DNA of 64,000 bases from Acidobacterium capsulatum ATCC 51196 (lineage in GTDB: Bacteria > Acidobacteriota > Terriglobia > Terriglobales > Acidobacteriaceae): positions 434,001 through 498,000 of the forward strand of contig NC_012483.1 in NCBI RefSeq assembly GCF_000022565.1, in the 5' to 3' direction. A program made the position numbers and the translations under genes. The notes beneath the pieces were generated by a model that was not told the origin of the DNA, searched no databases, and worked only from the letters and a program-made list of their open reading frames with translations. Below are positions 1-64,000 of the stretch, piece after piece; position 1 is the stretch's first letter, and each line of letters begins with the position of its first letter.

Positions 1-174
1 CCATCCCTCGCGTACCCAGAGCTTCGATCCGGGCGCGACTTCATGCGTGCGAGGGCCCTCTAAAAGCCAGAATTCGCCTCCGCGACAAATGAATGCCATT
101 TCGCCGGGGTCAACGAAAAGCCTGAACGCCGATGTAATCGAGATCCACGCAGGTCCGTAGTAGATAGCCATCAT
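1..174 (-). CDS. Partial early phage gene, unknown function
   Basis: The 5' part of a leftward gene that runs off the window edge. Its ATG at 174 overlaps the MuB stop codon as ATGA, and an AAGGAGG ribosome site lies in the end of the MuB gene. A second ATG follows at once at 171 and has the better spacing. About 57 codons are visible; they are rich in aromatic and hydrophobic residues and show no motif I recognise. Position after MuB suggests an early or accessory gene of the transposable phage. Translational coupling to MuB is likely. Confidence 0.55.
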   Translation of the reverse strand, partial: MMAIYYGPAWISITSAFRLFVDPGEMAFICRGGEFWLLEGPRTHEVAPGSKLWVREGW

Positions 175-1172
175 GCCTCCTTAGCGGCGGCGGCCGCCTT
201 GATCTGTTCAAGCGCGTTGGTCAGCGTGCGCACGTTGATGTAGGTCTTGCCGCGATCAAAGCGGTCCTGCGAGGTCGCCTTGGCGATCAGCTCGGCAACC
301 TGCTTTTCAGCGAGCGACGACTTGACGCGGGCGAGCAGATCGCCGACTTCGCGCTGGATGATGGCGCGGGCCTCGGACTCCAGCAGCCCCGGCAGCTTGA
401 CCTTGGCGAGGATCCTTGAGTTCCATTGCTCGAGGTTCCCGGCGAAGCGATCAAAGGTGGTCATGAGATCGTGGCTGCCGGCCAGCAGCAGGGAGAAGTG
501 CGGCGGCTGGTCGAGCAGCTCGCGCACGACCTCAAGCGACTCGAGCGGAAGGTGCTGCGCCTCGTCGATGATGAGGACGACTTGCCGGGTCCGAAATTCA
601 AAACGGATGTTGCTAAACATCCGGTCGATGTCGCCGCTGACCGGGACCCCGCAAGCGATGCAGACGCGGCGCAGCAGGTCGCGCGGCCGGATGCCTTCGC
701 GCGCATAGACGTAATAGGCGCGGCGTCCGTGGCCGTTCTTGGGCAGCTCCTGCTGATTAAACAGCGCGACCTGATTGAGAAGCGCAAAAGTCTTCTGGCT
801 GCCGGGAGCTCCGTAAAGCACATAGGCGACCGCGCGGCGCAGAACGCGCTCGAATGTATCGCGGATGACTCGGACGTTGGCTGTCTCGTAGATCTCGCCC
901 ATGGTCTGCGTGGGCGGCAGAACGGGATGAGCGTCCAGAAACTCATTGATGGCAAGACGGATGCGCTCATCGCTGCGACCGACACGCTCATAGCGGTCAT
1001 TAAGGAATTGCACGAGCGTGGACTCGCCGTATCCGATGCGGCGCGCGAGATCGGGCCGGGTGAGCCCGGTGCGCGCCAGAAAATCGAGAGTTCGTGCGAT
1101 GGTCTGCTTCCGCTGGGGAGCGGTGATCTGCAGGCCTTCCACGCGCTCATCGCGCGTAAGAGTGTTACTCAC
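171..1172 (-). CDS. B: MuB-like transposition ATPase (AAA family)
   Basis: AAA+ ATPase that would choose target DNA and activate the MuA-like transposase. The N-terminal ~70 residues hold an HTH-like DNA-binding region (TRPDLARRIGYGESTLVQFL). A Walker A motif GAPGSQKT follows near residue 120 and a Walker B VVLIIDEAQHL near residue 200. Length is 333 aa, close to Mu B (312 aa). I chose GTG at 1172, which overlaps the MuA stop codon (TAA at 1165-1167). A longer reading up to 1616 only runs antisense-like residues through the MuA coding sequence. The gene is coupled to MuA upstream and to the partial gene downstream by overlaps. Confidence 0.92.
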   Translation of the reverse strand: MSNTLTRDERVEGLQITAPQRKQTIARTLDFLARTGLTRPDLARRIGYGESTLVQFLNDRYERVGRSDERIRLAINEFLDAHPVLPPTQTMGEIYETANVRVIRDTFERVLRRAVAYVLYGAPGSQKTFALLNQVALFNQQELPKNGHGRRAYYVYAREGIRPRDLLRRVCIACGVPVSGDIDRMFSNIRFEFRTRQVVLIIDEAQHLPLESLEVVRELLDQPPHFSLLLAGSHDLMTTFDRFAGNLEQWNSRILAKVKLPGLLESEARAIIQREVGDLLARVKSSLAEKQVAELIAKATSQDRFDRGKTYINVRTLTNALEQIKAAAAAKEA

Positions 1173-3258
1173 TGAGAGCCTCCAAAAAATCGGTTGCGAT
1201 ATCGACCGCCGATGGGGGCGCGACGGTGTTTTGCCCGGCTTTGGGCTTGCGCGCCGTGGGCCGGTCGTTGATGTGTTGCTGGGTTGCGGCCGGGAGCTGG
1301 GTGCGCTCCCGGAGGACATCGATCGCAGGCACGTAGCCTGCCTGGTCCGCGCGCTTGCGGATGGTGCGCACGGTTTCGCGAGCGGCCTTTTTGAGGCGCA
1401 TGCGCTCCGCCATGCTGGCGGCGATGTAAGGCTGCGCAGCGGCGGAGTGGGGCTGGAGCTGGACGCGATGCACGCGGGCGAGCACGCGGCCATCAAGGTC
1501 AGTGACGATGGCGGTCTCGGGCGCGATCTCGTTTTCGTCGTAGTGGACAAAAACGTCGTTGCTGCCGTGCGTAAAGAGATTGGCGCTGCCGACCTCATCG
1601 CCAACCGCGGGACCATAAAACTCGTTGGCGAGCCGAATGTTGCCAGAGTCGAGCTTGCGCTGCGCGCGCGCCCAGAAGAGATGGTCGAGGTTGCTCAGAT
1701 CGGGGATATGGCGTGACTCGACCGGATAGCCCCCGTCGTAGACCTCGTTGGGTGAACGGCCGTCCATGCCACGCCCGCGATGAGGCGCGACGGAGTACTC
1801 GGTCTCGAGCCACGCGGTGCCGAGCTGGATCAGCTCGCTTGCGCGCAGCAGCGGCGAGGCCTCGGCATGGCCCGACTTGATCGCCCGCTGGTGCGCGACA
1901 GCGAGCGCGTTGGTCGCACCCGGACGGCGATAGGCGTTGCCGGTGGTGTAACCGGCAATCACGCGGTCCAGGCGCATGTGCAGCGTGCGGAAAAAACGCT
2001 CGATGTGCTTGGATTGCGGATGGTACTTGAGGCAGTGCTGCACCTCGATGCCGAGGCGGCTGAGGACGCCCAGGCTCTCGACCCAGGCCACGTCCGCAAC
2101 AAACTGCTCGCTGGCCACGCGTTTCCAGACCGGCGCTGCGCCGCGCGCGACGCGCTTGTAGTCCTTGCCGTTATCGACGTAGAGCGTCGATGGCGCGCCG
2201 TAGCGCTCGATGCCGCGACGCAACGCCAGCGCGATGGAGCGGGAGCTGCCCTCCACTGTCCAGCAATAGCCCATGGGCTTGCGGCTGCGGTAGTCGATCA
2301 TCGCCGTAAAGCGCAGGCGGATGGCGGCGTTCGGCGCGGCGCCCTCAAAGCAGTCGTTGCGCACCAGCACGTCGTGGATCATGTGGTCCGAGACCCAGAT
2401 CTGGTTGGGCGCGATGTCGGTGTAGGCTTTGCGCAAAAACGGCAGGTGCCGCTCTTTGAGGGCGCGCTCGCCTTCGCGAGCCAGCGTGACTACGGGCTCG
2501 GGCAGATCGTCTGAGTCGAGCCAGCGCCGGACGGTCGAATAGTGAGGCGCGAGGATGCCGGCCCTGCTGCACCAACGCTGCAATGCCTCATAGGCTGCAA
2601 TCTTTGATTGCTCCGGCTGCAAATAGGCCGCCGCTGTAACGTCCTTCGCCTCAGGATGCTCCTCAAACCAGCGCGACAGTCCTTTGTCTTGCCGGTTGCG
2701 GTCTGCCAGGGCGGCGAGGCCGCCATCGCGCCAGCGCTTGAGCCAGCGCTTCAACGTGCGCGAGTAGACGCCGGAGATCTCGGCCTGGTACTCGAGCATC
2801 CGGGTTTGAGAGGTGACCTGCGAGCCGTCCTTGAGCCGCAGCGCGGCGTAGCGGAGTGGGTCTTTGTCAAAGTCCACGATGGGCTGCAGGACGGCCCAGC
2901 GCTCCTCTGCCTGGCGTTGAGCGGCCGCGCCGACGGGTAGCGTGTCAGGCGCGGCCTTGGCGGGGAGGGCCACCTGCGAATCGGTAAAGAGCGGCAGGCT
3001 GCGCATGGCCGATGCCGCGTTGCTGCAGGCCTCGGCGACGCGGCGCTCGCTGGCAGGCAATGACGATGCCAGATACTCGCGCAACGGCTTGCCGTTGCGG
3101 CCGGTGCGGCCCGTGGCGCGCGAGATGATGGAGCCGTGGCGAGCCTGCTCGCGCAGCCAGCGATCCGTCAGGCCGGTGCGGGCAATAGCCTCCTCGGCGG
3201 TGAGCCACTCGTGCGCCGCGGCCTGCGGAACAAGATAGAGCTTCGGGGCCGCGCTCAT
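1165..3258 (-). CDS. A: MuA-like DDE transposase
   Basis: Catalyses strand transfer for integration and replicative transposition of the phage. At 697 aa it is close to Mu A (663 aa). The N-terminus has a MerR/HTH-like start (LTAEEAIARTGLTDRWLREQ), followed by HTH domains I-beta/I-gamma like (SRTLKRWLKRWRDGG). The RNase H-fold catalytic core shows D in WVSDHM, D in YVDNGKDY and E in KHIERFFRTLH. A Mu-transposase C-terminal beta-barrel follows, then a basic tail. Its ATG overlaps the upstream small gene as ATGA. No frameshift or missing catalytic residue is seen, so the enzyme looks functional. Confidence 0.95.
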   Translation of the reverse strand: MSAAPKLYLVPQAAAHEWLTAEEAIARTGLTDRWLREQARHGSIISRATGRTGRNGKPLREYLASSLPASERRVAEACSNAASAMRSLPLFTDSQVALPAKAAPDTLPVGAAAQRQAEERWAVLQPIVDFDKDPLRYAALRLKDGSQVTSQTRMLEYQAEISGVYSRTLKRWLKRWRDGGLAALADRNRQDKGLSRWFEEHPEAKDVTAAAYLQPEQSKIAAYEALQRWCSRAGILAPHYSTVRRWLDSDDLPEPVVTLAREGERALKERHLPFLRKAYTDIAPNQIWVSDHMIHDVLVRNDCFEGAAPNAAIRLRFTAMIDYRSRKPMGYCWTVEGSSRSIALALRRGIERYGAPSTLYVDNGKDYKRVARGAAPVWKRVASEQFVADVAWVESLGVLSRLGIEVQHCLKYHPQSKHIERFFRTLHMRLDRVIAGYTTGNAYRRPGATNALAVAHQRAIKSGHAEASPLLRASELIQLGTAWLETEYSVAPHRGRGMDGRSPNEVYDGGYPVESRHIPDLSNLDHLFWARAQRKLDSGNIRLANEFYGPAVGDEVGSANLFTHGSNDVFVHYDENEIAPETAIVTDLDGRVLARVHRVQLQPHSAAAQPYIAASMAERMRLKKAARETVRTIRKRADQAGYVPAIDVLRERTQLPAATQQHINDRPTARKPKAGQNTVAPPSAVDIATDFLEALSE

Positions 3259-3458
3259 GCCGACGCTCCGCTCTGTGGCGTGTTTGCAGATTCCAGATCG
3301 TTGAGCTGTTTTTCCAGCCGGCGGAGGCGCTTATTAGCCCGAATCAGATCGACCTTCACTCTTAAAATCTGGTACTGCAAAAGACTTTTTTCGCTCCAAC
3401 CGCATTCGGCCAGAACCGAAACAACGCTGGGACGCTTCTTCTTGCGAGGTGCGCTCAT
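3255..3458 (-). CDS. Small basic coiled-coil protein, phage early operon
   Basis: A 67-residue protein with a lysine/arginine-rich start (MSAPRKKKR) and a predicted coiled coil in the second half (about residues 30-58, leucines at heptad-like spacing in VDLIRANKRLRRLEKQL). Both ends overlap neighbours by ATGA junctions, a strong sign that it is a real coupled early gene. I do not recognise the family. A DNA-binding or transposase-accessory role would fit its position but is only inference. Confidence 0.7.
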   Translation of the reverse strand: MSAPRKKKRPSVVSVLAECGWSEKSLLQYQILRVKVDLIRANKRLRRLEKQLNDLESANTPQSGASA

Positions 3459-3958
3459 AGCCGCACCCCCGAAAGCGCAGACTCCAGGCGTGCGGTGTGT
3501 TCCTCCGCGCGCTTGCGGATGAGGTATTGGCGCCCGAGCTCGAGGAGCTGCTCCTCAGCCGGACCGATCAGGCGGAAACCTCCGCGCTCGGCTATGCAAT
3601 GAAGGAGCTTCCAATCGTGGGTTGCGTGACAAAAGGCGCGCACGTATTGCACCGGAAATCGATGCTGCTCAGCGGCTGCGCTGGAGTAGCTATTGAGCAT
3701 GCGGACCGTGACGCGATCGCCGGTGAGGCAAGACATTTCCTCGGCAATGACCTCGCGGCTCTTGCCAGAGCGGCGGATTGCGTCGGTGACGAGTGCGCGA
3801 ATCGTGGTCTCATCCGCGCAGGTGCCGGGGGCGGGCCACCTGTTTGCGTCGCCGAAGAGCGCGGCTTGATCGGGTGGAAAAACTGACGCCGAGTTCTCCA
3901 GTGACGAGGGGGACACTCCTGGCGGAGACTGAGCTGGCGATGAATACCTCCCTCTCAT
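3455..3958 (-). CDS. Phage early regulatory protein (HTH-like)
   Basis: A 167-aa protein. The first ~45 residues are proline/serine-rich and look disordered. A central region has helix-turn-helix character (REVIAEEMSCLTGDRVTVRMLNSY) followed by a segment around the pair YVRAFCHATHDWKLLHCIAE. Similar small proteins lie between the Ner-like gene and the transposase in B3-type transposable phages. A role as a CII-like or early transcription regulator is inferred from that position. It overlaps both neighbours by 4 bases. Confidence 0.65.
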   Translation of the reverse strand: MRGRYSSPAQSPPGVSPSSLENSASVFPPDQAALFGDANRWPAPGTCADETTIRALVTDAIRRSGKSREVIAEEMSCLTGDRVTVRMLNSYSSAAAEQHRFPVQYVRAFCHATHDWKLLHCIAERGGFRLIGPAEEQLLELGRQYLIRKRAEEHTARLESALSGVRL

Positions 3959-4164
3959 GCGGCCCTCCGCTTCGCTTTCTCGGTCCTACGTCTAACCTCG
4001 CGCCGCACCTCAGCGCTTACGCGCTTCGACGTGCGCTCTCCCCTCGCAACCTGCCGAACGTGCTGCGGCGTAACGCCCAACTTCCGTGCGACATGGGAAT
4101 AAATGCCGTAAATTGCAGAGGCGTGGTCGATTTCGGGGATTGCAGGTTTAAACTTGACCGACAA
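3955..4164 (-). CDS. Ner-like small HTH DNA-binding protein
   Basis: First gene of the leftward early operon. I chose TTG at 4164 because GGAG lies 6 bases upstream; upstream methionines fall in or near the early promoter. The 69-aa product carries a helix-turn-helix (SHVARKLGVTPQHVRQVARG) and a very basic C-terminus, consistent with a Ner/Cro-type regulator that turns down early transcription. It is divergent from the repressor gene, with about 70 bases between starts, the usual arrangement for a lysis-lysogeny switch. Confidence 0.7.
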   Translation of the reverse strand: MSVKFKPAIPEIDHASAIYGIYSHVARKLGVTPQHVRQVARGERTSKRVSAEVRREVRRRTEKAKRRAA

Positions 4165-4195
4165 GTTGAACTCCGATCCGGGGAATATGCAGACC

Positions 4196-4224
4196 ACCAT
4201 AATGCATGCATGCATAAGGGTCAA
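4196..4224 (-). promoter_or_regulatory. Early phage promoter with operator in the spacer
   Basis: Read on the minus strand, TTGACC (4219-4224) and TATGGT (4196-4201) are separated by exactly 17 bases, a good sigma-70 promoter. It would start transcripts near 4189 into the Ner-like/transposase operon. The spacer contains the 14-bp palindrome at 4202-4215. The -35 box also overlaps the ribosome site of the divergent repressor gene. Confidence 0.7.
4202..4215. promoter_or_regulatory. 14-bp palindrome, likely repressor operator
   Basis: ATGCATGCATGCAT is a perfect palindrome and also a tandem repeat of ATGC. It fills most of the early-promoter spacer, so a bound repressor dimer would block RNA polymerase. 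That the neighbouring XRE-type repressor binds here is an inference from position. Confidence 0.55.
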
Positions 4225-4233
4225 GGGAAAAGT

Positions 4234-5031
4234 GTGTCAGGATCAGCGAAACAATTGGACCAGGTAGCGAAGAACATAAAGGCGTTACGCGAGCGGCTTG
4301 AAATGAGCCAGCAGCGCTTCGCCCTCGCACTCGGGGTAGATCAGGGGTCCGTCTCGCGCTGGGAGCGCGGCAAGATTCGTCCCACGCCCGAAACGTTCGC
4401 CCGAATGGCGAAGCTCTCCGACGACGAGAAAAAGCTTTATTTTCTGGAAGAAGCGGGCGTTCCCGCCTCTTACTTTCTAGGCGAAAAAATGTTGCCGGAG
4501 ATGCTCTTCGCCGCAAGCGAGGCGGTGGCGAAGTCGCTGGAGGATAGTAACCAAGTCACGGCCACAAAAGGCATCTTTACGCCGCAGGAGTCGCTCTCTA
4601 TCATCCCCTACGTTCAAGACCCATTGAAGGTAGGTACGAAAGAAGCGATGAGCACATCGAGTAGTATTTTGCAGTTCCCCTCCAGTTGGCTGCCCCTCGA
4701 GGGCACCCTCCAAGCCACCCGTTTCCCTAATCCCGGCATTCCTTATATGTCCACGGAGGTCATTGGCATCGTAGACGTGAGCCGCCGAGATCCAGATCGC
4801 CTGGTCGGCTGCATCGTAGCCGTAATCGGATACGAGGGGTTGGAAGCAATGGTGCTCCGTCGCGACGGGACCACCTATCTGCTGCTCCCGATAGGTGCCG
4901 AAAGCAGCCGTGTGAGAGTTCTGAAGTCTCATGGCGTTGGAAGCATAGCGGGTCGCATCTGCAAATGGATCGGGGATGCTCCGGAGCCGAAGAACAAAAA
5001 GGCTTCACGTAGAGTCACCGGCCCCGCGTGA
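4234..5031 (+). CDS. Phage repressor, XRE HTH plus S24-like domain
   Basis: Lysogeny repressor of the prophage. The N-terminus has an XRE helix-turn-helix (RLEMSQQRFALALGVDQGSVSRWERGK). The C-terminal half, about residues 150-250, resembles the LexA/CI S24-type domain (VGCIVAVIGYEGLEAMVLRRDG) used for dimerisation. Whether the self-cleavage Ser/Lys pair is complete cannot be decided by eye. I chose GTG at 4234 because AAGGGA lies 4-5 bases upstream; ATG at 4210 is an alternative but would lie inside the operator palindrome. The open frame extends back to 3793 but that part is antisense to the early genes. A lipoprotein gene follows in the same direction. Confidence 0.85.
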   Translation: MSGSAKQLDQVAKNIKALRERLEMSQQRFALALGVDQGSVSRWERGKIRPTPETFARMAKLSDDEKKLYFLEEAGVPASYFLGEKMLPEMLFAASEAVAKSLEDSNQVTATKGIFTPQESLSIIPYVQDPLKVGTKEAMSTSSSILQFPSSWLPLEGTLQATRFPNPGIPYMSTEVIGIVDVSRRDPDRLVGCIVAVIGYEGLEAMVLRRDGTTYLLLPIGAESSRVRVLKSHGVGSIAGRICKWIGDAPEPKNKKASRRVTGPA

Positions 5032-5143
5032 TCTCAGAAAACCGCTCATCTACAGAAAGAAGAAATGCGGTTTTGCGCGACTCGATGGGAGATCTGTTAA
5101 ATTTCAACCGCCAAAGTCGCGAGGTGAACAGGAGAGCCTTAGC

Positions 5144-5770
5144 GTGAAATGGAGATCAGGTTGTTCCGCGATATTAGGTACGACCCTTTTATTGCTTTCG
5201 GGGTGCGCGAACAGGAGCACGCTTGCTGGTGTTGAATCGCGATTGCATTCACCTGACACTCTCCGCGCCACCACGTCATTTCCTGCGCGAGTTGCGTCGG
5301 AGAAGGCTTGTGGCATCGCTCCGGACCCCGAAATCCGATGCACACCGGGAAATGTATCATTCGAGGCGCATATTTCGTATGTTCCCGGGAAGCCCAGAAG
5401 TGCAAGCAGAACCATACAAATCGAAGTCACCGAGGATTCTTTCAGTGCGCCAGGCGTTCCCGGTACGGTGCGTCGCGCGCAAGCCGTCCTGACGATCTCT
5501 GAGTTTAAGGATCTCGCACGATGTCTCAAGCTGTTTGAGTCAGAGGGGCGCGCCGACTTGGCGAAGATACCCGGATCGAGCCCGCAGATCGATTTTGTGT
5601 CAGAACAGGGATTCTCCGCTGGCTACTACAAAAGCGACGATGGGTCAGAACGCCTCATCTTCTCCATTGGCGACTCGTCAGCAGACTTTCCGATAAAGGC
5701 GATCCCCGCCGTTGAGCGCACGGTTCAGGCGACGATGGCTGACGCCTACACGCGGGTAAATGGCAAGTGA
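5144..5770 (+). CDS. Prophage-borne lipoprotein, unknown function
   Basis: A 208-aa predicted lipoprotein. The start is GTG at 5144, with GGAGA 8 bases upstream. A signal peptide with a hydrophobic core (ILGTTLLLL) ends in the lipobox LLSGC, so cleavage would leave a lipidated cysteine near residue 20. The mature part has two further cysteines near its start, one in the middle, and no family I recognise. It lies just after the repressor and before a terminator, so it is probably transcribed in the lysogen. A moron role (superinfection exclusion or host benefit) is inferred from position only. Confidence 0.7.
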   Translation: MKWRSGCSAILGTTLLLLSGCANRSTLAGVESRLHSPDTLRATTSFPARVASEKACGIAPDPEIRCTPGNVSFEAHISYVPGKPRSASRTIQIEVTEDSFSAPGVPGTVRRAQAVLTISEFKDLARCLKLFESEGRADLAKIPGSSPQIDFVSEQGFSAGYYKSDDGSERLIFSIGDSSADFPIKAIPAVERTVQATMADAYTRVNGK

Positions 5771-5788
5771 GAGGGAGGGACGAGCAGC

Positions 5789-6016
5789 ATGGCTAAATGC
5801 GAAATCTGCGGGAAGTGGGCTGGCGTCGGACGGAAGCGGCATGACTTCTGCCAGGAAGACTCTTTGATTCCAGCAGCGCCCAGGTCAACCGTCACGGCAC
5901 CGGCAACAATGTGGACGATCGCCTTCGGCGTGTTCTGGGGTATCGTGCTCTTCAGCGCGGCGATCACGTTCCTCGCGCTGATATTTTTCCTGTTCCGCCT
6001 TCTCATCGGGACATAA
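5789..6016 (+). CDS. Small zinc-ribbon-like membrane protein
   Basis: A 75-aa protein with a GAGGGAGG ribosome site. The N-terminus has a cysteine pair CEICGKW and a later HDFC that could form a small metal site. The C-terminal 35 residues form a long hydrophobic stretch, probably one or two membrane helices. It follows the lipoprotein gene by 18 bases and precedes a terminator. Function is unknown; co-expression with the repressor and lipoprotein in the lysogen is likely. Confidence 0.6.
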   Translation: MAKCEICGKWAGVGRKRHDFCQEDSLIPAAPRSTVTAPATMWTIAFGVFWGIVLFSAAITFLALIFFLFRLLIGT

Positions 6017-6036
6017 GGGAGTCGTCGCGCTCCCTC

Positions 6037-6062
6037 ACGGCCCGCGATTGCGGGCCGTTTTT
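6037..6062 (+). terminator. Rho-independent terminator after the lysogenic genes
   Basis: A perfect 9-bp GC stem (ACGGCCCGC, loop GATT, GCGGGCCGT) followed by a short T run. A second small hairpin (GGGAG/CTCCC, 6018-6034) precedes it. It would end transcription of the repressor, lipoprotein and membrane protein genes before the late block. Confidence 0.8.
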
Positions 6063-6067
6063 CATTT

Positions 6068-6095
6068 GATGTTTCCGCGCCGCGCGATGTTTGCG
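6068..6095 (+). promoter_or_regulatory. Direct repeat in the late-control region
   Basis: GATGTTT occurs at 6068 and again at 6086, 18 bp apart, in the gap between the terminator and the lysis genes. A late-gene activator site would be expected about here in a Mu-like phage, but no Mor/C-type activator gene is visible in the window. The interpretation is weak. Confidence 0.25.
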
Positions 6096-6195
6096 GATCG
6101 GTCCCTGTAGGGATGGGCGCGCCTCTACGCTCGATCTATCTCCGGTGAGGAGTGGGAATCCGCGCATTGCGACTTTGATTTGAAAGGAGCTTCGC

Positions 6196-6277
6196 GGAGT
6201 GCCAGAGCCAGGAGCCCCCGGCGCGGGCTTACCCCTTTCGCTTCGCGCGGAAGCCGCGCCGGCCCTCCTGACACTCC
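6196..6277 (+). promoter_or_regulatory. Long stem-loop upstream of the endolysin gene
   Basis: An 82-base region folds by nested complementary segments: GGAGTG (6196-6201) with CACTCC (6272-6277), CAGGAG (6209-6214) with CTCCTG (6265-6270), and CCGGCGCGG plus GCTT (6218-6230) with AAGC plus CGCGCCGG (6251-6262). It ends 15 bases before the lysis gene start. It lacks a T run, so a role in RNA stability, attenuation or translation control of lysis is more likely than plain termination. Confidence 0.6.
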
Positions 6278-6292
6278 GGGAGCGAGGGCGCG

Positions 6293-6805
6293 ATGAATGC
6301 TCAAGAGAGCGACTTTCTGAAACTGGTGGTTCCGGCGGCGCAGAGCGCGATGCGGAAGTATGGCGTGCCCGCGTCGGTGACGATTGCGCAGGCGATTCTG
6401 GAGAGCGGCTGGGGCAAGAGCTCCCTGGCGCGGCAGTGCAACAACTTTTTCGGCATCAAGGCTGTGGCCAGCGCGCAGCCGGGCAGCTACCAGGAGTTTC
6501 CGACCTCGGAGTTCGTGGACGGACGCCGCGTGCAGGAGATGGCGCGCTTCGCGAAGTATCCCACGCCGGCCGCAGGCTTTGAGGCGCACGCGCTGCTGCT
6601 CTCAACCGCGGTGCGGTATCGGCCGTTCATGGCGATGTGCCAAGTGCGCAAGGTGGGCTCAGCCTGCAGCGAGCTGAAGACGTGCGGCTACTCTACGAAC
6701 CCCGACTATGACGACCTGCTGTTCGAGCTGATCGACGAGTTTGACCTGCAGCAGTACGACATCTGGCCGACGCCGCCGGCGCAGGCTGCGGAGGCGGTGG
6801 CATGA
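6293..6805 (+). CDS. Endolysin, GH73 glucosaminidase (FlgJ-like)
   Basis: Peptidoglycan hydrolase expected to cleave N-acetylglucosaminyl bonds during phage lysis. The 170-aa protein is almost wholly a mannosyl-glycoprotein endo-beta-N-acetylglucosaminidase-like domain. It shows SVTIAQAILESGWGKS, where the glutamate is the expected catalytic acid, then NNFFGIKA and the Y-rich lower part (FAKYPTPAAGFEAHALLL). No signal peptide is seen, so export would depend on a holin. It starts at ATG 6293 after GAGGG and overlaps the next gene by 4 bases (ATGA), opening a lysis cassette. Confidence 0.88.
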   Translation: MNAQESDFLKLVVPAAQSAMRKYGVPASVTIAQAILESGWGKSSLARQCNNFFGIKAVASAQPGSYQEFPTSEFVDGRRVQEMARFAKYPTPAAGFEAHALLLSTAVRYRPFMAMCQVRKVGSACSELKTCGYSTNPDYDDLLFELIDEFDLQQYDIWPTPPAQAAEAVA

Positions 6806-7524
6806 CGCGCAAAGAGATTCTTGAGCTGGCTGGTTCGATTGTTACGGTGGTGCTGGTCGCGCTGTTCGCGGTCATTTGGCTGCGGCAGCATGATGCGCAG
6901 CTCAAGGCGCAGGCGACCGCGCAGGCCCAGCGGCAGGTGATTCAGGCCCAGCAGCAGCAGATTGATGCGGCCAAGGCCGACATTGCGAGCACGGCGGCGA
7001 CCTTGAAGCAGCAGCTCGCGACGATTGCCGTGGAGCGGGCGCAGGCGGCGAGCATCACGCCGCAGCAGTTTATCCAGGCCGTGCCGAAGGTGATCCAGAT
7101 CCCGGTTCCGCTGACGTTGACGCAACCGGCGCCGCAGACAGAGACGGTGAACGGAAAGGCGGTATCGATTCCGGCTGCGCCCGAGGTGCAGATTCCAGCG
7201 GCGGACCTGCCAGCGTTTGAGACTTACAAGCTGGACTGCGACGCGGCGAACGCGAAGCTGTCGGCCTGCTCGAAGACGAGCGCGGACCAGGCGGCGCAGG
7301 TGACGGCTCTGCAGGCACAGCTCGCCGCCGAGAAGAAGACGGCGGACGGCTACCGGAATGCTGCCCGAGGCGGATCGGTGCTGCAGCGGATAGCGCGCGG
7401 GGCGAAGTGTCTGGCGATTCAGGGCGCGGCGGCCTATGGTGGCGCGAGCATCGATAAGCGCCAGCCGGGCGTAGGCGCGGCGATCGGGACGGTGGCTGGA
7501 GGGCTGGGATGCCAGATCTTCTGA
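6802..7524 (+). CDS. Membrane-anchored coiled-coil lysis protein (spanin-like)
   Basis: A 240-aa protein with one N-terminal membrane helix (about residues 10-28), followed by a long alanine/glutamine-rich coiled coil (residues 33-80). A proline-rich middle and a second coiled region (about 150-185) come next. A glycine-rich C-terminus could insert in a membrane. An N-terminal anchor with a periplasmic coiled coil fits an inner-membrane spanin (Rz-like), but no partner lipoprotein nested in the gene was identified. Its place between endolysin and holin-like genes supports a lysis role. Confidence 0.6.
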   Translation: MTRKEILELAGSIVTVVLVALFAVIWLRQHDAQLKAQATAQAQRQVIQAQQQQIDAAKADIASTAATLKQQLATIAVERAQAASITPQQFIQAVPKVIQIPVPLTLTQPAPQTETVNGKAVSIPAAPEVQIPAADLPAFETYKLDCDAANAKLSACSKTSADQAAQVTALQAQLAAEKKTADGYRNAARGGSVLQRIARGAKCLAIQGAAAYGGASIDKRQPGVGAAIGTVAGGLGCQIF

Positions 7525-7805
7525 AGCCCGAGCAGGCCGGGAGCTGGGCGCGGCCGTTTCTGCGCTCGATGCTGAGCGAGGACGATGGCGCGGTGAGCAG
7601 CTCGCGGGTCTGCGTGGCGCTGGTGATCGTCTTCGTGCTGGGCTTTTTGACGGCGCTCTTGGCGAAGATCCACGCGCCGGTCACGGTCGAGGAGTTTTGC
7701 CGGGCAGTGGAGTCGCTCGGAATGTTTACCGGAGGCGTGACCGGGACGCTTTACGGGATCAATCGGGCCGGAAACGTGTTTGAGAAGCGGGCCGACAGGC
7801 CCTAG
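7509..7805 (+). CDS. Holin-like membrane protein
   Basis: A 98-aa protein with a hydrophobic helix at about residues 33-52 (VCVALVIVFVLGFLTALLA) and a weaker second one near 68-84. The C-terminus is charged (KRADRP). Size, topology and position after the endolysin fit a holin with two membrane segments. It overlaps the previous gene by 16 bases, consistent with coupled translation. The family is not certain. Confidence 0.6.
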   Translation: MPDLLKPEQAGSWARPFLRSMLSEDDGAVSSSRVCVALVIVFVLGFLTALLAKIHAPVTVEEFCRAVESLGMFTGGVTGTLYGINRAGNVFEKRADRP

Positions 7806-7814
7806 GAGGTAGTG

Positions 7815-8183
7815 ATGACGACGCTGATTTTGATGCTGTTGGCATTTGGGCTGGGCGTGCTGGTGAGCGTGGCGCGCCACGGGCAGCTGGTCGATGGCGT
7901 GAAGACGTGGGGCGAAAAGCTGCTGGGCGGCGTTGAAAACCGGCTCTGGACCCTGATGCGGGAGAGCTGGACCGACGCCAACCAACATATCCAGGAAGCG
8001 GAGTCCAGGTTGAAGGCGGACGTGGCCGCGATTGAGGCGAAGGTGGATATGCTGCTGCGCCGTACGGGCATTTCTCCGGAGAGCCTGGCGGCTGCCGCGC
8101 AGCCGGTGGCCGCAGCGAACCAGCCGGACCCCACGCCATCCGCGAAGCCGGAAGAGGCGCAAAGTTCCAGCGCGGGCCAGTAG
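7815..8183 (+). CDS. Small membrane protein with coiled coil, lysis region
   Basis: A 122-aa protein. ATG at 7815 has AGGAGG 5 bases upstream; a GTG at 7812 is too close to that site. The N-terminus is a membrane helix (residues 2-18), followed by an amphipathic coiled coil (about 45-85) and an alanine/proline-rich tail. Function is unknown. It may be a second holin/antiholin-type or spanin-type factor, inferred only from its place next to the lysis genes. Confidence 0.6.
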   Translation: MTTLILMLLAFGLGVLVSVARHGQLVDGVKTWGEKLLGGVENRLWTLMRESWTDANQHIQEAESRLKADVAAIEAKVDMLLRRTGISPESLAAAAQPVAAANQPDPTPSAKPEEAQSSSAGQ

Positions 8184-8221
8184 GGCCGCACCAAGATACA
8201 CCAACGTAGCGACGAACGAAA

Positions 8222-8261
8222 CCCGGCGGCTCCGTGGTCAACCAGCTACCGAGCCGCCGGG
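8222..8261 (+). promoter_or_regulatory. Perfect 11-bp hairpin between late genes
   Basis: CCCGGCGGCTC (8222-8232) pairs fully with GAGCCGCCGGG (8251-8261) around an 18-base loop. It ends 24 bases before the next start codon and has no T run. It may control expression or processing at the border between the lysis cassette and the next genes. Confidence 0.55.
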
Positions 8262-8285
8262 AAGTAGGAATGAGAGAGGCAGACG

Positions 8286-8621
8286 ATGGACGAGAACAAG
8301 AAAGAGATGTGGGCGCTCGTTGAGCTTTTCGGGCACAACCGTATTGCCGGCCGCGTCTCGGAAGCCGAGATCGGCGCTGGAAGTCTGATCCGCGTTGACG
8401 TGCCGCAAATCGGGGAGCGCGCGCCGCTGACCAAGTATTACAACGTGAAGTCGATCTATGGAATCACGCCCGTCGACGAGGAGACCGCTCTTCGCATGGC
8501 TAAGGATTTGAGGCCTGAGCCAGTGAGCGAGTTCAGCCTTACGCGAGAACTCGACCGGATGCGACGCCTGAGCAGCGGTTCGGCCGAGGACGATGGCGAT
8601 GACGGACCGGATTTCGGATGA
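8286..8621 (+). CDS. Conserved phage hypothetical protein
   Basis: A 111-aa acidic protein with a compact N-terminal domain (MWALVELFGHNRIAGRVSEA, then RVDVP and the segment YYNVKSIYGITP). I have seen this pattern in many prophages and phages, but no function is established to my knowledge. The C-terminus is rich in aspartate. Its stop overlaps the next ATG. Confidence 0.7.
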   Translation: MDENKKEMWALVELFGHNRIAGRVSEAEIGAGSLIRVDVPQIGERAPLTKYYNVKSIYGITPVDEETALRMAKDLRPEPVSEFSLTRELDRMRRLSSGSAEDDGDDGPDFG

Positions 8622-8971
8622 CGAAGAGGCGACCTTCGCCAGTGGAGCTGGCCAAGGAGAGAGTGAGGAGCGACATGAGCGCATCTGCATGTCAGCACGG
8701 TTACCCACCCTGCAGGGAGTGCCTCCGGGCAGCCGAAAAGTCGCGGCGGATTTCCCGGGACTGGGGCCGGATCTCGACCGAGGTTTCCGAGATCGTCCGT
8801 GCGTCCCGGCCGGCGCTTTTGCCGCCGATGCCGAAAACGCCGGAAATGCCCCCAGGAGCTTCGGGGGGGGGTGTAATCCCCCACGCGGAAATTCCGTGTG
8901 CGCAGGAGAATTTTCTAGGGCGCTTTACGGGGCACCAGGGAAAACTTTCTGACCCTCGAAAGCGGCTTTGA
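8618..8971 (+). CDS. Hypothetical protein with cysteine cluster
   Basis: A 117-aa reading frame whose ATG overlaps the previous stop (ATGA). A cluster CQHGYPPCRECL near residue 25 could bind a metal. The rest is basic or proline-rich and shows no known domain. Another frame is open over the same stretch, so the coding call rests mainly on the overlap junction. Confidence 0.45.
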   Translation: MTKRRPSPVELAKERVRSDMSASACQHGYPPCRECLRAAEKSRRISRDWGRISTEVSEIVRASRPALLPPMPKTPEMPPGASGGGVIPHAEIPCAQENFLGRFTGHQGKLSDPRKRL

Positions 8972-9038
8972 GGGGGCCGGAAGCCGTGAGCGGGTTTTCA
9001 GGGGTTGTTTTGGGAGTGGTCTGGGAGGGGCGGTAGAG

Positions 9039-9500
9039 GTGTTGGGAAACGGTCGGCATGCGGATGTGAAAATCGGGTTCCGGTACGGATGGCTTCGGTC
9101 GGTGGCCGTGGGCCTGGGCGGGGCGAGCGTGGCGGCCATCGTGATGGGCGGCTACAAGATTCTGGAAACGCAGCCGTCGGAAGCCTTCGCGCTGCTGCGG
9201 AGCTGGGGACCGAATCCGCTGATCGAGATCTCGGTCGTGGTGGTCTTCGGGACGTTGCTGCAGCAGTTCGTGGAAATTGCCAAGCAGGGCGTGGAGGCGC
9301 AGCGCGACATGGCCGAGGCGATGACGAAGATCGCCGAGAAGGACGACCGGCAGTTGCAGGAGATTCAGACGCTCTCGGCTTACACGGCCACCCAGGCCGA
9401 GCGCATGCACCGCAGGACGGACCGCATGAGCAACCTGCTGGCGCAGATTGCCGAGAGCATGAAGATTCCGGTGCAGAACGCCGGCGATGAAGAGGACTGA
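9039..9500 (+). CDS. Membrane protein with C-terminal coiled coil
   Basis: A 153-aa protein starting at GTG 9039, with GGAGG about 10 bases upstream. Two hydrophobic segments (about residues 20-38 and 62-78) are followed by a long helical charged region (residues 80-145) rich in E, K, Q and R. Similar two-helix plus coiled-coil proteins occur before the terminase in transposable phages. The role is not known; it could belong to the lysis system. Its stop overlaps the next start. Confidence 0.6.
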   Translation: MLGNGRHADVKIGFRYGWLRSVAVGLGGASVAAIVMGGYKILETQPSEAFALLRSWGPNPLIEISVVVVFGTLLQQFVEIAKQGVEAQRDMAEAMTKIAEKDDRQLQEIQTLSAYTATQAERMHRRTDRMSNLLAQIAESMKIPVQNAGDEED

Positions 9501-9820
9501 TGATGGATGACCTGACTCCGAAGAAAGCGCGGCGCATGCGCGGGCAGATTCTGCTGCTGCTGCGCTCGCGCCACAACGTGCAGGGCAGCCGCTTTGACTC
9601 CGTCGCCCTGACGCGCACGCTGCAGGACCTGGCCTTTGACGTGAACCTGATCGACGTGCTGACGCTGCTGCAGGATCTGCAGGACCGCCGCTACGTGCGC
9701 TTCACGGCACGGCACAATTCACTGACGGGGCGCCAGTATTTCGAGAAGATCGAGCTCACCGCCGCGGGACGCGACCAGGTCGAAGAGAACGTTGCGACCG
9801 ATCCGGCCCTGGAGTTTTGA
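9500..9820 (+). CDS. Mu gp26-like position protein, winged-helix-like
   Basis: A 106-aa protein with a predicted winged-helix-like layout: helices in RRMRGQILLLLRSRH and LTRTLQDLAF, then a beta hairpin near RRYVRFTARHN and a final helix. It sits where Mu-like phages have small conserved genes just before the terminase pair. It may bind DNA and help packaging or late control; this is inference. Overlaps the previous stop codon (TGATG). Confidence 0.65.
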   Translation: MMDDLTPKKARRMRGQILLLLRSRHNVQGSRFDSVALTRTLQDLAFDVNLIDVLTLLQDLQDRRYVRFTARHNSLTGRQYFEKIELTAAGRDQVEENVATDPALEF

Positions 9821-9823
9821 ACC

Positions 9824-10537
9824 GTGGCCGCCCGCAGACCCCGGACCGGCGAGCGCCGGCGCACGCAGCAGCCGCTCAAGATCGACCGCCTGATCGAGGC
9901 AATGCCCGAGCTGCGCCAGACGCTGCAGAAGCTGAAGAACAGCGACGGGCTCACCTGGCAGGAGATCGAAGAGCGGTCAGCGCTCCCAAAAGCCCAGGGC
10001 GGATTCATCGAGTGGGACGAGCTGCCCACCTCTGTTCTCGAGCTCTTCCCGGACATGCGGCTGCCGCACAGCAACCTGCACCGCTGGTATGACCTGCGCG
10101 TGCAACAGGTGGTGAGCGAGACGCTGGCGCGGTCTGCCCAGGCGCGGGAAATTGCCGAAGCGTTTGCGCGCTCGACGGTGGATGGCTCGGACGAAGCCGT
10201 GCTGAATGCGGCGCGCGACCAGATCATGTCGATTCTCTCGGAGGACGCCACCACGAAGGGACGCATGGGCGCGGCGAAGGCTCTGATTGTACTCGCGGAG
10301 ATATTGCAGCAGCGGCGGACGAATGAGCTGCGTGAGCGCCAGGTGGCCGTAAACGAAAAGAAAGTGCAGGCGCTGCTGAAGCGCGAGGCGCTGACGCGCC
10401 GCAAGCTGGAAGCAGAAACCGAGCGGCTGCAGAAGAAGGCCAGCAAGGGGCAAGTCACGGAAGCCGACCTCGCGCGGCTGAAACAGCGCGTCTTCGGAAT
10501 CGCGCCCAGGGAAGAGTCCGAGGGCGCTCATGGGTAA
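9824..10537 (+). CDS. Terminase small subunit-like (DUF3486/Mu gp27-like)
   Basis: A 237-aa protein that starts at GTG 9824, 3 bases after the previous stop. It resembles Mu gp27 in overall layout: a basic N-terminus, an HTH-like stretch (DGLTWQEIEERSAL), a central region with SNLHRWYDLRV, and a long C-terminal helical region rich in R, E and K. In Mu-like phages this protein recognises packaging DNA together with the large subunit encoded next. It overlaps the large-subunit gene by 8 bases. Confidence 0.78.
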   Translation: MAARRPRTGERRRTQQPLKIDRLIEAMPELRQTLQKLKNSDGLTWQEIEERSALPKAQGGFIEWDELPTSVLELFPDMRLPHSNLHRWYDLRVQQVVSETLARSAQAREIAEAFARSTVDGSDEAVLNAARDQIMSILSEDATTKGRMGAAKALIVLAEILQQRRTNELRERQVAVNEKKVQALLKREALTRRKLEAETERLQKKASKGQVTEADLARLKQRVFGIAPREESEGAHG

Positions 10538-12053
10538 AAAGCTGCTGGCAGCAACGCTGGCGCTCGCTTCGGTCGTGCCAGGTGCGGTTCCGGTGCGGCC
10601 GGAGGTGCCGCCGGCGCTTGCCCTGCGGCCCTACCAGGTGCGATGGGTGCAGGATGAAGCGCGATTCAAGATCGCGGTCAAGTCTGCACGCATCGGCTTT
10701 TCTTTCGCGACCGCGCTTGAGGCTGCGCTTGATTGCCTCGCGCATCCAAACACGACCTGGACGGTATTGAGCGCCAGCAAGGCGCAATCGGTCGAGTTCA
10801 TCGAGACATGTCATCGCCTGATCGAGGTGATGACCGGCACGGCCGAGCTCTACCACGACGAAGACTGGTATGACGAGCTGGGCCACATTGAGGCGATCCA
10901 GCAGCGGATTACCTTTGCCAACGGCGCGCGCATCATCGCGCTGCCGGCGAATCCCCGCACGGCCCGCGGCTATCCCGGCAACGCGATTCTGGACGAATTT
11001 GCGCATCACGAGGAGAGCTACGCCATCTGGGCTGCGATTACGCGCCAGGTAGCCCTCGGCCACAAGGTGCGCGTGCTATCGACGCCGAACGGCGAACAGG
11101 GCAAGTTCTACGACTTGTGCAAGGAACTGGGACTTACCGATGGCGTGGCTCCTGAGAATAACTTCAAGATCGTGAAGGGGTGGTCGATTCACTGGATCGA
11201 CGCTCCGATGGCGATTGCCGATGGCTGCCCGATCAACATGGATGAGATGCGCCAGCTCATCCAGGACGCGGACATCGTTAATCAGGAGTTCTACTGCGTC
11301 TTCCTGAAGTCTGGCGGCGCGTGGATCCCGCTCGATCTGATTCAGCGGGCCGAGAGCGAGACGGCAACGGTGGAATGGCCTGGCGGTTACGCGCCACGCG
11401 GGCGGCTCTTTGGCGGCATCGACGTGGGACGCTTCTCGAACCGGACCACCTTCTGGGTCAAAGAAGACCTGGGCGACGTGCTGGTGACGCGCATGGCGAT
11501 GGCGATTCACGAGATGCCGTTCCCGGACCAGGCGAATCTGATTGCGCCGTGGATGAAGATGACGCAGGTGACGGCGATCGACTCCACGGGCATGGGCATT
11601 GGTCTATTCGACGACCTGAACAAGCTGTGCCCCGGGCGTGTGATGGGCGTCAATTTTGCCGGATCGAGCCGCGTGCGCGACGAGCAGAAGAAAAAGCACG
11701 CGGCCACGTCGAACGTAGCCGATGGTGCAGTGCGGCTCAAGGTGGATCTGGCAGTGAAGCTCAAGAAGTCGTTCGAGTCCGGGCGCGAGCGCATTCCGTA
11801 TTCGCTTGACATCCGGACGGAGATCCAGGGCGTCAAGCGCGTGGCCACGGCCAGCGGCGTGACCTTTGACGCACCACAGGTGGCGATTGAGACCGGAGTT
11901 GCCGGCGGCAAGAAAACCAAGGCGCGCGCGCACGCTGACCACTTCTGGGGATGCGCGCTGGCGACCTACGCGGCGCAGTCAAACGTGCTGGCGCTCGGGA
12001 TGCAGACATCGAGCAAGCGGCCGTCGTACTCGATGACAGGAGGCTTTCAGTAA
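10530..12053 (+). CDS. Terminase large subunit (Mu gp28-like)
   Basis: DNA-packaging motor. The N-terminal ATPase shows the adapted Walker A of this family (VKSARIGFSFATA), Walker B NAILDEFAHHE, and a coupling-type segment RVLSTPNGEQGKFYD. The C-terminal nuclease has candidate metal-binding aspartates in GGIDVGRF, VTAIDSTGMG and ADHFWGCAL. Length of 507 aa is normal for the family. The gene follows the small subunit with overlap and its stop overlaps the portal start (TAATG). Confidence 0.92.
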   Translation: MGKKLLAATLALASVVPGAVPVRPEVPPALALRPYQVRWVQDEARFKIAVKSARIGFSFATALEAALDCLAHPNTTWTVLSASKAQSVEFIETCHRLIEVMTGTAELYHDEDWYDELGHIEAIQQRITFANGARIIALPANPRTARGYPGNAILDEFAHHEESYAIWAAITRQVALGHKVRVLSTPNGEQGKFYDLCKELGLTDGVAPENNFKIVKGWSIHWIDAPMAIADGCPINMDEMRQLIQDADIVNQEFYCVFLKSGGAWIPLDLIQRAESETATVEWPGGYAPRGRLFGGIDVGRFSNRTTFWVKEDLGDVLVTRMAMAIHEMPFPDQANLIAPWMKMTQVTAIDSTGMGIGLFDDLNKLCPGRVMGVNFAGSSRVRDEQKKKHAATSNVADGAVRLKVDLAVKLKKSFESGRERIPYSLDIRTEIQGVKRVATASGVTFDAPQVAIETGVAGGKKTKARAHADHFWGCALATYAAQSNVLALGMQTSSKRPSYSMTGGFQ

Positions 12054-13504
12054 TGGCAGCAGATAACGAGATCCCGGCGGTACCGCCGAAGGGACAGATT
12101 GTCAGCACCCAGGCGCTCTATCTCACGCAGATTTCGCAGTACCGCAATTCGCTGGGCTTCGGCGGGACGCGCAGTCCCACGGCGATCTGGCAGGAGATGA
12201 AGCTCTTCCAGCCCTCGACGATGGCTTATTACCGGGAGCTGGAGGAGAAAGATGAGGACGTTGCCAACGCTCTCGACACGCTGAAGCTGAGCGTGCTCGA
12301 GCGCGACCGCAATGTGCTGCCGGCGAACAAGGAAGACTCCAAGGCTGCGGACGTTGCCCAGTTTGTGAAGGAACAGCTCGACGGGCTCGATTTTCACGCC
12401 GTTCTGGATTGCGTGCTGGATGCGGCCGGCTACGGATTCAGCGTGCAGGAGCTGGTGTTCGACGTCTCGATGGGGCAGGCGTCGCTGCAGTCGATCGACG
12501 ATTGCCCGCAGGAGCTATTCCTCTTCGGCGACCGCTACTATCCGCAGGTCGGCCCGCTGCAGATGCTGGACTCGCCCTGGGCGTCCAGTGGCAATCCGGT
12601 CCCGGAAGAGAAGTTCCTGGTGATGTCGTACCGCATGCGCGGGCGCAGCCGGATCGGTCAGCCGCTGTTGAAGGCGATCTTCTGGCCGAGCTGGTTCAAA
12701 CGCAACGTGCAGCGACTCTGGCTGCAGTTCGCCGAGAAGGGGCCCGGCACGGCCGTGGTGCGCTACAACGACGCGAACAATGCCGAGGAGCGGCAGAACG
12801 CGGTCAACATCGCGCAGGCCATCGTGGACGGCACGGCCATCGCAGTGCCCGCCAATTTCGATTATGACCAGGAGCTGCTCAAGATTGCGCGCTCGCAGGA
12901 TCCGGCGGTCTACGAGCATTTCTTTCAGGCGATGCAGTACTCGATCGTACGCCGCGTGCTGGGCGAGACGCTGACGAGCTTTGGCAATGAAGGTGGAACG
13001 GGATCAAAGGCGCTCGGCACTACGCATGCAGACACGCTCGAGAAACGCAGCGTCGAACTTTGCCGTGCGCTTGAGTCGATGATCAACCGGCAGCTTGTGC
13101 GCCGGCTCGTGCTCTGGAACTTCGGGCCCGATGCGCCGATGCCAAAATGGTCGTTTGACCTGGCCGAGGAAGAAGATCTGAGCACACGCCTTGCAATTGA
13201 TAGCGGCCTGCAGGGACTGGGCAAAAAGATCACGGTCGGCTACGTCGTGGAGCGCTACGACATGCCGCTGGCTCCGGGCGAGAATCCGGACGACGTACTC
13301 GTGCCCAACGTCAACGCGCCGAAGGTGCAGGAGCAGTTGCGGTCGACCGAGTCGGCGGCCTTCAGCGAGTCAGAAGAAGCGGCCAAGGCGGAGATGGCCG
13401 AGGTGGACGAGCTGCTGGCGCGCATGAAAGCCGACGCGGAGCAGGTGATGAAGGAGCGGGTGCGCGAGATCGCTGACCAGACCGTTCCGGTGGTCAAGCC
13501 CTGA
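12053..13504 (+). CDS. Portal protein, DUF935 family (Mu gp29-like)
   Basis: Forms the ring through which DNA enters the head. The 483-aa product shows the DUF935 pattern, including MAYYRELEEKDEDVANALDT near the N-terminus, a middle part with YGFSVQELVFDV, and GTGSKALGTTHADTLEKR in the C-terminal half. ATG at 12053 overlaps the terminase stop. The open frame upstream to 11951 lies inside the terminase gene and is rejected. Confidence 0.92.
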   Translation: MAADNEIPAVPPKGQIVSTQALYLTQISQYRNSLGFGGTRSPTAIWQEMKLFQPSTMAYYRELEEKDEDVANALDTLKLSVLERDRNVLPANKEDSKAADVAQFVKEQLDGLDFHAVLDCVLDAAGYGFSVQELVFDVSMGQASLQSIDDCPQELFLFGDRYYPQVGPLQMLDSPWASSGNPVPEEKFLVMSYRMRGRSRIGQPLLKAIFWPSWFKRNVQRLWLQFAEKGPGTAVVRYNDANNAEERQNAVNIAQAIVDGTAIAVPANFDYDQELLKIARSQDPAVYEHFFQAMQYSIVRRVLGETLTSFGNEGGTGSKALGTTHADTLEKRSVELCRALESMINRQLVRRLVLWNFGPDAPMPKWSFDLAEEEDLSTRLAIDSGLQGLGKKITVGYVVERYDMPLAPGENPDDVLVPNVNAPKVQEQLRSTESAAFSESEEAAKAEMAEVDELLARMKADAEQVMKERVREIADQTVPVVKP

Positions 13505-14367
13505 TGCTGGTGCGTGCTCACCTGCCGAGGGTCGGAGACGGCGGGTACCAGCGCCGCCTGGGCGATCTGCTTGCGCACCATCTCGCGCACGCGGATCTCG
13601 CCGGGCGGCTGCACATCCTGCGGCATGCTCACCGCAAGACGGGCAAGCTGATGCCGCTCGCGATGACGTCGCGTACGGTGCTCTTTGCCGATGACAAGGA
13701 TGCGGAGCGAGCCGCCGGAGACATCGCGACCGTCTCCCTGGGCGCGAACTTCGGCTTTCCGGATACGACAAGCTCCAGCTACATTCGCGAGCTGACGCCG
13801 GTCACGCGCGCCGTCTTCGACGGGCTCAGCTCGCGCTACAAGCGTGATGCTTTCACCCTCGCCGGAACCAGCGACGTGCGCATGATCGAGAAGATCCGCA
13901 ACGAGCTGGCCGACGTGGCCGAAAAAGGCGGCACGCCGCGCGACTTCAGGAAAGCTGTCGCCGCGCTCAAGGAAGAGTCGGATGTCAAAGCGCTGAATGC
14001 CTTCTCGCTTGACACGGCCTTCAATACCGCGATGCAGAAGGCTTACAGCGCGGGACGCCTGGAGCAGATGCTGGAGCCGCATATCGTCGAGGCGCTGCCT
14101 TATTGGCAGTACTGGACGATGGAAGATGATCGCGTGCGGCCGGAGCACGCGGTGCTGGACCAGTTCCTTGCGCGAGCGATTGACCCGGTGTGGCATAAGA
14201 TCTATCCACCGTGCGGATTTAATTGCCGGTGCTCGGTTGCACCGTTGACCGAAGAAGAAGCGCTCGAGCTCAATCCCAAGGCGAATGAAGGCGGGATGGA
14301 ACGTCTGCCGGCACTCGCTGTCGAGCTGGTTCCGCAGCCTGGATTCCGCAGCCTGATGGCGGCATAA
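13504..14367 (+). CDS. F-like minor head protein (Mu gp30-like)
   Basis: Head morphogenesis protein of the SPP1 gp7/Mu F family. The conserved C-terminal part is clear: WTMEDDRVRPEHAVLDQF and then a cysteine motif PPCGFNCRCS. At 287 aa it is shorter than Mu F (about 420 aa), with a reduced N-terminus. It overlaps the portal stop by one base and lies in the usual Mu order. Confidence 0.87.
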   Translation: MLVRAHLPRVGDGGYQRRLGDLLAHHLAHADLAGRLHILRHAHRKTGKLMPLAMTSRTVLFADDKDAERAAGDIATVSLGANFGFPDTTSSSYIRELTPVTRAVFDGLSSRYKRDAFTLAGTSDVRMIEKIRNELADVAEKGGTPRDFRKAVAALKEESDVKALNAFSLDTAFNTAMQKAYSAGRLEQMLEPHIVEALPYWQYWTMEDDRVRPEHAVLDQFLARAIDPVWHKIYPPCGFNCRCSVAPLTEEEALELNPKANEGGMERLPALAVELVPQPGFRSLMAA

Positions 14368-14424
14368 TCTTTCCGCGCCGCTACACGTAAGCGAACTGAT
14401 GCCGCAGTTGCGCCGCGCCGTTGA

Positions 14425-15792
14425 ATGATTGCGTCAGTGGCAAACCCAACCAAGACCGTCGATGGCAAAGCGCTTCCGCGCACGGAGTTCGCATATGTAG
14501 GCGACCCTGAGAAGATTGCAACCTGGCATCTTCCGATCGACAAGGAACACATTCAGGCCGCGCTCGATCTCTTCGGGCACGAGACGCACGTCCCGGCAGA
14601 CAAGAAAACCGAGGTTGCACGCCGCATCGCGGCGCGCGCCCGCTCACTCGGAATCGACGCGAAGAATTTCGAGAGGAAGTACTGCGGTCTGGAGCACGCG
14701 GACTTTAGCGGTGGATGGGTTGAAATCTTCCGCGCCGGCGACTACGGCAGCAAGGGCGTTTACACGGCGGACGATCTTGACCGCATCGTGGCGAGCTACG
14801 ATCCGCGCTTCCATGAGGCCCCGGCCGTCATCGGCCATCCGAAGCACGACATGCCGGCGTATGGCTGGACCGATCGCCTGATGCGCCAGGGCGATGTGCT
14901 GCTGGCAAAGTTTCGCGAGGTTGACCCTGCGTTTGAGGAGGCTGTAAAAAGCGGCCGATTCAAAAAGCGCTCGGCGGCTTTTTACCTGGGCGAAGACGGC
15001 AAGATCTCTGGCCTTCGCCATGTGGGCTTTCTCGGCGCGCAGCCGCCTGAGGTGAAGGGGCTCAAGAATCTCAATTTTGACGATGCCGGACGTGAGTTCA
15101 CTGAACTCGAGTTTGGCCAGGAGGAACCGATGGCGGAACAGCAGGTGGACAAGAAGACGCTGATCGATGCGATCTCAGAGTTCTTTACCGAGCGCTTTGG
15201 CAGCAAGCAGGGAGCGCAGCCAGTCTTCAGCGAGAAGGACGCGCGCGATCTCGTCGATGCGGCCGTTGAGCGCGCCACGAAGCCGCTGGTGGACCAGATC
15301 ACACAGATGAAGCAGGACGCCGAAGCGCAGACGCGGAAGTTTGCCGAGCGCGAGGCATCTCTGACGCAGGGCGATCGCAAGCGCCGCGCGGCCGAGGCCA
15401 TCAATGGCCTGAAGGCGAAGGGCTCCTGGGTTCCGGCGTTTGATCGTATCGGCGGCGCGGTGCTGTTCGAGGAGCTGGCCGGGATGTCCGGGACCATCGA
15501 GTTTGGCGAGGCCGACAAGGACGGCAAGAAGCCGCAGAAGTCGCCGCTGGAAGTGATGGTCGCCTTTATGGAAGGTCTCGGGAAGATCGTGCCCGGCGGC
15601 CGGATCGTCGAGGCGCAGGCGTCGCGGAGCAGCTCCAGCTCCAGCTCCGGCAACGCGCATCCCGCAGTTGTCGCCGCGCGCGAGTATCAGAAGGCCAACC
15701 AGGGCGTGACTTTTGAGGAGGCGATGATCAAAGTCGTTTCCGAGAATCCGGCGCTCGAGAATCCGGAAGCCGCTGCCGCTGGCGCGGTCTAG
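14425..15792 (+). CDS. Head maturation protease with N-terminal DUF6582-like domain
   Basis: Mu I (gp32)-like capsid protease-scaffold. Residues 1-85 form a separate domain (RTEFAYVGDPEKIATWHLP), like a DUF6582-type region. Residues ~90-200 are the Mu I protease domain (WVEIFRAGDYGSKGVY, then ASYDPRFHEAPAVIGHP and KSGRFKKRSAAFYLG). The rest is helical scaffold with a serine run before the C-terminus. A nested in-frame start for the scaffold alone lies at 15130. There is no clear SD at ATG 14425. Confidence 0.85.
   Translation: MIASVANPTKTVDGKALPRTEFAYVGDPEKIATWHLPIDKEHIQAALDLFGHETHVPADKKTEVARRIAARARSLGIDAKNFERKYCGLEHADFSGGWVEIFRAGDYGSKGVYTADDLDRIVASYDPRFHEAPAVIGHPKHDMPAYGWTDRLMRQGDVLLAKFREVDPAFEEAVKSGRFKKRSAAFYLGEDGKISGLRHVGFLGAQPPEVKGLKNLNFDDAGREFTELEFGQEEPMAEQQVDKKTLIDAISEFFTERFGSKQGAQPVFSEKDARDLVDAAVERATKPLVDQITQMKQDAEAQTRKFAEREASLTQGDRKRRAAEAINGLKAKGSWVPAFDRIGGAVLFEELAGMSGTIEFGEADKDGKKPQKSPLEVMVAFMEGLGKIVPGGRIVEAQASRSSSSSSSGNAHPAVVAAREYQKANQGVTFEEAMIKVVSENPALENPEAAAAGAV
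15130..15792 (+). CDS. Nested scaffold protein (Mu Z-like) from internal start
   Basis: In frame with the protease gene, ATG at 15130 is preceded by CAGGAGG with 5-6 bases spacing, a much better ribosome site than that of the full gene. It would make a 220-aa helical protein without the protease domain. In Mu the scaffold Z is made from an internal start in gene I in the same way. I infer that both products are made and that the protease removes the scaffold after assembly. Confidence 0.7.
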   Translation: MAEQQVDKKTLIDAISEFFTERFGSKQGAQPVFSEKDARDLVDAAVERATKPLVDQITQMKQDAEAQTRKFAEREASLTQGDRKRRAAEAINGLKAKGSWVPAFDRIGGAVLFEELAGMSGTIEFGEADKDGKKPQKSPLEVMVAFMEGLGKIVPGGRIVEAQASRSSSSSSSGNAHPAVVAAREYQKANQGVTFEEAMIKVVSENPALENPEAAAAGAV

Positions 15793-15849
15793 ATGTCGCT
15801 TTAGATCGCTGCATCTTGCGGCGCAGATTTCAAACTGGGAGAAAAAGTC

Positions 15850-16560
15850 GTGGCAAACATCTACACCGAAGGCAAAGGGCCGAAGGGGATCACCGTCAAG
15901 GAATCCCTGCTGCCCAACGCGGTCGCGGGCTACTCCCGCGGTCTGGCTGTGAGCTATGGCGCGGACTCGAGCCACTGCGTGCTCCTGCAGCCGGGAGTGC
16001 AGGCGCTTGGTCTTCTCGAAGAGGACGCAATTGACGCCGGCCAGGCGTGCGCGGTGATTGAGTTCGGTCAGGCGGTCGCTCAGATCGGCGCGAACATCAC
16101 AGCGCAGCAGCCGCTTACGACGAACGCGGCCGGGCAGCTCGTTCCCGCGCAGCCGGGGCAGCCCATCGCGGCGATTGCGCTCGAGACGCAGGTCTACGTG
16201 GCCCCTGGCAGCTTTGCCACGGTTTTCGTGGTCGCGGCGCTCAATATCTCGATGCCGGGCGATGCGGTGACGCACTACGTCGCGGCCGGCGCAATTCCGG
16301 TCGCCGAGGGTGCAGCCGGCCTGGGCGGTGGTGCGGCTCTCGCGATGACGCTTGCGCTGCCGACCGAGGCGCAGGACGGAACCAAGATTTTTATCACTGC
16401 GGAGTCTTCGGAGGCTCACACGGTGACCACGGCCGCCAACGGAATCAACGGCGCGAAGCATGTTGTGACGTTTGCGACGCGCGGCGATGGGGTCGTGCTG
16501 GAGGCCATGGGCGGCGTCTGGAATGTGCGTTCGCTCGTTGGCGGAGCGGCTATCGCTTAA
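15850..16560 (+). CDS. Head decoration protein, DUF2190-like
   Basis: A 236-aa protein starting at GTG 15850 after GGGAG. The first ~130 residues show the small beta-barrel pattern of DUF2190/decoration proteins (GQACAVIEFGQAVAQIGANI, then a GxPIAAIAL segment). The last ~80 residues are an extra glycine/alanine and valine-rich beta domain that could be exposed on the capsid. It precedes the major capsid gene, as decoration genes often do. Confidence 0.72.
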   Translation: MANIYTEGKGPKGITVKESLLPNAVAGYSRGLAVSYGADSSHCVLLQPGVQALGLLEEDAIDAGQACAVIEFGQAVAQIGANITAQQPLTTNAAGQLVPAQPGQPIAAIALETQVYVAPGSFATVFVVAALNISMPGDAVTHYVAAGAIPVAEGAAGLGGGAALAMTLALPTEAQDGTKIFITAESSEAHTVTTAANGINGAKHVVTFATRGDGVVLEAMGGVWNVRSLVGGAAIA

Positions 16561-16568
16561 CAGATGAA

Positions 16569-16584
16569 AGGCGCCAAGGCGCCT
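16569..16584 (+). promoter_or_regulatory. Hairpin between decoration and major capsid genes
   Basis: AGGCGCC, loop AA, GGCGCCT makes a perfect 7-bp stem just after the decoration gene. No T run follows. It may limit readthrough or stabilise the capsid mRNA 5' side. Confidence 0.4.
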
Positions 16585-16618
16585 CTCAATTGACGCCCTT
16601 GCGGGCAGGAGGTTGTTT

Positions 16619-17680
16619 ATGGGTGGCTATGTTGGTCCGGCGCCGGTTGGGTTCCCCAACGTTGCGCTCGCGCAGCTCGCCAAGGAGTTCAACGATGACC
16701 AGGTGCCTCTGGTCGGCGATCTGATTTGTCCGAACGTGCCGGTTGAGCGCCAGTCGTTCCCCTATCTGGTCTGGGATCGCAGCAATTTGAAGCTGCCCGA
16801 CACCACGCTGCGCGCGCCCGGCGACTCGGGGCAACTGATTCGTCGCAGCTTCTCGGAAGACACCTACTTCTGCCGCTCGCACGCGCTCGAGACGAATATC
16901 CCCTTCGAGTCCGAAGCCTACGCGGCTGGTTTGGGCTTCTCGGAGCGAGCACATGCGACAAAGGACCTGATCGGCCGCATCCGCCTGAAGCGCGAAGCCG
17001 AGATTGCGACGTTGGCTCTTTCGGCGCAGAATTTTCCGAACAACCTGACGCTCGCGGGCACGGACATGTGGGATGCGTATATCACGAACCCCGCCACCGA
17101 TACCTCGAATCCGCTGGTCGACGTCGAGAATGCGAAGGAGCAGCTTCGGCGCGCTGCGGTTCCTGACAAGCTGATGGTCTTGGTTCTTTCGAGCCCCCTT
17201 GTCAAGGTGCTCGTGAATCACCCGGTTATCGTGGAGCGCTTCAAATACACGAACACGATGGGGATCGTTGACATCGACAAGTTGTCTTCGGTCTTTGGCG
17301 TGACGTGCGTCAAGGCCGCGGCTCAGATTGCGACGCTGAACGGCGAGCTGCAGTGGGTTTGGGGCAACGACGCGTTCCTTGGCTACGCGCAGAAGACCCC
17401 TTCGCGCGAGGACGTGAGCTGCATGAAGACGTTCACCTGGGCTGGCGGCAAGGGTCCCGGACCGAACGGCACGCCCATGGATTATCCGGGCGCTCCGGGA
17501 ACCGTTGACGGTTATGGCGTGCTGGAGTGGATCGATCCGCACCTGTCGAAGAAGACCTACTGGCAGTCCGTGGACTGGTACTACGACACGAAGGTGACTG
17601 CGCAGGAGACGGGCTTCCCGATCCTGAACGCGGTCTCCGGCGACTCGGCGCTCTATCTGCCGAACCAGATCGAGGGCTAG
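16619..17680 (+). CDS. Major capsid protein
   Basis: A 353-aa protein with AGGAGG 6 bases before ATG 16619. Its size, its place after the protease and decoration genes, and strong translation signals fit the HK97-fold major head protein of B3-like transposable phages. Typical features include an N-terminal PNVPVERQSFPYLVW segment, a helical spine part (RIRLKREAEIATLALS) and a conserved C-terminal VGxT-like part ending near LYLPNQ. It is followed by a terminator-like hairpin, as expected for the most abundant virion protein. Confidence 0.85.
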   Translation: MGGYVGPAPVGFPNVALAQLAKEFNDDQVPLVGDLICPNVPVERQSFPYLVWDRSNLKLPDTTLRAPGDSGQLIRRSFSEDTYFCRSHALETNIPFESEAYAAGLGFSERAHATKDLIGRIRLKREAEIATLALSAQNFPNNLTLAGTDMWDAYITNPATDTSNPLVDVENAKEQLRRAAVPDKLMVLVLSSPLVKVLVNHPVIVERFKYTNTMGIVDIDKLSSVFGVTCVKAAAQIATLNGELQWVWGNDAFLGYAQKTPSREDVSCMKTFTWAGGKGPGPNGTPMDYPGAPGTVDGYGVLEWIDPHLSKKTYWQSVDWYYDTKVTAQETGFPILNAVSGDSALYLPNQIEG

Positions 17681-17698
17681 CGGTAACTCTTAAGAACG

Positions 17699-17725
17699 GG
17701 CCGCGCTTCGCCGCGCGGCCTCTTT
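17699..17725 (+). terminator. Terminator-like hairpin after major capsid gene
   Basis: GGCCGCGC (17699-17706), loop TTCGCC, GCGCGGCC (17713-17720), then TCTTT. It may give partial termination so that capsid mRNA outnumbers the downstream tail genes. Confidence 0.6.
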
Positions 17726-17752
17726 GCAGCACCAAGGCTCAGGAGGGCTGAA

Positions 17753-17959
17753 ATGGCGAAGGAGCAGGTTGTAAACAGTGGGCCGTCGAAGCGCTTTGTT
17801 GCGCTGCGCACGCTGAAATATGGCGGCAAGTACTACGTCAAGGGCCGCGAGTTCCAGGTGCTGGTCTCAGACGTGGAGAAACTTCAGAAGCTCAAGGTGA
17901 TCGGCGAAAGCCCGGTATCGAAGGCTGCCGAATCCGCCGCGGAGAAGGGCGAAAAGTAA
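17753..17959 (+). CDS. Small head-tail region protein (Mu gp35-like)
   Basis: A 68-aa protein after an AGGAGG site. It has a single conserved part (RFVALRTLKYGGKYYVKGREFQ) and a charged alanine-rich tail. Size and place between major capsid and the DUF1320 gene match gp35 of FluMu/Mu-like phages. Exact role is unknown. Confidence 0.65.
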   Translation: MAKEQVVNSGPSKRFVALRTLKYGGKYYVKGREFQVLVSDVEKLQKLKVIGESPVSKAAESAAEKGEK

Positions 17960-17962
17960 CTG

Positions 17963-18421
17963 ATGGCTTACGCTGTCCAGTCCGATCTGGTCCCGCTGCG
18001 CATCACGCAGCAGGAGGCCACGCAGCTCACGGTGGACGTGCCGAGCGGCAACGCTCAGACAGACGCCGCCGTGACTGCGCAGATCATCACCGCCGCGCTC
18101 GAAGAGGCGTCGGGGATGGTGGACAGCTATTGCCGCCAGCGCTATGCCACGCCCCTGCAGCAGTCGGACGATGTGAAAGGCAAGACGCTCGATATCGCAG
18201 TGTTTCTTCTCTTCAGCCGTCGGCGCCAGACGAAGATCAGCGAGACGGTTTCGCAGCGCTACAACGCCGCGATCCAGTTTCTGCAGGCCGTGAGCGCAGG
18301 TAAAGCCGTGCTGGACCAGCCGGCGAATGCCACGCCCCAGTCTGCCCTCGGCTCGGCGCAGGGTTCGGAGCGCGATCAGTGCCTGCGCTTCCGCGACTGC
18401 AATATTCAGGGGTTCGTATGA
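17963..18421 (+). CDS. Head-tail connector, DUF1320 family (Mu gp36-like)
   Basis: A 152-aa protein with the usual MAYAVQSDLVPLR start and the central EEASGMVDSYCRQRYATPL segment of DUF1320 proteins, which form a connector ring below the portal. The C-terminus carries extra cysteines (QCLRFRDC). It overlaps the next gene by 4 bases. Confidence 0.85.
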   Translation: MAYAVQSDLVPLRITQQEATQLTVDVPSGNAQTDAAVTAQIITAALEEASGMVDSYCRQRYATPLQQSDDVKGKTLDIAVFLLFSRRRQTKISETVSQRYNAAIQFLQAVSAGKAVLDQPANATPQSALGSAQGSERDQCLRFRDCNIQGFV

Positions 18422-19077
18422 GCGCCGAGATTGTCCAGGTCCAGAACGGCCGCGTGATGCTGGCGCTCAGCCGCTGGCGTCTGTCGTTCCGGGAGAATCA
18501 GGAACTCATGGGCATCCTGGGCGCCTCGATGATCCGCTCGATCTACCGGACTTTCCGGGAAGAGGGATCGCCTGCGGGATCGTGGCCCGCGCTTTCGCCC
18601 AGCACGATCCGGAGTAATCCAAAGATATATACGGCTGGACATAAGCTCCTGGTGATCTCGGGACTGTTGAGGAATTCGATCAAGTGGTCCGCGTCCCCGG
18701 GCGTGGTCGAGATCGGCACCTCCGTGGTCTATGCGGCCGTGCAGAACTTTGGCTCGCGCGATCGCAGTTTCGGTATTGGGCCGAAGACACTGGAGCAGGA
18801 GGCCGCCACGGTAGAGGTTCCGGAGCACTCCCGAAGCTTGATCGAAAAACGGAGTCTTGGTCTCGCGGACACTACGGATAAGAATGGCCGTCACCGGCGA
18901 GTCTGGAGAAAGACGGAAGGGCCTTTGAATGCGCGCCAGATACTCGTTCGGCACCACCAGCGGCACCAGAATATTCCGCGGCGGCCGTTTATGGTGCTTC
19001 GCCCTGAAGACCCCGAGCGACTGCGCGGATTGACGCGCGGCTGGGTGCTGAAGCAGGCGCAGGAGGCGGGCCTGTGA
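18418..19077 (+). CDS. Virion morphogenesis protein (Mu G/gpS-like tail completion)
   Basis: A 219-aa protein of the phage virion morphogenesis family (P2 S/Mu G). It shows MIRSIYRTFREEGSPAGSWP, the conserved LLVISGLLRNSI and the VYAAVQNFGSRD segment, and a C-terminal RPFMVLRPED. It helps finish or join head and tail. ATG 18418 overlaps the DUF1320 stop; the upstream extension to 18379 is rejected. Confidence 0.85.
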   Translation: MSAEIVQVQNGRVMLALSRWRLSFRENQELMGILGASMIRSIYRTFREEGSPAGSWPALSPSTIRSNPKIYTAGHKLLVISGLLRNSIKWSASPGVVEIGTSVVYAAVQNFGSRDRSFGIGPKTLEQEAATVEVPEHSRSLIEKRSLGLADTTDKNGRHRRVWRKTEGPLNARQILVRHHQRHQNIPRRPFMVLRPEDPERLRGLTRGWVLKQAQEAGL

Positions 19078-19559
19078 GCGCTCCCTTTCGCATTGATTAC
19101 ATCGAGGCCGCGCTGATCGGGCTGCTGACGAATGTGATCTCAGGGCATTACGGCCAGCCAGTGGACGTCCAGTCCCTGGGTAAGCGGGACTTCGATCAGG
19201 ACGGAACGCTGATTCTGCAGCCGCCTTGCTTGCGCGTGCTCTTCCTGGGCGCGCCCTACCAGCCGCTGCGCGACAACCAGCGGCTGACCTATCAGCGCGT
19301 GGCGCGGTTTGAGGTTCTGTCGTTTGCCGAGTCCTTGCGCAGCCCTGAAGATCAGCGGCTGCAGAGCCTGCAGCTCGTCGCAGTGGTGGAAGACCAGCTC
19401 GCGGGCGCGAGGCTGACGCTGGCGGATCAGAGCGTGACGATGCCGATCACGCTGGAGCAGACGCAGATCGTCGAATTCGCCTCGGGGCCAGTCACCGAGT
19501 GCTACAGCACCATTGTCGCCGTCGAGGCGATTGCGCAGTTCAGCGGAGCGAATGCATGA
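19074..19559 (+). CDS. DUF1834/Mu gp37-like protein
   Basis: A 161-aa protein starting at GTG 19074 inside the previous stop. Order and overall pattern (N-terminal helix IEAALIGLLTNVI, middle RVLFLG and later FEVLSFAES) match gp37 of Mu-like phages, a likely tail-terminator or connector protein. It overlaps the next gene by 4 bases. Confidence 0.75.
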   Translation: MSAPFRIDYIEAALIGLLTNVISGHYGQPVDVQSLGKRDFDQDGTLILQPPCLRVLFLGAPYQPLRDNQRLTYQRVARFEVLSFAESLRSPEDQRLQSLQLVAVVEDQLAGARLTLADQSVTMPITLEQTQIVEFASGPVTECYSTIVAVEAIAQFSGANA

Positions 19560-19855
19560 GCGAGAAGCCTTCTGATTTTGTCGAGATCCAGCTTACGGCC
19601 GCAGCCGCGAAGCTCGCGCCGGTACGCGTGGCCACGGGCCGCTGGAGCTACCTCTTTGAAGCTGGCAAGACCCAGCGCGTGCTGACCAGCGAATGGAGCC
19701 GCGTGCTCTCGAAAGAGCGCGTGGGCGGCGAACTGGCCTTTGAGCTGGCCCCGGCGTCCGCTTCCGTTCCACAGAACATTCCCGCGGCGACCCTCGCCGC
19801 CGATCACGAGCCGGAGCCTGAAGAGGCTGCCAGCGTCGAGCAGAAAGGAAAGTAG
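19556..19855 (+). CDS. Small tail-region protein
   Basis: A 99-aa protein with start ATG 19556 overlapping the previous stop. It contains WSYLFEAGKTQRVLTSEWSRVL in the middle and an acidic tail. It resembles, by place and size, the small gp38-like gene before the tail tube or sheath in Mu-like phages. Function is unknown. Confidence 0.65.
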   Translation: MSEKPSDFVEIQLTAAAAKLAPVRVATGRWSYLFEAGKTQRVLTSEWSRVLSKERVGGELAFELAPASASVPQNIPAATLAADHEPEPEEAASVEQKGK

Positions 19856-19858
19856 CCC

Positions 19859-20863
19859 ATGGCCGGTCCTTACAATTTCAATTCGCAGTGGAAAAGCGCA
19901 CGCAACCTCGTCCTGGCCGCGGCGTCGCAGGCGGCCTGGAACGGCGCTCTTGCGGATGCTTCACTCACGCGGCGCCAGCGCTTCGACGGATCCGCGATCC
20001 TCGATCTGACGACGACCCGGCGCTCGGATGAGGCCTATGCCGGCAAGGGCACCGCGTTTGCCACGGACGGCCAGGTGACGAGCTATGACTCGAAGTTCAG
20101 CGGCTTCAAGGCTGAGCTGGACTCCTGGCTCGCCGGCTACCTGTTCGCCTTCCTGATGGGCAAGGACACGGTGACGGGCGCGGCCGCGCCTTACACGCAT
20201 GCCTTCGCGTTCGACGAGTCGACGCGCACCGCGGTGCCGACCACCATCTACATGGAAGACACCGAGGACGTCCACTACAAGTGTCCGGACATGTGCATGA
20301 ACGACATCACGCTGACGATCCCCGACATCGGGTCGGTCACAGCCGAGATGACGATGATGGGGACCGGACGCCAGACAATCGGCTCGATGGCCGCGCTGCC
20401 CGCGCTGCCCACGAACAGCTATCTGCTCGGCTCCGATGCTTCGTTGACGCTGAATGCCAACGCGCTGATCGGCCGCCACATGAGTACAACGCTGAAGCTC
20501 GAAAATCAGCTCGAAGTCCACAAGGCTCCCGGCGGTGGACTCTACGCGATCTTCGTCCGCAAGGGCGCGCCGAAGTTCTCGATCTCCACGCAGATTGCGG
20601 CCAAGGACGTGGATGACACCTACACGCTGTTCCAGAACGACACGCCGGTCGACTTCGTGCTGAATGTCAACTCGGGCGCGGCCGCGCAGCTGCAGGTGAC
20701 GATTCCCGTGGCCCACTTCAAGACCACAAAGCTGGGCTTTGACAAGGACATGGTGGTCTGGCAGCTCGAAGCCGACGAGACGACTTGCTATGCGCAGGGC
20801 GGCAATCCGCCGATCACCGTGCAGGTGATCAACTCCGTTGCGAGCTATCTGACGGCCGCATAA
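19859..20863 (+). CDS. Tail tube protein (siphovirus type)
   Basis: A 334-aa protein with a tail-tube pattern: an N-terminal arm, a beta-rich core (SFKAELDSWLAGYLFAFLMG region), and IPDIGSVTAEMTMMGTGRQT. It lies directly before the chaperone and tape measure genes. No sheath gene is next to it, so the tail should be long and non-contractile, as in B3/D3112-type transposable phages rather than Mu. The family name is inferred from position and fold pattern. Confidence 0.75.
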   Translation: MAGPYNFNSQWKSARNLVLAAASQAAWNGALADASLTRRQRFDGSAILDLTTTRRSDEAYAGKGTAFATDGQVTSYDSKFSGFKAELDSWLAGYLFAFLMGKDTVTGAAAPYTHAFAFDESTRTAVPTTIYMEDTEDVHYKCPDMCMNDITLTIPDIGSVTAEMTMMGTGRQTIGSMAALPALPTNSYLLGSDASLTLNANALIGRHMSTTLKLENQLEVHKAPGGGLYAIFVRKGAPKFSISTQIAAKDVDDTYTLFQNDTPVDFVLNVNSGAAAQLQVTIPVAHFKTTKLGFDKDMVVWQLEADETTCYAQGGNPPITVQVINSVASYLTAA

Positions 20864-20870
20864 CCTCAAC

Positions 20871-20928
20871 GGGCGGCGTTCGCGCCGCCCAGCCCCTCCG
20901 TAGTGCCCGCTGCACGTCTCCGCAGCGG
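20871..20928 (+). promoter_or_regulatory. Tandem hairpins after the tail tube gene
   Basis: Two perfect stems follow each other: GGGCGGCG/CGCCGCCC with loop TTCG (20871-20890) and CCGCTGC/GCAGCGG (20907-20928). A further weaker stem CGCGGT/ACCGCG lies closer to the next gene. They probably limit transcription beyond the abundant tube gene. No long T run is seen. Confidence 0.5.
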
Positions 20929-21017
20929 TTGAAGATCCGCATGGGCTGCGCGGACTTCCTGCAGGACGCGGTTCCTCACCGCGAGCGAAGACAAACTCCC
21001 GACGAAGGAAGCAGCCT

Positions 21018-21767
21018 ATGCCTATTGAGCTCAATGCCAACCGCGTGATCGTGATCCACGATCGCAAGCACTCTTACAAGCTGGAATTCGCCAAGATCAC
21101 GCGGCCCATGTGGGAGCGCTACTTCGGGCGCATCGTGCATCTGACCGAGTACCAGAAGGGCAAGAGCGTCACATCGTTTGACTCTTCTGGCGCGCGCGTC
21201 GCCCTGGTGGAAGAGGCGATTCTTTCCGCCGAGGGTTATGCCTCGAGCGGCGAGGATCTCGCGTCGATCGCGGGCTGGAAGAGTCTGCTCCCGATCAGCC
21301 ACCGTCTGACGGCCGGAAACTCTCTGACCTCGGTCGCGCCGGTCCAGGACGACGAAGGTGACGACGATTCACCGCTGGCTCTCGGCGTTGAATCCGTGAC
21401 GCTGCGTGCGATCTGGACGGCGGACGAGGACGGCCAGATGGTGATGCAGGAAGGGTTGAAGCATCACTTCCGGACGCCGACACATGAGCAGCAGCGCCGC
21501 TACAGCCGCGATTCCGCCCGCTCGCGGGTGGTGAGCAACAGCCGGAGCTCGAAGACGGAGTGGCTGGGCGCCCAGGCGACGCTGATGGCTCTTTACGACG
21601 AGCTGATCGAGCGAGTCGAGGGCTACACCGTGAACGGCAGCGAGGATCTGAGCAAAGAGACGATCGCCGAGTTCATGGACGGATACCACAAGGTAGCCGC
21701 GATGGAGTCGATCTTCTCTCCGGCCCAAGTGCGAGTGGATCAGGACGAAACTCAGGAGCAGGATTGA
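21018..21767 (+). CDS. Tail assembly chaperone-like protein
   Basis: A 249-aa protein between tail tube and tape measure, the usual place of lambda G-type chaperones. It has an acidic central linker (QDDEGDDDSP) and a helical C-terminal half. The -1 frame is open across its last 200 bases and leads into the next gene, so a frameshifted fusion is possible; I saw no classic slippery heptamer. Function is inferred from position. Confidence 0.65.
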   Translation: MPIELNANRVIVIHDRKHSYKLEFAKITRPMWERYFGRIVHLTEYQKGKSVTSFDSSGARVALVEEAILSAEGYASSGEDLASIAGWKSLLPISHRLTAGNSLTSVAPVQDDEGDDDSPLALGVESVTLRAIWTADEDGQMVMQEGLKHHFRTPTHEQQRRYSRDSARSRVVSNSRSSKTEWLGAQATLMALYDELIERVEGYTVNGSEDLSKETIAEFMDGYHKVAAMESIFSPAQVRVDQDETQEQD

Positions 21768-21799
21768 TCGATGTTGTCCGTGACCGGGAAGGCGTGCGC

Positions 21800-22159
21800 A
21801 TGGCCCTCGAAGTTCTCTTTGAGGAAGACTTCGCGCGCGCGCTTCTCGATCGCCGCTCTCCCAATGCGAGCGACCGCGAGCGGGCGCGCATGGAATCCGC
21901 CATTCCGGCTCGCGTGCTCTCGCCCGGCTATTTCCGCTGGGCCGAACATCTGCTGCGTCTTGACGCCGAGCGCGAAGCCGGGATCCCGCTCGATGCCGCC
22001 AAGCTCACTGCCTACGAGACAGATGGGCTGCTCGACGTCAAGCGGATGCGTCAAGAGTTCCAGCACCGACATCCGGCCTGCGGGAGTTGCGGAGAGCGGC
22101 TGGAAAGCCGCCTGCAGCCGGAATGCCATCAATGTCACGCGAAGTTCCGGAGGAATTGA
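21800..22159 (+). CDS. Zinc-ribbon protein before tape measure (T-like?)
   Basis: A 119-aa protein in the -1 frame relative to the preceding gene. ATG at 21800 has AAGG about 7 bases upstream; GTG 21794 is an alternative. The C-terminus has two cysteine pairs (CGSCGERL and CHQC), a likely zinc ribbon. It could be made alone or as the C-terminal part of a lambda GT-like frameshift product. Directly precedes the tape measure gene. Confidence 0.65.
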   Translation: MALEVLFEEDFARALLDRRSPNASDRERARMESAIPARVLSPGYFRWAEHLLRLDAEREAGIPLDAAKLTAYETDGLLDVKRMRQEFQHRHPACGSCGERLESRLQPECHQCHAKFRRN

Positions 22160-22161
22160 CG

Positions 22162-25100
22162 ATGCCCGCTGATGGAACTCCAGTAGTCATCCGGATCGAG
22201 GTGATGGACGGCAACTCCGGAACGGTGGTGGCTTCGCTTGAGAAGGCGTTCCAGAATCTTGGACGCGCTGGATCGAGCGCCGGGCAGCAGATCGCCCAGG
22301 GGATGGCTGCCGGCAATGCCGGCATTAACCAGGCCGCGAAGCAAGCCATGGCGCAGATGCGCGAAGGCGCATACAACCTTTGGCCAAAAGGCAATCTCAA
22401 CGCTCCGGGGGGAATCAACCCGCAGCAGGTCCCTCCACCCTTAACGCATTGGCAGCGTGCGCGTCTCGATGAAGCGCGAGCCGCCGACAAAGCTGCGCGG
22501 TCGGAAGAAGCCCTCAATGCGGCGATGCTTGAGCAAGCCGATATCTACAGCGGACTCACGGCTGCTGCGGAACGCCTGACAGCCGTGCGCGCGCGAGCTG
22601 GCGGCGATTGGCGCAGTTACGCCGGCCTGGGCGTCCCCGGCGGCTACAAGGGCAACACCAGCGTCAACACGGCAGCGCAGGATGAAGCGCGAGCCGCCGA
22701 CAAAGCTGCGCGGTCGGAAGAAGCCCTCAATGCGGCGATGCTTGAGCAAGCCGATATCTACAGCGGACTCACGGCTGCTGCGGAACGCCTGACAGCCGTG
22801 CGCGCGCGAGCTGGCGGCGATTGGCGCAGTTACGCCGGCCTGGGCGTCCCCGGCGGCTACAAGGGCAACACCAGCGTCAACACGGCAGCGCAGGATGCCG
22901 AAGCTGCAGCTATCGCTGAGCAGGCAGCATCGACCGAGCGCCACGCGAAGGCTATGGCCGCTTATGAGGCGGCTGCGAAAAAGGCTGCTGATGGCGGCGC
23001 AGCGCTTGCAGCGGCTTTCGACGCAGCGACAGCGGAGGGTCTGAGCTTTGAGGCCGCGATGGAGAAAGCTGTCGCGGTCACCCAGGAAGTGGGAACGAGC
23101 ACGCGGGGGGCTGCTCGGGCCACGATGGGCATGCGCACTTCCTTTGCCGAAACTGAAGTGATCGCCAGCGCGATGGGCGGCTCGATGCGCGGCATGGAAT
23201 ACGGCCTGGCGCGCATGGTCGCCAGCACGCGCGTGCTCGGGCCGCTGATGGAAGCAGCGTTTGCTCCTACGCTGATTTTTGCCGGGGTTGCGATGCTTTG
23301 GCAGCTTGGCGAAAGCATCCACGGCGCATACCAGAAATATGTGGAGCTCGATGTCGCGGTCAACAAATACGCGGAGGACGCGCAAAAGGCCGCGCAGCAG
23401 AAACTGTTCGATACGGCGTCGTTGGAGACGGCAAATTTCCTTCTTCAGCAGGCTAACGCCCAAATCGAACAAATGCAGCAGTTGCGGCAGGAATCGCAAA
23501 CTCTGCAGATGGGCGACACTGCTACTCAGATTGCCGGAGCCATGGGCGGAGGCTACGGACCGCTCGATCAGTACGGGGTGACCACAAAACGGTTTACTCC
23601 CGAGGATGACAAGCGTCTCGCTGCCGCCTATGTGGCACGCGACAAGGCGCGCCAAGCGCAGGCACAAAAAGAGCACCAGCTCGCAGTAGACGCGCTGCGA
23701 ACTCAGGCGACGATCAATGAGACCGGCCTTCGCGGCTCCGCGTTGATTGTCCAAAGAAGAAGAGACGCAGTTGCAGCCGCCAAGCAGGAGTACGAGTGGA
23801 CGCAGCGTCAAGAGCAAATGCTGGCGAAGATCGCGAACGACACGCGCAAAATGCAGATTGCGAACGGAGTCGATCCTTCCAAGCTGTTGCCGCTCTACTC
23901 GCCGGACAAGAATGCGGGGAAAGCGCAGTTTGACGCGGCGGTTGCCCAGGCGAGCGCTGCCGCGAAGCAATCGGAGTCTCAGCTTCAGCGCGAAATTTTT
24001 CAGCGCATCGATGCCATCCGTGAACAGGCCGCAGAGGCTGGTTTGCACGGTCCGAAGCTGTACGCGCAGCAGGAAGCTTATCAGATCAAAAAGACCGAGC
24101 AGGCCGGGATCTCGGCTTCGGCCGTCAGGCAGTCCCTGAACAAGATCACCCACGAAAAGGTGATGGCCTACTACCGCGAGGAGGCGCAGGCACTCACTGA
24201 TCTGCAGATGCAGGCAGAGATGGTTGGCGCTGGCGGCGTGAGCCGTCTGCAGATCCAGGAGCAGATGGATATCAACCGCGTGAACGGCGACACGAACCTG
24301 GACGCGGACACGAAGCAGAAAGAGCGCGTAGCAATTCATGAGCGCACGCAGGCTCAGATATTGCAGAGCGAGCGCGACTTCGCGGAGCAGGTCCGTCAGA
24401 TTCAGAATCAGGCTGCGTCGGAGCAGCTCACCGGCTATGCCCGCATGGAGGCCGACGCCCAGCAGCAGAAGCAGGAGCAGCAGAAGCAGTTCGACCAGAC
24501 GTGGAAGCATGCAAATCTCTCGGAGCCGGGCGTCTCGCAGGCGCATGCGAATAGCCTTGCGGCGCTACGTGCTGGCAACTCGGCCATCGACGCAGGTCTG
24601 AACCAACGCGTCCGCGAGATGGTCAAACAGCAGCAGGATCAGGCTGCGCAGACGCAGGCGCAGGCCCAGGCGCAGATACTCTCGGCCGAAGGTAACCTGA
24701 CGGGCGCGCTGGAAGTGCAATATGAGGCTCGCACGAGCCGGTTCAAGGAGCAGCTCGACGAGCAGCTCAAGGCTGCCGGCACGAATGATCAACTGATTGC
24801 GGCGGCGCACGAAGAGTACAACGCCAAGATGATGGCGGCCGACGAGAGCTATGCGGCGCGACAGATGGAGCTGCAGCGGCGTCTGCGCGACCGCATGGCG
24901 GGGCAGCTCTCGGAGTTCTTCCGCAATCCGCTGCGGTCGGTGCAGGAGTTTGGCGCGCACGAGGCCGGGATGGCTGCGGCGTCGATACTGCAGGGAGCGG
25001 AAAACCACTTAGGGATCCATCCGGAAGCGACGATGCAGAACTTCTGGAATCGCATCTCGTTTGGCCAGTCGCCGCACCACCCCTTGAATATGGCGGCGCA

Positions 25101-26250
25101 GGCGATGGGCCAGACGCACGCGCAGACGCTCATCAGGACCTTTACCGGCGCGGGCAAAGGCAGCATGACGCTGCGCAGCGCAACGATTTATGTAGAGAGC
25201 GCGACGTTCCCGGGTTCTGCCGGCGGCTCGCGGATCTCGGGATCATCGGGAGGTTCCGCGATTTCAGGGCCTGGTGGCGCGTCGCTGACGCCTGCGGTTC
25301 TTTCCGGCGCGGCCGGATCTTCGATCGGCTCCGGTGCCGTCTCGGGACTTTCGATTGCCTCTGACGCCGCAGGCACCGCAAAGAACCTCTCGCAGTTGAT
25401 TCATCCGGCGGCTGCCGCGTCGTTGCAGACGACCAGCATGGAGCCGACAGCGCTGCTCGATTCTGCGGGGAACGTGGCGCAGATGAAGGGGATGCCATCG
25501 TTCCTGCAGTCGAGCAAGTTTTCAGGAACGCTGGCGGCCGGAAGCGCAGGCCTCGGGTTATTTGCCGCGCACAAACAAGGTGGCCTTGGCGGCACGTTCA
25601 ACGGCGCAATGAGTGGAGCGAAGCTCGGCGCGATGCTCGGTGGCCCGGCTGGCGCGGCCGTGGGTGCGATTGCCGGCGCGGCGATCGGCTTCTTTGGTGG
25701 CGGCGAGCAGGCGCGCGTCTGGTGGATCAAACAAGGTCGCCCACGCTTGAATAACGATCTGGACGGCTTTAACCAGGGCACGATGGATTACCTGTCGGCC
25801 TACATGGATATTGAGGCTTTGCGCACGGAAGCAAAGCACACGCTGAACGCGATGGGCTTCGCGGGCAAACACTATCTGGAGAGCACGGTCGACCCCGCAC
25901 TGAGCCAAGCCGAACAAAAACTGACGCGCGAGCAGAAAGCCGGCCGCAGTGCATATGCCATGAGCACCGCGCAGTTTGATGTGGGCTCAGACTCGGTGCC
26001 TCGCGACGGCTACGCCTTTATCCACCAGCGCGAACGGATCATCCCCAGCGATCAGAACGAACGCATCACGCGCGCACTCGAGGGCGGTGGGCCCAGCGTG
26101 CCCACCGAGGGAAGCGGAGGCGATATGCACTTCCACCTGCACACGCTCGATACCTCGACGGCCGAAGACTGGCTGATGAGCCGGGGCAGCGCGATACGCG
26201 CCTCGCTGAACGCAGATTACGCGTCATACGGAGGCATGTCAGATGTCTGA
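22162..26250 (+). CDS. Tail tape measure protein
   Basis: At 1362 aa this is the largest phage gene. ATG 22162 follows GGAGG by 8 bases. The protein is mostly helical and alanine/glutamine-rich, with hydrophobic stretches (e.g. MEAAFAPTLIFAGVAMLWQL) and a glycine-rich C-terminal region (KLGAMLGGPAGAAVGAIAGA). It sets tail length and passes through the membrane at infection. A 71-residue segment near the N-terminus is duplicated exactly (see repeat). It overlaps the next gene by 8 bases. Confidence 0.9.
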   Translation: MPADGTPVVIRIEVMDGNSGTVVASLEKAFQNLGRAGSSAGQQIAQGMAAGNAGINQAAKQAMAQMREGAYNLWPKGNLNAPGGINPQQVPPPLTHWQRARLDEARAADKAARSEEALNAAMLEQADIYSGLTAAAERLTAVRARAGGDWRSYAGLGVPGGYKGNTSVNTAAQDEARAADKAARSEEALNAAMLEQADIYSGLTAAAERLTAVRARAGGDWRSYAGLGVPGGYKGNTSVNTAAQDAEAAAIAEQAASTERHAKAMAAYEAAAKKAADGGAALAAAFDAATAEGLSFEAAMEKAVAVTQEVGTSTRGAARATMGMRTSFAETEVIASAMGGSMRGMEYGLARMVASTRVLGPLMEAAFAPTLIFAGVAMLWQLGESIHGAYQKYVELDVAVNKYAEDAQKAAQQKLFDTASLETANFLLQQANAQIEQMQQLRQESQTLQMGDTATQIAGAMGGGYGPLDQYGVTTKRFTPEDDKRLAAAYVARDKARQAQAQKEHQLAVDALRTQATINETGLRGSALIVQRRRDAVAAAKQEYEWTQRQEQMLAKIANDTRKMQIANGVDPSKLLPLYSPDKNAGKAQFDAAVAQASAAAKQSESQLQREIFQRIDAIREQAAEAGLHGPKLYAQQEAYQIKKTEQAGISASAVRQSLNKITHEKVMAYYREEAQALTDLQMQAEMVGAGGVSRLQIQEQMDINRVNGDTNLDADTKQKERVAIHERTQAQILQSERDFAEQVRQIQNQAASEQLTGYARMEADAQQQKQEQQKQFDQTWKHANLSEPGVSQAHANSLAALRAGNSAIDAGLNQRVREMVKQQQDQAAQTQAQAQAQILSAEGNLTGALEVQYEARTSRFKEQLDEQLKAAGTNDQLIAAAHEEYNAKMMAADESYAARQMELQRRLRDRMAGQLSEFFRNPLRSVQEFGAHEAGMAAASILQGAENHLGIHPEATMQNFWNRISFGQSPHHPLNMAAQAMGQTHAQTLIRTFTGAGKGSMTLRSATIYVESATFPGSAGGSRISGSSGGSAISGPGGASLTPAVLSGAAGSSIGSGAVSGLSIASDAAGTAKNLSQLIHPAAAASLQTTSMEPTALLDSAGNVAQMKGMPSFLQSSKFSGTLAAGSAGLGLFAAHKQGGLGGTFNGAMSGAKLGAMLGGPAGAAVGAIAGAAIGFFGGGEQARVWWIKQGRPRLNNDLDGFNQGTMDYLSAYMDIEALRTEAKHTLNAMGFAGKHYLESTVDPALSQAEQKLTREQKAGRSAYAMSTAQFDVGSDSVPRDGYAFIHQRERIIPSDQNERITRALEGGGPSVPTEGSGGDMHFHLHTLDTSTAEDWLMSRGSAIRASLNADYASYGGMSDV
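22468..22893 (+). repeat. Perfect 213-bp tandem duplication in tape measure gene
   Basis: Copies at 22468-22680 and 22681-22893 are identical base for base as far as I can compare, and in frame (71 codons). Each begins GATGAAGCGCGAG and ends GGCAGCGCAG. Identity at third codon positions means the duplication is recent or an assembly artefact. Confidence 0.95.
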
Positions 26251-27076
26251 GCGTGACGTGCTGAACCCCACACCAGCGTGGCAGGAAGATATCAATGACT
26301 CGATGAGTCCGGACTACGGGTTCGGCAACAATCGGGTCTCGACAGTTGCCACGTTGCAGGCAGTCAGCGGACGGCCTTACGACCGCCAGGTGGGCGTGCG
26401 CGGGCATTCGTTCACGTTCACCTGGAGCAACCGCTCTTATCAATGCGCCCAGCGCATCCGGCAGTTCTTTGAGCAGCATGAACGCGGCTATTTCACGATC
26501 ATCGATCAGGACGGTGGCGGTCGCCACTACGTGGGGCGCTTCACGGGACAACTGCAGATCAGCCCGGTTGGCAATGACATGTGGACCGTGAGCGGATTGC
26601 AGTTCGTGGAGATCCCGGGCGCGCCAATGCTGCAGTATCCAAGCGACTGGGATAACGACAGCGTGTGGGAGCTTCCAATTGATGACGCCGGAGATCAGCA
26701 GCTCGCGATTCAGGGAAACTGGACGCAGACGCAGCATCCGGTTGTGAGCAACGGCGTCCAGGTCGAGCGCTACTCGTTCGATAATCCCGGCACAAACGCT
26801 GTGGACTGGGCGCAGTATGAGTATCGCGGATACGGCTTCCAGCTTCAGCTGCTCTGCGGCCCCGCACAAGGGCAGGCTGACGTTTACCTCGATGGCACGC
26901 TGCTTCAGACTGTCGATTGCTATCTCGAGACGGCCAGCGCCGTGCCTCAGACAGTGCTCACGAAGGTGAATGTCCCGCTGGATCTGCACAGAGTCAAAGT
27001 CATCACGAAGAACGCGAAGAATGCGGCCTCGACCGCTCCTGCCGTCTCCTGGTGGGCGCTCAGGGTGATGCGATGA
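26243..27076 (+). CDS. Minor tail protein (distal tail, lambda M-like position)
   Basis: A 277-aa protein after the tape measure. The N-terminal half has the beta-rich look of distal tail or gpM-type proteins (FTFTWSNRSYQCAQRIRQFF and then GRFTGQLQIS). The C-terminal half is a second beta domain (YGFQLQLLCG, VDCYLETAS) that may be a carbohydrate-binding-type fold. Its order before L-like and J-like genes supports a tail-tip role. It overlaps the next gene by 4 bases. Confidence 0.7.
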   Translation: MSERDVLNPTPAWQEDINDSMSPDYGFGNNRVSTVATLQAVSGRPYDRQVGVRGHSFTFTWSNRSYQCAQRIRQFFEQHERGYFTIIDQDGGGRHYVGRFTGQLQISPVGNDMWTVSGLQFVEIPGAPMLQYPSDWDNDSVWELPIDDAGDQQLAIQGNWTQTQHPVVSNGVQVERYSFDNPGTNAVDWAQYEYRGYGFQLQLLCGPAQGQADVYLDGTLLQTVDCYLETASAVPQTVLTKVNVPLDLHRVKVITKNAKNAASTAPAVSWWALRVMR

Positions 27077-27738
27077 TCCCTTATTCCCAGGCGTTGCAAT
27101 CGGTCATCGGAACGCGCAGCGGCATTGCGGCGGTGCATCTGCTCGACGTGCAGGATCCGAATGGAAACTGCTACTACTGGGCATCTCAGGCGATCAGCGC
27201 GCCCAGCGTGATCACCCCGAATGGACAGCCCGCGACGAACGCTTATGTGCCGTGGGTGCTCGGCGTTCCGAAGCTGCAGTTTCACCGCTCCCAGAGGGCA
27301 GACACGATCACGCTTGTGCTGCAAAATCTCAGCGGCGACACGTTGCAAACCGACTTCGAGCGGATCGTAACCAAGAATGCGCTCACGGGATCGCTGATTT
27401 GTTACCGGCGCTGGCATGCGGCGGCCGAGGACAGCAGCCGCGAGTTTCACGCAAAGATCGAGAGTCTGGTCGGGGTGAAAAAAGTCACGATTACCGCAGG
27501 CCCGATCGACAACGAAAGCGAAGACATTACGCCTCAGTACCAACTTGGCGAGATATGCCAGTGGCGCTGGTCGAGTCCGCAGTGCGGCTCGACGCAGCCC
27601 ACGCCTTGCCAGCAGAGCTTTCCGACGTGCCAGGTACTTTCTCGCTTTTCAGGGATCACCAATAACTTCGAGAAGAACTTCGGCGAAGCGCTCGCCCAGG
27701 TGCAGACCAAAACCATGCAGAGGATCCGCGAGTACTGA
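27073..27738 (+). CDS. Minor tail protein L-like (four-cysteine)
   Basis: A 221-aa protein. The C-terminal part contains four spaced cysteines (CQWRWSSPQC, then CQQSFPTC) followed by RFSGITNNF, the pattern of lambda gpL-type tail-tip proteins that bind an iron-sulfur cluster. Cluster binding here is inferred from that family. ATG 27073 overlaps the previous stop, and its own stop overlaps the next ATG. Confidence 0.78.
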   Translation: MIPYSQALQSVIGTRSGIAAVHLLDVQDPNGNCYYWASQAISAPSVITPNGQPATNAYVPWVLGVPKLQFHRSQRADTITLVLQNLSGDTLQTDFERIVTKNALTGSLICYRRWHAAAEDSSREFHAKIESLVGVKKVTITAGPIDNESEDITPQYQLGEICQWRWSSPQCGSTQPTPCQQSFPTCQVLSRFSGITNNFEKNFGEALAQVQTKTMQRIREY

Positions 27739-30700
27739 TGCCCAGCGCAAACACCACAGCCGTTGTCGACAGCGCCACCACGCCGGGCTCCATCCTGCCA
27801 CTTGCTTACGGCTACGTATGGGTGACCGGGCGCAGAGCTGCATATTTTGAGCTGCAGAACACGGGCAACACGCAGCTCGATTTCACTCGGATCGGCTTCT
27901 GGATCCTTGGCGAGGGCGAGTGGGACGGCTGCCACGAGCAGTGGATCAACAATCAGCTCATCTGGACCTCGGAATGGGACGATCCAACGCAGTTTCACTT
28001 CCACCGCGGCTGCGATGCGCCGCTGACCGCCGGTCTTTATCCGAACAGCTCGGGTCCCGATCAAAACTGCGATTCGTTCTGGTCGTGGTTTCCGGCCGGC
28101 ACGCAGCCGTTCTGTTTTTCGCGTATGGCCTATTACGCGATCTTCCGCAAGCAGTGGATCCAGAACCCTGTCAGCGACCATCAGAATGATCCGTCGAACT
28201 TTGCGGACCTGAATCCGATCGGCCTCTGGCGTAGCCTCAAGGTGCGCATCTTCGACGACCAGGGCAATCAGACTGGCTATGCGTTTTCGACGAATCCCGT
28301 ATGGCAGCTTGTCGATTTGCGCCTGCGGAGAAAGCTCTTCCCGGAATACAACATCGATTTGAACACAGGCATCGATCCGATTCCTGCTGCGGTCAAGAGT
28401 CACTTCTCATGGGGAGATATCTGGAACACCGCGCAGTACTGCGATCAGCTCCTCGCCAACGGCCGCAGACGTTTCGAGTCCAATTGTGCCTTCGCTTCGC
28501 AGACCTCACGCGCGGCTATCCAGGAGCAGATACTCAAGTCGTTCCGTGGCTACACCCGCAAATATGGCTCGCAGTGGTCTGTGCTTTGCGATATGCCGCG
28601 CAGCTCGGTCTTCACTGTTACGCGCTCGCATATCATCCCGGGCTCTTTCAAGGTCGATACGAAGACAGTCTCGAAGGCCGCGAATCACTATGTGGGGCAG
28701 TTCCGCGATTTGCTCGTACCTGCGGTTGCCAACATCGCTGGAATCACATGTGCCGACCACCAGAACCCTATTCTTGAGACTGCTACCCCGCACCCCCTCG
28801 CTCAAGGGGATCGCATTGCGATTGGTGGGACAGACACGATCTATGACGGTCAATGGACGGTTTCCTCCGTGCCTTCCGGCAGCTCTGTAACATCGGCAAC
28901 CCTCGTTTCCAAAGGGTCGAATTATCCCGCCAATGTTGGTGCAGGCGGATCGGTCGGGCTCCTCCAGGCGCGCTTTGAGAAGCGTGCGCCGACGTTCATG
29001 CACCAGAGCAGTCAGATGGCGCGTGGTCCAGTTGGTATCGGGCTGCCGCGCTACCTCAACCGCGTGCCGGTCACGCTCGACCTGGCGACGGGCACGTTTG
29101 ACCAGGTGAGCCGCGTGTGCCGGTATGAGCGGGACAAGGCTTTAGGGCTCGACGTCACGCCGTATGTGGAACCGGTTGCCATCTCGCTTCGTGTACCGCT
29201 GTTTGCGTCCGACGCCGCCGGATCAGGTGCGGTCGCAGCGCAGATTGAGCCGGGCGATCTTGTGACGATCGACGAGTATGCGAGCTTTGCGTACCAGGGG
29301 ACTTATGAGGTGCTCGATCCTGACGAGGCCGACTATGCTCCGTCGGGCGATCCAGCGCTCACTTTTAGCATTGATCCGTCGAGCGGCACGAAGGGGTTCA
29401 CGCTTGGCCCTTACGCTGGCCCTTATATGTATGACGCGACTGATCCTAACTCCGCGACTTACTCGAACGTGCCTGGCAGCGACCCTGGCAATGATGCGCA
29501 GTTTACTGCGATCGACCTTGTCGATAACGGCAAGCTCGCGTTTCTGACCGGCTCGGCTGCAAGCGGCGCGGTTTTCGATCTGCCTTCGACCGGATTTTCC
29601 CCGCAGAATCTGCTCGCGATTGCATCACCTCAGGGTTACATCGAGAAGGGCCACGTCATGCATGTGATCGAGGAGTGTGACGTCGATGCCAATAGGCTTG
29701 TGACGCTGAACTACGAGGACGGCGAGGGCAACATCTGGAACGGGGACGCAAACCTTGCGGCCGTGACTTGGCTGGGAGATAGTACCGCTGCATCCACTTA
29801 TGCCGGCTCTGATGGCATGAACTGGGTGCTGCTGGAATTGGCCGGCGGCGAGCAGATCTGTATCGGCGTCGGCGTTCTGGCTGACTCGGCGCAGATTTCT
29901 TTGCCCGCAGGCTTTTTGTGGTCGCAGGCCTTCGCGCTTTGCTCACCACACGACGGTTATCCCAACGGCAATCAGGCCCATGGTTACGGGGCTTATGTAG
30001 ATGCCGGCGGCAAAGTTCACTGCGTTTTTCAGGATGGGTCGGCTAATAGCTGGACCACAAATGCCAAGGCGCTTGTCTTCGCCTGGAAGAATAACTCGGG
30101 CAACGTGACCACGCAGACCACTGGCGGCGCGAGCTGGATCAACTACACGACGTCCACGGGCTTTGTGCTTGGTGTCGGCCTTGGGACATTCGCCGACGGC
30201 ACTACGATCGGGCTGCCGTCCACAGCAGGCGCGGCGAGCTCGCTGCAGATTTTTCCAACGGTTCATAGCTTCGCGATGGAGTCGAATCCCGCACATGGTG
30301 TGGGTGCTTGTTATGTGGATGCGAATCTTGTCGCTCATTGCTATTTCGAAGATGGCGAGGGGCATATCTGGTCTGCTGATCTCGATGCGTTTCTGCTTTA
30401 TTACGAGCCCTCCGGGGCTTCTGGCACTTCTGTGGGTGGCATCTCTGTGAGTGTCTCGCCATCAGGCGTTTCTGTCCCGCTGGGTGCGACGCAGCAGTTC
30501 ACCGCCTATGTGTCTGGCACTTCTAACACCGCCGTGACCTGGGAGGTTGACGGTGTAGCAGGCGGCAACGCGACAGTGGGGACGATCGACGCGACGGGTC
30601 TTTATACGGCGCCGAGCACTGCGGGCACACACACCATCAGCGCGATAAGCGCTGCAAATGCCGGCGCGGTGGGCACTCAATATGTTTCGGTCGGTACCGG

Positions 30701-31043
30701 CTCGGCGACAGGTGGAGGGAGTACGGCTCAGATTGTGGTCACGCCCCTTGGGCCTTCGATCCTTGCGTCAGCTACTCAGCAGTTCAGTGCTTCTGTTTCG
30801 GGGCTGTCTAACACGGCTGTGACGTGGCTCGTGGACGGGATAGTAGGCGGCAACGCGACCGTAGGCACAATTGATGCGACAGGGCTTTATGCGGCGCCGT
30901 CTACTACAAGCAGCCACACGATCACGGCACAGTCGCAGGCTTCGCCTGGCGTGGCGGGGAGTGCGACTGTCTACATTGGCCAGGTATCAGCCACCGGACC
31001 TGCTTTCGGCGGATCAGGACCGGCTCGGCCAGTGCTCGCGTGA
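27738..31043 (+). CDS. Tail tip/central fibre (J-like) with Ig-like repeats
   Basis: A 1101-aa protein that would contact the host. Residues 1-500 are hub-like (LPLAYGYVWVTGRRA at the start, IIPGSFKVDTKT further on). Residues ~595-895 hold three diverged copies of a ~90-residue module ending in patterns like YEDGEGNIWNGD, FQDGSANSWTTN and FEDGEGHIWSAD. The C-terminus has two Ig-like (BIG2-type) repeats sharing GGNATVGTIDATGLY, of a kind common in acidobacterial surface proteins. It is the last recognisable phage gene. Confidence 0.82.
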   Translation: MPSANTTAVVDSATTPGSILPLAYGYVWVTGRRAAYFELQNTGNTQLDFTRIGFWILGEGEWDGCHEQWINNQLIWTSEWDDPTQFHFHRGCDAPLTAGLYPNSSGPDQNCDSFWSWFPAGTQPFCFSRMAYYAIFRKQWIQNPVSDHQNDPSNFADLNPIGLWRSLKVRIFDDQGNQTGYAFSTNPVWQLVDLRLRRKLFPEYNIDLNTGIDPIPAAVKSHFSWGDIWNTAQYCDQLLANGRRRFESNCAFASQTSRAAIQEQILKSFRGYTRKYGSQWSVLCDMPRSSVFTVTRSHIIPGSFKVDTKTVSKAANHYVGQFRDLLVPAVANIAGITCADHQNPILETATPHPLAQGDRIAIGGTDTIYDGQWTVSSVPSGSSVTSATLVSKGSNYPANVGAGGSVGLLQARFEKRAPTFMHQSSQMARGPVGIGLPRYLNRVPVTLDLATGTFDQVSRVCRYERDKALGLDVTPYVEPVAISLRVPLFASDAAGSGAVAAQIEPGDLVTIDEYASFAYQGTYEVLDPDEADYAPSGDPALTFSIDPSSGTKGFTLGPYAGPYMYDATDPNSATYSNVPGSDPGNDAQFTAIDLVDNGKLAFLTGSAASGAVFDLPSTGFSPQNLLAIASPQGYIEKGHVMHVIEECDVDANRLVTLNYEDGEGNIWNGDANLAAVTWLGDSTAASTYAGSDGMNWVLLELAGGEQICIGVGVLADSAQISLPAGFLWSQAFALCSPHDGYPNGNQAHGYGAYVDAGGKVHCVFQDGSANSWTTNAKALVFAWKNNSGNVTTQTTGGASWINYTTSTGFVLGVGLGTFADGTTIGLPSTAGAASSLQIFPTVHSFAMESNPAHGVGACYVDANLVAHCYFEDGEGHIWSADLDAFLLYYEPSGASGTSVGGISVSVSPSGVSVPLGATQQFTAYVSGTSNTAVTWEVDGVAGGNATVGTIDATGLYTAPSTAGTHTISAISAANAGAVGTQYVSVGTGSATGGGSTAQIVVTPLGPSILASATQQFSASVSGLSNTAVTWLVDGIVGGNATVGTIDATGLYAAPSTTSSHTITAQSQASPGVAGSATVYIGQVSATGPAFGGSGPARPVLA

Positions 31044-31081
31044 TATATGAAAAATGGAATGGGCGAATTATTTGCCACCAC

Positions 31082-31125
31082 TGGTGTCATCGATCGTGCT
31101 TATTGGTGTCATCGATCGCGCGCAG
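31082..31125. repeat. Two tandem 22-bp units, candidate prophage right end
   Basis: TGGTGTCATCGATCG occurs at 31082-31096 and 31104-31118, so units repeat every 22 bp, 38 bases after the last tail gene. MuA-type transposases bind adjacent 22-bp sites at the phage right end. CA dinucleotides follow at 31123, 31127 and 31129, any of which could be the terminus. The left end is outside the window, so this cannot be matched here. Confidence 0.45.
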
Positions 31126-31130
31126 CCACA

Positions 31131-31345
31131 AAAAGACACCGGGCTTCAGCCCCTGAGGGAATCCGCTCTCATCTCCAGCACCCGCACAAAGCAGCGTCAT
31201 TCTGAGCCGCGCAACGGTGAAGAATCCCGGCGTCTCATCCAACCCACACGCCGCCTCCGGTTTCTCCCACCATGCCGCCACCGAGGAATCCATATCAGGG
31301 CGCGGCTTCAGCCCCCGAAGACACCCGCGGCTGCGTACCCGTTTT
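31131..31345. repeat. Dispersed acidobacterial-type intergenic repeat
   Basis: Noncoding stretch with GGCTTCAGCCCC at 31142 and 31304 and GTCATTCTGAG at 31197. Motifs of this style recur in acidobacterial intergenic DNA and create spurious short ORFs. It suggests that host DNA starts close to 31130. Confidence 0.5.
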
Positions 31346-31376
31346 GATTCCCTCACACTTTCTCCGTCCCCACCCC

Positions 31377-31405
31377 TTGACCCGCCGCCCGCCCGGTTCT
31401 ACGGT
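31377..31405 (+). promoter_or_regulatory. Sigma-70-type promoter of small transcription unit
   Basis: TTGACC (31377-31382) and TACGGT (31400-31405) with a 17-base spacer. The predicted start near 31412 leaves only a few bases before a very strong ribosome-binding sequence. Confidence 0.55.
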
Positions 31406-31439
31406 GTGGGTACACGGGAAAGGAGGTTGATCCATATCT

Positions 31440-31496
31440 ATGGAAAATTCTGAAGGTAGTTGTTGCAACACAACACGTGAGGTGACTGAGGCTTAG
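31440..31496 (+). CDS. 18-residue ORF with Cys-Cys, leader peptide or small protein
   Basis: ATG 31440 to TAG 31496 encodes MENSEGSCCNTTREVTEA. The ribosome site GGAGG lies 13 bases upstream, longer than usual, but the anti-SD match is exceptional. The adjacent cysteine codons (TGT TGC) and the hairpin on the stop codon resemble leader-peptide attenuation, although no cysteine gene lies downstream. Coding status is uncertain. Confidence 0.4.
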   Translation: MENSEGSCCNTTREVTEA

Positions 31497-31603
31497 AGCA
31501 CCCTTTGCTCTAGACCTGGCGTTTTTAGCGTTATCCGCGCCGAGGCCCATCCGGCAGTCAAGGGTGCCTCAGGTCAAACTCAACAGCTCACCGGCGAAAC
31601 CAG

Positions 31604-31633
31604 GGCCCGGCTGCATCCCGCAACCGGGCCTTT
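31604..31633 (+). terminator. Terminator of the small transcription unit
   Basis: GGCCCGG (31604-31610) pairs with CCGGGCC (31624-31630) and is followed by TTTC. The T run is short, so strength is uncertain. Confidence 0.5.
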
Positions 31634-31725
31634 CGCATCCCCCGCTTGCCGGAAATTCATCCCCTACGCGATACCATAAAAATGGGGCGGGATGCTCGAT
31701 CTGCCGATCCCTCGCTTTTTTGAAA

Positions 31726-31941
31726 TGTGAATCCGGAATCACATTCTCCATGAAGATATAACCTGTTCATTATAAACATGTTAACCCTGAGGAACATGCG
31801 CCTTCGAGTCCTGCAAAAATAAAATGGAAAAAAGTGAATTTACATTCACATATTCCGCAAGTGGCTTAAGAAAGAGCAATATAGGTCAGGTTTTCAGCCA
31901 TTTTCCCCTCTAAAATGCGAATTCCGATTCACATTTCCGCA
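31726..31941. promoter_or_regulatory. Three related palindromes upstream of ribBA
   Basis: Sites at 31726, 31833 and 31916 share an 18-base core TGTGAAT-N4-ATTCACA with one to three mismatches each, and continue into a similar AT-rich end (ATTCTCC, ATATTCCGC, ATTTCCGC). All lie in the same orientation in an AT-rich stretch between 31.66 and 31.94 kb. They look like binding sites for one dimeric regulator. No FMN riboswitch pattern is seen in the ribBA leader. Confidence 0.55.
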
Positions 31942-32035
31942 TGGCCCTGCGCTAACTCACTGTCCCCCAGCCGCTTACAGGCCGCCTCCCGCCGCCGCCC
32001 ATCCACTCCCCCGTTCCGTGCGAAACTAAGAAGTC

Positions 32036-33232
32036 ATGCAAGCCGAGTCACCCTTCACCGATGTCCCCGGAGCCCTGGCCGAATTCCGCGCCGGGCGAAT
32101 GATCGTCGTCGTCGATGACGAGGACCGCGAAAACGAGGGCGACCTCACCCTCGCCGCCGAGTTCGTCACCCCCGAGGCCATCAACTTCATGGCCCGCCAC
32201 GGCCGCGGCCTCATCTGCCTCACCCTCACCGAGGAGCGCGCCGACTACCTGCGCCTCAACCCCATGGTGCAGCAGAACTCCTCCAAGTTCGGCACCGCCT
32301 TCACTGAGAGCATCGAGGCGCGCGAGGGCGTCACCACCGGCATCTCCGCGCATGACCGCGCCCACACCATTAAGGTGGCCATTCATCCCGGCTCCACGGC
32401 GCATGACCTCGCCCGTCCCGGTCACGTCTTCCCGCTGCGCGCGCGCAAGGGCGGCGTGCTGGTCCGCGCCGGGCAAACCGAGGCCTCGGTCGATCTCGCC
32501 CGCATGGCCGGCCTCATTCCCGCCGGGGTTATCTGCGAAATCATGAAAGACGACGGCAGCATGGCCCGCGTCCCCGACCTCATCCCGTTCTGCCAGCAGC
32601 ACGGCCTCAAGATGCTCACCGTCGCCGAGCTGATCCGCTACCGCCTGCAGAACGAGCGCTATATCTATCGCGTCGCCGAGGGCACGCTGCCCACAGCCCA
32701 TGGCGAATTCAAAATGATTGCTTATGAGAGTGAAGTCGGCGGCGGAGAAAGCCATCTCGCTTTGGTGATGGGCGATCTCGGCTCAGGCGCGGATGCCGGC
32801 CATGAGCCCGTACTGGTTCGCGTCCACTCGCATTGCCTGGCGGGAGACGTCTTCGGCTCGCCCGTCTGCGACTGCCACTCCATCCTGCAGGAATCGCTGC
32901 GCATCATCGCCCAGGCGGGCCGCGGCGCGCTCCTTTACCTGCACAACACCAGCCGGGGATTTGACATCGACCGCCGCGCCGAAGTGCCGCGCATCCTCTT
33001 CCACACCGAGCGCCGAATGCGCGAGAGCCATCCGGAAGGGAACAGCGACCGCCATCAGCGCATCCTGCGCCAGGTTGGTCTGGGAGGCCAGATTCTCGCC
33101 GATTTAGGCATCCGCAAGATACGTCTGCTCTCGAACACCCCCACCCACGTGCCCGCGCTTCAAGGCTTCGATGTGGAGATCGTCGAACAGCTATCCGTGC
33201 CCGGCAAGCCGTCGGCCGTCACCCGCTCCTGA
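32036..33232 (+). CDS. ribBA: RibBA-type protein: DHBP synthase with altered RibA domain
   Basis: Riboflavin synthesis. Residues 1-205 are 3,4-dihydroxy-2-butanone 4-phosphate synthase with the metal/substrate motifs [18 protein letters not shown] and the later GHVFPLRA. Residues 210-398 are GTP cyclohydrolase II-like. The zinc cysteines are kept ([14 protein letters not shown]), but the usual catalytic RQEGRGIGL is replaced by HNTSRGFDI. The second activity may therefore be lost or changed, as known for some RibBA homologues. Its 3' end overlaps the convergent HAD gene by 73 bases. Confidence 0.88.
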
Positions 33233-33885
33233 CCGTCGGTAGGCTCAGGAGGGTCGCCCGGCAGAGGCCAGCCCGCCAGCAGGTCGCGCGTCTCCAGCTC
33301 GTGCCGCAACTGCGCCACGTTCCGGAACTGAATGGCGTGCAGCCCCACTTCCGCCGCGGCCTTCACATTCTCCGGCTTGTCGTCGATAAATAATGCTTCG
33401 TCCGGAGCCACGCTCATCTTCTCGCACGTCCACGTGTAGATCGCCGGGTCGGGTTTGGCAATCTGCAGCTCGCAAGACCACGTGTGATGGGTAAAGTGCT
33501 TCAGCCACGCGAACTCCTGCCGCATGTAGCGCAACAGCTCCTCGCCCATGTTTGAGAGAATCGCCGTGCGCATGCCCCGGTCCTGCAGGGCCGCAGCCCA
33601 GGCCAGCATCTCTTCATTGAGTGAGGCCCACATCAACACATCATTCTCCACCAGCTCTTCCAGTTGCTCGGCCGTGAAGCTCAGCCCGGCATCGGAGGCA
33701 ATCTTCCGCCAGTAAGCCACGCCGTTCAGGTTGCCGAGGTCATACTGGTGCCGGTGCCGCCAGTAGTGCTCCTCAAACGCGGCGCGCTCCAATCCCGTAA
33801 TTTCGCGCAGCCGCGTATGGGCCGCCGGGTCCTGCGCGGTGCTCAGCACCATTCCATAGTCGAAAATGACACCGCGAATCGGCAT
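33160..33885 (-). CDS. HAD-superfamily phosphatase (YihX-like, HAD-IA)
   Basis: A 241-aa cytoplasmic hydrolase. Motif I is VIFDYGMVLS: the nucleophile Asp is present, while the second Asp of the common DxD is Gly, as in YihX-type enzymes. Motif II is ILSNMG, motif III lysine is in AKPDPAIY, and motif IV is LFIDDKPENV. ATG 33885 has GGAG 5-6 bases upstream and is preferred to the longer frame from 33921. Substrate is unknown; sugar phosphates are typical. The last ~24 residues are encoded opposite the ribBA end. Confidence 0.85.
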   Translation of the reverse strand: MPIRGVIFDYGMVLSTAQDPAAHTRLREITGLERAAFEEHYWRHRHQYDLGNLNGVAYWRKIASDAGLSFTAEQLEELVENDVLMWASLNEEMLAWAAALQDRGMRTAILSNMGEELLRYMRQEFAWLKHFTHHTWSCELQIAKPDPAIYTWTCEKMSVAPDEALFIDDKPENVKAAAEVGLHAIQFRNVAQLRHELETRDLLAGWPLPGDPPEPTDGQERVTADGLPGTDSCSTISTSKP

Positions 33886-34009
33886 GCACACTCCTGGGTC
33901 GGGGATACTTCCTGCTTCCATTATGACGGCGCACGGCCCGGCGCGCTGTGGGAAATGGAAGACGAGGAATCAACAAGTTGCACCCCCGGCGCAAAATGCT
34001 CAGGGCAAA

Positions 34010-35212
34010 ATGGAAGGTATGCCCGTCTCCTTCGCCAGCCGAACTGCCTGGGACCTCAGCGAATCCCCCTCCAGCCGCGCGCTCCAGGAACGCCGCCGCG
34101 CCGGCCTGCCCGTCTATGACCTCACCGTCTCCAATCCCACCCAGGCTGGCTTTGACTATGATCCGGAGGCGATTCTGTCTCCGCTCGCCGCCCCCGGCGC
34201 GCTGGCCTATGACCCGGACCCGCGCGGCATGCTCGTCGCCCGGCAGGCCGTCTGCGCCTACTACGCCGATGCGGCGGCTACGCTGCAGCCGGAGCAGCTC
34301 GTGCTCACCACCAGCACCAGCGAGGCTTACAGCTTTCTCTTTCGCCTGCTCTGCAATCCCGGCGACGAGGTGTTGCTGGCCCAGCCCAGCTATCCGCTCT
34401 TTGAGTTTCTGGCTCAGATCGATGACGTGCGTCTGACCTCTTTCCCACTCTTCTACGACCACGGCTGGCAGATGGATCTGCAGAGTCTTGAGGAGCGCAT
34501 CACCCCGCGCACCCGGGCCATCGCGCTCGTCCATCCCAATAATCCGACCGGGCACTTCACCTCGCCAGCCGACCGGGCCGCCCTGGAACGCATCTGCGCC
34601 GCCCACGGCCTCGCTCTCATCGTCGATGAAGTTTTTCTCGATTACCCGCTCGCGTCCGCCCCCATGCATGCCAGCTTAGCGGCCGGGGAGCATCCGGTGC
34701 TGACCTTCGTCTTGAGCGGTCTCAGCAAGATCGCCGCCCTGCCGCAAATGAAAGCCGCCTGGATCGCCGCCTGCGGCCCCGAAAGGGAAGTTCAGGAAGC
34801 TCTCCACCGCCTCGAAGTCATCGCCGACACTTTTCTGTCGATGAACGCCCCCATCCAGCATGCGCTACCTCGCTGGCTTTCTCACCGGCAGGCGATCCAG
34901 CAGCAGGTCCGCGACCGCACCCAGGCCAACCTCGACGCGCTGGACGCCGTCCTGGCCAGCCAGTCCCTGGTCTCCCGGCTCGCAGTCGAAGCTGGCTGGT
35001 ACGCGGTGCTCCGTGTGCCGGCCCTCGAAAGCGACGAAGACCTCGCGGTTCGGCTTCTCCAGCAGGCTGGAGTCTACGCCCATCCCGGTCACTTCTTTGG
35101 ATTCTCCGGCTCCGGCTGGCTCGTCCTGAGCCTGTTGATTCCTTTGGAGACTTTTCAGTACGGAATCAAGACTATCTGCAAAATAATCAATGACTTGAAC
35201 TCTGGCATTTAA
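34010..35212 (+). CDS. PLP-dependent aminotransferase class I/II
   Basis: A 400-aa fold-type I aminotransferase, probably acting on an amino acid such as aspartate or an aromatic one. It shows the N-terminal YDLTVSNPTQAGF, the substrate/PLP loop HPNNPTGHF, the Asp of LIVDEVFLDYP, and the Schiff-base lysine in LSGLSKIAALPQ. ATG 34010 is taken as start, with AGGG 4 bases upstream; ATG 34019 is an alternative. Its start is about 120 bases from the divergent HAD gene. Confidence 0.87.
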   Translation: MEGMPVSFASRTAWDLSESPSSRALQERRRAGLPVYDLTVSNPTQAGFDYDPEAILSPLAAPGALAYDPDPRGMLVARQAVCAYYADAAATLQPEQLVLTTSTSEAYSFLFRLLCNPGDEVLLAQPSYPLFEFLAQIDDVRLTSFPLFYDHGWQMDLQSLEERITPRTRAIALVHPNNPTGHFTSPADRAALERICAAHGLALIVDEVFLDYPLASAPMHASLAAGEHPVLTFVLSGLSKIAALPQMKAAWIAACGPEREVQEALHRLEVIADTFLSMNAPIQHALPRWLSHRQAIQQQVRDRTQANLDALDAVLASQSLVSRLAVEAGWYAVLRVPALESDEDLAVRLLQQAGVYAHPGHFFGFSGSGWLVLSLLIPLETFQYGIKTICKIINDLNSGI

Positions 35213-35310
35213 TGTTCTGTTGCACTTCTTGATTCCGCTAAAGCAGCAAGTTAAGAACAATCACCTATTCGCATGATTTTGCGAGAGTTGAGCCCGGTTC
35301 AAGTGCTGCT

Positions 35311-35937
35311 TTAACGCAGGAATGGATTGCTCTCCCGCTCCTCGCCGATCGTCGTCACGGGTCCGTGCCCGGGAACTACCCTGAGATCATCGGGCAGTGG
35401 CAGCAGGCGGTCGTGAATAGAGCGCAGAATCTGTTCCGAATCCCCGCCGGGCAAGTCGGTTCTACCGATCGATCCGGCAAAGAGCGTATCGCCCGCCAGC
35501 AGCAGGTTATCTTTCTTAAAGAGCAGGCAGATGCTGCCCGGCGTATGGCCCGGCGTATGCAGTACCTCGGCCGGATGCGCGGCCAGGCCAACAATCATTC
35601 CATGTTCTGCCGAGGCATCGGGCGGTGCCACCTCAGGCGGCTCAATGCCGAGCCAGCCCGCCTGCACGTCCATCATCTTCAACAGCGGCAGGTCGTTCGC
35701 GTTGAGCAAAATGGGAGCCCCGGTCGCGCGTTTGAGCGCGAGCGCGCCGCCCACGTGGTCAATGTGCGCGTGCGTCACCACAATTTGTTTCAGCACGAGC
35801 CCGTGGGCCTTGAGCCGGGCAAGAATCTGCGGAATGTTGTCGCCCGGATCAATCACCATCGCCTCGTGCGAGGTCTCATCGCCAATCAGGGTGCAATTGC
35901 ACTGCAGCATGCCGACAGGGAAGGTCTCAAGGATCAT
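35311..35937 (-). CDS. MBL-fold hydrolase (YcbL/glyoxalase II-like)
   Basis: A 208-aa metallo-beta-lactamase-fold enzyme. Metal ligands are present in THAHIDH, HTPGHTPGS, LAGDTLF and VPGHGP. The small size and lack of a C-terminal helical domain fit YcbL-type type II glyoxalases that hydrolyse S-lactoylglutathione or other thioesters. Start ATG 35937 is chosen because it begins the first conserved strand (MILETFPVGMLQCNC); a longer frame reaches 35985. Confidence 0.87.
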   Translation of the reverse strand: MILETFPVGMLQCNCTLIGDETSHEAMVIDPGDNIPQILARLKAHGLVLKQIVVTHAHIDHVGGALALKRATGAPILLNANDLPLLKMMDVQAGWLGIEPPEVAPPDASAEHGMIVGLAAHPAEVLHTPGHTPGSICLLFKKDNLLLAGDTLFAGSIGRTDLPGGDSEQILRSIHDRLLPLPDDLRVVPGHGPVTTIGEERESNPFLR

Positions 35938-36016
35938 AAGACCATTGTGCGCCTCCCGCCGCCCTTCGTGCCCAGGGTCTCTCACACAACCTCGCCCGCG
36001 CCGTTACACTACCTGT

Positions 36017-36268
36017 ATGGCAGTGCGCAAAGAGTGGACTGAATGGCACCTGACGCCACGCGGATGGGAGCGTGGATCAACCCGGGTGCAGGGCAAAGGC
36101 AATGACTGGGCCGCCGAGCCGGAAGATCGCGTAGCCAGTTGGGTGTACACCGAGACCGAGACCAGCGCCGGCGTGCAGACGGGCGGCGAGTCTACCTGGG
36201 ACAACAAGAATCCCGCGGAAGTCGAGGAGCTGTTGCGCCGCTTCGGGCCTTGCCCGCAAAAGCTCTAG
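36017..36268 (+). CDS. Small conserved hypothetical protein
   Basis: An 83-aa protein rich in tryptophan, glutamate and glycine (EWTEWHLTPRGWERGSTRV), ending in EELLRRFGPCPQKL. The regular pattern, with repeated turns GW and VYTETET, suggests a small beta domain. I recognise no named family. It lies between two convergent or unrelated genes, with ATG at 36017. Confidence 0.6.
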   Translation: MAVRKEWTEWHLTPRGWERGSTRVQGKGNDWAAEPEDRVASWVYTETETSAGVQTGGESTWDNKNPAEVEELLRRFGPCPQKL

Positions 36269-36278
36269 GCCGGCCTGC

Positions 36279-37460
36279 TTACGAGGCCGCCATCTCTGCT
36301 GCCTCGCGGGCAGCCGGGGCCTGCGTCAGCCCGAACCACAGCATCATCGCCAGCAGCACCAGCGACGCGGCAAACGGCACCAGAAGGCCGATCCGGAGCG
36401 AGTGGGTGCCCGTGGATAAAACCCCTGTCATCCAGGGCATCACGGCGCCGCCAAAGCCTGAGAGCATGAAGACCCATCCCGTATGCTTTGACTCCCCGGC
36501 CCGCGCCATGAAGAGCGAGAGCACCAGCGGAAAGATGGGCGCGAGCGCCAGACCGGTCAAAACGGTCCCCGCCAGCAGCAGCCAGGCCGAGTGCGCGGCC
36601 ACCAGCATGCCTAGCCCGGCCATCAGGGCCAGCACCGCCAGGCGGAAGAGCTTCACTTCGCGGATGCCCTCCAGTACCAGAGGGGTAAGGCCACGCCCGG
36701 CCAGAACAGCGCCCCAGAAGCAGGCAGCCGTCAGGCTGCTGCGGGCATAGCTCCAGGCCACCGTGCGCAGCGCAAAGGTGGTGAGCCATCCGCCCACGGC
36801 GCTTTCTATACCCACATAAATAAAGCCGGCAATCGCGAACAGAGCCAGCGTGCGAAAGGATCGATCCAGCCCCCGTCCCGGCGTGGACGGCTGGGTTTTC
36901 GCCTGCAGGCCACCCAGCAGCGGCAGCGCCGCGAAGGGAAGAGCCGTGACCGCCACGGCCACCCCCAATGCGGCTGGCGAAAGATGATTGGGAGCGCGCG
37001 CAATCAGCAGCGGGCAGAGCGTGGAGCCGATGCTCCAGCAGAAGTTCAGAAATGACAGCGCCGCTCCTCGCTTCTGAGGGAAGAGACGGCCTACCAGCAT
37101 GCTGGTAGAGGTCATCGCCATTCCCAGGCCTACCCCATACAAGAAGATGGCAGGCACCGCTAGTAGTCGCGGGGCTGCCATCCAGAGCAGGCCCGAAGCT
37201 GGAACTAGCAGGTAGCCATAGGTAAGCGTGCGCTGAAAATGCTTCCGGACAAAGAGCGCGCCGAGCGAACTGCCCGCAAATAGTGTCATGAGCAGCGTGC
37301 CCGACTGGGTGTCGGTGAGATGCCAGACCGCTGCCACCTTGGGCAGAACCACGCCCAGCAGCACGGTCAGGGCGCCGGTGACCAGAAATCCGAGATAGAG
37401 CAGAATAATCGAGGGCCGAAGCTGATATTTCGTAGCAAACGTCACGAGGGAATTAGACAA
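36279..37460 (-). CDS. MFS transporter, probably sugar uptake
   Basis: Major facilitator with about 12 membrane helices over ~393 aa. The N-terminal helix is SIILLYLGFLVTGALTVLLGV, and an internal loop with TSMLVGRLFPQKRGAALSFLN is like that of FucP-type permeases. The start is uncertain: TTG 37460 overlaps the end of the LacI gene, and GTG 37445 is also possible. Placement after a LacI-type regulator suggests the pair form an operon for import of a sugar. Confidence 0.82.
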   Translation of the reverse strand: MSNSLVTFATKYQLRPSIILLYLGFLVTGALTVLLGVVLPKVAAVWHLTDTQSGTLLMTLFAGSSLGALFVRKHFQRTLTYGYLLVPASGLLWMAAPRLLAVPAIFLYGVGLGMAMTSTSMLVGRLFPQKRGAALSFLNFCWSIGSTLCPLLIARAPNHLSPAALGVAVAVTALPFAALPLLGGLQAKTQPSTPGRGLDRSFRTLALFAIAGFIYVGIESAVGGWLTTFALRTVAWSYARSSLTAACFWGAVLAGRGLTPLVLEGIREVKLFRLAVLALMAGLGMLVAAHSAWLLLAGTVLTGLALAPIFPLVLSLFMARAGESKHTGWVFMLSGFGGAVMPWMTGVLSTGTHSLRIGLLVPFAASLVLLAMMLWFGLTQAPAAREAAEMAAS

Positions 37461-38541
37461 CAGGCGAGGCAGGCCTGGCTTTCTTTCGCGTGGAAACCGG
37501 TTCCGGCCCCTGCGCCGGACCTGTCGATTCACGAGCCATCAATTGTGGTTTGACGGCTATTTGCGGTGGAGGCATCTTGCCGGTCTTGATTTGATCAAGA
37601 AGCGTCTTGGCCGCCAGCTTGCCCATGTCATGCAGCGGCTGACGGATGGTCGTCAGGCTGGGCGTATGAAATGCCGCATGCTCGACATCATCAAAGCCCA
37701 CCACGGAAACATCGTCTGGCACGCGAAACCCCGCGTCATGCAGCGCGCGCATGGCGCCGATGGCGGCCATGTCATTGAACGAGAGCAGTGCCGTAAAAGG
37801 CCGCCCTTGGCTAAGCAGCTTGCGGACCGGAGGATAACCCAGCTCAGGAGAGCTGATGTCCTGATCGAGTTGCACAGTCAGTTCGGGGCGAATCTGCAGG
37901 CCCAGTTTGGCCGCCACCGCCATGGTGCTCTCCCAGCGAATGCCCGAGTCGGAGCTGTATGGCTGCCCGCGCATGAAGGCTATCTCGCGGTGACCGAGCT
38001 GATAGAGATGCTTGAGCGCCAGCTCAGCCGCGCGATGATGATCGAGCACCACATTCGTGATGCCGGGCATCGTGCGGTGCCCGGCCACGGCCACGGCGGG
38101 CACGGGCAGATCATGCTCCAGGTGCGTGTCAATGGCGATGATGCCTTCGGCGCCACGGCCCAGCAGCATGCGCGGATACTGCTCAATCAAATCAGGCCGA
38201 TGACGGTGATGCGCGATGAAATAGAAGTACTCCTGCTCAAGCAGATAATCGCCAATGCCGCTCATCACCTCGGTGTGATAGCCCTCGGCCAGCACCGGCA
38301 CCAGAATGCCGATGGTCATGGTGCGGCGGTTGCGCAATGAGCGGGCGACGAAACTCGGCTGATACTTGAATTTGCGCGCCGCTTCGCGAATGCGCTCGCG
38401 CGTGGGCTCCGGAATGGAGCGCCCGGGAACATCATTCAAAACTACCGATATAGTCGCTGGGTTCAGCTTGAGATAGGCGGCCAGCGACTTGAGCGTAACG
38501 GGTTGCTCCGGCAGTGAATTCTCTTTTTTTGTCTTGGCCAT
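37453..38541 (-). CDS. LacI-family transcription regulator
   Basis: A 362-aa regulator. The N-terminal HTH (TLKSLAAYLKLNPATISVVLN) with hinge helix region is followed by a periplasmic-binding-protein-like sensor domain (TIGILVPVLAEGYHTEVMSG, FNDMAAIGAMRALHDAG, VGFDDVEHAAF). ATG 38541 (MAKTKKEN) is preferred to the longer open frame. It shares an operon with the MFS gene and likely controls it in response to a sugar. Confidence 0.88.
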   Translation of the reverse strand: MAKTKKENSLPEQPVTLKSLAAYLKLNPATISVVLNDVPGRSIPEPTRERIREAARKFKYQPSFVARSLRNRRTMTIGILVPVLAEGYHTEVMSGIGDYLLEQEYFYFIAHHRHRPDLIEQYPRMLLGRGAEGIIAIDTHLEHDLPVPAVAVAGHRTMPGITNVVLDHHRAAELALKHLYQLGHREIAFMRGQPYSSDSGIRWESTMAVAAKLGLQIRPELTVQLDQDISSPELGYPPVRKLLSQGRPFTALLSFNDMAAIGAMRALHDAGFRVPDDVSVVGFDDVEHAAFHTPSLTTIRQPLHDMGKLAAKTLLDQIKTGKMPPPQIAVKPQLMARESTGPAQGPEPVSTRKKARPASPVV

Positions 38542-38588
38542 CGCTGCCGAAACGGTCCCTCTCTTTGTGCCGCAGGTTATCGCGCCAT

Positions 38589-38594
38589 AGTATA
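38589..38594 (-). promoter_or_regulatory. Possible -10 box of the LacI-MFS operon
   Basis: TATACT on the minus strand lies 48 bases upstream of the LacI start. The -35 region is poorly conserved. A TTTC-rich half site lies about 18 bases further upstream. Confidence 0.35.
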
Positions 38595-38710
38595 CGGTGC
38601 GAAACAGGGAATGAAAGAGGTTTCTGGAAAACTGCTTGTGAGCGGATTGTTGCGGCTTGCGGAGATGGGATGACAGCAAGCCCTCAGAGGTGTAGGAAAA
38701 TCGCGACTCC

Positions 38711-38821
38711 CTAGATCACGAGTTGCCCGGTCGCGGTTTGCAGGAGGCCGTTACTTCCAATCATCCACAGCCCGTAATAATTCGACACGACATGACCCGG
38801 GTTCGCCAAATGCGTGCTCAT
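38711..38821 (-). pseudogene. Short ORF resembling a C-terminal gene remnant
   Basis: A 36-codon minus-strand frame ends GSNGLLQTATGQLVI before TAG. It reads like the end of a larger surface or secreted protein. A stop codon 5 codons upstream of its ATG cuts off any longer frame. No ribosome site is seen. It fills part of the 321-base gap between the LacI and KdpD genes. A remnant is the best guess, with low certainty. Confidence 0.2.
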
Positions 38822-38862
38822 TGACGTGCATTTTCAACGCGAGGGTTTCTTTTGGATTAGGG

Positions 38863-40305
38863 TCATGAAACAGGCAGGGTGACAGTAAACCTCGCGCCCC
38901 TTCCTGCCAGATTCTGGACATCGATACTGCCGCGGTGGGCAGTGACTACGGCTCGGCAAATTGCCAGTCCCAGGCCGGTGCCGGAGATGCGGCCGCGGAA
39001 GCGCTGACCGCGGTAAAAGCGCTCAAACAGCATTTCTTTTTCCTCCGGGTCAATGCCTGGCCCATCATCTGTAATCGATATGGATACATGATTGTCACAG
39101 CGAGCCGCGACTATTTGGATTGGGCTGCCTGGGGGCGAATACTTGGCCGCATTGAGTAGCAGATTGGCGATGGCACGCTCGATCCAAATGGCGTCAGCCA
39201 GCACCGGTGGGCAGTCGTGCGCGATGGACGACTCCAATGGGTGGCCGGCCAGCGAGAAGGTCGAAGACCGCACCGCGTCTGCTATCAAATCCTCCACCCG
39301 GCAGGCGGCGAACTCCATCCGCATGCTGCTCGCCTCAAGCTGTCCCATCTGCGTGGCCTGCGCGATCAGACGGTTGAGCCGGTCGCTCTCCTCATCGATC
39401 ACAACAAGCATATCCTTGCGATTCTCCGGACTGATGTTGCCGCCTGAGAGCAGCGCGGTGGCCGAAGCCTTAATGGCGGTGAGGGGAGTCCGCAGCTCAT
39501 GCGTGATGGAGTCCAGCAGCACCATGCGCAGCCGTTCGCTTTCCTTGGCAGCCTCGCTGCGCGCGGCGTCTTCGAGAGCCTCAGCACGATCGATCCCGAT
39601 TGAGACCAGCCTCGCCAGCGATTCCAGTGTTTCTCGCGAGGCCGAGATGCCGCGCATCACCAGAACGCCGCGCGGCCGGATGCCGCTGCGCACCGGCAGA
39701 ATTGTCCAGCCGCTGCTGCCGGCCACGCGTACCTCCGTCAGATGTACGGCCGCCCGCACATCCAGGCCTTGGAGGTCTGCAACCGCCGCATCCTGCGTGT
39801 GAAACATTTGCGCGCCGCGTTCCACATAGAGAAGAACGGCCGGCGTCCCCGTGGCTGAGGCTATGCATTCGGGAATAGCCTCCAGAAGTTCGGCGACCTT
39901 ATCGGTCTGCAGCAGCGACCGGCTGAGCTCAAAGAGCATGCCCAGCTCTCGCTCACGCTCCTTCGCCTGGCGCGCCTCCTGCTGAATGCGGCTTGACAGG
40001 TGGCTGGCGACAATCGCGCTGCCCAGGAAGGCAAACAGCGCCACCCAGTTTTGCGTATCGGCAATCGTAAAAGTGCCAACCGGCGGCAGAAAAAAGAAGT
40101 TGAAGCAGGCTGCCGCCGCAATGGATGCTACAACGGCATAGCGCAGTCCCCAGCGCGCAGCCAGCACTAGAATGTAGAGCAGCAGGGTGAGCGCCACCGT
40201 GGTCGGACTGCTATGCGCCAGCAGCCGGCAGAGTTCGACAATGACCGCCAGCCCAACGCCGGCGAGCAGCATGCGATATCCCGTGATGGCAAACGTCCTG
40301 TTCAC
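38863..40305 (-). CDS. kdpD: KdpD-like sensor histidine kinase, short form
   Basis: A 480-aa membrane kinase with the C-terminal KdpD layout: DUF4118 four-helix membrane part (residues ~10-105), GAF-like region, HisKA with the phosphorylated His in DSITHELRTPLTA, and HATPase_c with NLLLNAAKYSPPG and GTGLGLAICR. The KdpD nucleotide-binding and USP domains present in the ~890-aa E. coli protein are missing. GTG 40305 is the chosen start; the frame reads further back but only through the antisense of kdpE. It is divergent from kdpE. Confidence 0.82.
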   Translation of the reverse strand: MNRTFAITGYRMLLAGVGLAVIVELCRLLAHSSPTTVALTLLLYILVLAARWGLRYAVVASIAAAACFNFFFLPPVGTFTIADTQNWVALFAFLGSAIVASHLSSRIQQEARQAKERERELGMLFELSRSLLQTDKVAELLEAIPECIASATGTPAVLLYVERGAQMFHTQDAAVADLQGLDVRAAVHLTEVRVAGSSGWTILPVRSGIRPRGVLVMRGISASRETLESLARLVSIGIDRAEALEDAARSEAAKESERLRMVLLDSITHELRTPLTAIKASATALLSGGNISPENRKDMLVVIDEESDRLNRLIAQATQMGQLEASSMRMEFAACRVEDLIADAVRSSTFSLAGHPLESSIAHDCPPVLADAIWIERAIANLLLNAAKYSPPGSPIQIVAARCDNHVSISITDDGPGIDPEEKEMLFERFYRGQRFRGRISGTGLGLAICRAVVTAHRGSIDVQNLAGRGARFTVTLPVS

Positions 40306-40353
40306 GGATAGGATTGTACGGGAACCCGCTGCCGCGGAACGGGAGAAGCGCCG

Positions 40354-41049
40354 TTGAGAATTCTGGTGGTCGATGACGAACCGCAAATTGTGCGCGTGCT
40401 GCGCGCTGCACTGCAGAGTAACGATTACGAGATCTTTACCGCATCGAACGGTGCAGAAGCATTGCAGGTATATCTGGAGGTGAATCCGGCACTCGTCATC
40501 ACCGATCTTGCCATGCCGGAGATGGACGGCGTCGCCCTGACACGCGAGATTCGGCAACGCGCCTCCACCCCGGTCATCGTCGTCTCCGTTCGCAATCAGG
40601 AGCGGGAAAAGATTCGCGCCCTCGATGAGGGAGCCGACGACTACATCACCAAGCCGTTCGCCATTCAGGAACTCCTGGCGCGCGTGCGCGTGCAACTGCG
40701 GCGTGCGTCCGAACGCGAGTCCGAGGTTGATTACGCGCGGCCCTTCATCACCGCTGGCGACTTTGAGATCAACACGGAGCGCCATATCGTGCGGCTGCGC
40801 GGCGAAGAGATTCGCCTTACGCCCAAGGAGTTTGATCTTCTGCTGCAATTTGCGCGCAACCCCGAGCGGGTGCTCACCCACAAGACATTGCTCAAGGCCA
40901 TCTGGGGACCGGCCGGCATCGACCAGCAGGAGAGCCTGCGCGTCCTCGTCGGACAATTGCGCAAAAAAATTGAGCGCGGTCCTGGCACACCGCAATATAT
41001 CCAGACGGAACCCTGGATCGGCTATCGCTTTGTGCCGGTGGCCCAGTAG
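40354..41049 (+). CDS. kdpE: KdpE response regulator
   Basis: OmpR/PhoB-type regulator of the kdp operon, 231 aa. Receiver residues are visible: DD in LVVDDEP, phosphoacceptor D in VITDLAMPEMDG, and K in YITKPF. The winged-helix C-terminus shows EIRLTPKEFDLLLQF and PWIGYRFVP. The start is TTG 40354 with GGGAG 8 bases upstream. The kdpD gene is divergent 48 bases away, so both may share a control region. Confidence 0.9.
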   Translation: MRILVVDDEPQIVRVLRAALQSNDYEIFTASNGAEALQVYLEVNPALVITDLAMPEMDGVALTREIRQRASTPVIVVSVRNQEREKIRALDEGADDYITKPFAIQELLARVRVQLRRASERESEVDYARPFITAGDFEINTERHIVRLRGEEIRLTPKEFDLLLQFARNPERVLTHKTLLKAIWGPAGIDQQESLRVLVGQLRKKIERGPGTPQYIQTEPWIGYRFVPVAQ

Positions 41050-41153
41050 CGGCAGAATTCACTCTTCCTTCATCCTTACGAGATTTTTACGCCGTGATTA
41101 CTGATTCCTTAGCGCGCCCTCGGTTTTCATGAGGAGGGGCAAAGGCTCAAATC

Positions 41154-41279
41154 ATGTCGCGTGTGTGGATTCTGATTATCGGGGCGGTCACGATCAGTTT
41201 TCTGCTGATCTGCCTGGTCGGCTTTGTGCGCGATGGGCAGCGCAGGCGCTCGAAGAGAGATCGGAATCCGTGGGAGTAA
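41154..41279 (+). CDS. Small single-helix membrane protein near kdp
   Basis: A 41-aa protein with one membrane helix (VWILIIGAVTISFLLICLVGF) and a basic C-terminal tail (RDGQRRRSKRDRNPWE). AAAGG lies 8 bases before the ATG. It sits between kdpE and the kdpF cluster. Function is unknown; a kdp accessory role is inferred from place only. Confidence 0.5.
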   Translation: MSRVWILIIGAVTISFLLICLVGFVRDGQRRRSKRDRNPWE

Positions 41280-41667
41280 TGCGCTCGTCCGCTATCGTGC
41301 TGGCGCTCCTCGCTCCGACCGTGTCCCGGAGGTTCAGTGTTTCTGCTTAGGGAAATTCCGCATCATTCAGGATGTATCTCGCCCACTCTCCCGCTCGTGA
41401 TGGCATGCCGGGCTCCAGGCAGCACGGCGCCGAATCTCGCAATTGCAACAGAGCGCTCAGTAGAAGGAGTAACTTCCAGCGACGCGGAAGCGCTACGTCA
41501 AAGACTATTGCCATTACTGCCATTAACGTGTGCGGTGTGTTTGAAGGATTCCATGGGAGCGTGGCAATGCCGCTTTGCCGATGACACGCGCTGCTTATGT
41601 TTTTCTTATGCGGCTTTCGCTGATTTTTTAGCCAGCACAGTGATGCACTGAAAGGGGATTCACGACG
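41280..41667 (+). other. Long gene-poor kdp leader region
   Basis: 388 bases before the first small ORF of the kdp cluster. I see no convincing gene. A 104-aa frame (41337-41651) has no good start signal and a composition unlike a protein. The region should hold the KdpE-controlled kdp promoter. I looked for a c-di-AMP (ydaO-type) riboswitch and could not align one with confidence. Confidence 0.35.
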
Positions 41668-41766
41668 ATGTGGGATGTTTTAGCGGTTGGATTCACCATT
41701 GGTTGCTTTGCGCTCGGGCTGCTGTATACGCGCGCCTGCGACAAGCTGGCGAAGAAGAGGGGTTGA
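41668..41766 (+). CDS. Small membrane protein preceding kdpF
   Basis: A 32-aa protein: one helix (VLAVGFTIGCFALGLLY) and the end TRACDKLAKKRG. Small proteins ending in a similar YxxACDxL pattern are found before kdpF in other bacteria. An AAAGGGGA ribosome site lies 9 bases upstream. It is 1 base from kdpF, so probably co-translated. Confidence 0.6.
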   Translation: MWDVLAVGFTIGCFALGLLYTRACDKLAKKRG

Positions 41767-41767
41767 G

Positions 41768-41854
41768 ATGCTTGAAAACCTGGTTCTGCTGGTGCTTGCT
41801 ACGGGCTTGATGATCTATCTGGTCATCACTCTGCTCTGGCCGGAGAAATTCTAA
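41768..41854 (+). CDS. kdpF: KdpF, small subunit of K+-transporting ATPase
   Basis: A 28-aa single-helix protein ending in the typical LLWPEKF. KdpF binds and stabilises the KdpABC complex in the inner membrane. Its stop overlaps the kdpA start (TAATG). Confidence 0.82.
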   Translation: MLENLVLLVLATGLMIYLVITLLWPEKF

Positions 41855-43626
41855 TGACAGTGAATGGCTGGCTTCAGATTGGCATTTTCATAGCCGCGGT
41901 TCTGCTTGGCGCAAAGCCTCTCGGCGTATACATGGCGGCCGTCTTCGAGAGACGGCACACGTGGCTCGATCCGGTGCTGGTGCCGGTAGAGAAGTTGCTT
42001 TACCGTCTGACCGCAGTCAAGGCCGAAGAGGAAATGCACTGGACGGCCTATTGCGCTTCGATGTTGATCTTCAGCGCCGCGACCATGCTGCTCACCTACC
42101 TCATCGAGCGCGTGCAGCAGTTTCTGCCGCTCAATCCGCAGCACCTCGGAGGGGTGCCTGCTCAGCTTGCGTGGAACACGGCGATTTCCTTTACCACCAA
42201 CACAAATTGGCAGGCCTACACGCCCGAAAGCACCATGAGCTATCTCACGCAGATGGTTGGGCTGGCCACTCACAACTTCTGGTCAGCAGCCGTGGGCATC
42301 GCGCTTGCAATTGCTTTTATCCGCGGCATTGCGCGTAAAGAGATGAAGACCCTGGGCAATTTCTGGGTGGACATGACGCGCGCCATCCTCTGGGTGCTGC
42401 TGCCTATCTGCGTAGTATTTGCGTTGGTGTTGACGTCACAGGGCGTGATCCAAAATCTGAAGTCCTACACGGTCGCCCATGTCGTACAGCCACAGTCGCA
42501 AACGCAGACCGTGAACGGGAAAACGGTCACGACAACTGATTCGACGCAAACCATTGCGCAGGGGCCAGTCGCTTCGCAGGAAGCGATCAAGATGCTTGGC
42601 ACGAATGGCGGTGGATTCTTCAATGCAAACAGTTCACATCCATTTGAGAATCCGACGCCATTGAGCAACATGCTCGAGATGATTTCCATCTTTCTCATTC
42701 CCGCAGGGCTCACGGTAACACTGGGGCAGATGACCGGCTCGCCCCGGCATGGCTGGGCGGTGCTGGGGGCGATGTTGATCCTCTGGTTTGCCGGTGTTGC
42801 CACGTGTTACTGGGCCGAGGCACAGCCGAATCCGCTTTTCCACGGAGTCAATCAGCAGGCCACCGCGCTGCAGGCAGGCGGCAACATGGAAGGCAAGGAA
42901 GTACGTTTCGGCATTGCCGACTCAGCGCTCTTTGCCACGGTCACCACAGATGCCAGCTGTGGAGCTGTCAATGCCATGCATGACTCGTTTATGCCGTTGG
43001 GCGGTATGGTGCCGCTGACGAACATCATGCTAGGTGAGATCGTCTTCGGTGGCGTGGGCGCGGGACTCTACGGCATGCTGGTCTTTGTGATCGTCGCGGT
43101 TTTCATCGCCGGTCTCATGGTGGGCCGCACGCCCGAATATCTGGGCAACAAGATACAGGCCTATGACGTACAAATGGCGATGCTGTATCTTCTGATTTTC
43201 CCGCTGATCATCCTGGGCTTCTCGGCGGTCGCAGTGCTTACGCCACATTTAGGGTTGCCCAGCATCAGCAATCCTGGCCCTCACGGACTCACACAGATCC
43301 TCTATGCGTACAGCTCGGCTACGGGCAACAACGGCTCGGCCTTCGCGGGCCTCAACGCCAACACTTCCTGGTACAACCTGTCGCTCGGATTCGCCATGTT
43401 TATCGGGCGCTTTCTGATGATTGTTCCCATGCTTGCGTTGGCAGGCAATCTTGCGCAAAAGAAGAATGTTCCCGAGACACTGGGCACGTTCCCGGTCACC
43501 ACACCACTCTTCACGGTGCTTCTGACCAGCGTGATTATTGTGGTCGGCGCGCTTACGTTTCTTCCCGCGCTGAGCCTTGGCCCCATTCTTGAACACCTGC
43601 TGTTACAAGCAGGCCGCACCTTTTAA
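41854..43626 (+). CDS. kdpA: KdpA, potassium-binding subunit
   Basis: Channel-like subunit that selects K+. The four selectivity loops are visible: [37 protein letters not shown] and GNNGSAFAG. At 590 aa it is about 33 residues longer than E. coli KdpA, mainly from an insertion after the first loop region ([17 protein letters not shown]). It is followed by kdpB after 11 bases. Confidence 0.95.
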
Positions 43627-43637
43627 TCAGGAGCAAG

Positions 43638-45689
43638 ATGAGTCACGAATCCCGTCCTGCAAAAAAGGACCGCGCTTTACTGAACGGCCCAATCGCGCGC
43701 CGCGCCGCACTCGACGCGTTGCTGAAACTGAATCCCGCGCGCATGGTGCGCAACCCTGTCATGTTTGTCGTGGAAGTGGGCAGCATTCTCACGACGGTGC
43801 TGCTGTTCACTCCCAAGGGGCATGCTCACGGCCATTTCTCTTTTGACCTTCAGGTCACGCTCTGGCTCTGGTTTACCGTGCTGTTTGCCAACTTTGCCGA
43901 GGCGATGGCTGAGGGGCGGGGCAAGGCGCAGGCGGATGCGCTTCGCAAGGCCAAGGCGGAGACCACAGCCTTTCGGCTCACCAGCTCTGGCATAGAAGAA
44001 GTGATGAGCTCGCATCTGCGCGCCGATGATCGCGTCCGCGTATCCGCAGGCCAGGTGATTCCTGGGGACGGCGAGGTGATCGAAGGCATCGCGTCGGTCG
44101 ACGAATCGGCCATCACGGGCGAATCCGCGCCAGTCATTCGCGAGGCCGGCGGCGATATGTCAGCCGTGACCGGCGGCACACGTGTGCTCAGCGATGAAAT
44201 CATCGTGCGGATTACCTCCAATCCCGGCGAGACGTTTCTTGATCGTATGATCGCGCTGGTCGAAGGAACGCAACGGCAGAAGACGCCCAACGAAATCGCC
44301 CTGAACATCCTGCTGGCTGGGCTCACGATCATCTTTCTGCTTGCCACTGTCACGCTGCAGCCCTTTGCCATCTACTCCGGTGCTCCGCAGTCGGTCTTTG
44401 TACTGGTTTCTCTGCTGGTATGCCTCATTCCCACCACCATTGGCGGCCTGCTCTCGGCCATCGGCATCGCGGGCATGGACCGCCTGGTGCAGCACAACGT
44501 GCTGGCGACTTCGGGCCGCGCCGTCGAGGCGGCTGGCGACGTTGACACGCTGCTGCTCGACAAGACCGGAACCATCACCATCGGAAACCGGCAAGCCGCC
44601 GAGTTCATCCCCGCGCCTGCCATCTCGGCCGAGCGGCTCGCCGATGCCGCGCAACTCTCCTCACTCTCTGACGAAACTCCCGAGGGCCGCTCGATCGTGG
44701 TGCTGGCCAAGGAACGCTATGGGCTCCGTGGCCGTGATCTCGCCTACCAGAACGCCGAGTTCGTCCCCTTTAGCGCGACCACGCGCATGTCCGGCGTCAA
44801 TCTCGATGGACGCTTTATCCGCAAAGGTGCTGTCGACGCCATCGTGCAGCACCTCAAGGAGCATGGCAACGGTATGCCGACTGAGGTGCGGCAGGCGGTT
44901 GACCGGGTTGCGCGCAGTGGAGGCACTCCTCTGGTGGTGGCCGAGAACGGTCACGCGCTGGGCGTCATCTACCTCAAAGACATTGTGAAGGGAGGTATGC
45001 GCGAGCGCTTTCAGCAACTCCGCGCCATGGGCATCCGCACTATCATGATCACGGGCGACAACCCGCTCACCGCCGCCGCCATTGCCCGCGAGGCCGGCGT
45101 TGATGACTTTCTCGCCGAGGCTCGTCCCAAGGACAAGATGGATCTGATCCGGCGCGAGCAGGCCGAGGGCAAACTGGTGGCCATGACCGGGGACGGCACC
45201 AACGACGCCCCGGCGCTCGCGCAGGCGGACGTGGGCGTGGCCATGAGCAGCGGCACGCAAGCGGCCAAGGAGGCGGGCAACATGATCGATCTCGACTCCA
45301 ACCCCACCAAACTGATTGAGATTGTTGCCATCGGCAAACAACTGCTGATGACTCGCGGGGCTCTGACCACGTTCTCCATCGCCAACGACATCGCGAAGTA
45401 CTTCGCGATTCTCCCCGCCATGTTCGCCGGGGCCTTTCCAGTGCTGGCGGCGCTCAATATCATGCGCCTGCATTCGCCTCAATCGGCGGTGCTCTCGGCG
45501 GTCATCTTCAACGCCATCATCATTGTTGCGCTGATTCCGCTGGCGCTGCGCGGCGTCAAATATCGTCCCGTTTCGGCTGCAGCGTTGCTGCAGCGCAACC
45601 TGCTTATCTACGGGGTGGGCGGCGTGATCGTGCCGTTCATCGGCATCAAGCTCATCGATCTCGCCATCACCGCTTTGAGGATCCTATGA
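43638..45689 (+). CDS. kdpB: KdpB, P-type ATPase subunit
   Basis: ATP-hydrolysing subunit of the Kdp pump, 683 aa. It shows ITGES (with the Ser known to be phosphorylated in E. coli), the phosphorylated Asp in [24 protein letters not shown] and [19 protein letters not shown] ribosome site precedes ATG 43638. The kdpC start overlaps its stop (ATGA). Confidence 0.96.
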
Positions 45690-46240
45690 ATCACCTCCGT
45701 ACCGCCGTGCTGTACACGATCATCTCTGCCGTGTTTCTGGGCCTGGGCTATCCGCTCATCATGACAGGGCTCGCTCAATGGATATTCCCAAGGCAGGCCA
45801 ACGGAAGTCTCATTGTGCGCAACGGTCAAGTGATCGGTTCAAAACTGATCGGCCAGACGTTCAGTGGAGCTGGCTACTTCCATAGCCGTCCTTCTGCCGC
45901 TGGCAACGGATACGATGCCGAATCGTCCGGCGGCTCGAATCTTGCGCCGACGAATCACGCGCTCATTCAGCAGGTGGAACAACGCGCGGCTGCTGAGCAG
46001 GTAGGCGCAACGAAAGTCCCGGTTGATCTCGTGACTGCCTCTGCCTCTGGTCTCGACCCTGACATTACGCCTGCAGCCGCCTACTATCAGGCGCCCCGCA
46101 TCGCAAAGGCTCGGCACCTGCCGCTGGCGGCGGTTCGTAAGCTAATTGCCGAGCAGACTACAGCAAGACAATTCGGGCTTCTGGGAGAACCACGCGTGAA
46201 TGTTCTTGCAATCAATCTGAAGCTGGATCAAATGCACTAA
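45686..46240 (+). CDS. kdpC: KdpC, accessory subunit
   Basis: A 184-aa subunit with one N-terminal membrane helix ([21 protein letters not shown]) and the conserved [13 protein letters not shown] and [11 protein letters not shown] parts that help nucleotide affinity of KdpB. It ends with [17 protein letters not shown]. It is the last gene of the operon; no kdpDE follows, because the regulators lie upstream here. Confidence 0.95.
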
Positions 46241-46431
46241 GTCGGTTGTTACGTTCATGATTCCGAACCTATTGCGCTTGATGGCGGGCATTTTCTTTCC
46301 GCGAGCCTGTTGTGATTGCAAGCAAGATCACCCGCTTCTGTGGCGCGGCGGAAGCGCAACTGCAAACATCCGCAGCGACAATAACGGTTTCCTGAAGCCT
46401 GTCCTGAACGGCGAGATAGGTCTGTGCGGGT

Positions 46432-47718
46432 TCAGGGCCGCCGGCCGGCGGAACCTGCGCCTGCAGCTACTGATATTTGCGCATCGATCTCCCCAACATC
46501 TTTGTGGGCCGGCAGAAAAAGGCTCAGGATCACAGCGGCGAAGGCAACGACCGCGAGGTAGACGATGAAGCGGGGCCGGTAGAGTCCCCCGGCGACATCA
46601 TACATATGCCCGATCCAGAGTGGGCCGGTAGCGCCGCCGATGGCATAGGCCGTCCAGGTGAGTCCGTAGAGAACCGAGAAGTGCCGCCGCCCAAAATAGC
46701 GGGCCAGCAGGTAGGGCATCACATCAGCCTCACTGCCCAGGCCGACGCCGAGCACCGCTGCGCCGATCCAGGAAACCGCTCCAGTGCCGGCGAAGGCCAG
46801 GATGAGCGTGCCTGCCGCGGCAAGCGCCAGCACAAAGGTCTGGATGCGCTGCGGCGAAACGCGATCGATGGCAAAGCCGATGAATAGCCGGCCGACGATT
46901 CCGGCTCCTCCACGCAGAGAGAGCGCGAGAGCCGCGCTCGTCGCGATGACGCCATGCTGCGTGAGAATGGCGGCGAGGTTGGTGACCAGTCCGTTCTCGC
47001 TGAAGGCCGAGAGGATGGTGATGACAGCGAGGATCCAGAACGCCGCGGTACGAAGCGCTCCAGCAACACTCATGCCCGTGGCTGGCGCATGGGCCCGCGC
47101 TCGTGGCGTCTCTGGCTTGTTGCGCACCAGCATTGCCGTGAGCGGCAAGCCCAAAAGCGCAATGCCGCCCAGCATCAGCCAGGCGTCGCGCCAGCCATGA
47201 TGCTGAATCACCCACTCCGTCAGCGGCGGAATCACGATGGAACCGATGCCGCTGCCGGTGAGCAGCAGTGCCAGCGCCAGTCCGCGATGCTTTGAGAACC
47301 ATGTGAGCACCGTTCGGGTGTAGGCAAACTGAGCTGTTCCATTGGCCGCGAGGCCAAGGATGAAAAACGTGAAGTAGAACTGCCAGATGTGAGCAGTCAA
47401 CCGGCTGAGAGAAGCAAGCGCGAGGGCGAAGACAAAGATAGCCGGAAGGATGATGCGGCGGGGAGGGAAGCGGTCGAGCAGAAGGCCAATGGCCGGCGAG
47501 ACCACGGCGACCGTGATCGCGGCAAGAGCAAAGGCTCCGCCCATGGCCTCCCGCTTCCATCCGAAGGCGGCATGGAGCGGATTGAGAAAAAGGCTGAAGG
47601 TATAGGGAACAATCGGGGCGAAGCTCACCATCACGCCAGTGAAAGCGGCTGTGAGAACTCCCCAGCCAGCATAGCGGCGCGCGTCTTCTTCGGAGCGCTG
47701 CATGAGCATCAGATTCAT
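46432..47718 (-). CDS. MFS transporter (OFA/monocarboxylate-like)
   Basis: A 428-aa, about 12-helix transporter. It has the motif-A-like loop LLLDRFPPRRIILPA between helices 2 and 3 and helix SAALALSLRGGAGIVGRLFIGF with the second-half loop DRVSPQRIQ. This resembles oxalate/formate and monocarboxylate MFS proteins. ATG 47718 overlaps the upstream gene (ATGA), so it is the last gene of a coupled leftward set. Substrate is not known; an organic acid or its product is plausible. Confidence 0.83.
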   Translation of the reverse strand: MNLMLMQRSEEDARRYAGWGVLTAAFTGVMVSFAPIVPYTFSLFLNPLHAAFGWKREAMGGAFALAAITVAVVSPAIGLLLDRFPPRRIILPAIFVFALALASLSRLTAHIWQFYFTFFILGLAANGTAQFAYTRTVLTWFSKHRGLALALLLTGSGIGSIVIPPLTEWVIQHHGWRDAWLMLGGIALLGLPLTAMLVRNKPETPRARAHAPATGMSVAGALRTAAFWILAVITILSAFSENGLVTNLAAILTQHGVIATSAALALSLRGGAGIVGRLFIGFAIDRVSPQRIQTFVLALAAAGTLILAFAGTGAVSWIGAAVLGVGLGSEADVMPYLLARYFGRRHFSVLYGLTWTAYAIGGATGPLWIGHMYDVAGGLYRPRFIVYLAVVAFAAVILSLFLPAHKDVGEIDAQISVAAGAGSAGRRP

Positions 47719-48707
47719 TTCTGGCCTGTCCTTTGCGCCATGGTCTGGAGCAGCTTGGGCCGCACGGAGGGCCGCGTCCAGGGGCACTCGGCAATGCAGA
47801 TGCCGCAGGAGGCCGCCTCGGCGAAGAAGGGGATGCACTTGTCGAAGTCCACATACCAGCGCTCGACGCCGCGCACCATCTGCTTCTGCGGTGTGATGGC
47901 TCCAGGCGGGCAGGCATGCGTGCATATCTGACAGGTGGCGCAGAACTCATCGGCTCCAAAGCGCCGCGGCTCGGTGGGGACGAGTGGCATATCCGTGGAG
48001 ACACCAGCCAGGCGCACGCCCGACCCAAAGCGCGGGCTGATCATCGATCCGTGCTTGCCGAGCTCGCCAAGGCCCGCGGCGATGGCCGGCGGAATGAGCA
48101 GCAGCGCCCCGGCAGAGGGACCCGGGTAAGGATCGGCATGGTATCCCTGGGAGCGAATCCAGTTCGCCAGCGCGTAAGAGGACCGTGTGCCGCGCGCGTA
48201 TTGATCGCCAACATCGCAGACGCCCACACCGTTGGTTTCGTCGGAGGGCACTTCGCGCAGGCGCTCGTAATCGTGAGCCAGCGCCAGAATGATCACCCAT
48301 GGATGCTCGACGGTATAGCCCTCGAAGACGTAGAGAGGGTCCATACGAGCGATGCCTATATCGTCAGCTTCGTGGGAGAGCGCAAAACGGCTCACCTGTT
48401 GACTCAATTCTTCGGCAGTGCGGGGGTTGCGCACAGGGGCGACCGGCTGCAGTTCGGGATAGTTGTAAGCTGCCTGAAAGGCTTCCGTAGAGCCCGGGCA
48501 ACTGCGGGAACTCTGGCGCGCCACAATCTGAAGATCGCCCCACGGATGCTGATCGGGCGAATGCCAGAAGAATGGGGAGGGCCGGCGCGCAGCGGTCTCG
48601 CCGAGGCCATTGATGGGATTGCCGGAGACGCGCAGCAGCGCCGTGGTCTCCGGCTTTGGCTTCCATGTGCCGCGCCGAGGCCGGCGCGGATGGGTGGGTT
48701 GGCTCAT
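47715..48707 (-). CDS. Reductive dehalogenase/QueG-like Fe-S protein
   Basis: A 330-aa protein with two [4Fe-4S] motifs near the C-terminus: CATCQICTHACPPGAI and CGICIAECPW. The region GELGKHGSMISPRFGSGVRL is characteristic of reductive dehalogenase and epoxyqueuosine reductase relatives, which bind cobalamin. No Tat signal is found and it is shorter than typical RdhA, so a cytoplasmic enzyme is likely. It lies between AhpD-like and MFS genes and overlaps both by 4 bases. Confidence 0.8.
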   Translation of the reverse strand: MSQPTHPRRPRRGTWKPKPETTALLRVSGNPINGLGETAARRPSPFFWHSPDQHPWGDLQIVARQSSRSCPGSTEAFQAAYNYPELQPVAPVRNPRTAEELSQQVSRFALSHEADDIGIARMDPLYVFEGYTVEHPWVIILALAHDYERLREVPSDETNGVGVCDVGDQYARGTRSSYALANWIRSQGYHADPYPGPSAGALLLIPPAIAAGLGELGKHGSMISPRFGSGVRLAGVSTDMPLVPTEPRRFGADEFCATCQICTHACPPGAITPQKQMVRGVERWYVDFDKCIPFFAEAASCGICIAECPWTRPSVRPKLLQTMAQRTGQK

Positions 48708-49339
48708 GGCTGACCTTCCAGTCCGTTGGGGTAGGGAGAGGAGAGCCCGAAGGCATTGGCGATGCGGTTAAATGCCGCGAAGAGTGCGGTGATGTGCACG
48801 GCCTCAGCGATCTGCGCTTCATTCCATCCGGCCTTTCGGGCGCGCTCCATGTCGGCGGGTCTTACGGAGTGCGAGTCGCCATTCACTCGGGAGCAGAGCC
48901 GCAACAACTCCTGTTCAGCAGGAGTGAACTGCGGCGAATCAGTTTCTGCTTTACGCAGGGCGCAGAGCAGCTCGGTTGATCCACCCTCTGCGCGAAACAG
49001 GTAGCTGTGACTGTCGGCACAGTATGGGCATGCATTTTGCACGGAAACAAAGGTGGCGATCATCTCCTTCTGTCTTCGCGTCAGGTGCGTATCGACGAAG
49101 AGCAGGCCCTCGGCAATCTCAAGCATGCCGCGCAGCATGGGCGCGTGCGTGGCAAAGCAGAGCACGATGCCCGGCAGATCGTTGCGGCCAAACGTTTCGC
49201 GGTACTTGCCGAACAGCGCGCGCACTTCTTCCGAGGCCGAGTCCTCCTCGACGAGAGGTAAGTTGCTGGAGGACGGAACGGCCCGATGCTGCTGTTGCGT
49301 TTCCTGTTGCGGCGAGTTGGTTGCGAATTCTGAAGTCAT
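48704..49339 (-). CDS. AhpD-like/carboxymuconolactone decarboxylase family protein
   Basis: A 211-aa alkylhydroperoxidase-type protein. The redox-active cysteine pair with nearby His is seen in ACPYCADSHS, and later helices (QIAEAVHITALFAAFNRIANA) complete the fold. The N-terminal 30 residues are glutamine- and serine-rich. It may remove peroxides or act in the pathway of the adjoining Fe-S protein. It overlaps that gene by 4 bases and follows the TonB receptor by 85 bases. Confidence 0.82.
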   Translation of the reverse strand: MTSEFATNSPQQETQQQHRAVPSSSNLPLVEEDSASEEVRALFGKYRETFGRNDLPGIVLCFATHAPMLRGMLEIAEGLLFVDTHLTRRQKEMIATFVSVQNACPYCADSHSYLFRAEGGSTELLCALRKAETDSPQFTPAEQELLRLCSRVNGDSHSVRPADMERARKAGWNEAQIAEAVHITALFAAFNRIANAFGLSSPYPNGLEGQP

Positions 49340-49424
49340 CCATCCCTGCTTCTGGCGTGAGTGAAGGCTATGCGTCGCGGGCGGTGTTGGCTTCTCACCG
49401 TCCGCGACGCTGGAGACTGGCGCG

Positions 49425-52400
49425 CTAATACATAAACTTCAGCGCAAACTGCACCTGACGCGGAGCCTCGGCCGCCAGGATATGGTTAAAGGTCGGCGAA
49501 CTAATGTCGCAGTCCGGGAATCGGAAGTTTGTGCGGTTCAGGATATTGAACATCTCCGCTCGAAATTGAAGCTGCATCGACCTTGCCACGTTGAAATTCT
49601 TCAATGCTGCAAAGTCCCAGTCCGCATAGCCGGGGCCTTGATTGACGTTGCGGCCTTCAGTGCCAAACTGGCCCGCGTTGGCTACCGGATCGAGCCTGTG
49701 AAACGCGCTTGCGTTGAGCCACGCATTCACCGTTCGCGGTCCAGGGTTGGGGTTGCCGACCAGATCGGGCCGCTGCGCGGAGAATCCGGTGATCTCCGGC
49801 GCAGTGCCCTGGGCGGCGACGTCATTTGAGTCGAAGACGGTGAACGGAGTGCCGCTCATCAGCGTGGCAATGCCATCCAGTTGCCATCCGCCAACGACAT
49901 CGTGATACCAGGTGGCCTCGTCGTTCCAGAAGGGAAGCGCCCATTCATAACTGGCCACAAAACGATTGCGCGCGTCGAAGAGAGAACGGCCGCGTTCGGC
50001 TGCCAGATTGAACGGATCTTGTGCCAGGTCATTTTCGCCGGCCACCGGCTTGGCCGCCGAACCGCTGATGTTGAGGGACGAAACGTCATCGATCGTCTTC
50101 GACCAGGTGTACGACAGCAGAAATGCCATCCCGTGGCTGAAGCGCTTGCGCAGAGAGGCTTCAAGCGCATTGTAGGAGGAGTTGGCAATGCCCGCGATCT
50201 CGCCGGTGGACGAGAATTTGCAACTGCTGGGTGCATCGGCCAGCGTGCAGCCGGAGTAGAGCCGCCGCTGATCAGCGTTGCTCGAGTTGGAGATAGGCTG
50301 CCCGTTGACGGTGCCGGGAACAAAGACAGCCGGATTGGCTTCGATGAAGCGCGGCAGATGTGTACCTTTGGTGCCGACGTATCCGATCTCAAAGAGCCAG
50401 TTGGAGCCGAGGGATCGTTGCAGGTTCATGTCCCAGTCCTGCGTGTAGGGCAACGTCAGGTTCGGCGACAGGGTCAGGTTGGTGAGCGGCGTGGAAAAGG
50501 TTCCCGGTGCCGGCGGATGGCCCTGGAAGGGATTGGCGAAGTTCGGCAGGCTCACCTGCGGCGTTCCCAGGAAAGGAGGCGCACTGAGCGGCGCCTGCAA
50601 AGGGCCGCCCTCGCCCGTGTAGTAGGGCTCATAGAAGATGCCGTAAGCCGCCGTCACCAGCCACTGGCCCTTGCCGTCCGGATCCCAGGCGATGCCAAAG
50701 CGCGGTGCAAAGGCCTTGGTATCGGCGGGAATCAGACCCGCGGGCACCCCTGGATCGCCAGGATAAAGCAACCCCGCCGGCGCATTGGGCATGACCACTG
50801 ACTTTCTTCCCGGCTCAAATAACGAGAGCCGGTTGTGAATCTCGGTGTAGGGCTTGGGCAGATCGTAGCGGAGTCCGGCATTGATTGTGAGCCGTGAGGA
50901 GACTTTATAGGTGTCCTGCACGTAGGCATTCGCGCTCATGCCTCGGATGCCCCGCGAGAAATTGCCGATTCCCTGCAGGAAAACAACCGGTTGCCCGGTG
51001 AGAAAGCTGGCAAACGCATCGGTCACCGGAAATGGCGAGAAGACGAAGAATCCGTTGGTGGCAATGCCTTGCAGCACATTGATGCCCTGATGCTGGTAGC
51101 CACCGCCAAACTTGAACTGATGCCTGCCATGCACCCAGGTCAGCGATCCGGAGTAGTCAAAAACATCTTCGTACGTGTTGCGCGGCCCGGTGATTGGGTC
51201 GCCGACCGTCGAATAGCCGTTCACCTGGATAAACGGCGGCCCCACGGCAACATCGAGGCTGGGCGTGTACTGAAAACCAAGAGTGGAAGGTGCCTGGTGG
51301 TTTTCATGCTCGCCAAAGAGGAACTTGTTACGCAGGAAAGAGAATCGCGCGACGGCGACCAGGTTCGGCGAGAAGGTGTGTGTCTCCTGCGCGACAAAGT
51401 TCTGCGCGCGCTGATCTTCGCCCACGGGAAAGCCCGGAACGCTAGCCCCGCCCGGCGAGAGGGGATCGACCTGCGAGAGCTGGTTGAACATGTAGCGAAA
51501 ATTGAGCGTGTCGCGCGGATTGAGATAGTGATCCACCTTGATGCCGAACTGGTTGCTGTTATTGCTCAGAGTCTGCGTGGTGGAAAAGAGATTCGTCCCC
51601 GCGTTGGGAAGAGGGAAGAAGCTCAACAGGTTTTTGGAGATGGGGTTGATCTGGTTGCTGGGAACCTGATTGTTCGGGTAGGGAGCGTTCGCGAAAACGT
51701 TGAAGAGCTGGTGCGACGGATTGTTGCAGAAGCCGGCAGTGAAGCCCTCGGGGCAAAGCTGGGAGAAGTCGCCGCTACGCTCCGGCACAGACGGCACGGT
51801 GGTCAGCGCGGTCTCGCCCTGCCGGTTGCGGAAGCCCTCGTAGTACCCGAAATAGAAGGTCTTGTTCTTCCGGATCGGACCGCCCATGGTTGCACCAAAC
51901 TGGTTTTGCTTCAGTGGCTCCTTCACCTGGGCGAAATAGTTGTTAGCATCGACGGCATCGTTGCGCAGGAACTCCCACACCGTACCGTGGATATGGTTGG
52001 TGCCCGAGCGCGTGATGATGTTCGTCGTCGAGCCCAGCGCGCCCCCGAATTCGGCATTCGCGTTGAGCGTGAGAATGCGAAATTCGGCAATCGCATCGAC
52101 GGGTGGCTTCAGAATGAATCCTCCATCTACGCCATTGAAGTTATTCGCGCCGTCGATGAGGAAGTTGTTCGACTCAGGGCGCTGGCCGTTCACGGCGTAA
52201 GCCTGTCCGCTGCGCAGCGAGCCGCCGGCTTCGGCAATGCCGGGCGTAAGGGGAACCACGCCTGGTTGCAAAAGCCCGAGCTGTGAGAAGTTGCGCCCAT
52301 TCAGCGGCAGATCGGTGAGTTCGCGCTCTCCGACCACTTTGCCCAGGGCGGTGACGGTGGGCTCAATCAGCTTTGCATTCGCCCGCACCACCACCTGCTG

Positions 52401-52799
52401 CTGCTCCGATCCGACGACCAGGCGCGGCGAGATGGAAGCCGTCTCGTTCACGTTGAGCGTAATGCCATTCTGCACATAGAGCCGGAAACCCCTCGCCGCA
52501 ACCTCCAGCCGGTAGTGGCCCACCGGCAGCTCCAGCAGAACGTAGTTGCCATTGCGATCGCTGATGGTCTTGCGCGTGAGACCTGTCTCGGTCTGGCGTA
52601 CGGTCACCGTGGCTTCGCGCACCACCGCGCCGCTCGGGTCCTTCACTGTTCCACGGATATTTCCGGTGATCTGCTGGGCAGAGAGGCTGAGAGAGGGAAT
52701 CAGTAGCAACGCCAGGAGATGCCAGACCAGCTTTATGCTCTTGCGGGTTTTTCCGCGAAGTACGGCACTGCGGTCAGAACCAGGCTCGTGCTGCACCAT
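49425..52799 (-). CDS. TonB-dependent receptor, Oar-like with CarboxypepD_reg domain
   Basis: Outer-membrane receptor of about 1124 aa. A signal peptide (LVWHLLALLLIPSLSLSAQQ) is followed by a carboxypeptidase-regulatory-like domain (GTVKDPSGAVVREATVTV), the plug (LPLNGRNFSQL, GQRPESNNFLIDGANN) and a beta-barrel that ends in a C-terminal aromatic residue (ALKFMY). Such receptors are numerous in Acidobacteriota and take up complex organic matter. ATG 52799 is chosen; ATG 52847 with GGAG 9 bases upstream is also possible. Confidence 0.9.
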   Translation of the reverse strand: MVQHEPGSDRSAVLRGKTRKSIKLVWHLLALLLIPSLSLSAQQITGNIRGTVKDPSGAVVREATVTVRQTETGLTRKTISDRNGNYVLLELPVGHYRLEVAARGFRLYVQNGITLNVNETASISPRLVVGSEQQQVVVRANAKLIEPTVTALGKVVGERELTDLPLNGRNFSQLGLLQPGVVPLTPGIAEAGGSLRSGQAYAVNGQRPESNNFLIDGANNFNGVDGGFILKPPVDAIAEFRILTLNANAEFGGALGSTTNIITRSGTNHIHGTVWEFLRNDAVDANNYFAQVKEPLKQNQFGATMGGPIRKNKTFYFGYYEGFRNRQGETALTTVPSVPERSGDFSQLCPEGFTAGFCNNPSHQLFNVFANAPYPNNQVPSNQINPISKNLLSFFPLPNAGTNLFSTTQTLSNNSNQFGIKVDHYLNPRDTLNFRYMFNQLSQVDPLSPGGASVPGFPVGEDQRAQNFVAQETHTFSPNLVAVARFSFLRNKFLFGEHENHQAPSTLGFQYTPSLDVAVGPPFIQVNGYSTVGDPITGPRNTYEDVFDYSGSLTWVHGRHQFKFGGGYQHQGINVLQGIATNGFFVFSPFPVTDAFASFLTGQPVVFLQGIGNFSRGIRGMSANAYVQDTYKVSSRLTINAGLRYDLPKPYTEIHNRLSLFEPGRKSVVMPNAPAGLLYPGDPGVPAGLIPADTKAFAPRFGIAWDPDGKGQWLVTAAYGIFYEPYYTGEGGPLQAPLSAPPFLGTPQVSLPNFANPFQGHPPAPGTFSTPLTNLTLSPNLTLPYTQDWDMNLQRSLGSNWLFEIGYVGTKGTHLPRFIEANPAVFVPGTVNGQPISNSSNADQRRLYSGCTLADAPSSCKFSSTGEIAGIANSSYNALEASLRKRFSHGMAFLLSYTWSKTIDDVSSLNISGSAAKPVAGENDLAQDPFNLAAERGRSLFDARNRFVASYEWALPFWNDEATWYHDVVGGWQLDGIATLMSGTPFTVFDSNDVAAQGTAPEITGFSAQRPDLVGNPNPGPRTVNAWLNASAFHRLDPVANAGQFGTEGRNVNQGPGYADWDFAALKNFNVARSMQLQFRAEMFNILNRTNFRFPDCDISSPTFNHILAAEAPRQVQFALKFMY

Positions 52800-53163
52800 G
52801 CACGCTGAGGACACGGGTCCGTGTGTGCGCCAAAAAATGTGCCACATCGTCAAAGGCTCCAAAATCAAAAAAGTTCTGGTGGGGAATACCAGTCAGCGGC
52901 ATCTCTGCAGGATCGTGGGAGAAATTTGCCTGGGAGTTGCTCGGAGGAACAGTATTTGGAATGCCAAAGAGATGTCTTGCATCGGCAGATGGAGATTCTC
53001 ATCCATCCTTAGGTGGAGTATTGAGTTGGAGGGCCGGGCTCACGGCCAGGGCACATTCGCACCGGCTGCGGCCCTCGAGTGTGCCCTGGCGGTGAAGAGA
53101 TCTCAGGAGGGAACGCGCCAGAGATGGCGTGGCCGCTGGCTCTGGCGCTGAGCGCGTGCGGAG
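52800..53163. other. Intergenic region with an 11-bp inverted repeat
   Basis: No gene seen. GCCAGGGCACA (53045-53055) pairs fully with TGTGCCCTGGC (53080-53090) around a 24-base loop. It could end the AhpD-like pair read from the right, or act as a control element for the receptor gene. Confidence 0.5.
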
Positions 53164-53703
53164 TTATCGCGAGGATTTCAAATAACCATGCTCGGCGAGC
53201 TGACGGCCCATCCCCATGTACATGGACTCCTCCCGAGGCTGCCAGGTGCCGAGCCCATCCACGTAGCGGTTATACATGCAAAAGGCCGCGGCAATCAGAA
53301 CGGTATCGTGGATCTCCATGTCAGTGGCTCCTTCGGCCCGCGCCGCGGCGATGTCCCCGGCCGTAACCTGCTTGCCACCCTGTTGCACCTTGCCTGCAAT
53401 CGCCAGCAGCGCCTTCAGCTTGGGCGTGACCGGCGCGCTCTGTGGATCTGTCTTCACCTGCTCCACAATCTCATTGCCGCCAAGGTGACAAGCGGCCGCC
53501 GCGCCATGACTGGTTTGGCAGAAGTAGCAGTCATTCCGGGTAGACACATAAGTCGCAATCAGTTCCCGTTCGCCGGGCGTGAGGCTGTTGGGCTCATGCA
53601 GCAGAAGATGCGCAAGCTCTCGCATGGGTTTCGCGGTCTCGGGGCGAAAGGCAAATCCCGCGCTGATTCCGGGCAGCCCTTCTGGCAAGGCAATGTGTGG
53701 CAT
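53164..53703 (-). CDS. AhpD-like peroxidase-related protein (paralogue 1)
   Basis: A 179-aa carboxymuconolactone decarboxylase family protein. The catalytic pair is in NDCYFCQTSHGAA, followed by IHDTVLIAAAFCMYNRYVDG. It begins MPHIALPEGLPGI, like the next gene, and the two are clearly a tandem duplication, 10 bases apart. Probably a peroxidase or thiol-redox enzyme; substrate is not known. Confidence 0.85.
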   Translation of the reverse strand: MPHIALPEGLPGISAGFAFRPETAKPMRELAHLLLHEPNSLTPGERELIATYVSTRNDCYFCQTSHGAAAACHLGGNEIVEQVKTDPQSAPVTPKLKALLAIAGKVQQGGKQVTAGDIAAARAEGATDMEIHDTVLIAAAFCMYNRYVDGLGTWQPREESMYMGMGRQLAEHGYLKSSR

Positions 53704-53713
53704 TCAGTTCTCC

Positions 53714-54286
53714 TCAGTGAGCGGCGGCTTCCGCCGGCAGATAATCTTTGCTTCCCTCCACGTATCCCTTCTGAGCCACCATCTTGCCTCGCTCGCGATA
53801 CATGGCTTCGTCCAGAGGCTGCGTGGTTCCCAGCCCGTCCACATAGCGGTTGTACATACAGAAGGCGGCCGCGATCAGCACCGTGTCGTGAATCTCCGTA
53901 TCCGTCGCGCCGAGGGTCCGAGCATGCTCCACGTCTGCCCGGGTCACATGCTTGCCTCCCCGCTGTACCTTGCTCGCAATTAACAGCAGCGCCTTCAGCT
54001 TTTGCGAGATGGCCGCGTGTTGAAAGTCCGCTTTCACCCGCTTCACAAGATCTTCGTCTCCGTCCAGATGAGCGGCAGCAACTGCGCCATGAATGCTCTG
54101 GCAGAAGTGGCAATCATTCAGATGAGATACATACGTAGCGATCAGCTCCCGTTCTCCCGGAGCCAGGCTGTTCGGCCCGAAGAGCAGAACCTCAGCCAGT
54201 TCGTTCAGCGGTTTTGCGGTGGCGGGACGAAATGCCAAAGCGCCGCGAATTCCTGGTAGTCCTTCAGGAAGCGCAATGTGGGGCAT
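53714..54286 (-). CDS. AhpD-like peroxidase-related protein (paralogue 2)
   Basis: A 190-aa paralogue of the next gene with NDCHFCQSIHGAV as active site. ATG 54286 is chosen because it gives the same MPHIALPEGLPGI start as the paralogue. AAAGGA lies about 10 bases upstream. The C-terminus is slightly longer (KDYLPAEAAAH). It is the first gene of the pair. Confidence 0.86.
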   Translation of the reverse strand: MPHIALPEGLPGIRGALAFRPATAKPLNELAEVLLFGPNSLAPGERELIATYVSHLNDCHFCQSIHGAVAAAHLDGDEDLVKRVKADFQHAAISQKLKALLLIASKVQRGGKHVTRADVEHARTLGATDTEIHDTVLIAAAFCMYNRYVDGLGTTQPLDEAMYRERGKMVAQKGYVEGSKDYLPAEAAAH

Positions 54287-54542
54287 GATGGGTTGTCCTT
54301 TCAAGCTGACTTCAAAGCTGAATATCCTGGAGTCAACCCTGGTGGAATAATGCGGGCAGATTCGCAGGATTCACAGAAGGGCTGAAGATAGCAGTCCGGC
54401 GAGAGGAAACACCACCTCCGCAAGATGGATATCGGACCCAATCCAAAGTTGGAGGTCGGCCCCGGAAAGATGGCATAAAAGTCCGTGAAACTCCATGGAC
54501 CAAACACCTCGACCGGCAAATAGGCTCTGCGGCTGAAACGAA

Positions 54543-54680
54543 CTAATCGAGGCTTGGCGTGAACTGGCCGCCACCCAGGTATCGGGCAGTTCGAAGCTCA
54601 ACTGTTGCTTTCAGGGCAAGCCACTCACGCAGCTCGTGTTGCCGTTCGACCCGAAGAGGTGTCAAGGAAGCAAGGGCCAT
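54543..54680 (-). CDS. Possible small protein near the tRNA fragment
   Basis: A 45-codon frame with a protein-like composition (SLTPLRVERQHELREWLALK, then TVELRTARYLGGG). There is no ribosome site before its ATG. It may be a small gene or the end of a gene cut by the nearby integration. The rest of the gap 54287-54718 shows nothing clear. Confidence 0.25.
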   Translation of the reverse strand: MALASLTPLRVERQHELREWLALKATVELRTARYLGGGQFTPSLD

Positions 54681-54717
54681 GGAGGATTTGGGAGGGGGCG
54701 TAAGTCGTGGAAAAGAA

Positions 54718-54763
<46 letters not shown>

Positions 54764-54849
54764 TTGAAAATTCGCCCCTTTCAGTATTGCTCAGAATTGC
54801 CCTATGTCACCCATTATCAATGCCTTACTGGCGACGACAAATTTTTGCA

Positions 54850-54914
54850 TACTGTGGGGACTACCCACAATTTCGCACTTTTTTGAAGGAGTATACCCAC
54901 AAAATTACCCACAT
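54850..54914. repeat. Repeated TACCCACA sites, integrase arm-type candidate
   Basis: TACCCACA occurs at 54862, 54894 and 54906 in direct orientation, and an inverted near copy (TGTGGGGA) at 54852. They lie in an AT-rich stretch within 150 bases of the tRNA fragment. The layout resembles arm-binding sites of a tyrosine integrase beside an att core. The integrase gene itself is not in the window. Confidence 0.5.
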
Positions 54915-54988
54915 TTTTTGCGAGCGATCTTGCGCTCATTGAGAGCAGCATGTCTGCAGATCCCCGAATGCGCGCTCAATGCTCAGTA

Positions 54989-55636
54989 CTATTGCCGGAT
55001 AGTAGCGCTCGAAAAAGCAAGTTGTCCTAGCGTATCGGGCCCAAGGGCGTAAGGGCACGTCACCTCCGCCACGGCCTTACCAAGTCCAACGGCTCTCCTT
55101 CTCTCCTGGAATGGAAAAGCGCGTAATTTCAGAAAGGTTTCTGAGCCTCGCCGCGCAGCCTTGCGCGTCGCATTACCGGAGTTGATGGGCGAGAGTTCGA
55201 GCAGATCGTAATCAAGAACATCCAAGAGTGATCGCGTATCGAAACTCAGCACCAGGCGCTGCCGTCCTCGGGCAAGACGAGCGGCGAGATACTTCTCCAA
55301 TCGCGCTTGCGTTGGCCAGAAGAAAACTCTTCGATTGAGCGATTCGTACCATTCTCGTGGAGTGAAATCGATCAGGCATTTCCTGAGTGGCGCTTCGCTC
55401 ATGGGAGCCTGATCGTTGATCAGAAACTTCCCATGAAAGGGATGACTGATTGAAACGACGTGGGTACGCTGGCAGCTTTCGATCTGCGATCTGTTTTCCC
55501 CCTCATATCCGCAGAGATCGAGTAGAGCAGTTGTGCTGAGCAATCCATGGTTCAGAATTTGGTCAACATCTCTGGCAAGTGAGACGTGAAACAGCTTCGG
55601 ATACGAGAGTGCGAATTCATTCGTGCTAATAGGCAC
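54989..55636 (-). CDS. Hypothetical protein, DUF7002-like
   Basis: A 215-aa protein with motifs LFHVSLARDVDQILNHGLLS, FLINDQAPM, LNRRVFFWPTQARLEKYL, LSFDTRS and LSPINSGN. I associate this pattern with the DUF7002 family, whose function is not established to my knowledge. The order of short motifs with conserved H, N/D and R is reminiscent of ADP-ribosyltransferase-like folds (DarT type), but that is a loose comparison. It is the first gene inside the probable island. Confidence 0.6.
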   Translation of the reverse strand: MPISTNEFALSYPKLFHVSLARDVDQILNHGLLSTTALLDLCGYEGENRSQIESCQRTHVVSISHPFHGKFLINDQAPMSEAPLRKCLIDFTPREWYESLNRRVFFWPTQARLEKYLAARLARGRQRLVLSFDTRSLLDVLDYDLLELSPINSGNATRKAARRGSETFLKLRAFPFQERRRAVGLGKAVAEVTCPYALGPDTLGQLAFSSATIRQ

Positions 55637-55668
55637 CGCGTTGAATGGCTCCTCGCTCCCTTTAGAGA

Positions 55669-56535
55669 TTAGCGCAGTTGCAGCTTAGTGAGCGATGCGA
55701 GTCCGAGGTTCTCCATAAGGCCGTTCTGGATCGGGGCAACAGCCGCATTGACTGCATCGGAGCCAAACGGTATACCCACGACAATACGATCCGGACGCTG
55801 ACCCGCAGGTGTCGCTATCACGGTGTCGATAGCATTGGCGATGTCCTCTGGATTCGGAGCAGCTTTGCCCTGAAAAAGGTCGGAGAATGTTTGCAGGATC
55901 TTCGCTGGAATTTGCGCAACATTTCCATACTCGCTAGCGCGGTCAGAATCAACGGGCTGCTGGGCTGCCGCATACATGTTGGTCGGGTACGCGCTTGGCT
56001 GAATCAGCACCACGTCCACGCCCAATTGCGAAAGCTCATACCGGTAACTGTCGGTCAAGGCTTCAATCGCCGCCTTGGAGGCGCCATACAGACCAAAGAA
56101 CGGCAAGGTCACTCGACCCAGGATTGAACCAATGTTGATCACGAGTCCGGAATGCTGCGCGCGAAACGTTGGCAGCGTGGCGCGAAGAACCCGCTGTACC
56201 CCAACAATGTTGACGTCAAACAGATCGCGTACCTGTTCCGCGGTAAACGTCTCAGAGACTCCAGCAGAGGCAATGCCTGCATTATTGATCACAACGTCCA
56301 GCTTGCCACCTGACTGTTTCAACACTTCAGAGACACCGCTATCGACACTGGACTGGTCTGTCACGTCCAGCTCCACGACATGAATGCCTTTGGCTCTTAG
56401 TCCGTCAGCCACCTGGATTCTTGCACCAACAGAACGGAACCCCGCGAATACGCGATGACCGGAAGCAGCAAGCTTTTCTGCAGTGAGACGGCCGAAACCA
56501 CTGGATGCGCCTGTAATCAGAAGCGTGTGAGACAT
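55669..56535 (-). CDS. SDR-family oxidoreductase (classical)
   Basis: A 288-aa short-chain dehydrogenase. NAD(P) site TGASSGFG at residue 8, NNAG near 86, catalytic Ser in INIGSILGRV and YGASK complete the active site. The C-terminal extension (IPAKILQTFSDLFQGKAAPN) is typical for SDRs acting on larger carbonyl substrates. Leftward, first of several redox genes. Confidence 0.9.
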   Translation of the reverse strand: MSHTLLITGASSGFGRLTAEKLAASGHRVFAGFRSVGARIQVADGLRAKGIHVVELDVTDQSSVDSGVSEVLKQSGGKLDVVINNAGIASAGVSETFTAEQVRDLFDVNIVGVQRVLRATLPTFRAQHSGLVINIGSILGRVTLPFFGLYGASKAAIEALTDSYRYELSQLGVDVVLIQPSAYPTNMYAAAQQPVDSDRASEYGNVAQIPAKILQTFSDLFQGKAAPNPEDIANAIDTVIATPAGQRPDRIVVGIPFGSDAVNAAVAPIQNGLMENLGLASLTKLQLR

Positions 56536-56603
56536 AATTCTCCCTCTTCCTGGATGCTGACCTTTTCCGCAATTGCTTTCGGAACTCGGTCGAATGATTG
56601 ATT

Positions 56604-56628
56604 AGGAAGGATGCGTATCGTCCTTCCT
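56604..56628. promoter_or_regulatory. Inverted repeat between SDR and nitroreductase genes
   Basis: AGGAAGGA (56604-56611) and TCCTTCCT (56621-56628) are fully complementary around TGCGTATCG. The loop contains GTATCG, also seen in other palindromes of the region. It may be an operator for the SDR gene or a terminator of the nitroreductase gene; there is no T run. Confidence 0.45.
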
Positions 56629-56640
56629 CTATTACCGAGC

Positions 56641-57255
56641 TCAGAGCTTTGCCGGAACTTCCCATTCCGCAAAGACAAACTCATCGAGTGGTTTGCGGGA
56701 GCGTGCTGCCAGCTCGCGCTGCCTCAGCCGCTCTGGCAGGGCATCAGGGTCGCCAAGATACCCAATGGCCCAGCAGGCACCTATTTCGAAATCCGCTGGA
56801 ATGTCGAAGTGTGCACGGGCTTTGTCACGGTCAAAACCTCCGACGCCGTGCGCATATAGTCCTAATGCGGATGTCTGAAGCGCGAGAAACGCGGAGGCTG
56901 CCCCGGTATCGTGGAGCGCATAAGGATTGTGCTGGCCGGTGTAAGGGCCGGGCGAAAATGTACTCTTGCCCACAGAGAGCAGGAGCACTGGTGCATGCCT
57001 GGCCCACGTCTGATTGGCTTCGGCCATGGAATCGAGAATCTTCCCGTATGTCGGGTCGCCGTTTCGCCCGAATAGAAACCGCCAGGGCTGTTCGTTTGTT
57101 GAGGATGCGGCCCACGAAGCCGCGGCGAATATCTTATGCAAATCTTCAGTCGAAACAGGTTGGCCGGTGAAGGCGCGGGGCGACCAGCGGTTGGCGATGA
57201 TATCCAGGATGCCAGTGGATGAAGGAGCACGCTTGATCTCAGCAAGAGTTGGCAT
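56641..57255 (-). CDS. Nitroreductase-family FMN enzyme
   Basis: A 204-aa flavoenzyme. It shows the FMN-binding start RWSPRAFTGQPV and the conserved ASWAASSTNEQPWRFLFG, a middle AALALQTSALGLYAH-like helix (FLALQTSALGLYAHGVGG), and the C-terminal ACWAIGYLGDPDALPE. It probably reduces nitro groups or quinones with NAD(P)H. ATG 57255 has AGGA 9 bases upstream and is preferred over the longer frame. Confidence 0.9.
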   Translation of the reverse strand: MPTLAEIKRAPSSTGILDIIANRWSPRAFTGQPVSTEDLHKIFAAASWAASSTNEQPWRFLFGRNGDPTYGKILDSMAEANQTWARHAPVLLLSVGKSTFSPGPYTGQHNPYALHDTGAASAFLALQTSALGLYAHGVGGFDRDKARAHFDIPADFEIGACWAIGYLGDPDALPERLRQRELAARSRKPLDEFVFAEWEVPAKL

Positions 57256-57346
57256 AACGGTTTTCCTAGTCGGTGGTTGAGTCGAGGACATTAACAGCAA
57301 TTAGCAGACGATTTCTGCTCAAGAGCAGAGGTTTGAGAAGAGACTC

Positions 57347-58339
57347 TCAAGATCTTATGTTGACCAGCACTTTTCCCATGGGCCCCTCCCCCAAGCGTTT
57401 GAATGCTTGCGGCAATTGTTCGAACGAAAACGCACGATCTACTATCGGACGCGCCCCAGACCTGGCCATCACGCTCAAGAGTTCTTCCCATACAGTTCGG
57501 GTTTCCTCCGGTGTGTAGTAGCCCAGCGCCATCGCGCCAATCCGTAGTCGACGAGAGAAGAGCGTACCCGTGTCGAAATTCGGCACCGGCCCCGCAAGCT
57601 CACCTACGAGGCTGATTCTTCCCAACTCGGCCATGGTGTCGATCACCTCCGGCAGCAGCTTGCCTCCGATGTTGTCGACTGCGAGATTCACTCTGCGTGA
57701 GTTCAATGCTGCCTTCAGTTCCGTTCGCCACTGCGCATCGTTGGGGTTGAATGCGAATGCGGCCCCCAGTTCCTTTAGCCGCGCTTGCTTTTCCTCGCTC
57801 CGCGAGAGAGCGACGACGGTGTGGCCCATCGCTGCGGCCAATTGCACCGCTGCGACCCCAACCCCACCCGATGCGCCCGTGACCAATACCACCGACTTCG
57901 GTTTGAGTGGCTCCCACATGGTGAGTGCGCGATAAGCTGCCATGTAAACAAGGGTGGCGCACGAGGATTCCTCTTCGGTCCAGCCGGCAGGAATTTCCAC
58001 CAGGTTGACTGCTCCCACAGACACTCGCTCAGCTAAAGTGCCCCACCGGAAAACTCCCACATCGCCGCGCAGAACGGCGCGCCGGTCGCCCACGCGCACA
58101 CCTTTGACACCTTCACCAACCTGAATGACTGTTCCCACACCATCTCGCCCGAGCACGTGCGGAAGAGGGGGATTGACCGGATACGGATATCGCCTTTCAG
58201 CCAGATACCGGTCAGCGGGATTTAAGGCTGCATAGTGGACTTCCATAACGACGTCGCCCTCTTTCGCGACTGGGTCCGGCGCCTCGACCAGGCGCAAATG
58301 GTCAAGCCCCTGTAACCCATCCCAAAGCCACGCCCTCAT
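57347..58339 (-). CDS. MDR-family quinone/zinc-type NADPH reductase
   Basis: A 330-aa medium-chain dehydrogenase/reductase without obvious structural zinc cysteines, so of the quinone oxidoreductase type. It has a GroES-like N-terminus (EVHYAALNPADRYLAE, HVLGRDGVGTVIQVG) and a Rossmann motif VTGASGGVGVAAVQLA. It likely reduces enones or quinones with NADPH. A TGACAA-N7-TTGTCA palindrome lies just upstream of its start. Confidence 0.9.
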   Translation of the reverse strand: MRAWLWDGLQGLDHLRLVEAPDPVAKEGDVVMEVHYAALNPADRYLAERRYPYPVNPPLPHVLGRDGVGTVIQVGEGVKGVRVGDRRAVLRGDVGVFRWGTLAERVSVGAVNLVEIPAGWTEEESSCATLVYMAAYRALTMWEPLKPKSVVLVTGASGGVGVAAVQLAAAMGHTVVALSRSEEKQARLKELGAAFAFNPNDAQWRTELKAALNSRRVNLAVDNIGGKLLPEVIDTMAELGRISLVGELAGPVPNFDTGTLFSRRLRIGAMALGYYTPEETRTVWEELLSVMARSGARPIVDRAFSFEQLPQAFKRLGEGPMGKVLVNIRS

Positions 58340-58386
58340 ACTTTCTCTCCCTTCTTTTGCTGCGTGCTCGCTCGACTCGTTATCGA

Positions 58387-58405
58387 TGACAAGTATTTGT
58401 TGTCA
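58387..58405. promoter_or_regulatory. TGACAA-N7-TTGTCA operator-like palindrome
   Basis: A perfect 6-bp inverted repeat 48 bases upstream of the MDR reductase start, next to the sequence TATCGATGACAAG. It is a good candidate binding site for a dimeric regulator (HxlR/MarR/TetR size class); no regulator gene is adjacent. Confidence 0.5.
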
Positions 58406-58468
58406 CGCATCCGCCGTGATTGAAGCATTCGAATATTAGTAGTTCTCTTAGTCGATTCGTTGGAGCGT

Positions 58469-59350
58469 TCAGACGGCGAAGGTCGTCTTGATCTCGCTGG
58501 CTACCGTGCGCAAGTTCTCATCCAGAACAAAATGCCCTGCATCAAGCCAGACGAGTTTGGCGTTGGGCAGATCCCGCAAGTACGCTTCAGCGCCAGCTGG
58601 AATAAAGAACGGATCCTTCTTGCCCCACACAATCAATGTCCCAGGTTGATGGGCGCGGAATGCTGCTTGCCAGCTCTCATAGGACGCGACATTGGTTTTG
58701 TAGTTCTCGAGCAGATCGATCTGATAGGTTTGGGTGCCTGGTCTGTCAAGAAGGGCCTGATCCAAAACCCAGTTGTCGGGATTAATGTTTTCCTCGTTCT
58801 TTGCGCCAACCGTCCAGTGGAACTTCGTTGAAGGCAGACTCAGGAATTCCTTTGCCGGCTTTTCAGTCTCGGCGTTCCGATTGTTCCAGAGCGGGCCAAG
58901 TGCTTGTTTGGGAAGATCGCCGACGCCTTCGAAGTAGGCGTTGGCATTCTGTATGATGAAGCCCTCCACCTGTTCCGGATTCTCTGCGAAGAGTCGGAAC
59001 CCTATTGGCCCACCGTAATCCTGCATATAGAGGATGTAGGATCTGACGCCAAGTTGTGCGAGCAGTCCACGAACATGTGCTGCGAGGTTGTCGAAGGTGT
59101 AGGTGAATTCCTGGCGAGAAGGAGCTTCCGAATGGCCGAAGCCAATGTAGTCGGGGGCGATCAGGTGGAACTGGTCAGCCAGCGTTGGAATGAGTTCCCG
59201 GAACATCTGGCTGCTGGTCGGTAGGCCGTGCAGCAGCACGATCGTCGGCGAACTCGGATCACCTGCCTCGCGATAGAACACTTTGCGCCCATTTACGGTC
59301 GCCGTGCGATGGTGAGTGGGCTCTTGCTTCTTGAGTGTGGACGTTGCCAT
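58469..59350 (-). CDS. Alpha/beta hydrolase with Asp nucleophile (dehalogenase/epoxide-hydrolase type)
   Basis: A 293-aa alpha/beta-fold hydrolase. The oxyanion motif HGLPTSS, nucleophile elbow MQDYGGPIG (Asp instead of Ser) and catalytic His in LDAGHFVLDE are visible. A cap domain lies between residues ~140 and 220. An Asp nucleophile points to haloalkane dehalogenases or epoxide hydrolases rather than esterases. It is 76 bases downstream of the next SDR gene. Confidence 0.88.
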   Translation of the reverse strand: MATSTLKKQEPTHHRTATVNGRKVFYREAGDPSSPTIVLLHGLPTSSQMFRELIPTLADQFHLIAPDYIGFGHSEAPSRQEFTYTFDNLAAHVRGLLAQLGVRSYILYMQDYGGPIGFRLFAENPEQVEGFIIQNANAYFEGVGDLPKQALGPLWNNRNAETEKPAKEFLSLPSTKFHWTVGAKNEENINPDNWVLDQALLDRPGTQTYQIDLLENYKTNVASYESWQAAFRAHQPGTLIVWGKKDPFFIPAGAEAYLRDLPNAKLVWLDAGHFVLDENLRTVASEIKTTFAV

Positions 59351-59425
59351 AGTGTGTCTCCGAGTTTGGCGTCGAAATCAGACTGGTTGTGATTGTTAGG
59401 ATTGGGTTGAACGGAGCAGTTGGAA

Positions 59426-60148
59426 TTACCACTTTCCGGAATGCGCTCCGCCATCCACATGCAAGATCTCTCCAGTAATTGACGGGGCCTCAGCCAGAAA
59501 CACCACCGCGTCGGCAATCTCCTGCGGTGCAGAAATAACGCCCATAGGCGAACGCGCAACCAGAAACTCACGAGGACGCTGTGCGTGGAGTGGTGTGTCG
59601 ACTACTCCGGGGGCTACGGCATTGAACCGAATGCCTTGTTTGGCATATTCCATGGCCAGGCTCCGGGTGATTGTGTTTAGACCGCCCTTGGTAATCATCG
59701 GAACCGATGCAGGAGCGCCCGAGATCGGGTTGTCAGCCAAAGCCGCACTGATCGAAGTCACGCTGCCACCGCGCCCCTGATGAAGCATCTGTCTCACCGC
59801 AGCCTGCGTGACAAAAATGAAACCATCCAGGTTGGTGGAAACCAGGCGATGGAAGTCTTCCATGCTGTAGTCGACGAAGGGCTTGGAAAAGAACGTCCCG
59901 GCATTATTGATCACGTGGTCGATGGATCCGAATTGTGACATCGCAGCGGATACGATGCGGTGAGCAGTTTCTGCTGCGCCTACGTCGCCTTCGACCAACG
60001 CCAGATTTGCAGCGGGGGTAAGCTCGCTCCTCGCAAAACTACGGGAGTTCGCGACTACGTTGTAGCCACGGCCCAGAAAAGCCGTCACCACAGCAAACCC
60101 AATTCCTTGGGCCGCTCCCGTTACGATAGCGGTTTGCTTTTGTTGCAT
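59426..60148 (-). CDS. SDR-family protein with altered active site
   Basis: A 240-aa SDR with TGAAQGIG, NNAG and the C-terminal SITGEILHVDGGAH. The catalytic region reads SISAALADNP and ASVPMITKGG: the Lys is present but the Tyr four residues before it is replaced by Pro. Such non-standard SDRs exist; activity may be lost or use another residue. An extended palindrome lies 140 bases upstream. Confidence 0.87.
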   Translation of the reverse strand: MQQKQTAIVTGAAQGIGFAVVTAFLGRGYNVVANSRSFARSELTPAANLALVEGDVGAAETAHRIVSAAMSQFGSIDHVINNAGTFFSKPFVDYSMEDFHRLVSTNLDGFIFVTQAAVRQMLHQGRGGSVTSISAALADNPISGAPASVPMITKGGLNTITRSLAMEYAKQGIRFNAVAPGVVDTPLHAQRPREFLVARSPMGVISAPQEIADAVVFLAEAPSITGEILHVDGGAHSGKW

Positions 60149-60598
60149 TGTGCCCCTTCACTGCAGTCAGCTCATGATTGAAGCCAGCTTGAATGTGCAA
60201 TGTATGGAACCGTTTCCGTGATCCGGCACCTCTGGTTCCACACACCCTACCTGCCCACTGTAGAGTCGCAAGCTCCCGGCCGCCATTAGACGAAGGTATC
60301 GATCGATACTTTCGTCGCAGATTTGAGGAAAGGTGTCGGCGTCGACGGAGGTTTTTGACGCGTACCAGCGCTTCGAAGGCGTTAGGGGATGGTGGTCCGT
60401 ACCTACATCAACTATGGCAGCTGCGACGAGCCGCCTGACGTAAAGGGGTACTCAGTAAATCCGTGTTATCCAACTGGCTGAATTGGCTCTGGCTTGTCGG
60501 TTTGGAATCGCTATTTGATGACGGGAGGCGTCGCGCGACAGCCGAAGCGGCTCAAGCTGGATCTGACAGCGCGCTCTTGTACAAATGCGTGAGCCTCG
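60149..60598. other. Intergenic region between SDR and monooxygenase genes
   Basis: 450 bases with no convincing gene. An arginine-rich frame at 60193-60438 is rejected. The region holds the long palindrome at 60289-60316 and probably the promoter of the leftward SDR gene. Confidence 0.5.
60289..60316. promoter_or_regulatory. 28-bp near-perfect palindrome
   Basis: GACGAA, one base, GTATCGATCGATAC, one base, TTCGTC: palindromic except for the two linker bases. It shares AAGGTATCGAT with a site upstream of the ECF sigma gene. It looks like an operator for a dimeric regulator controlling the SDR gene. Confidence 0.6.
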
Positions 60599-61699
60599 TC
60601 AGCCGTTCTCTCCCCAAAGCATAACTCGTCCGGCAATTTCAGATACGGATTGGACCAAGGAATCGAGAATTTCACTGATATCTGTAGATTTGGCAAGGTT
60701 TGCACTCTGACCGGACCACATGGGAATTAACTCATCGTGTCCGGAACTCTCGGCGATCGAAGTGAGGTTTCGGATGAGTTGCCGCTGGAGAGGGTAAGGC
60801 AAAATCGAAGTCTCCGGGGCATTGAGCTCGACCATCAACTGATTCTCGATCCCCCGAGCCAGACGGCCTGTGAATCCGCGAGTCAATGCCGTTACAGCAG
60901 CACCCCCGCTCAAGATTGCGTACCTGTGTCTTTCGCTTGCGCCGGATTCCTTGCATGGAAGGAAAATCGTTCCCATCTGAACTCCTTCCGCTCCCAACGC
61001 AAGTGCAGCAACGATCCCGCGGCCATCAGCAATTCCTCCAGCCGCAATAACTGGGAGGCTGATGGCGTCACTCACCTGGGGCACCAATGCCATAGTTCCA
61101 TTCAGCGAGTCATCGGAACAACGAAGAAATGATCCACGATGGCCACCCGCCTCGAATCCGGAGGCAACGACCAGGTCAACTCCGGCATCAGCCAGTGCCT
61201 TAGCTTCATCTACGGTGGTCGCACCCCCAATCAGGATAATTCCCATCCGACGGCATTCATCAAGAATTTCGTTTGGCGGCAATCCGTAAATGAAACTGAA
61301 AACGGGGACTTTCTCATCGATAATGACCCTTGCCTGATCTTCAAACCGGATCGCAGAATAGGGGGTAAACACGGGCGGTTTTCCGCCCAGAGTTGTGATG
61401 TGACCGGAAATATGAGCGAGACTCCGCTCAAAGGCCTTCGCATCGCTGACAAACGCTCCATCGTCCTCCATCGAGACCCAAAGATTGATCGCGAATGGTT
61501 TATCTGTAATGGAACGAAGCTCCCCAATAACTTCCCGAATTGCCTGAGGCTTCAAACCATGGGCACCGAACGAACCGAGCCCGCCATAGTTGGAAACTGC
61601 AGCAGTGAGGCGCTGAGAAGCCAACCCACCGAGGGGCCCCTGAACTATCGGGTACTTGATACCCAATCGAGAAGTCACCCTATTCTTGTTCCAAGGCAT
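60599..61699 (-). CDS. Nitronate monooxygenase-like flavoenzyme
   Basis: A 366-aa FMN enzyme of the 2-nitropropane dioxygenase family. It shows the start YPIVQGPLGGLAS, the middle VVASGFEAGGHRGSF, and the phosphate-binding part VIAAGGIADGRGIVAALALG and EGVQMGT. It would oxidise alkyl nitronates such as propionate-3-nitronate. ATG 61699 has GGGAGG 8 bases upstream. It may work with the nitroreductase and reductases nearby in detoxifying nitro compounds (inference). Confidence 0.88.
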   Translation of the reverse strand: MPWNKNRVTSRLGIKYPIVQGPLGGLASQRLTAAVSNYGGLGSFGAHGLKPQAIREVIGELRSITDKPFAINLWVSMEDDGAFVSDAKAFERSLAHISGHITTLGGKPPVFTPYSAIRFEDQARVIIDEKVPVFSFIYGLPPNEILDECRRMGIILIGGATTVDEAKALADAGVDLVVASGFEAGGHRGSFLRCSDDSLNGTMALVPQVSDAISLPVIAAGGIADGRGIVAALALGAEGVQMGTIFLPCKESGASERHRYAILSGGAAVTALTRGFTGRLARGIENQLMVELNAPETSILPYPLQRQLIRNLTSIAESSGHDELIPMWSGQSANLAKSTDISEILDSLVQSVSEIAGRVMLWGENG

Positions 61700-61896
61700 C
61701 GCCAGCACCTCCCGTGTGATAGTTTCCCGTCAAATGACAGAGCTCTGCGACGTGATAGCTGGCCAATCGTGTTAGCCCATTTTTTGTCGGCCGGCGGTAT
61801 CTTTCAGCAGAAGCGTGTCAACGGATTCAAGCATCGGTTCCTTCCTGCCGGCTTGAAAGACATGTAAGTGAACCAGGAAGGATGCGACTATTACGA

Positions 61897-62643
61897 TTAT
61901 GCATCCGCTTTGACTTGCGCTGATGGATCGCATGAGTTGGCAATGTTGCGGTCTCTGGTCTGTAGAGTGCCTATGGAATGCGGTCCACATTCCTTGATGA
62001 CTTTCAGGTTTCTAAGCTTGCGTCTTGCGCGATGTAGCCGGGTCTTTGCGGCGGATTGCGTAATTTCCAAAGCCTGCGCAATCTCTCCGATGGAGCATCC
62101 TTCGGCAAGACCAGTTCGCATAACCGAGCGCAAAGTCGGTTCAAGCCGTTCAATAGCGCTCATTGTTTTCTGCAGCCGCTGGCGCAAATCGCAAATCTGC
62201 TCAGGGTTGAGTGCGTTGTCCCGGACCTCAAACGTTAATGGCTCATCTTCAGGTCCCGCTGTCCTCTCCATCGCGATTTCGGCCTGATGGCGCCGTTGTC
62301 GGACTTTCATAAGTGCCGAATTGATCGCAATTCTGTTCAACCATGTGTAGAACTGAGACCGGCCTTCGAAAGACTGGAGCTTGACGAATGCACGAAGAAA
62401 CGTGTCTTGCAAGGCATCTTCGGCATCCTCTCGATTGCCGGTGATGGCGACTATCTGCCTAAAAATCCGATGTCTATAAAGCAATTGAAGCTGATCGAAT
62501 GCGGCGTGCGATCCTTGCTGCGCAGCCAGGACGAGGGTACTGATAGACTGCGGCGGGTCGTCTGTGCTGGCTGATTCAGAAAATGGTTTGTCAAACCGGG
62601 CCGGAATAGCATGGCGGCCAACGTCGTGGAATTCACGTTGCAT
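61897..62643 (-). CDS. ECF sigma factor
   Basis: A 248-aa sigma-70 family factor of ECF type. Region 2 is seen in ITGNREDAEDALQDTFLRAF and FYTWLNRIAINSALM. Region 4 HTH is in GCSIGEIAQALEITQSAAKTRLHRAR. The N-terminal 40 residues are extra. No anti-sigma gene is directly downstream; its regulator may be elsewhere. A palindromic AAGGTATCGAT-type site lies about 80 bases upstream. Confidence 0.9.
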   Translation of the reverse strand: MQREFHDVGRHAIPARFDKPFSESASTDDPPQSISTLVLAAQQGSHAAFDQLQLLYRHRIFRQIVAITGNREDAEDALQDTFLRAFVKLQSFEGRSQFYTWLNRIAINSALMKVRQRRHQAEIAMERTAGPEDEPLTFEVRDNALNPEQICDLRQRLQKTMSAIERLEPTLRSVMRTGLAEGCSIGEIAQALEITQSAAKTRLHRARRKLRNLKVIKECGPHSIGTLQTRDRNIANSCDPSAQVKADA

Positions 62644-62989
62644 TCCAGTGCTCCAGATGCTGGATGTTCTCCAGATGCAGCTTGATTAGGCCAGAGCCGT
62701 GGAGTCCAAACCATCAGACAAAGGTATCGATATACACCTTGGTATCGGATGATCTGAACCAGACCACATTGCCGGCAAAGCTCGGGTTCGCGGTAGGAGC
62801 AACCTGGATATCTGCTAGAATCGGGCTTACTCGCGGCTATCAGCGATCTTCGTTTGGACACATCGCTTTCTTGCGGGTGGATCATTCATAATCTCGCTAC
62901 GGCTCGAAGGGCCAAACCGTCCAGGATGGCCTGCAATTCAGCGTAGGCTTTCTTGTTGCGTGGTGCCCCATGCGGTCGGGAGGCATCCG
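62644..62989. other. Divergent control region of ECF and PAS-sensor genes
   Basis: 346 bases without a convincing gene (a minus-strand frame at 62451-62885 overlaps the ECF gene and looks random). An AAGGTAT-CGAT-ATACACCTT inverted repeat lies at 62721-62740, followed by another GGTATCG. Confidence 0.5.
62721..62740. promoter_or_regulatory. Inverted repeat sharing AAGGTATCGAT
   Basis: AAGGTATCGAT is paired imperfectly with ATACACCTT. The core equals part of the palindrome at 60289-60316, suggesting a shared regulator for both promoters. Confidence 0.4.
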
Positions 62990-64000
62990 TTGGTACAAAT
63001 CCGCCAAAACAATCTATCGCCGCTTACTTCGGAGCCGGACCCGGGATCGGGAAGCCGCGCAGCAGAGAGGATTGCAGAGCTTGAGCAGGTGAACGAGGTC
63101 CTCAGAACTGAAATCGCCGCACTGAAAGATGTCGAGAGCCGCCTGCGGGCAAGCGAAGAGTCTCTGAAACAATCTGAGGTCAAACTCCGCCAGGTGATCG
63201 ATACTATCCCCACGCTTGTCTGGTGCAATCTCCCCGATGGTCCGAATGAATTCCTTAACAAGAAATGGCTAGACTACACGGGGCTTTCCCGCGAAGAGGC
63301 AAGCGGGTGGGGCTGGCAGGCATCTTTCCATCCGGATGATCTTGGGCCTTTGATGAAGCGTTGGCAAGAGCTGCTCATCACGGAAGAGCCTGGGGAGATC
63401 GAGTCACGGATTCGCCAACACGACGGAGCATGGCGGTGGTTCCTTATCCGAGTGGAGCCATTCCGCGATGAAAGCGGCAAGGTCGTGCGTTGGTATGGCA
63501 CGAGCACAGATATCCATGACCGCAAGCGTACCGAAGAAGCGCTCAGGCAAAGTGAGGAAAAATACCGAGTTGTAATTGAAGCGGCGCATGACTCCGTCAT
63601 CAGTATTGATGAGCGCGGTGTCGTTGTATTTGCAAATCCAGTTGTAGAAATGACCTTCGGCTACGCGTCTGCCGAACTTGTAGAAAAATCAATCTCACTA
63701 CTGATGCCGAAATTTATCAGTAGGCTCCGCGAAGATTGCAATGAGCAACAAGCAGAGGCTTGCGAACAACACCTGAACTGGAAAGATGTTGAATTCACTG
63801 CTATCCATGCCAACGGAAGCGAATTTCCAGTTGAAGTGTCTATGGGAGAGGTAAGAACAGGCGAGCAGAGGATATTTACTTGTCTCATCCGCGATGTATC
63901 TGAAAGAAGACTTAGCGAAGAGGCTCTGAGGCAAAGCGCACGGAGTTTGCGGTCTCTGGTCGATACAATTCCCGGCCTTGTATGCACACTTTCGCCTGAC
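62990..64000 (+). CDS. Multi-PAS sensor protein (probable histidine kinase), partial
   Basis: Open frame that runs off the right edge, at least 337 codons. Start TTG 62990 has GGGAGG 6 bases upstream. A coiled coil (residues ~20-55) is followed by PAS domain 1 (RQVIDTIPTLVWCNLPDG to GTSTDIHDRKRTEEAL), PAS domain 2 (VVIEAAHDSVISIDERG to LIRDVSERRLSEEAL) and the start of a third (SLVDTIPGLVCTL). The kinase or output domain is beyond the window. It is divergent from the ECF sigma gene. Confidence 0.85.
   Translation, partial: MVQIRQNNLSPLTSEPDPGSGSRAAERIAELEQVNEVLRTEIAALKDVESRLRASEESLKQSEVKLRQVIDTIPTLVWCNLPDGPNEFLNKKWLDYTGLSREEASGWGWQASFHPDDLGPLMKRWQELLITEEPGEIESRIRQHDGAWRWFLIRVEPFRDESGKVVRWYGTSTDIHDRKRTEEALRQSEEKYRVVIEAAHDSVISIDERGVVVFANPVVEMTFGYASAELVEKSISLLMPKFISRLREDCNEQQAEACEQHLNWKDVEFTAIHANGSEFPVEVSMGEVRTGEQRIFTCLIRDVSERRLSEEALRQSARSLRSLVDTIPGLVCTLSPD

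Follow-up and report, generated by a model that had tools for sequence, protein, structure and literature searches.

A small RNA gene of about 220 bases lies within positions 31377 to 31633 of the window, by which we mean the whole stretch of 64,000 nucleotides analyzed, in the genome of Acidobacterium capsulatum (4,127,356 bases, one contig). The DNA in which it is found otherwise looks empty. All the parts named in the original prediction, which had been made from the letters alone, are present there, and together with those identified in this analysis they are arranged as follows:

31377 to 31405, plus strand: promoter, with −35 box TTGACC, a 17-nt spacer and −10 box TACGGT, matching 8 of 12 consensus bases
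31418 to 31434, plus strand: complement of the 16S rRNA 3′ tail, GAAAGGAGG-T-TGATCCA, an extended Shine-Dalgarno sequence with one inserted T
31440 to 31496, plus strand: 18-codon ORF MENSEGSCCNTTREVTEA with stop TAG, its frame kept in homologs
31479 to 31484, plus strand: GAGGTG, a hexamer resembling a Shine-Dalgarno sequence, inside the ORF and exactly 9 nt upstream of its stop
31483 to 31492, plus strand: 5′ strand of P1, TGAC-TGAGGC, inside the ORF, with long-range pairing to 31566–31576
31493 to 31513, plus strand: P2, a hairpin on the stop codon, TTAGAGCA/TGCTCTAG, assessed by pair counts
31500 to 31505, plus strand: 5′ strand of P4, ACCCTT, the loop segment of P2, pairing with 31560–31565 as the pseudoknot helix
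31515 to 31545, plus strand: P3, a possible hairpin CCTGGCG/CGCCGAGG, seen by eye and variable in homologs
31560 to 31576, plus strand: 3′ strands of P4 (AAGGGT) and P1 (GCCTCA-G-GTCA), assessed by swap, permutation and contingency tests
31577 to 31594, plus strand: conserved 3′ element, consensus AATCYCAACAG-NNYACCG, near-invariant, noncoding, partly unpaired and adjoining the terminator
31604 to 31633, plus strand: terminator hairpin GGCCCGG...CCGGGCC-TTT, a 7-bp G+C hairpin (31604–31630) with a weak TTT tail

The unit had been described as running from a consensus promoter to a terminator. A promoter is present, and TTGAC, the promoter spacing and its position relative to AAGGAGG are also found in the homologs (n = 91), but the word consensus overstates the match, and a simple consensus scan called no promoter at the locus. 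The terminator is present as the G+C hairpin, and homologs again have a hairpin at this place. It is weaker than had been claimed, and the scan for terminators did not call the hairpin at 31604–31633, whose T run is weak. Across 40 genomes the neighboring genes and their strands differ, with yebC-ruvC-ruvA-like genes (cluster names read from order and sequence) often nearby, and blastn against phage and plasmid collections gave no match to the element. It follows that this is an independent chromosomal unit and not a leader, and a mobile or phage RNA is rejected. The proposal of a compact independent transcription unit is thus upheld, and the element is a real standalone, usually single-copy, chromosomal RNA gene. 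Most genomes that carry it have one copy. Two copies occur in genomes G062, G272 and G308, where either contamination or true duplication is possible.

Directly upstream of the element, at 26243–31043, there is possibly a phage-tail-like gene block. Its last gene encodes a 1101-residue protein with a Big_2 Ig-like domain, and Pfam gave no match for two of its three proteins. The block is possibly a remnant of a prophage or gene-transfer agent. On the other side, three palindromic repeats of the type AATGTGAATCCGGAATCACATT and a weaker fourth, spaced 53–83 bp, lie at 31723–31939 in an A+T-rich gap before ribBA, and these look like operator sites for a regulator.

The element is conserved outside this genome, in other Acidobacteriota, where it had been proposed that it be sought. 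It was found by blastn in 22 relatives. A strict pattern, GGAAAGGAGG-N38..67-GAGGTGNCTGAGRC, matched 198 of 300 Acidobacteriaceae genomes and 151 of 200 genomes in a sample of the order, and the reversed pattern gave zero in both. An Acidobacteriaceae-like copy in genome G536 (L260) belongs to a family (f7) otherwise without a pattern match, and may be due to contamination or transfer. R1, a covariance model of the 5′ half built on Acidobacteriaceae and one neighboring family, finds copies in further Acidobacteriota classes (54 of 347 genomes at E ≤ 0.01). We judge the element to be older than the family, and ancient. An actinobacterial pattern, in which TRR was required at the stop position, matched 75 of 198 Actinomycetota genomes, including, among the matches listed, one that is plainly false (G1001), the only one with TGG at that position; the reversed control was again zero. 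Within samples of other phyla, RF02471 (the Rfam model of the small RNA Ms_IGR-5) had no match in 45 genomes from outside Actinomycetota, and a pattern search found nothing in 49 genomes, the fiftieth being a Streptomyces that the pattern also misses. Two of 251 Chloroflexota genomes matched the pattern, and one of these matches is real by R1. This copy (L341 in G1241, R1 E 7.9e-6, peptide MIRIWTREVPVL) is the sole convincing one outside the two phyla, and may have come from horizontal transfer or from a mis-binned contig.

At the 5′ end, AAAGGAGGTTGATCC (31419–31433) complements the end of the 16S rRNA of the same genome, GGCTGGATCACCTCCTTTCT. The duplex with the 16S tail has a calculated energy of −27.4 kcal/mol. 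For 48 ORFs in the window, the best start sites have a mean of −10.0 and a strongest value of −16.3 kcal/mol. The exceptional complement with one extra T noted originally is confirmed. Copies in other Acidobacteriota classes carry AAAGGAGGTGRTC, lacking the extra T, which in the window copy is a lineage-specific insertion. Of the 17 copies scored from those classes, 14 pair along the full 18 bases of the 16S tail CUGGAUCACCUCCUUUCU when G-U is allowed, and the rest with 15–17 bases. A 5′ segment complementary to 15–18 of the 18 tail bases is common to the acidobacterial and actinobacterial copies. The start codon in many Acidobacteriaceae lies 12–14 nt from GGAGG, which is not optimal.

The 18-codon ORF is present and its frame is kept. 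Although the search pattern left the ORF spacing free, all 91 unique homologs have an in-frame start; 88 of them contain an ATG, and in 87 of these the first one is in frame. The stop codon is at a fixed place in 90 of 91 homologs (TAG 79, TAA 9, TGA 2), while the length of the ORF varies in steps of three, ranging from 11 to 24 codons over both phyla. One copy (L068, genome G350) reads CAG at the stop position and has an unrecognizable 3′ element, and is probably decayed. The comparative evidence indicates that the mini-ORF is translated. The Cys-Cys pair singled out in the original prediction is not conserved, with about 84% of homologs having any cysteine. Among close relatives the variable codons give pN/pS = 0.70 (44 synonymous and 127 nonsynonymous changes), and most residues are therefore under light constraint. 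In 82 of 91 homologs the first acidic residue occupies codon 4 or 5 and is encoded by GAC, GAT or GAA. An acidic residue kept while its codon changes points to constraint at the amino acid level, and hints that the peptide matters. S-D-S and R-E-V residues recur in the peptides of both phyla. Serine is encoded by AGT in 176 of 289 cases in the homologs, against a share of 7% for AGT among the serine codons of the window. AGT, TGT and GGT codons are strongly preferred, both at 31443–31475 and in the homologs, though the genome is G+C-rich.

The most conserved feature of the element had been missed. This is GAGGUG, placed nine bases ahead of the stop: six bases separate the end of the hexamer from the final sense codon, and the stop comes next. 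The codons GAG GTG show zero synonymous change in 91 homologs; GAGGTG was required by the search patterns, and it is also seen in model-based matches and in the Rfam consensus of RF02471. We take this invariance to reflect constraint at the level of nucleotides. The stop lies 9 nt after GAGGTG in 17 of 17 scored copies from other Acidobacteriota classes, and the same arrangement is found in Actinomycetota copies and in the RF02471 consensus.

Both the hairpin on the stop codon and the long-range pairing that had been predicted survive comparison of the homologs, and the long-range pairing extends to a pseudoknot. Compensatory changes are found in P1, in P2 and in the loop pairing P4, with the caveat that the homolog sequences are related to each other. 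P1 pairs the last codons of the ORF with the strand just 5′ of the 3′ element. At the variable base of its NCT codon there are 53 A-U, 19 G-C and 15 G-U pairs with one mismatch (T-C) and no A-C. P1 takes in the last two bases of GAGGUG, and thus the folded RNA and full pairing with the ribosome are mutually exclusive. In P2, 90% of cells pair, a level reached in 0 of 500 shuffles, and a change of UAG to UAA is compensated on the other arm; a separate shuffle of the P2 arms was left out of the evidence on account of selection bias. For P4 the native partners beat 1000 of 1000 permutations, and native duplexes average −22.6 kcal/mol against −16.7 with swapped partners, with P4 being weak or short in some clades. 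P2 and P4 together form a pseudoknot around the stop codon. The folding energy of the window copy as a single sequence is not unusual (z −1.55). The long variable inserts in the raw MAFFT alignment kept RNAalifold from yielding a useful consensus, and P2, P4 and P1 were therefore tested by pair counts, swaps and contingency.

The 3′ element is recovered independently by a sequence model (R2) that matches in seven loci from other Acidobacteriota classes. It is recognizable in the RF02471 consensus, and stands before the terminator hairpin in many copies of both phyla. The window copy deviates from its consensus (AAACTCAACAG). In the rRNA operon, no stretch of at least 8 nt is exactly complementary to this element.

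The locus had been thought to match no known family. This holds for the window copy, which has no family match in Rfam and scores 9.6 bits against RF02471 where the gathering cut-off is 45; the whole genome has no RF02471 match above that cut-off. Ms_IGR-5 is reportedly first known from M. smegmatis, Li et al. 2012 being said to be the discovery paper. The claim does not hold for the homologs, since two in Acidobacteriota (L292 and L293) pass the cut-off with 50.3 and 50.6 bits over the full model (1–184). In the opposite direction, R1 was run on 32 loci from outside Acidobacteriota fetched by RF02471 or by pattern (31 actinobacterial and one from Chloroflexota). It finds 30 of them at E ≤ 0.1, including L327 at 5.7e-11 and L309, from Streptomyces, at 1.1e-10. 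The Rfam consensus of RF02471 reads ACACAaGGAAGGAgGugGuCc...GUGAGGUGgCugCccGCuaG...gAAUuCCccGcAGuCACCCGG, with GAGGUG, nine bases and UAG. The order of parts in Ms_IGR-5 is the same as in the element: an ACAC 5′ end, AAGGAGGUGGUCC, GUGAGGUG, 9 nt and UAG, then a helix at the stop, an AAUNCC...AG..CACC element and a terminator. The window copy differs in its inserted base in the 16S complement, its longer ORF and its P1/P2/P4 pseudoknot, and it lacks the GGUCC/GGACC hairpin around the ORF start. GGAC/GACC before GAGGTG is found in 10 of 17 other Acidobacteriota copies and in 22 of 22 actinobacterial copies scored. With its low score and without this hairpin, the window copy is a sister of the family and not a formal member. 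The element is almost certainly homologous to Ms_IGR-5, to judge from these sequence comparisons, as a divergent sister in one ancient superfamily. What the two phyla have in common is the 16S-tail complement, the short ORF, GAGGUG 9 nt from the stop, and the stop helix. Expression of Ms_IGR-5 as a standalone small RNA has been published for M. smegmatis (PMC10454040), S. lividans (PMC8079986) and S. avermitilis (PMC8780764), and ribosome profiling gave significant ribosomal reads on its homologs in both M. abscessus and M. smegmatis (PMC4974804). Neither a function nor an ORF is described in these four papers.

Our best reading, which we place somewhat short of an even chance, is a translation-coupled switch or buffer, with ribosomes loaded through the 16S complement and held at the stop codon of the mini-ORF. 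The 5′ complement would capture 30S subunits, and the captured ribosomes would translate the mini-ORF. Once the stop codon has entered the A site, the distance from GAGGUG to the P site would be the one usual for initiation, and the hexamer could pair with the anti-Shine-Dalgarno sequence and hold the terminating ribosome. The holding of the ribosome by GAGGUG is deduced from the spacing alone, and we regard it as possible but not yet probable. A held ribosome would keep P1 and the stop-codon pseudoknot open, leaving free the 3′ half with its AAUCCCAACAG element. When ribosomes are scarce, the RNA would fold. It might in this way report or buffer translation, or store ribosomes. The AAUCCCAACAG element would be the putative output site, with protein binding, RNA stability and ribosome holding as candidate outputs.

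Micropeptide and ribosome titration were rightly listed as options at the outset. A plain mRNA for a functional peptide of 11–24 residues, with the strong Shine-Dalgarno sequence giving high expression and the structure controlling decay or termination, is an unlikely explanation, yet it retains some weight. The frame is kept everywhere, and the early acidic residue, encoded by synonymous codons at position 4 or 5, together with the recurrence of S-D-S and R-E-V in both phyla, keeps the micropeptide reading alive. It fits poorly with a pN/pS of 0.70 in the variable codons, a length that varies, best-conserved codons without synonymous change, and a near-invariant element that is noncoding. We think it rather improbable that the RNA is a ribosome sink, an antisense to the 16S tail that occupies the anti-Shine-Dalgarno tails of 30S subunits with no switch. 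The 15–18 tail pairs in copies from two phyla, the strength of the window duplex relative to the ORF mean and the second anti-Shine-Dalgarno match inside the ORF would all be expected of a sink, but it leaves the kept frame, the fixed stop distance and the pseudoknot unexplained, and titration would need a very high copy number. Translation-gated small RNAs are known in enteric bacteria, and a trans-acting regulatory RNA, with AAUCCCAACAG as its seed or protein site and an ORF that does no more than set the accessibility of that site, would account for a near-invariant, partly unpaired 3′ element beside the terminator. Complements to this element with one mismatch across the genome, however, revealed by eye no pattern of start-site targets, and the window copy itself has a non-consensus sequence at this place; we give this explanation a low probability too. 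An attenuator leader of ribBA, a gene that follows after about 400 bases and has the same orientation, is suggested by the leader-ORF-like plan and the terminator-like hairpin, and leader function had been among the original proposals, but it is highly improbable and is rejected, given that the genes downstream in 40 other genomes differ and are often on the opposite strand, with no co-directional gene conserved.

Under the switch or buffer reading, the RNA would dock ribosomes twice, and the held ribosome would be the signal by which translational capacity is sensed or buffered in Acidobacteriota and Actinomycetota; we consider this broader role conceivable but on the whole doubtful. A small RNA family filed as actinobacterial and noncoding extends to Acidobacteriota and keeps a short reading frame. 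Its organization centers on the ribosome: it is fully complementary to the 16S tail, and another match to the anti-Shine-Dalgarno sequence is locked 9 nt before the stop. If the ribosome is indeed held at the stop, this would be a kind of translation control for which, to our knowledge, no precedent among small RNAs has been described, and Ms_IGR-5 of mycobacteria and Streptomyces would thereby gain a directly testable mechanism.

Other known systems resemble the element in part. The mRNA of a type I toxin encodes a hydrophobic membrane peptide, while the homolog peptides here are rich in Ser, Asp, Arg and Cys, and this candidate is rejected. tmRNA, too, is small, carries a short ORF and contains pseudoknots, but the element has its own start codon and Shine-Dalgarno sequence and no tRNA-like domain; ARAGORN called no tmRNA in the window, and there was no match to tmRNA in Rfam. 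Leader-peptide attenuators too have a short ORF whose last codons lie in competing RNA structures. The element differs from these in having no conserved downstream gene and no conservation of codon identities. At the programmed frameshift site of prfB, which encodes RF2, the ribosome is acted on by a Shine-Dalgarno-like sequence that lies within the gene close before a stop codon, and an internal sequence of this kind near the stop is what the element shares with prfB. The prfB sequence lies about 3 nt from the P-site codon and serves a +1 shift inside a long gene, whereas in the element 6 nt separate the hexamer from the final sense codon, the ORF comes to its end at that point, and all three stop codons are in use.
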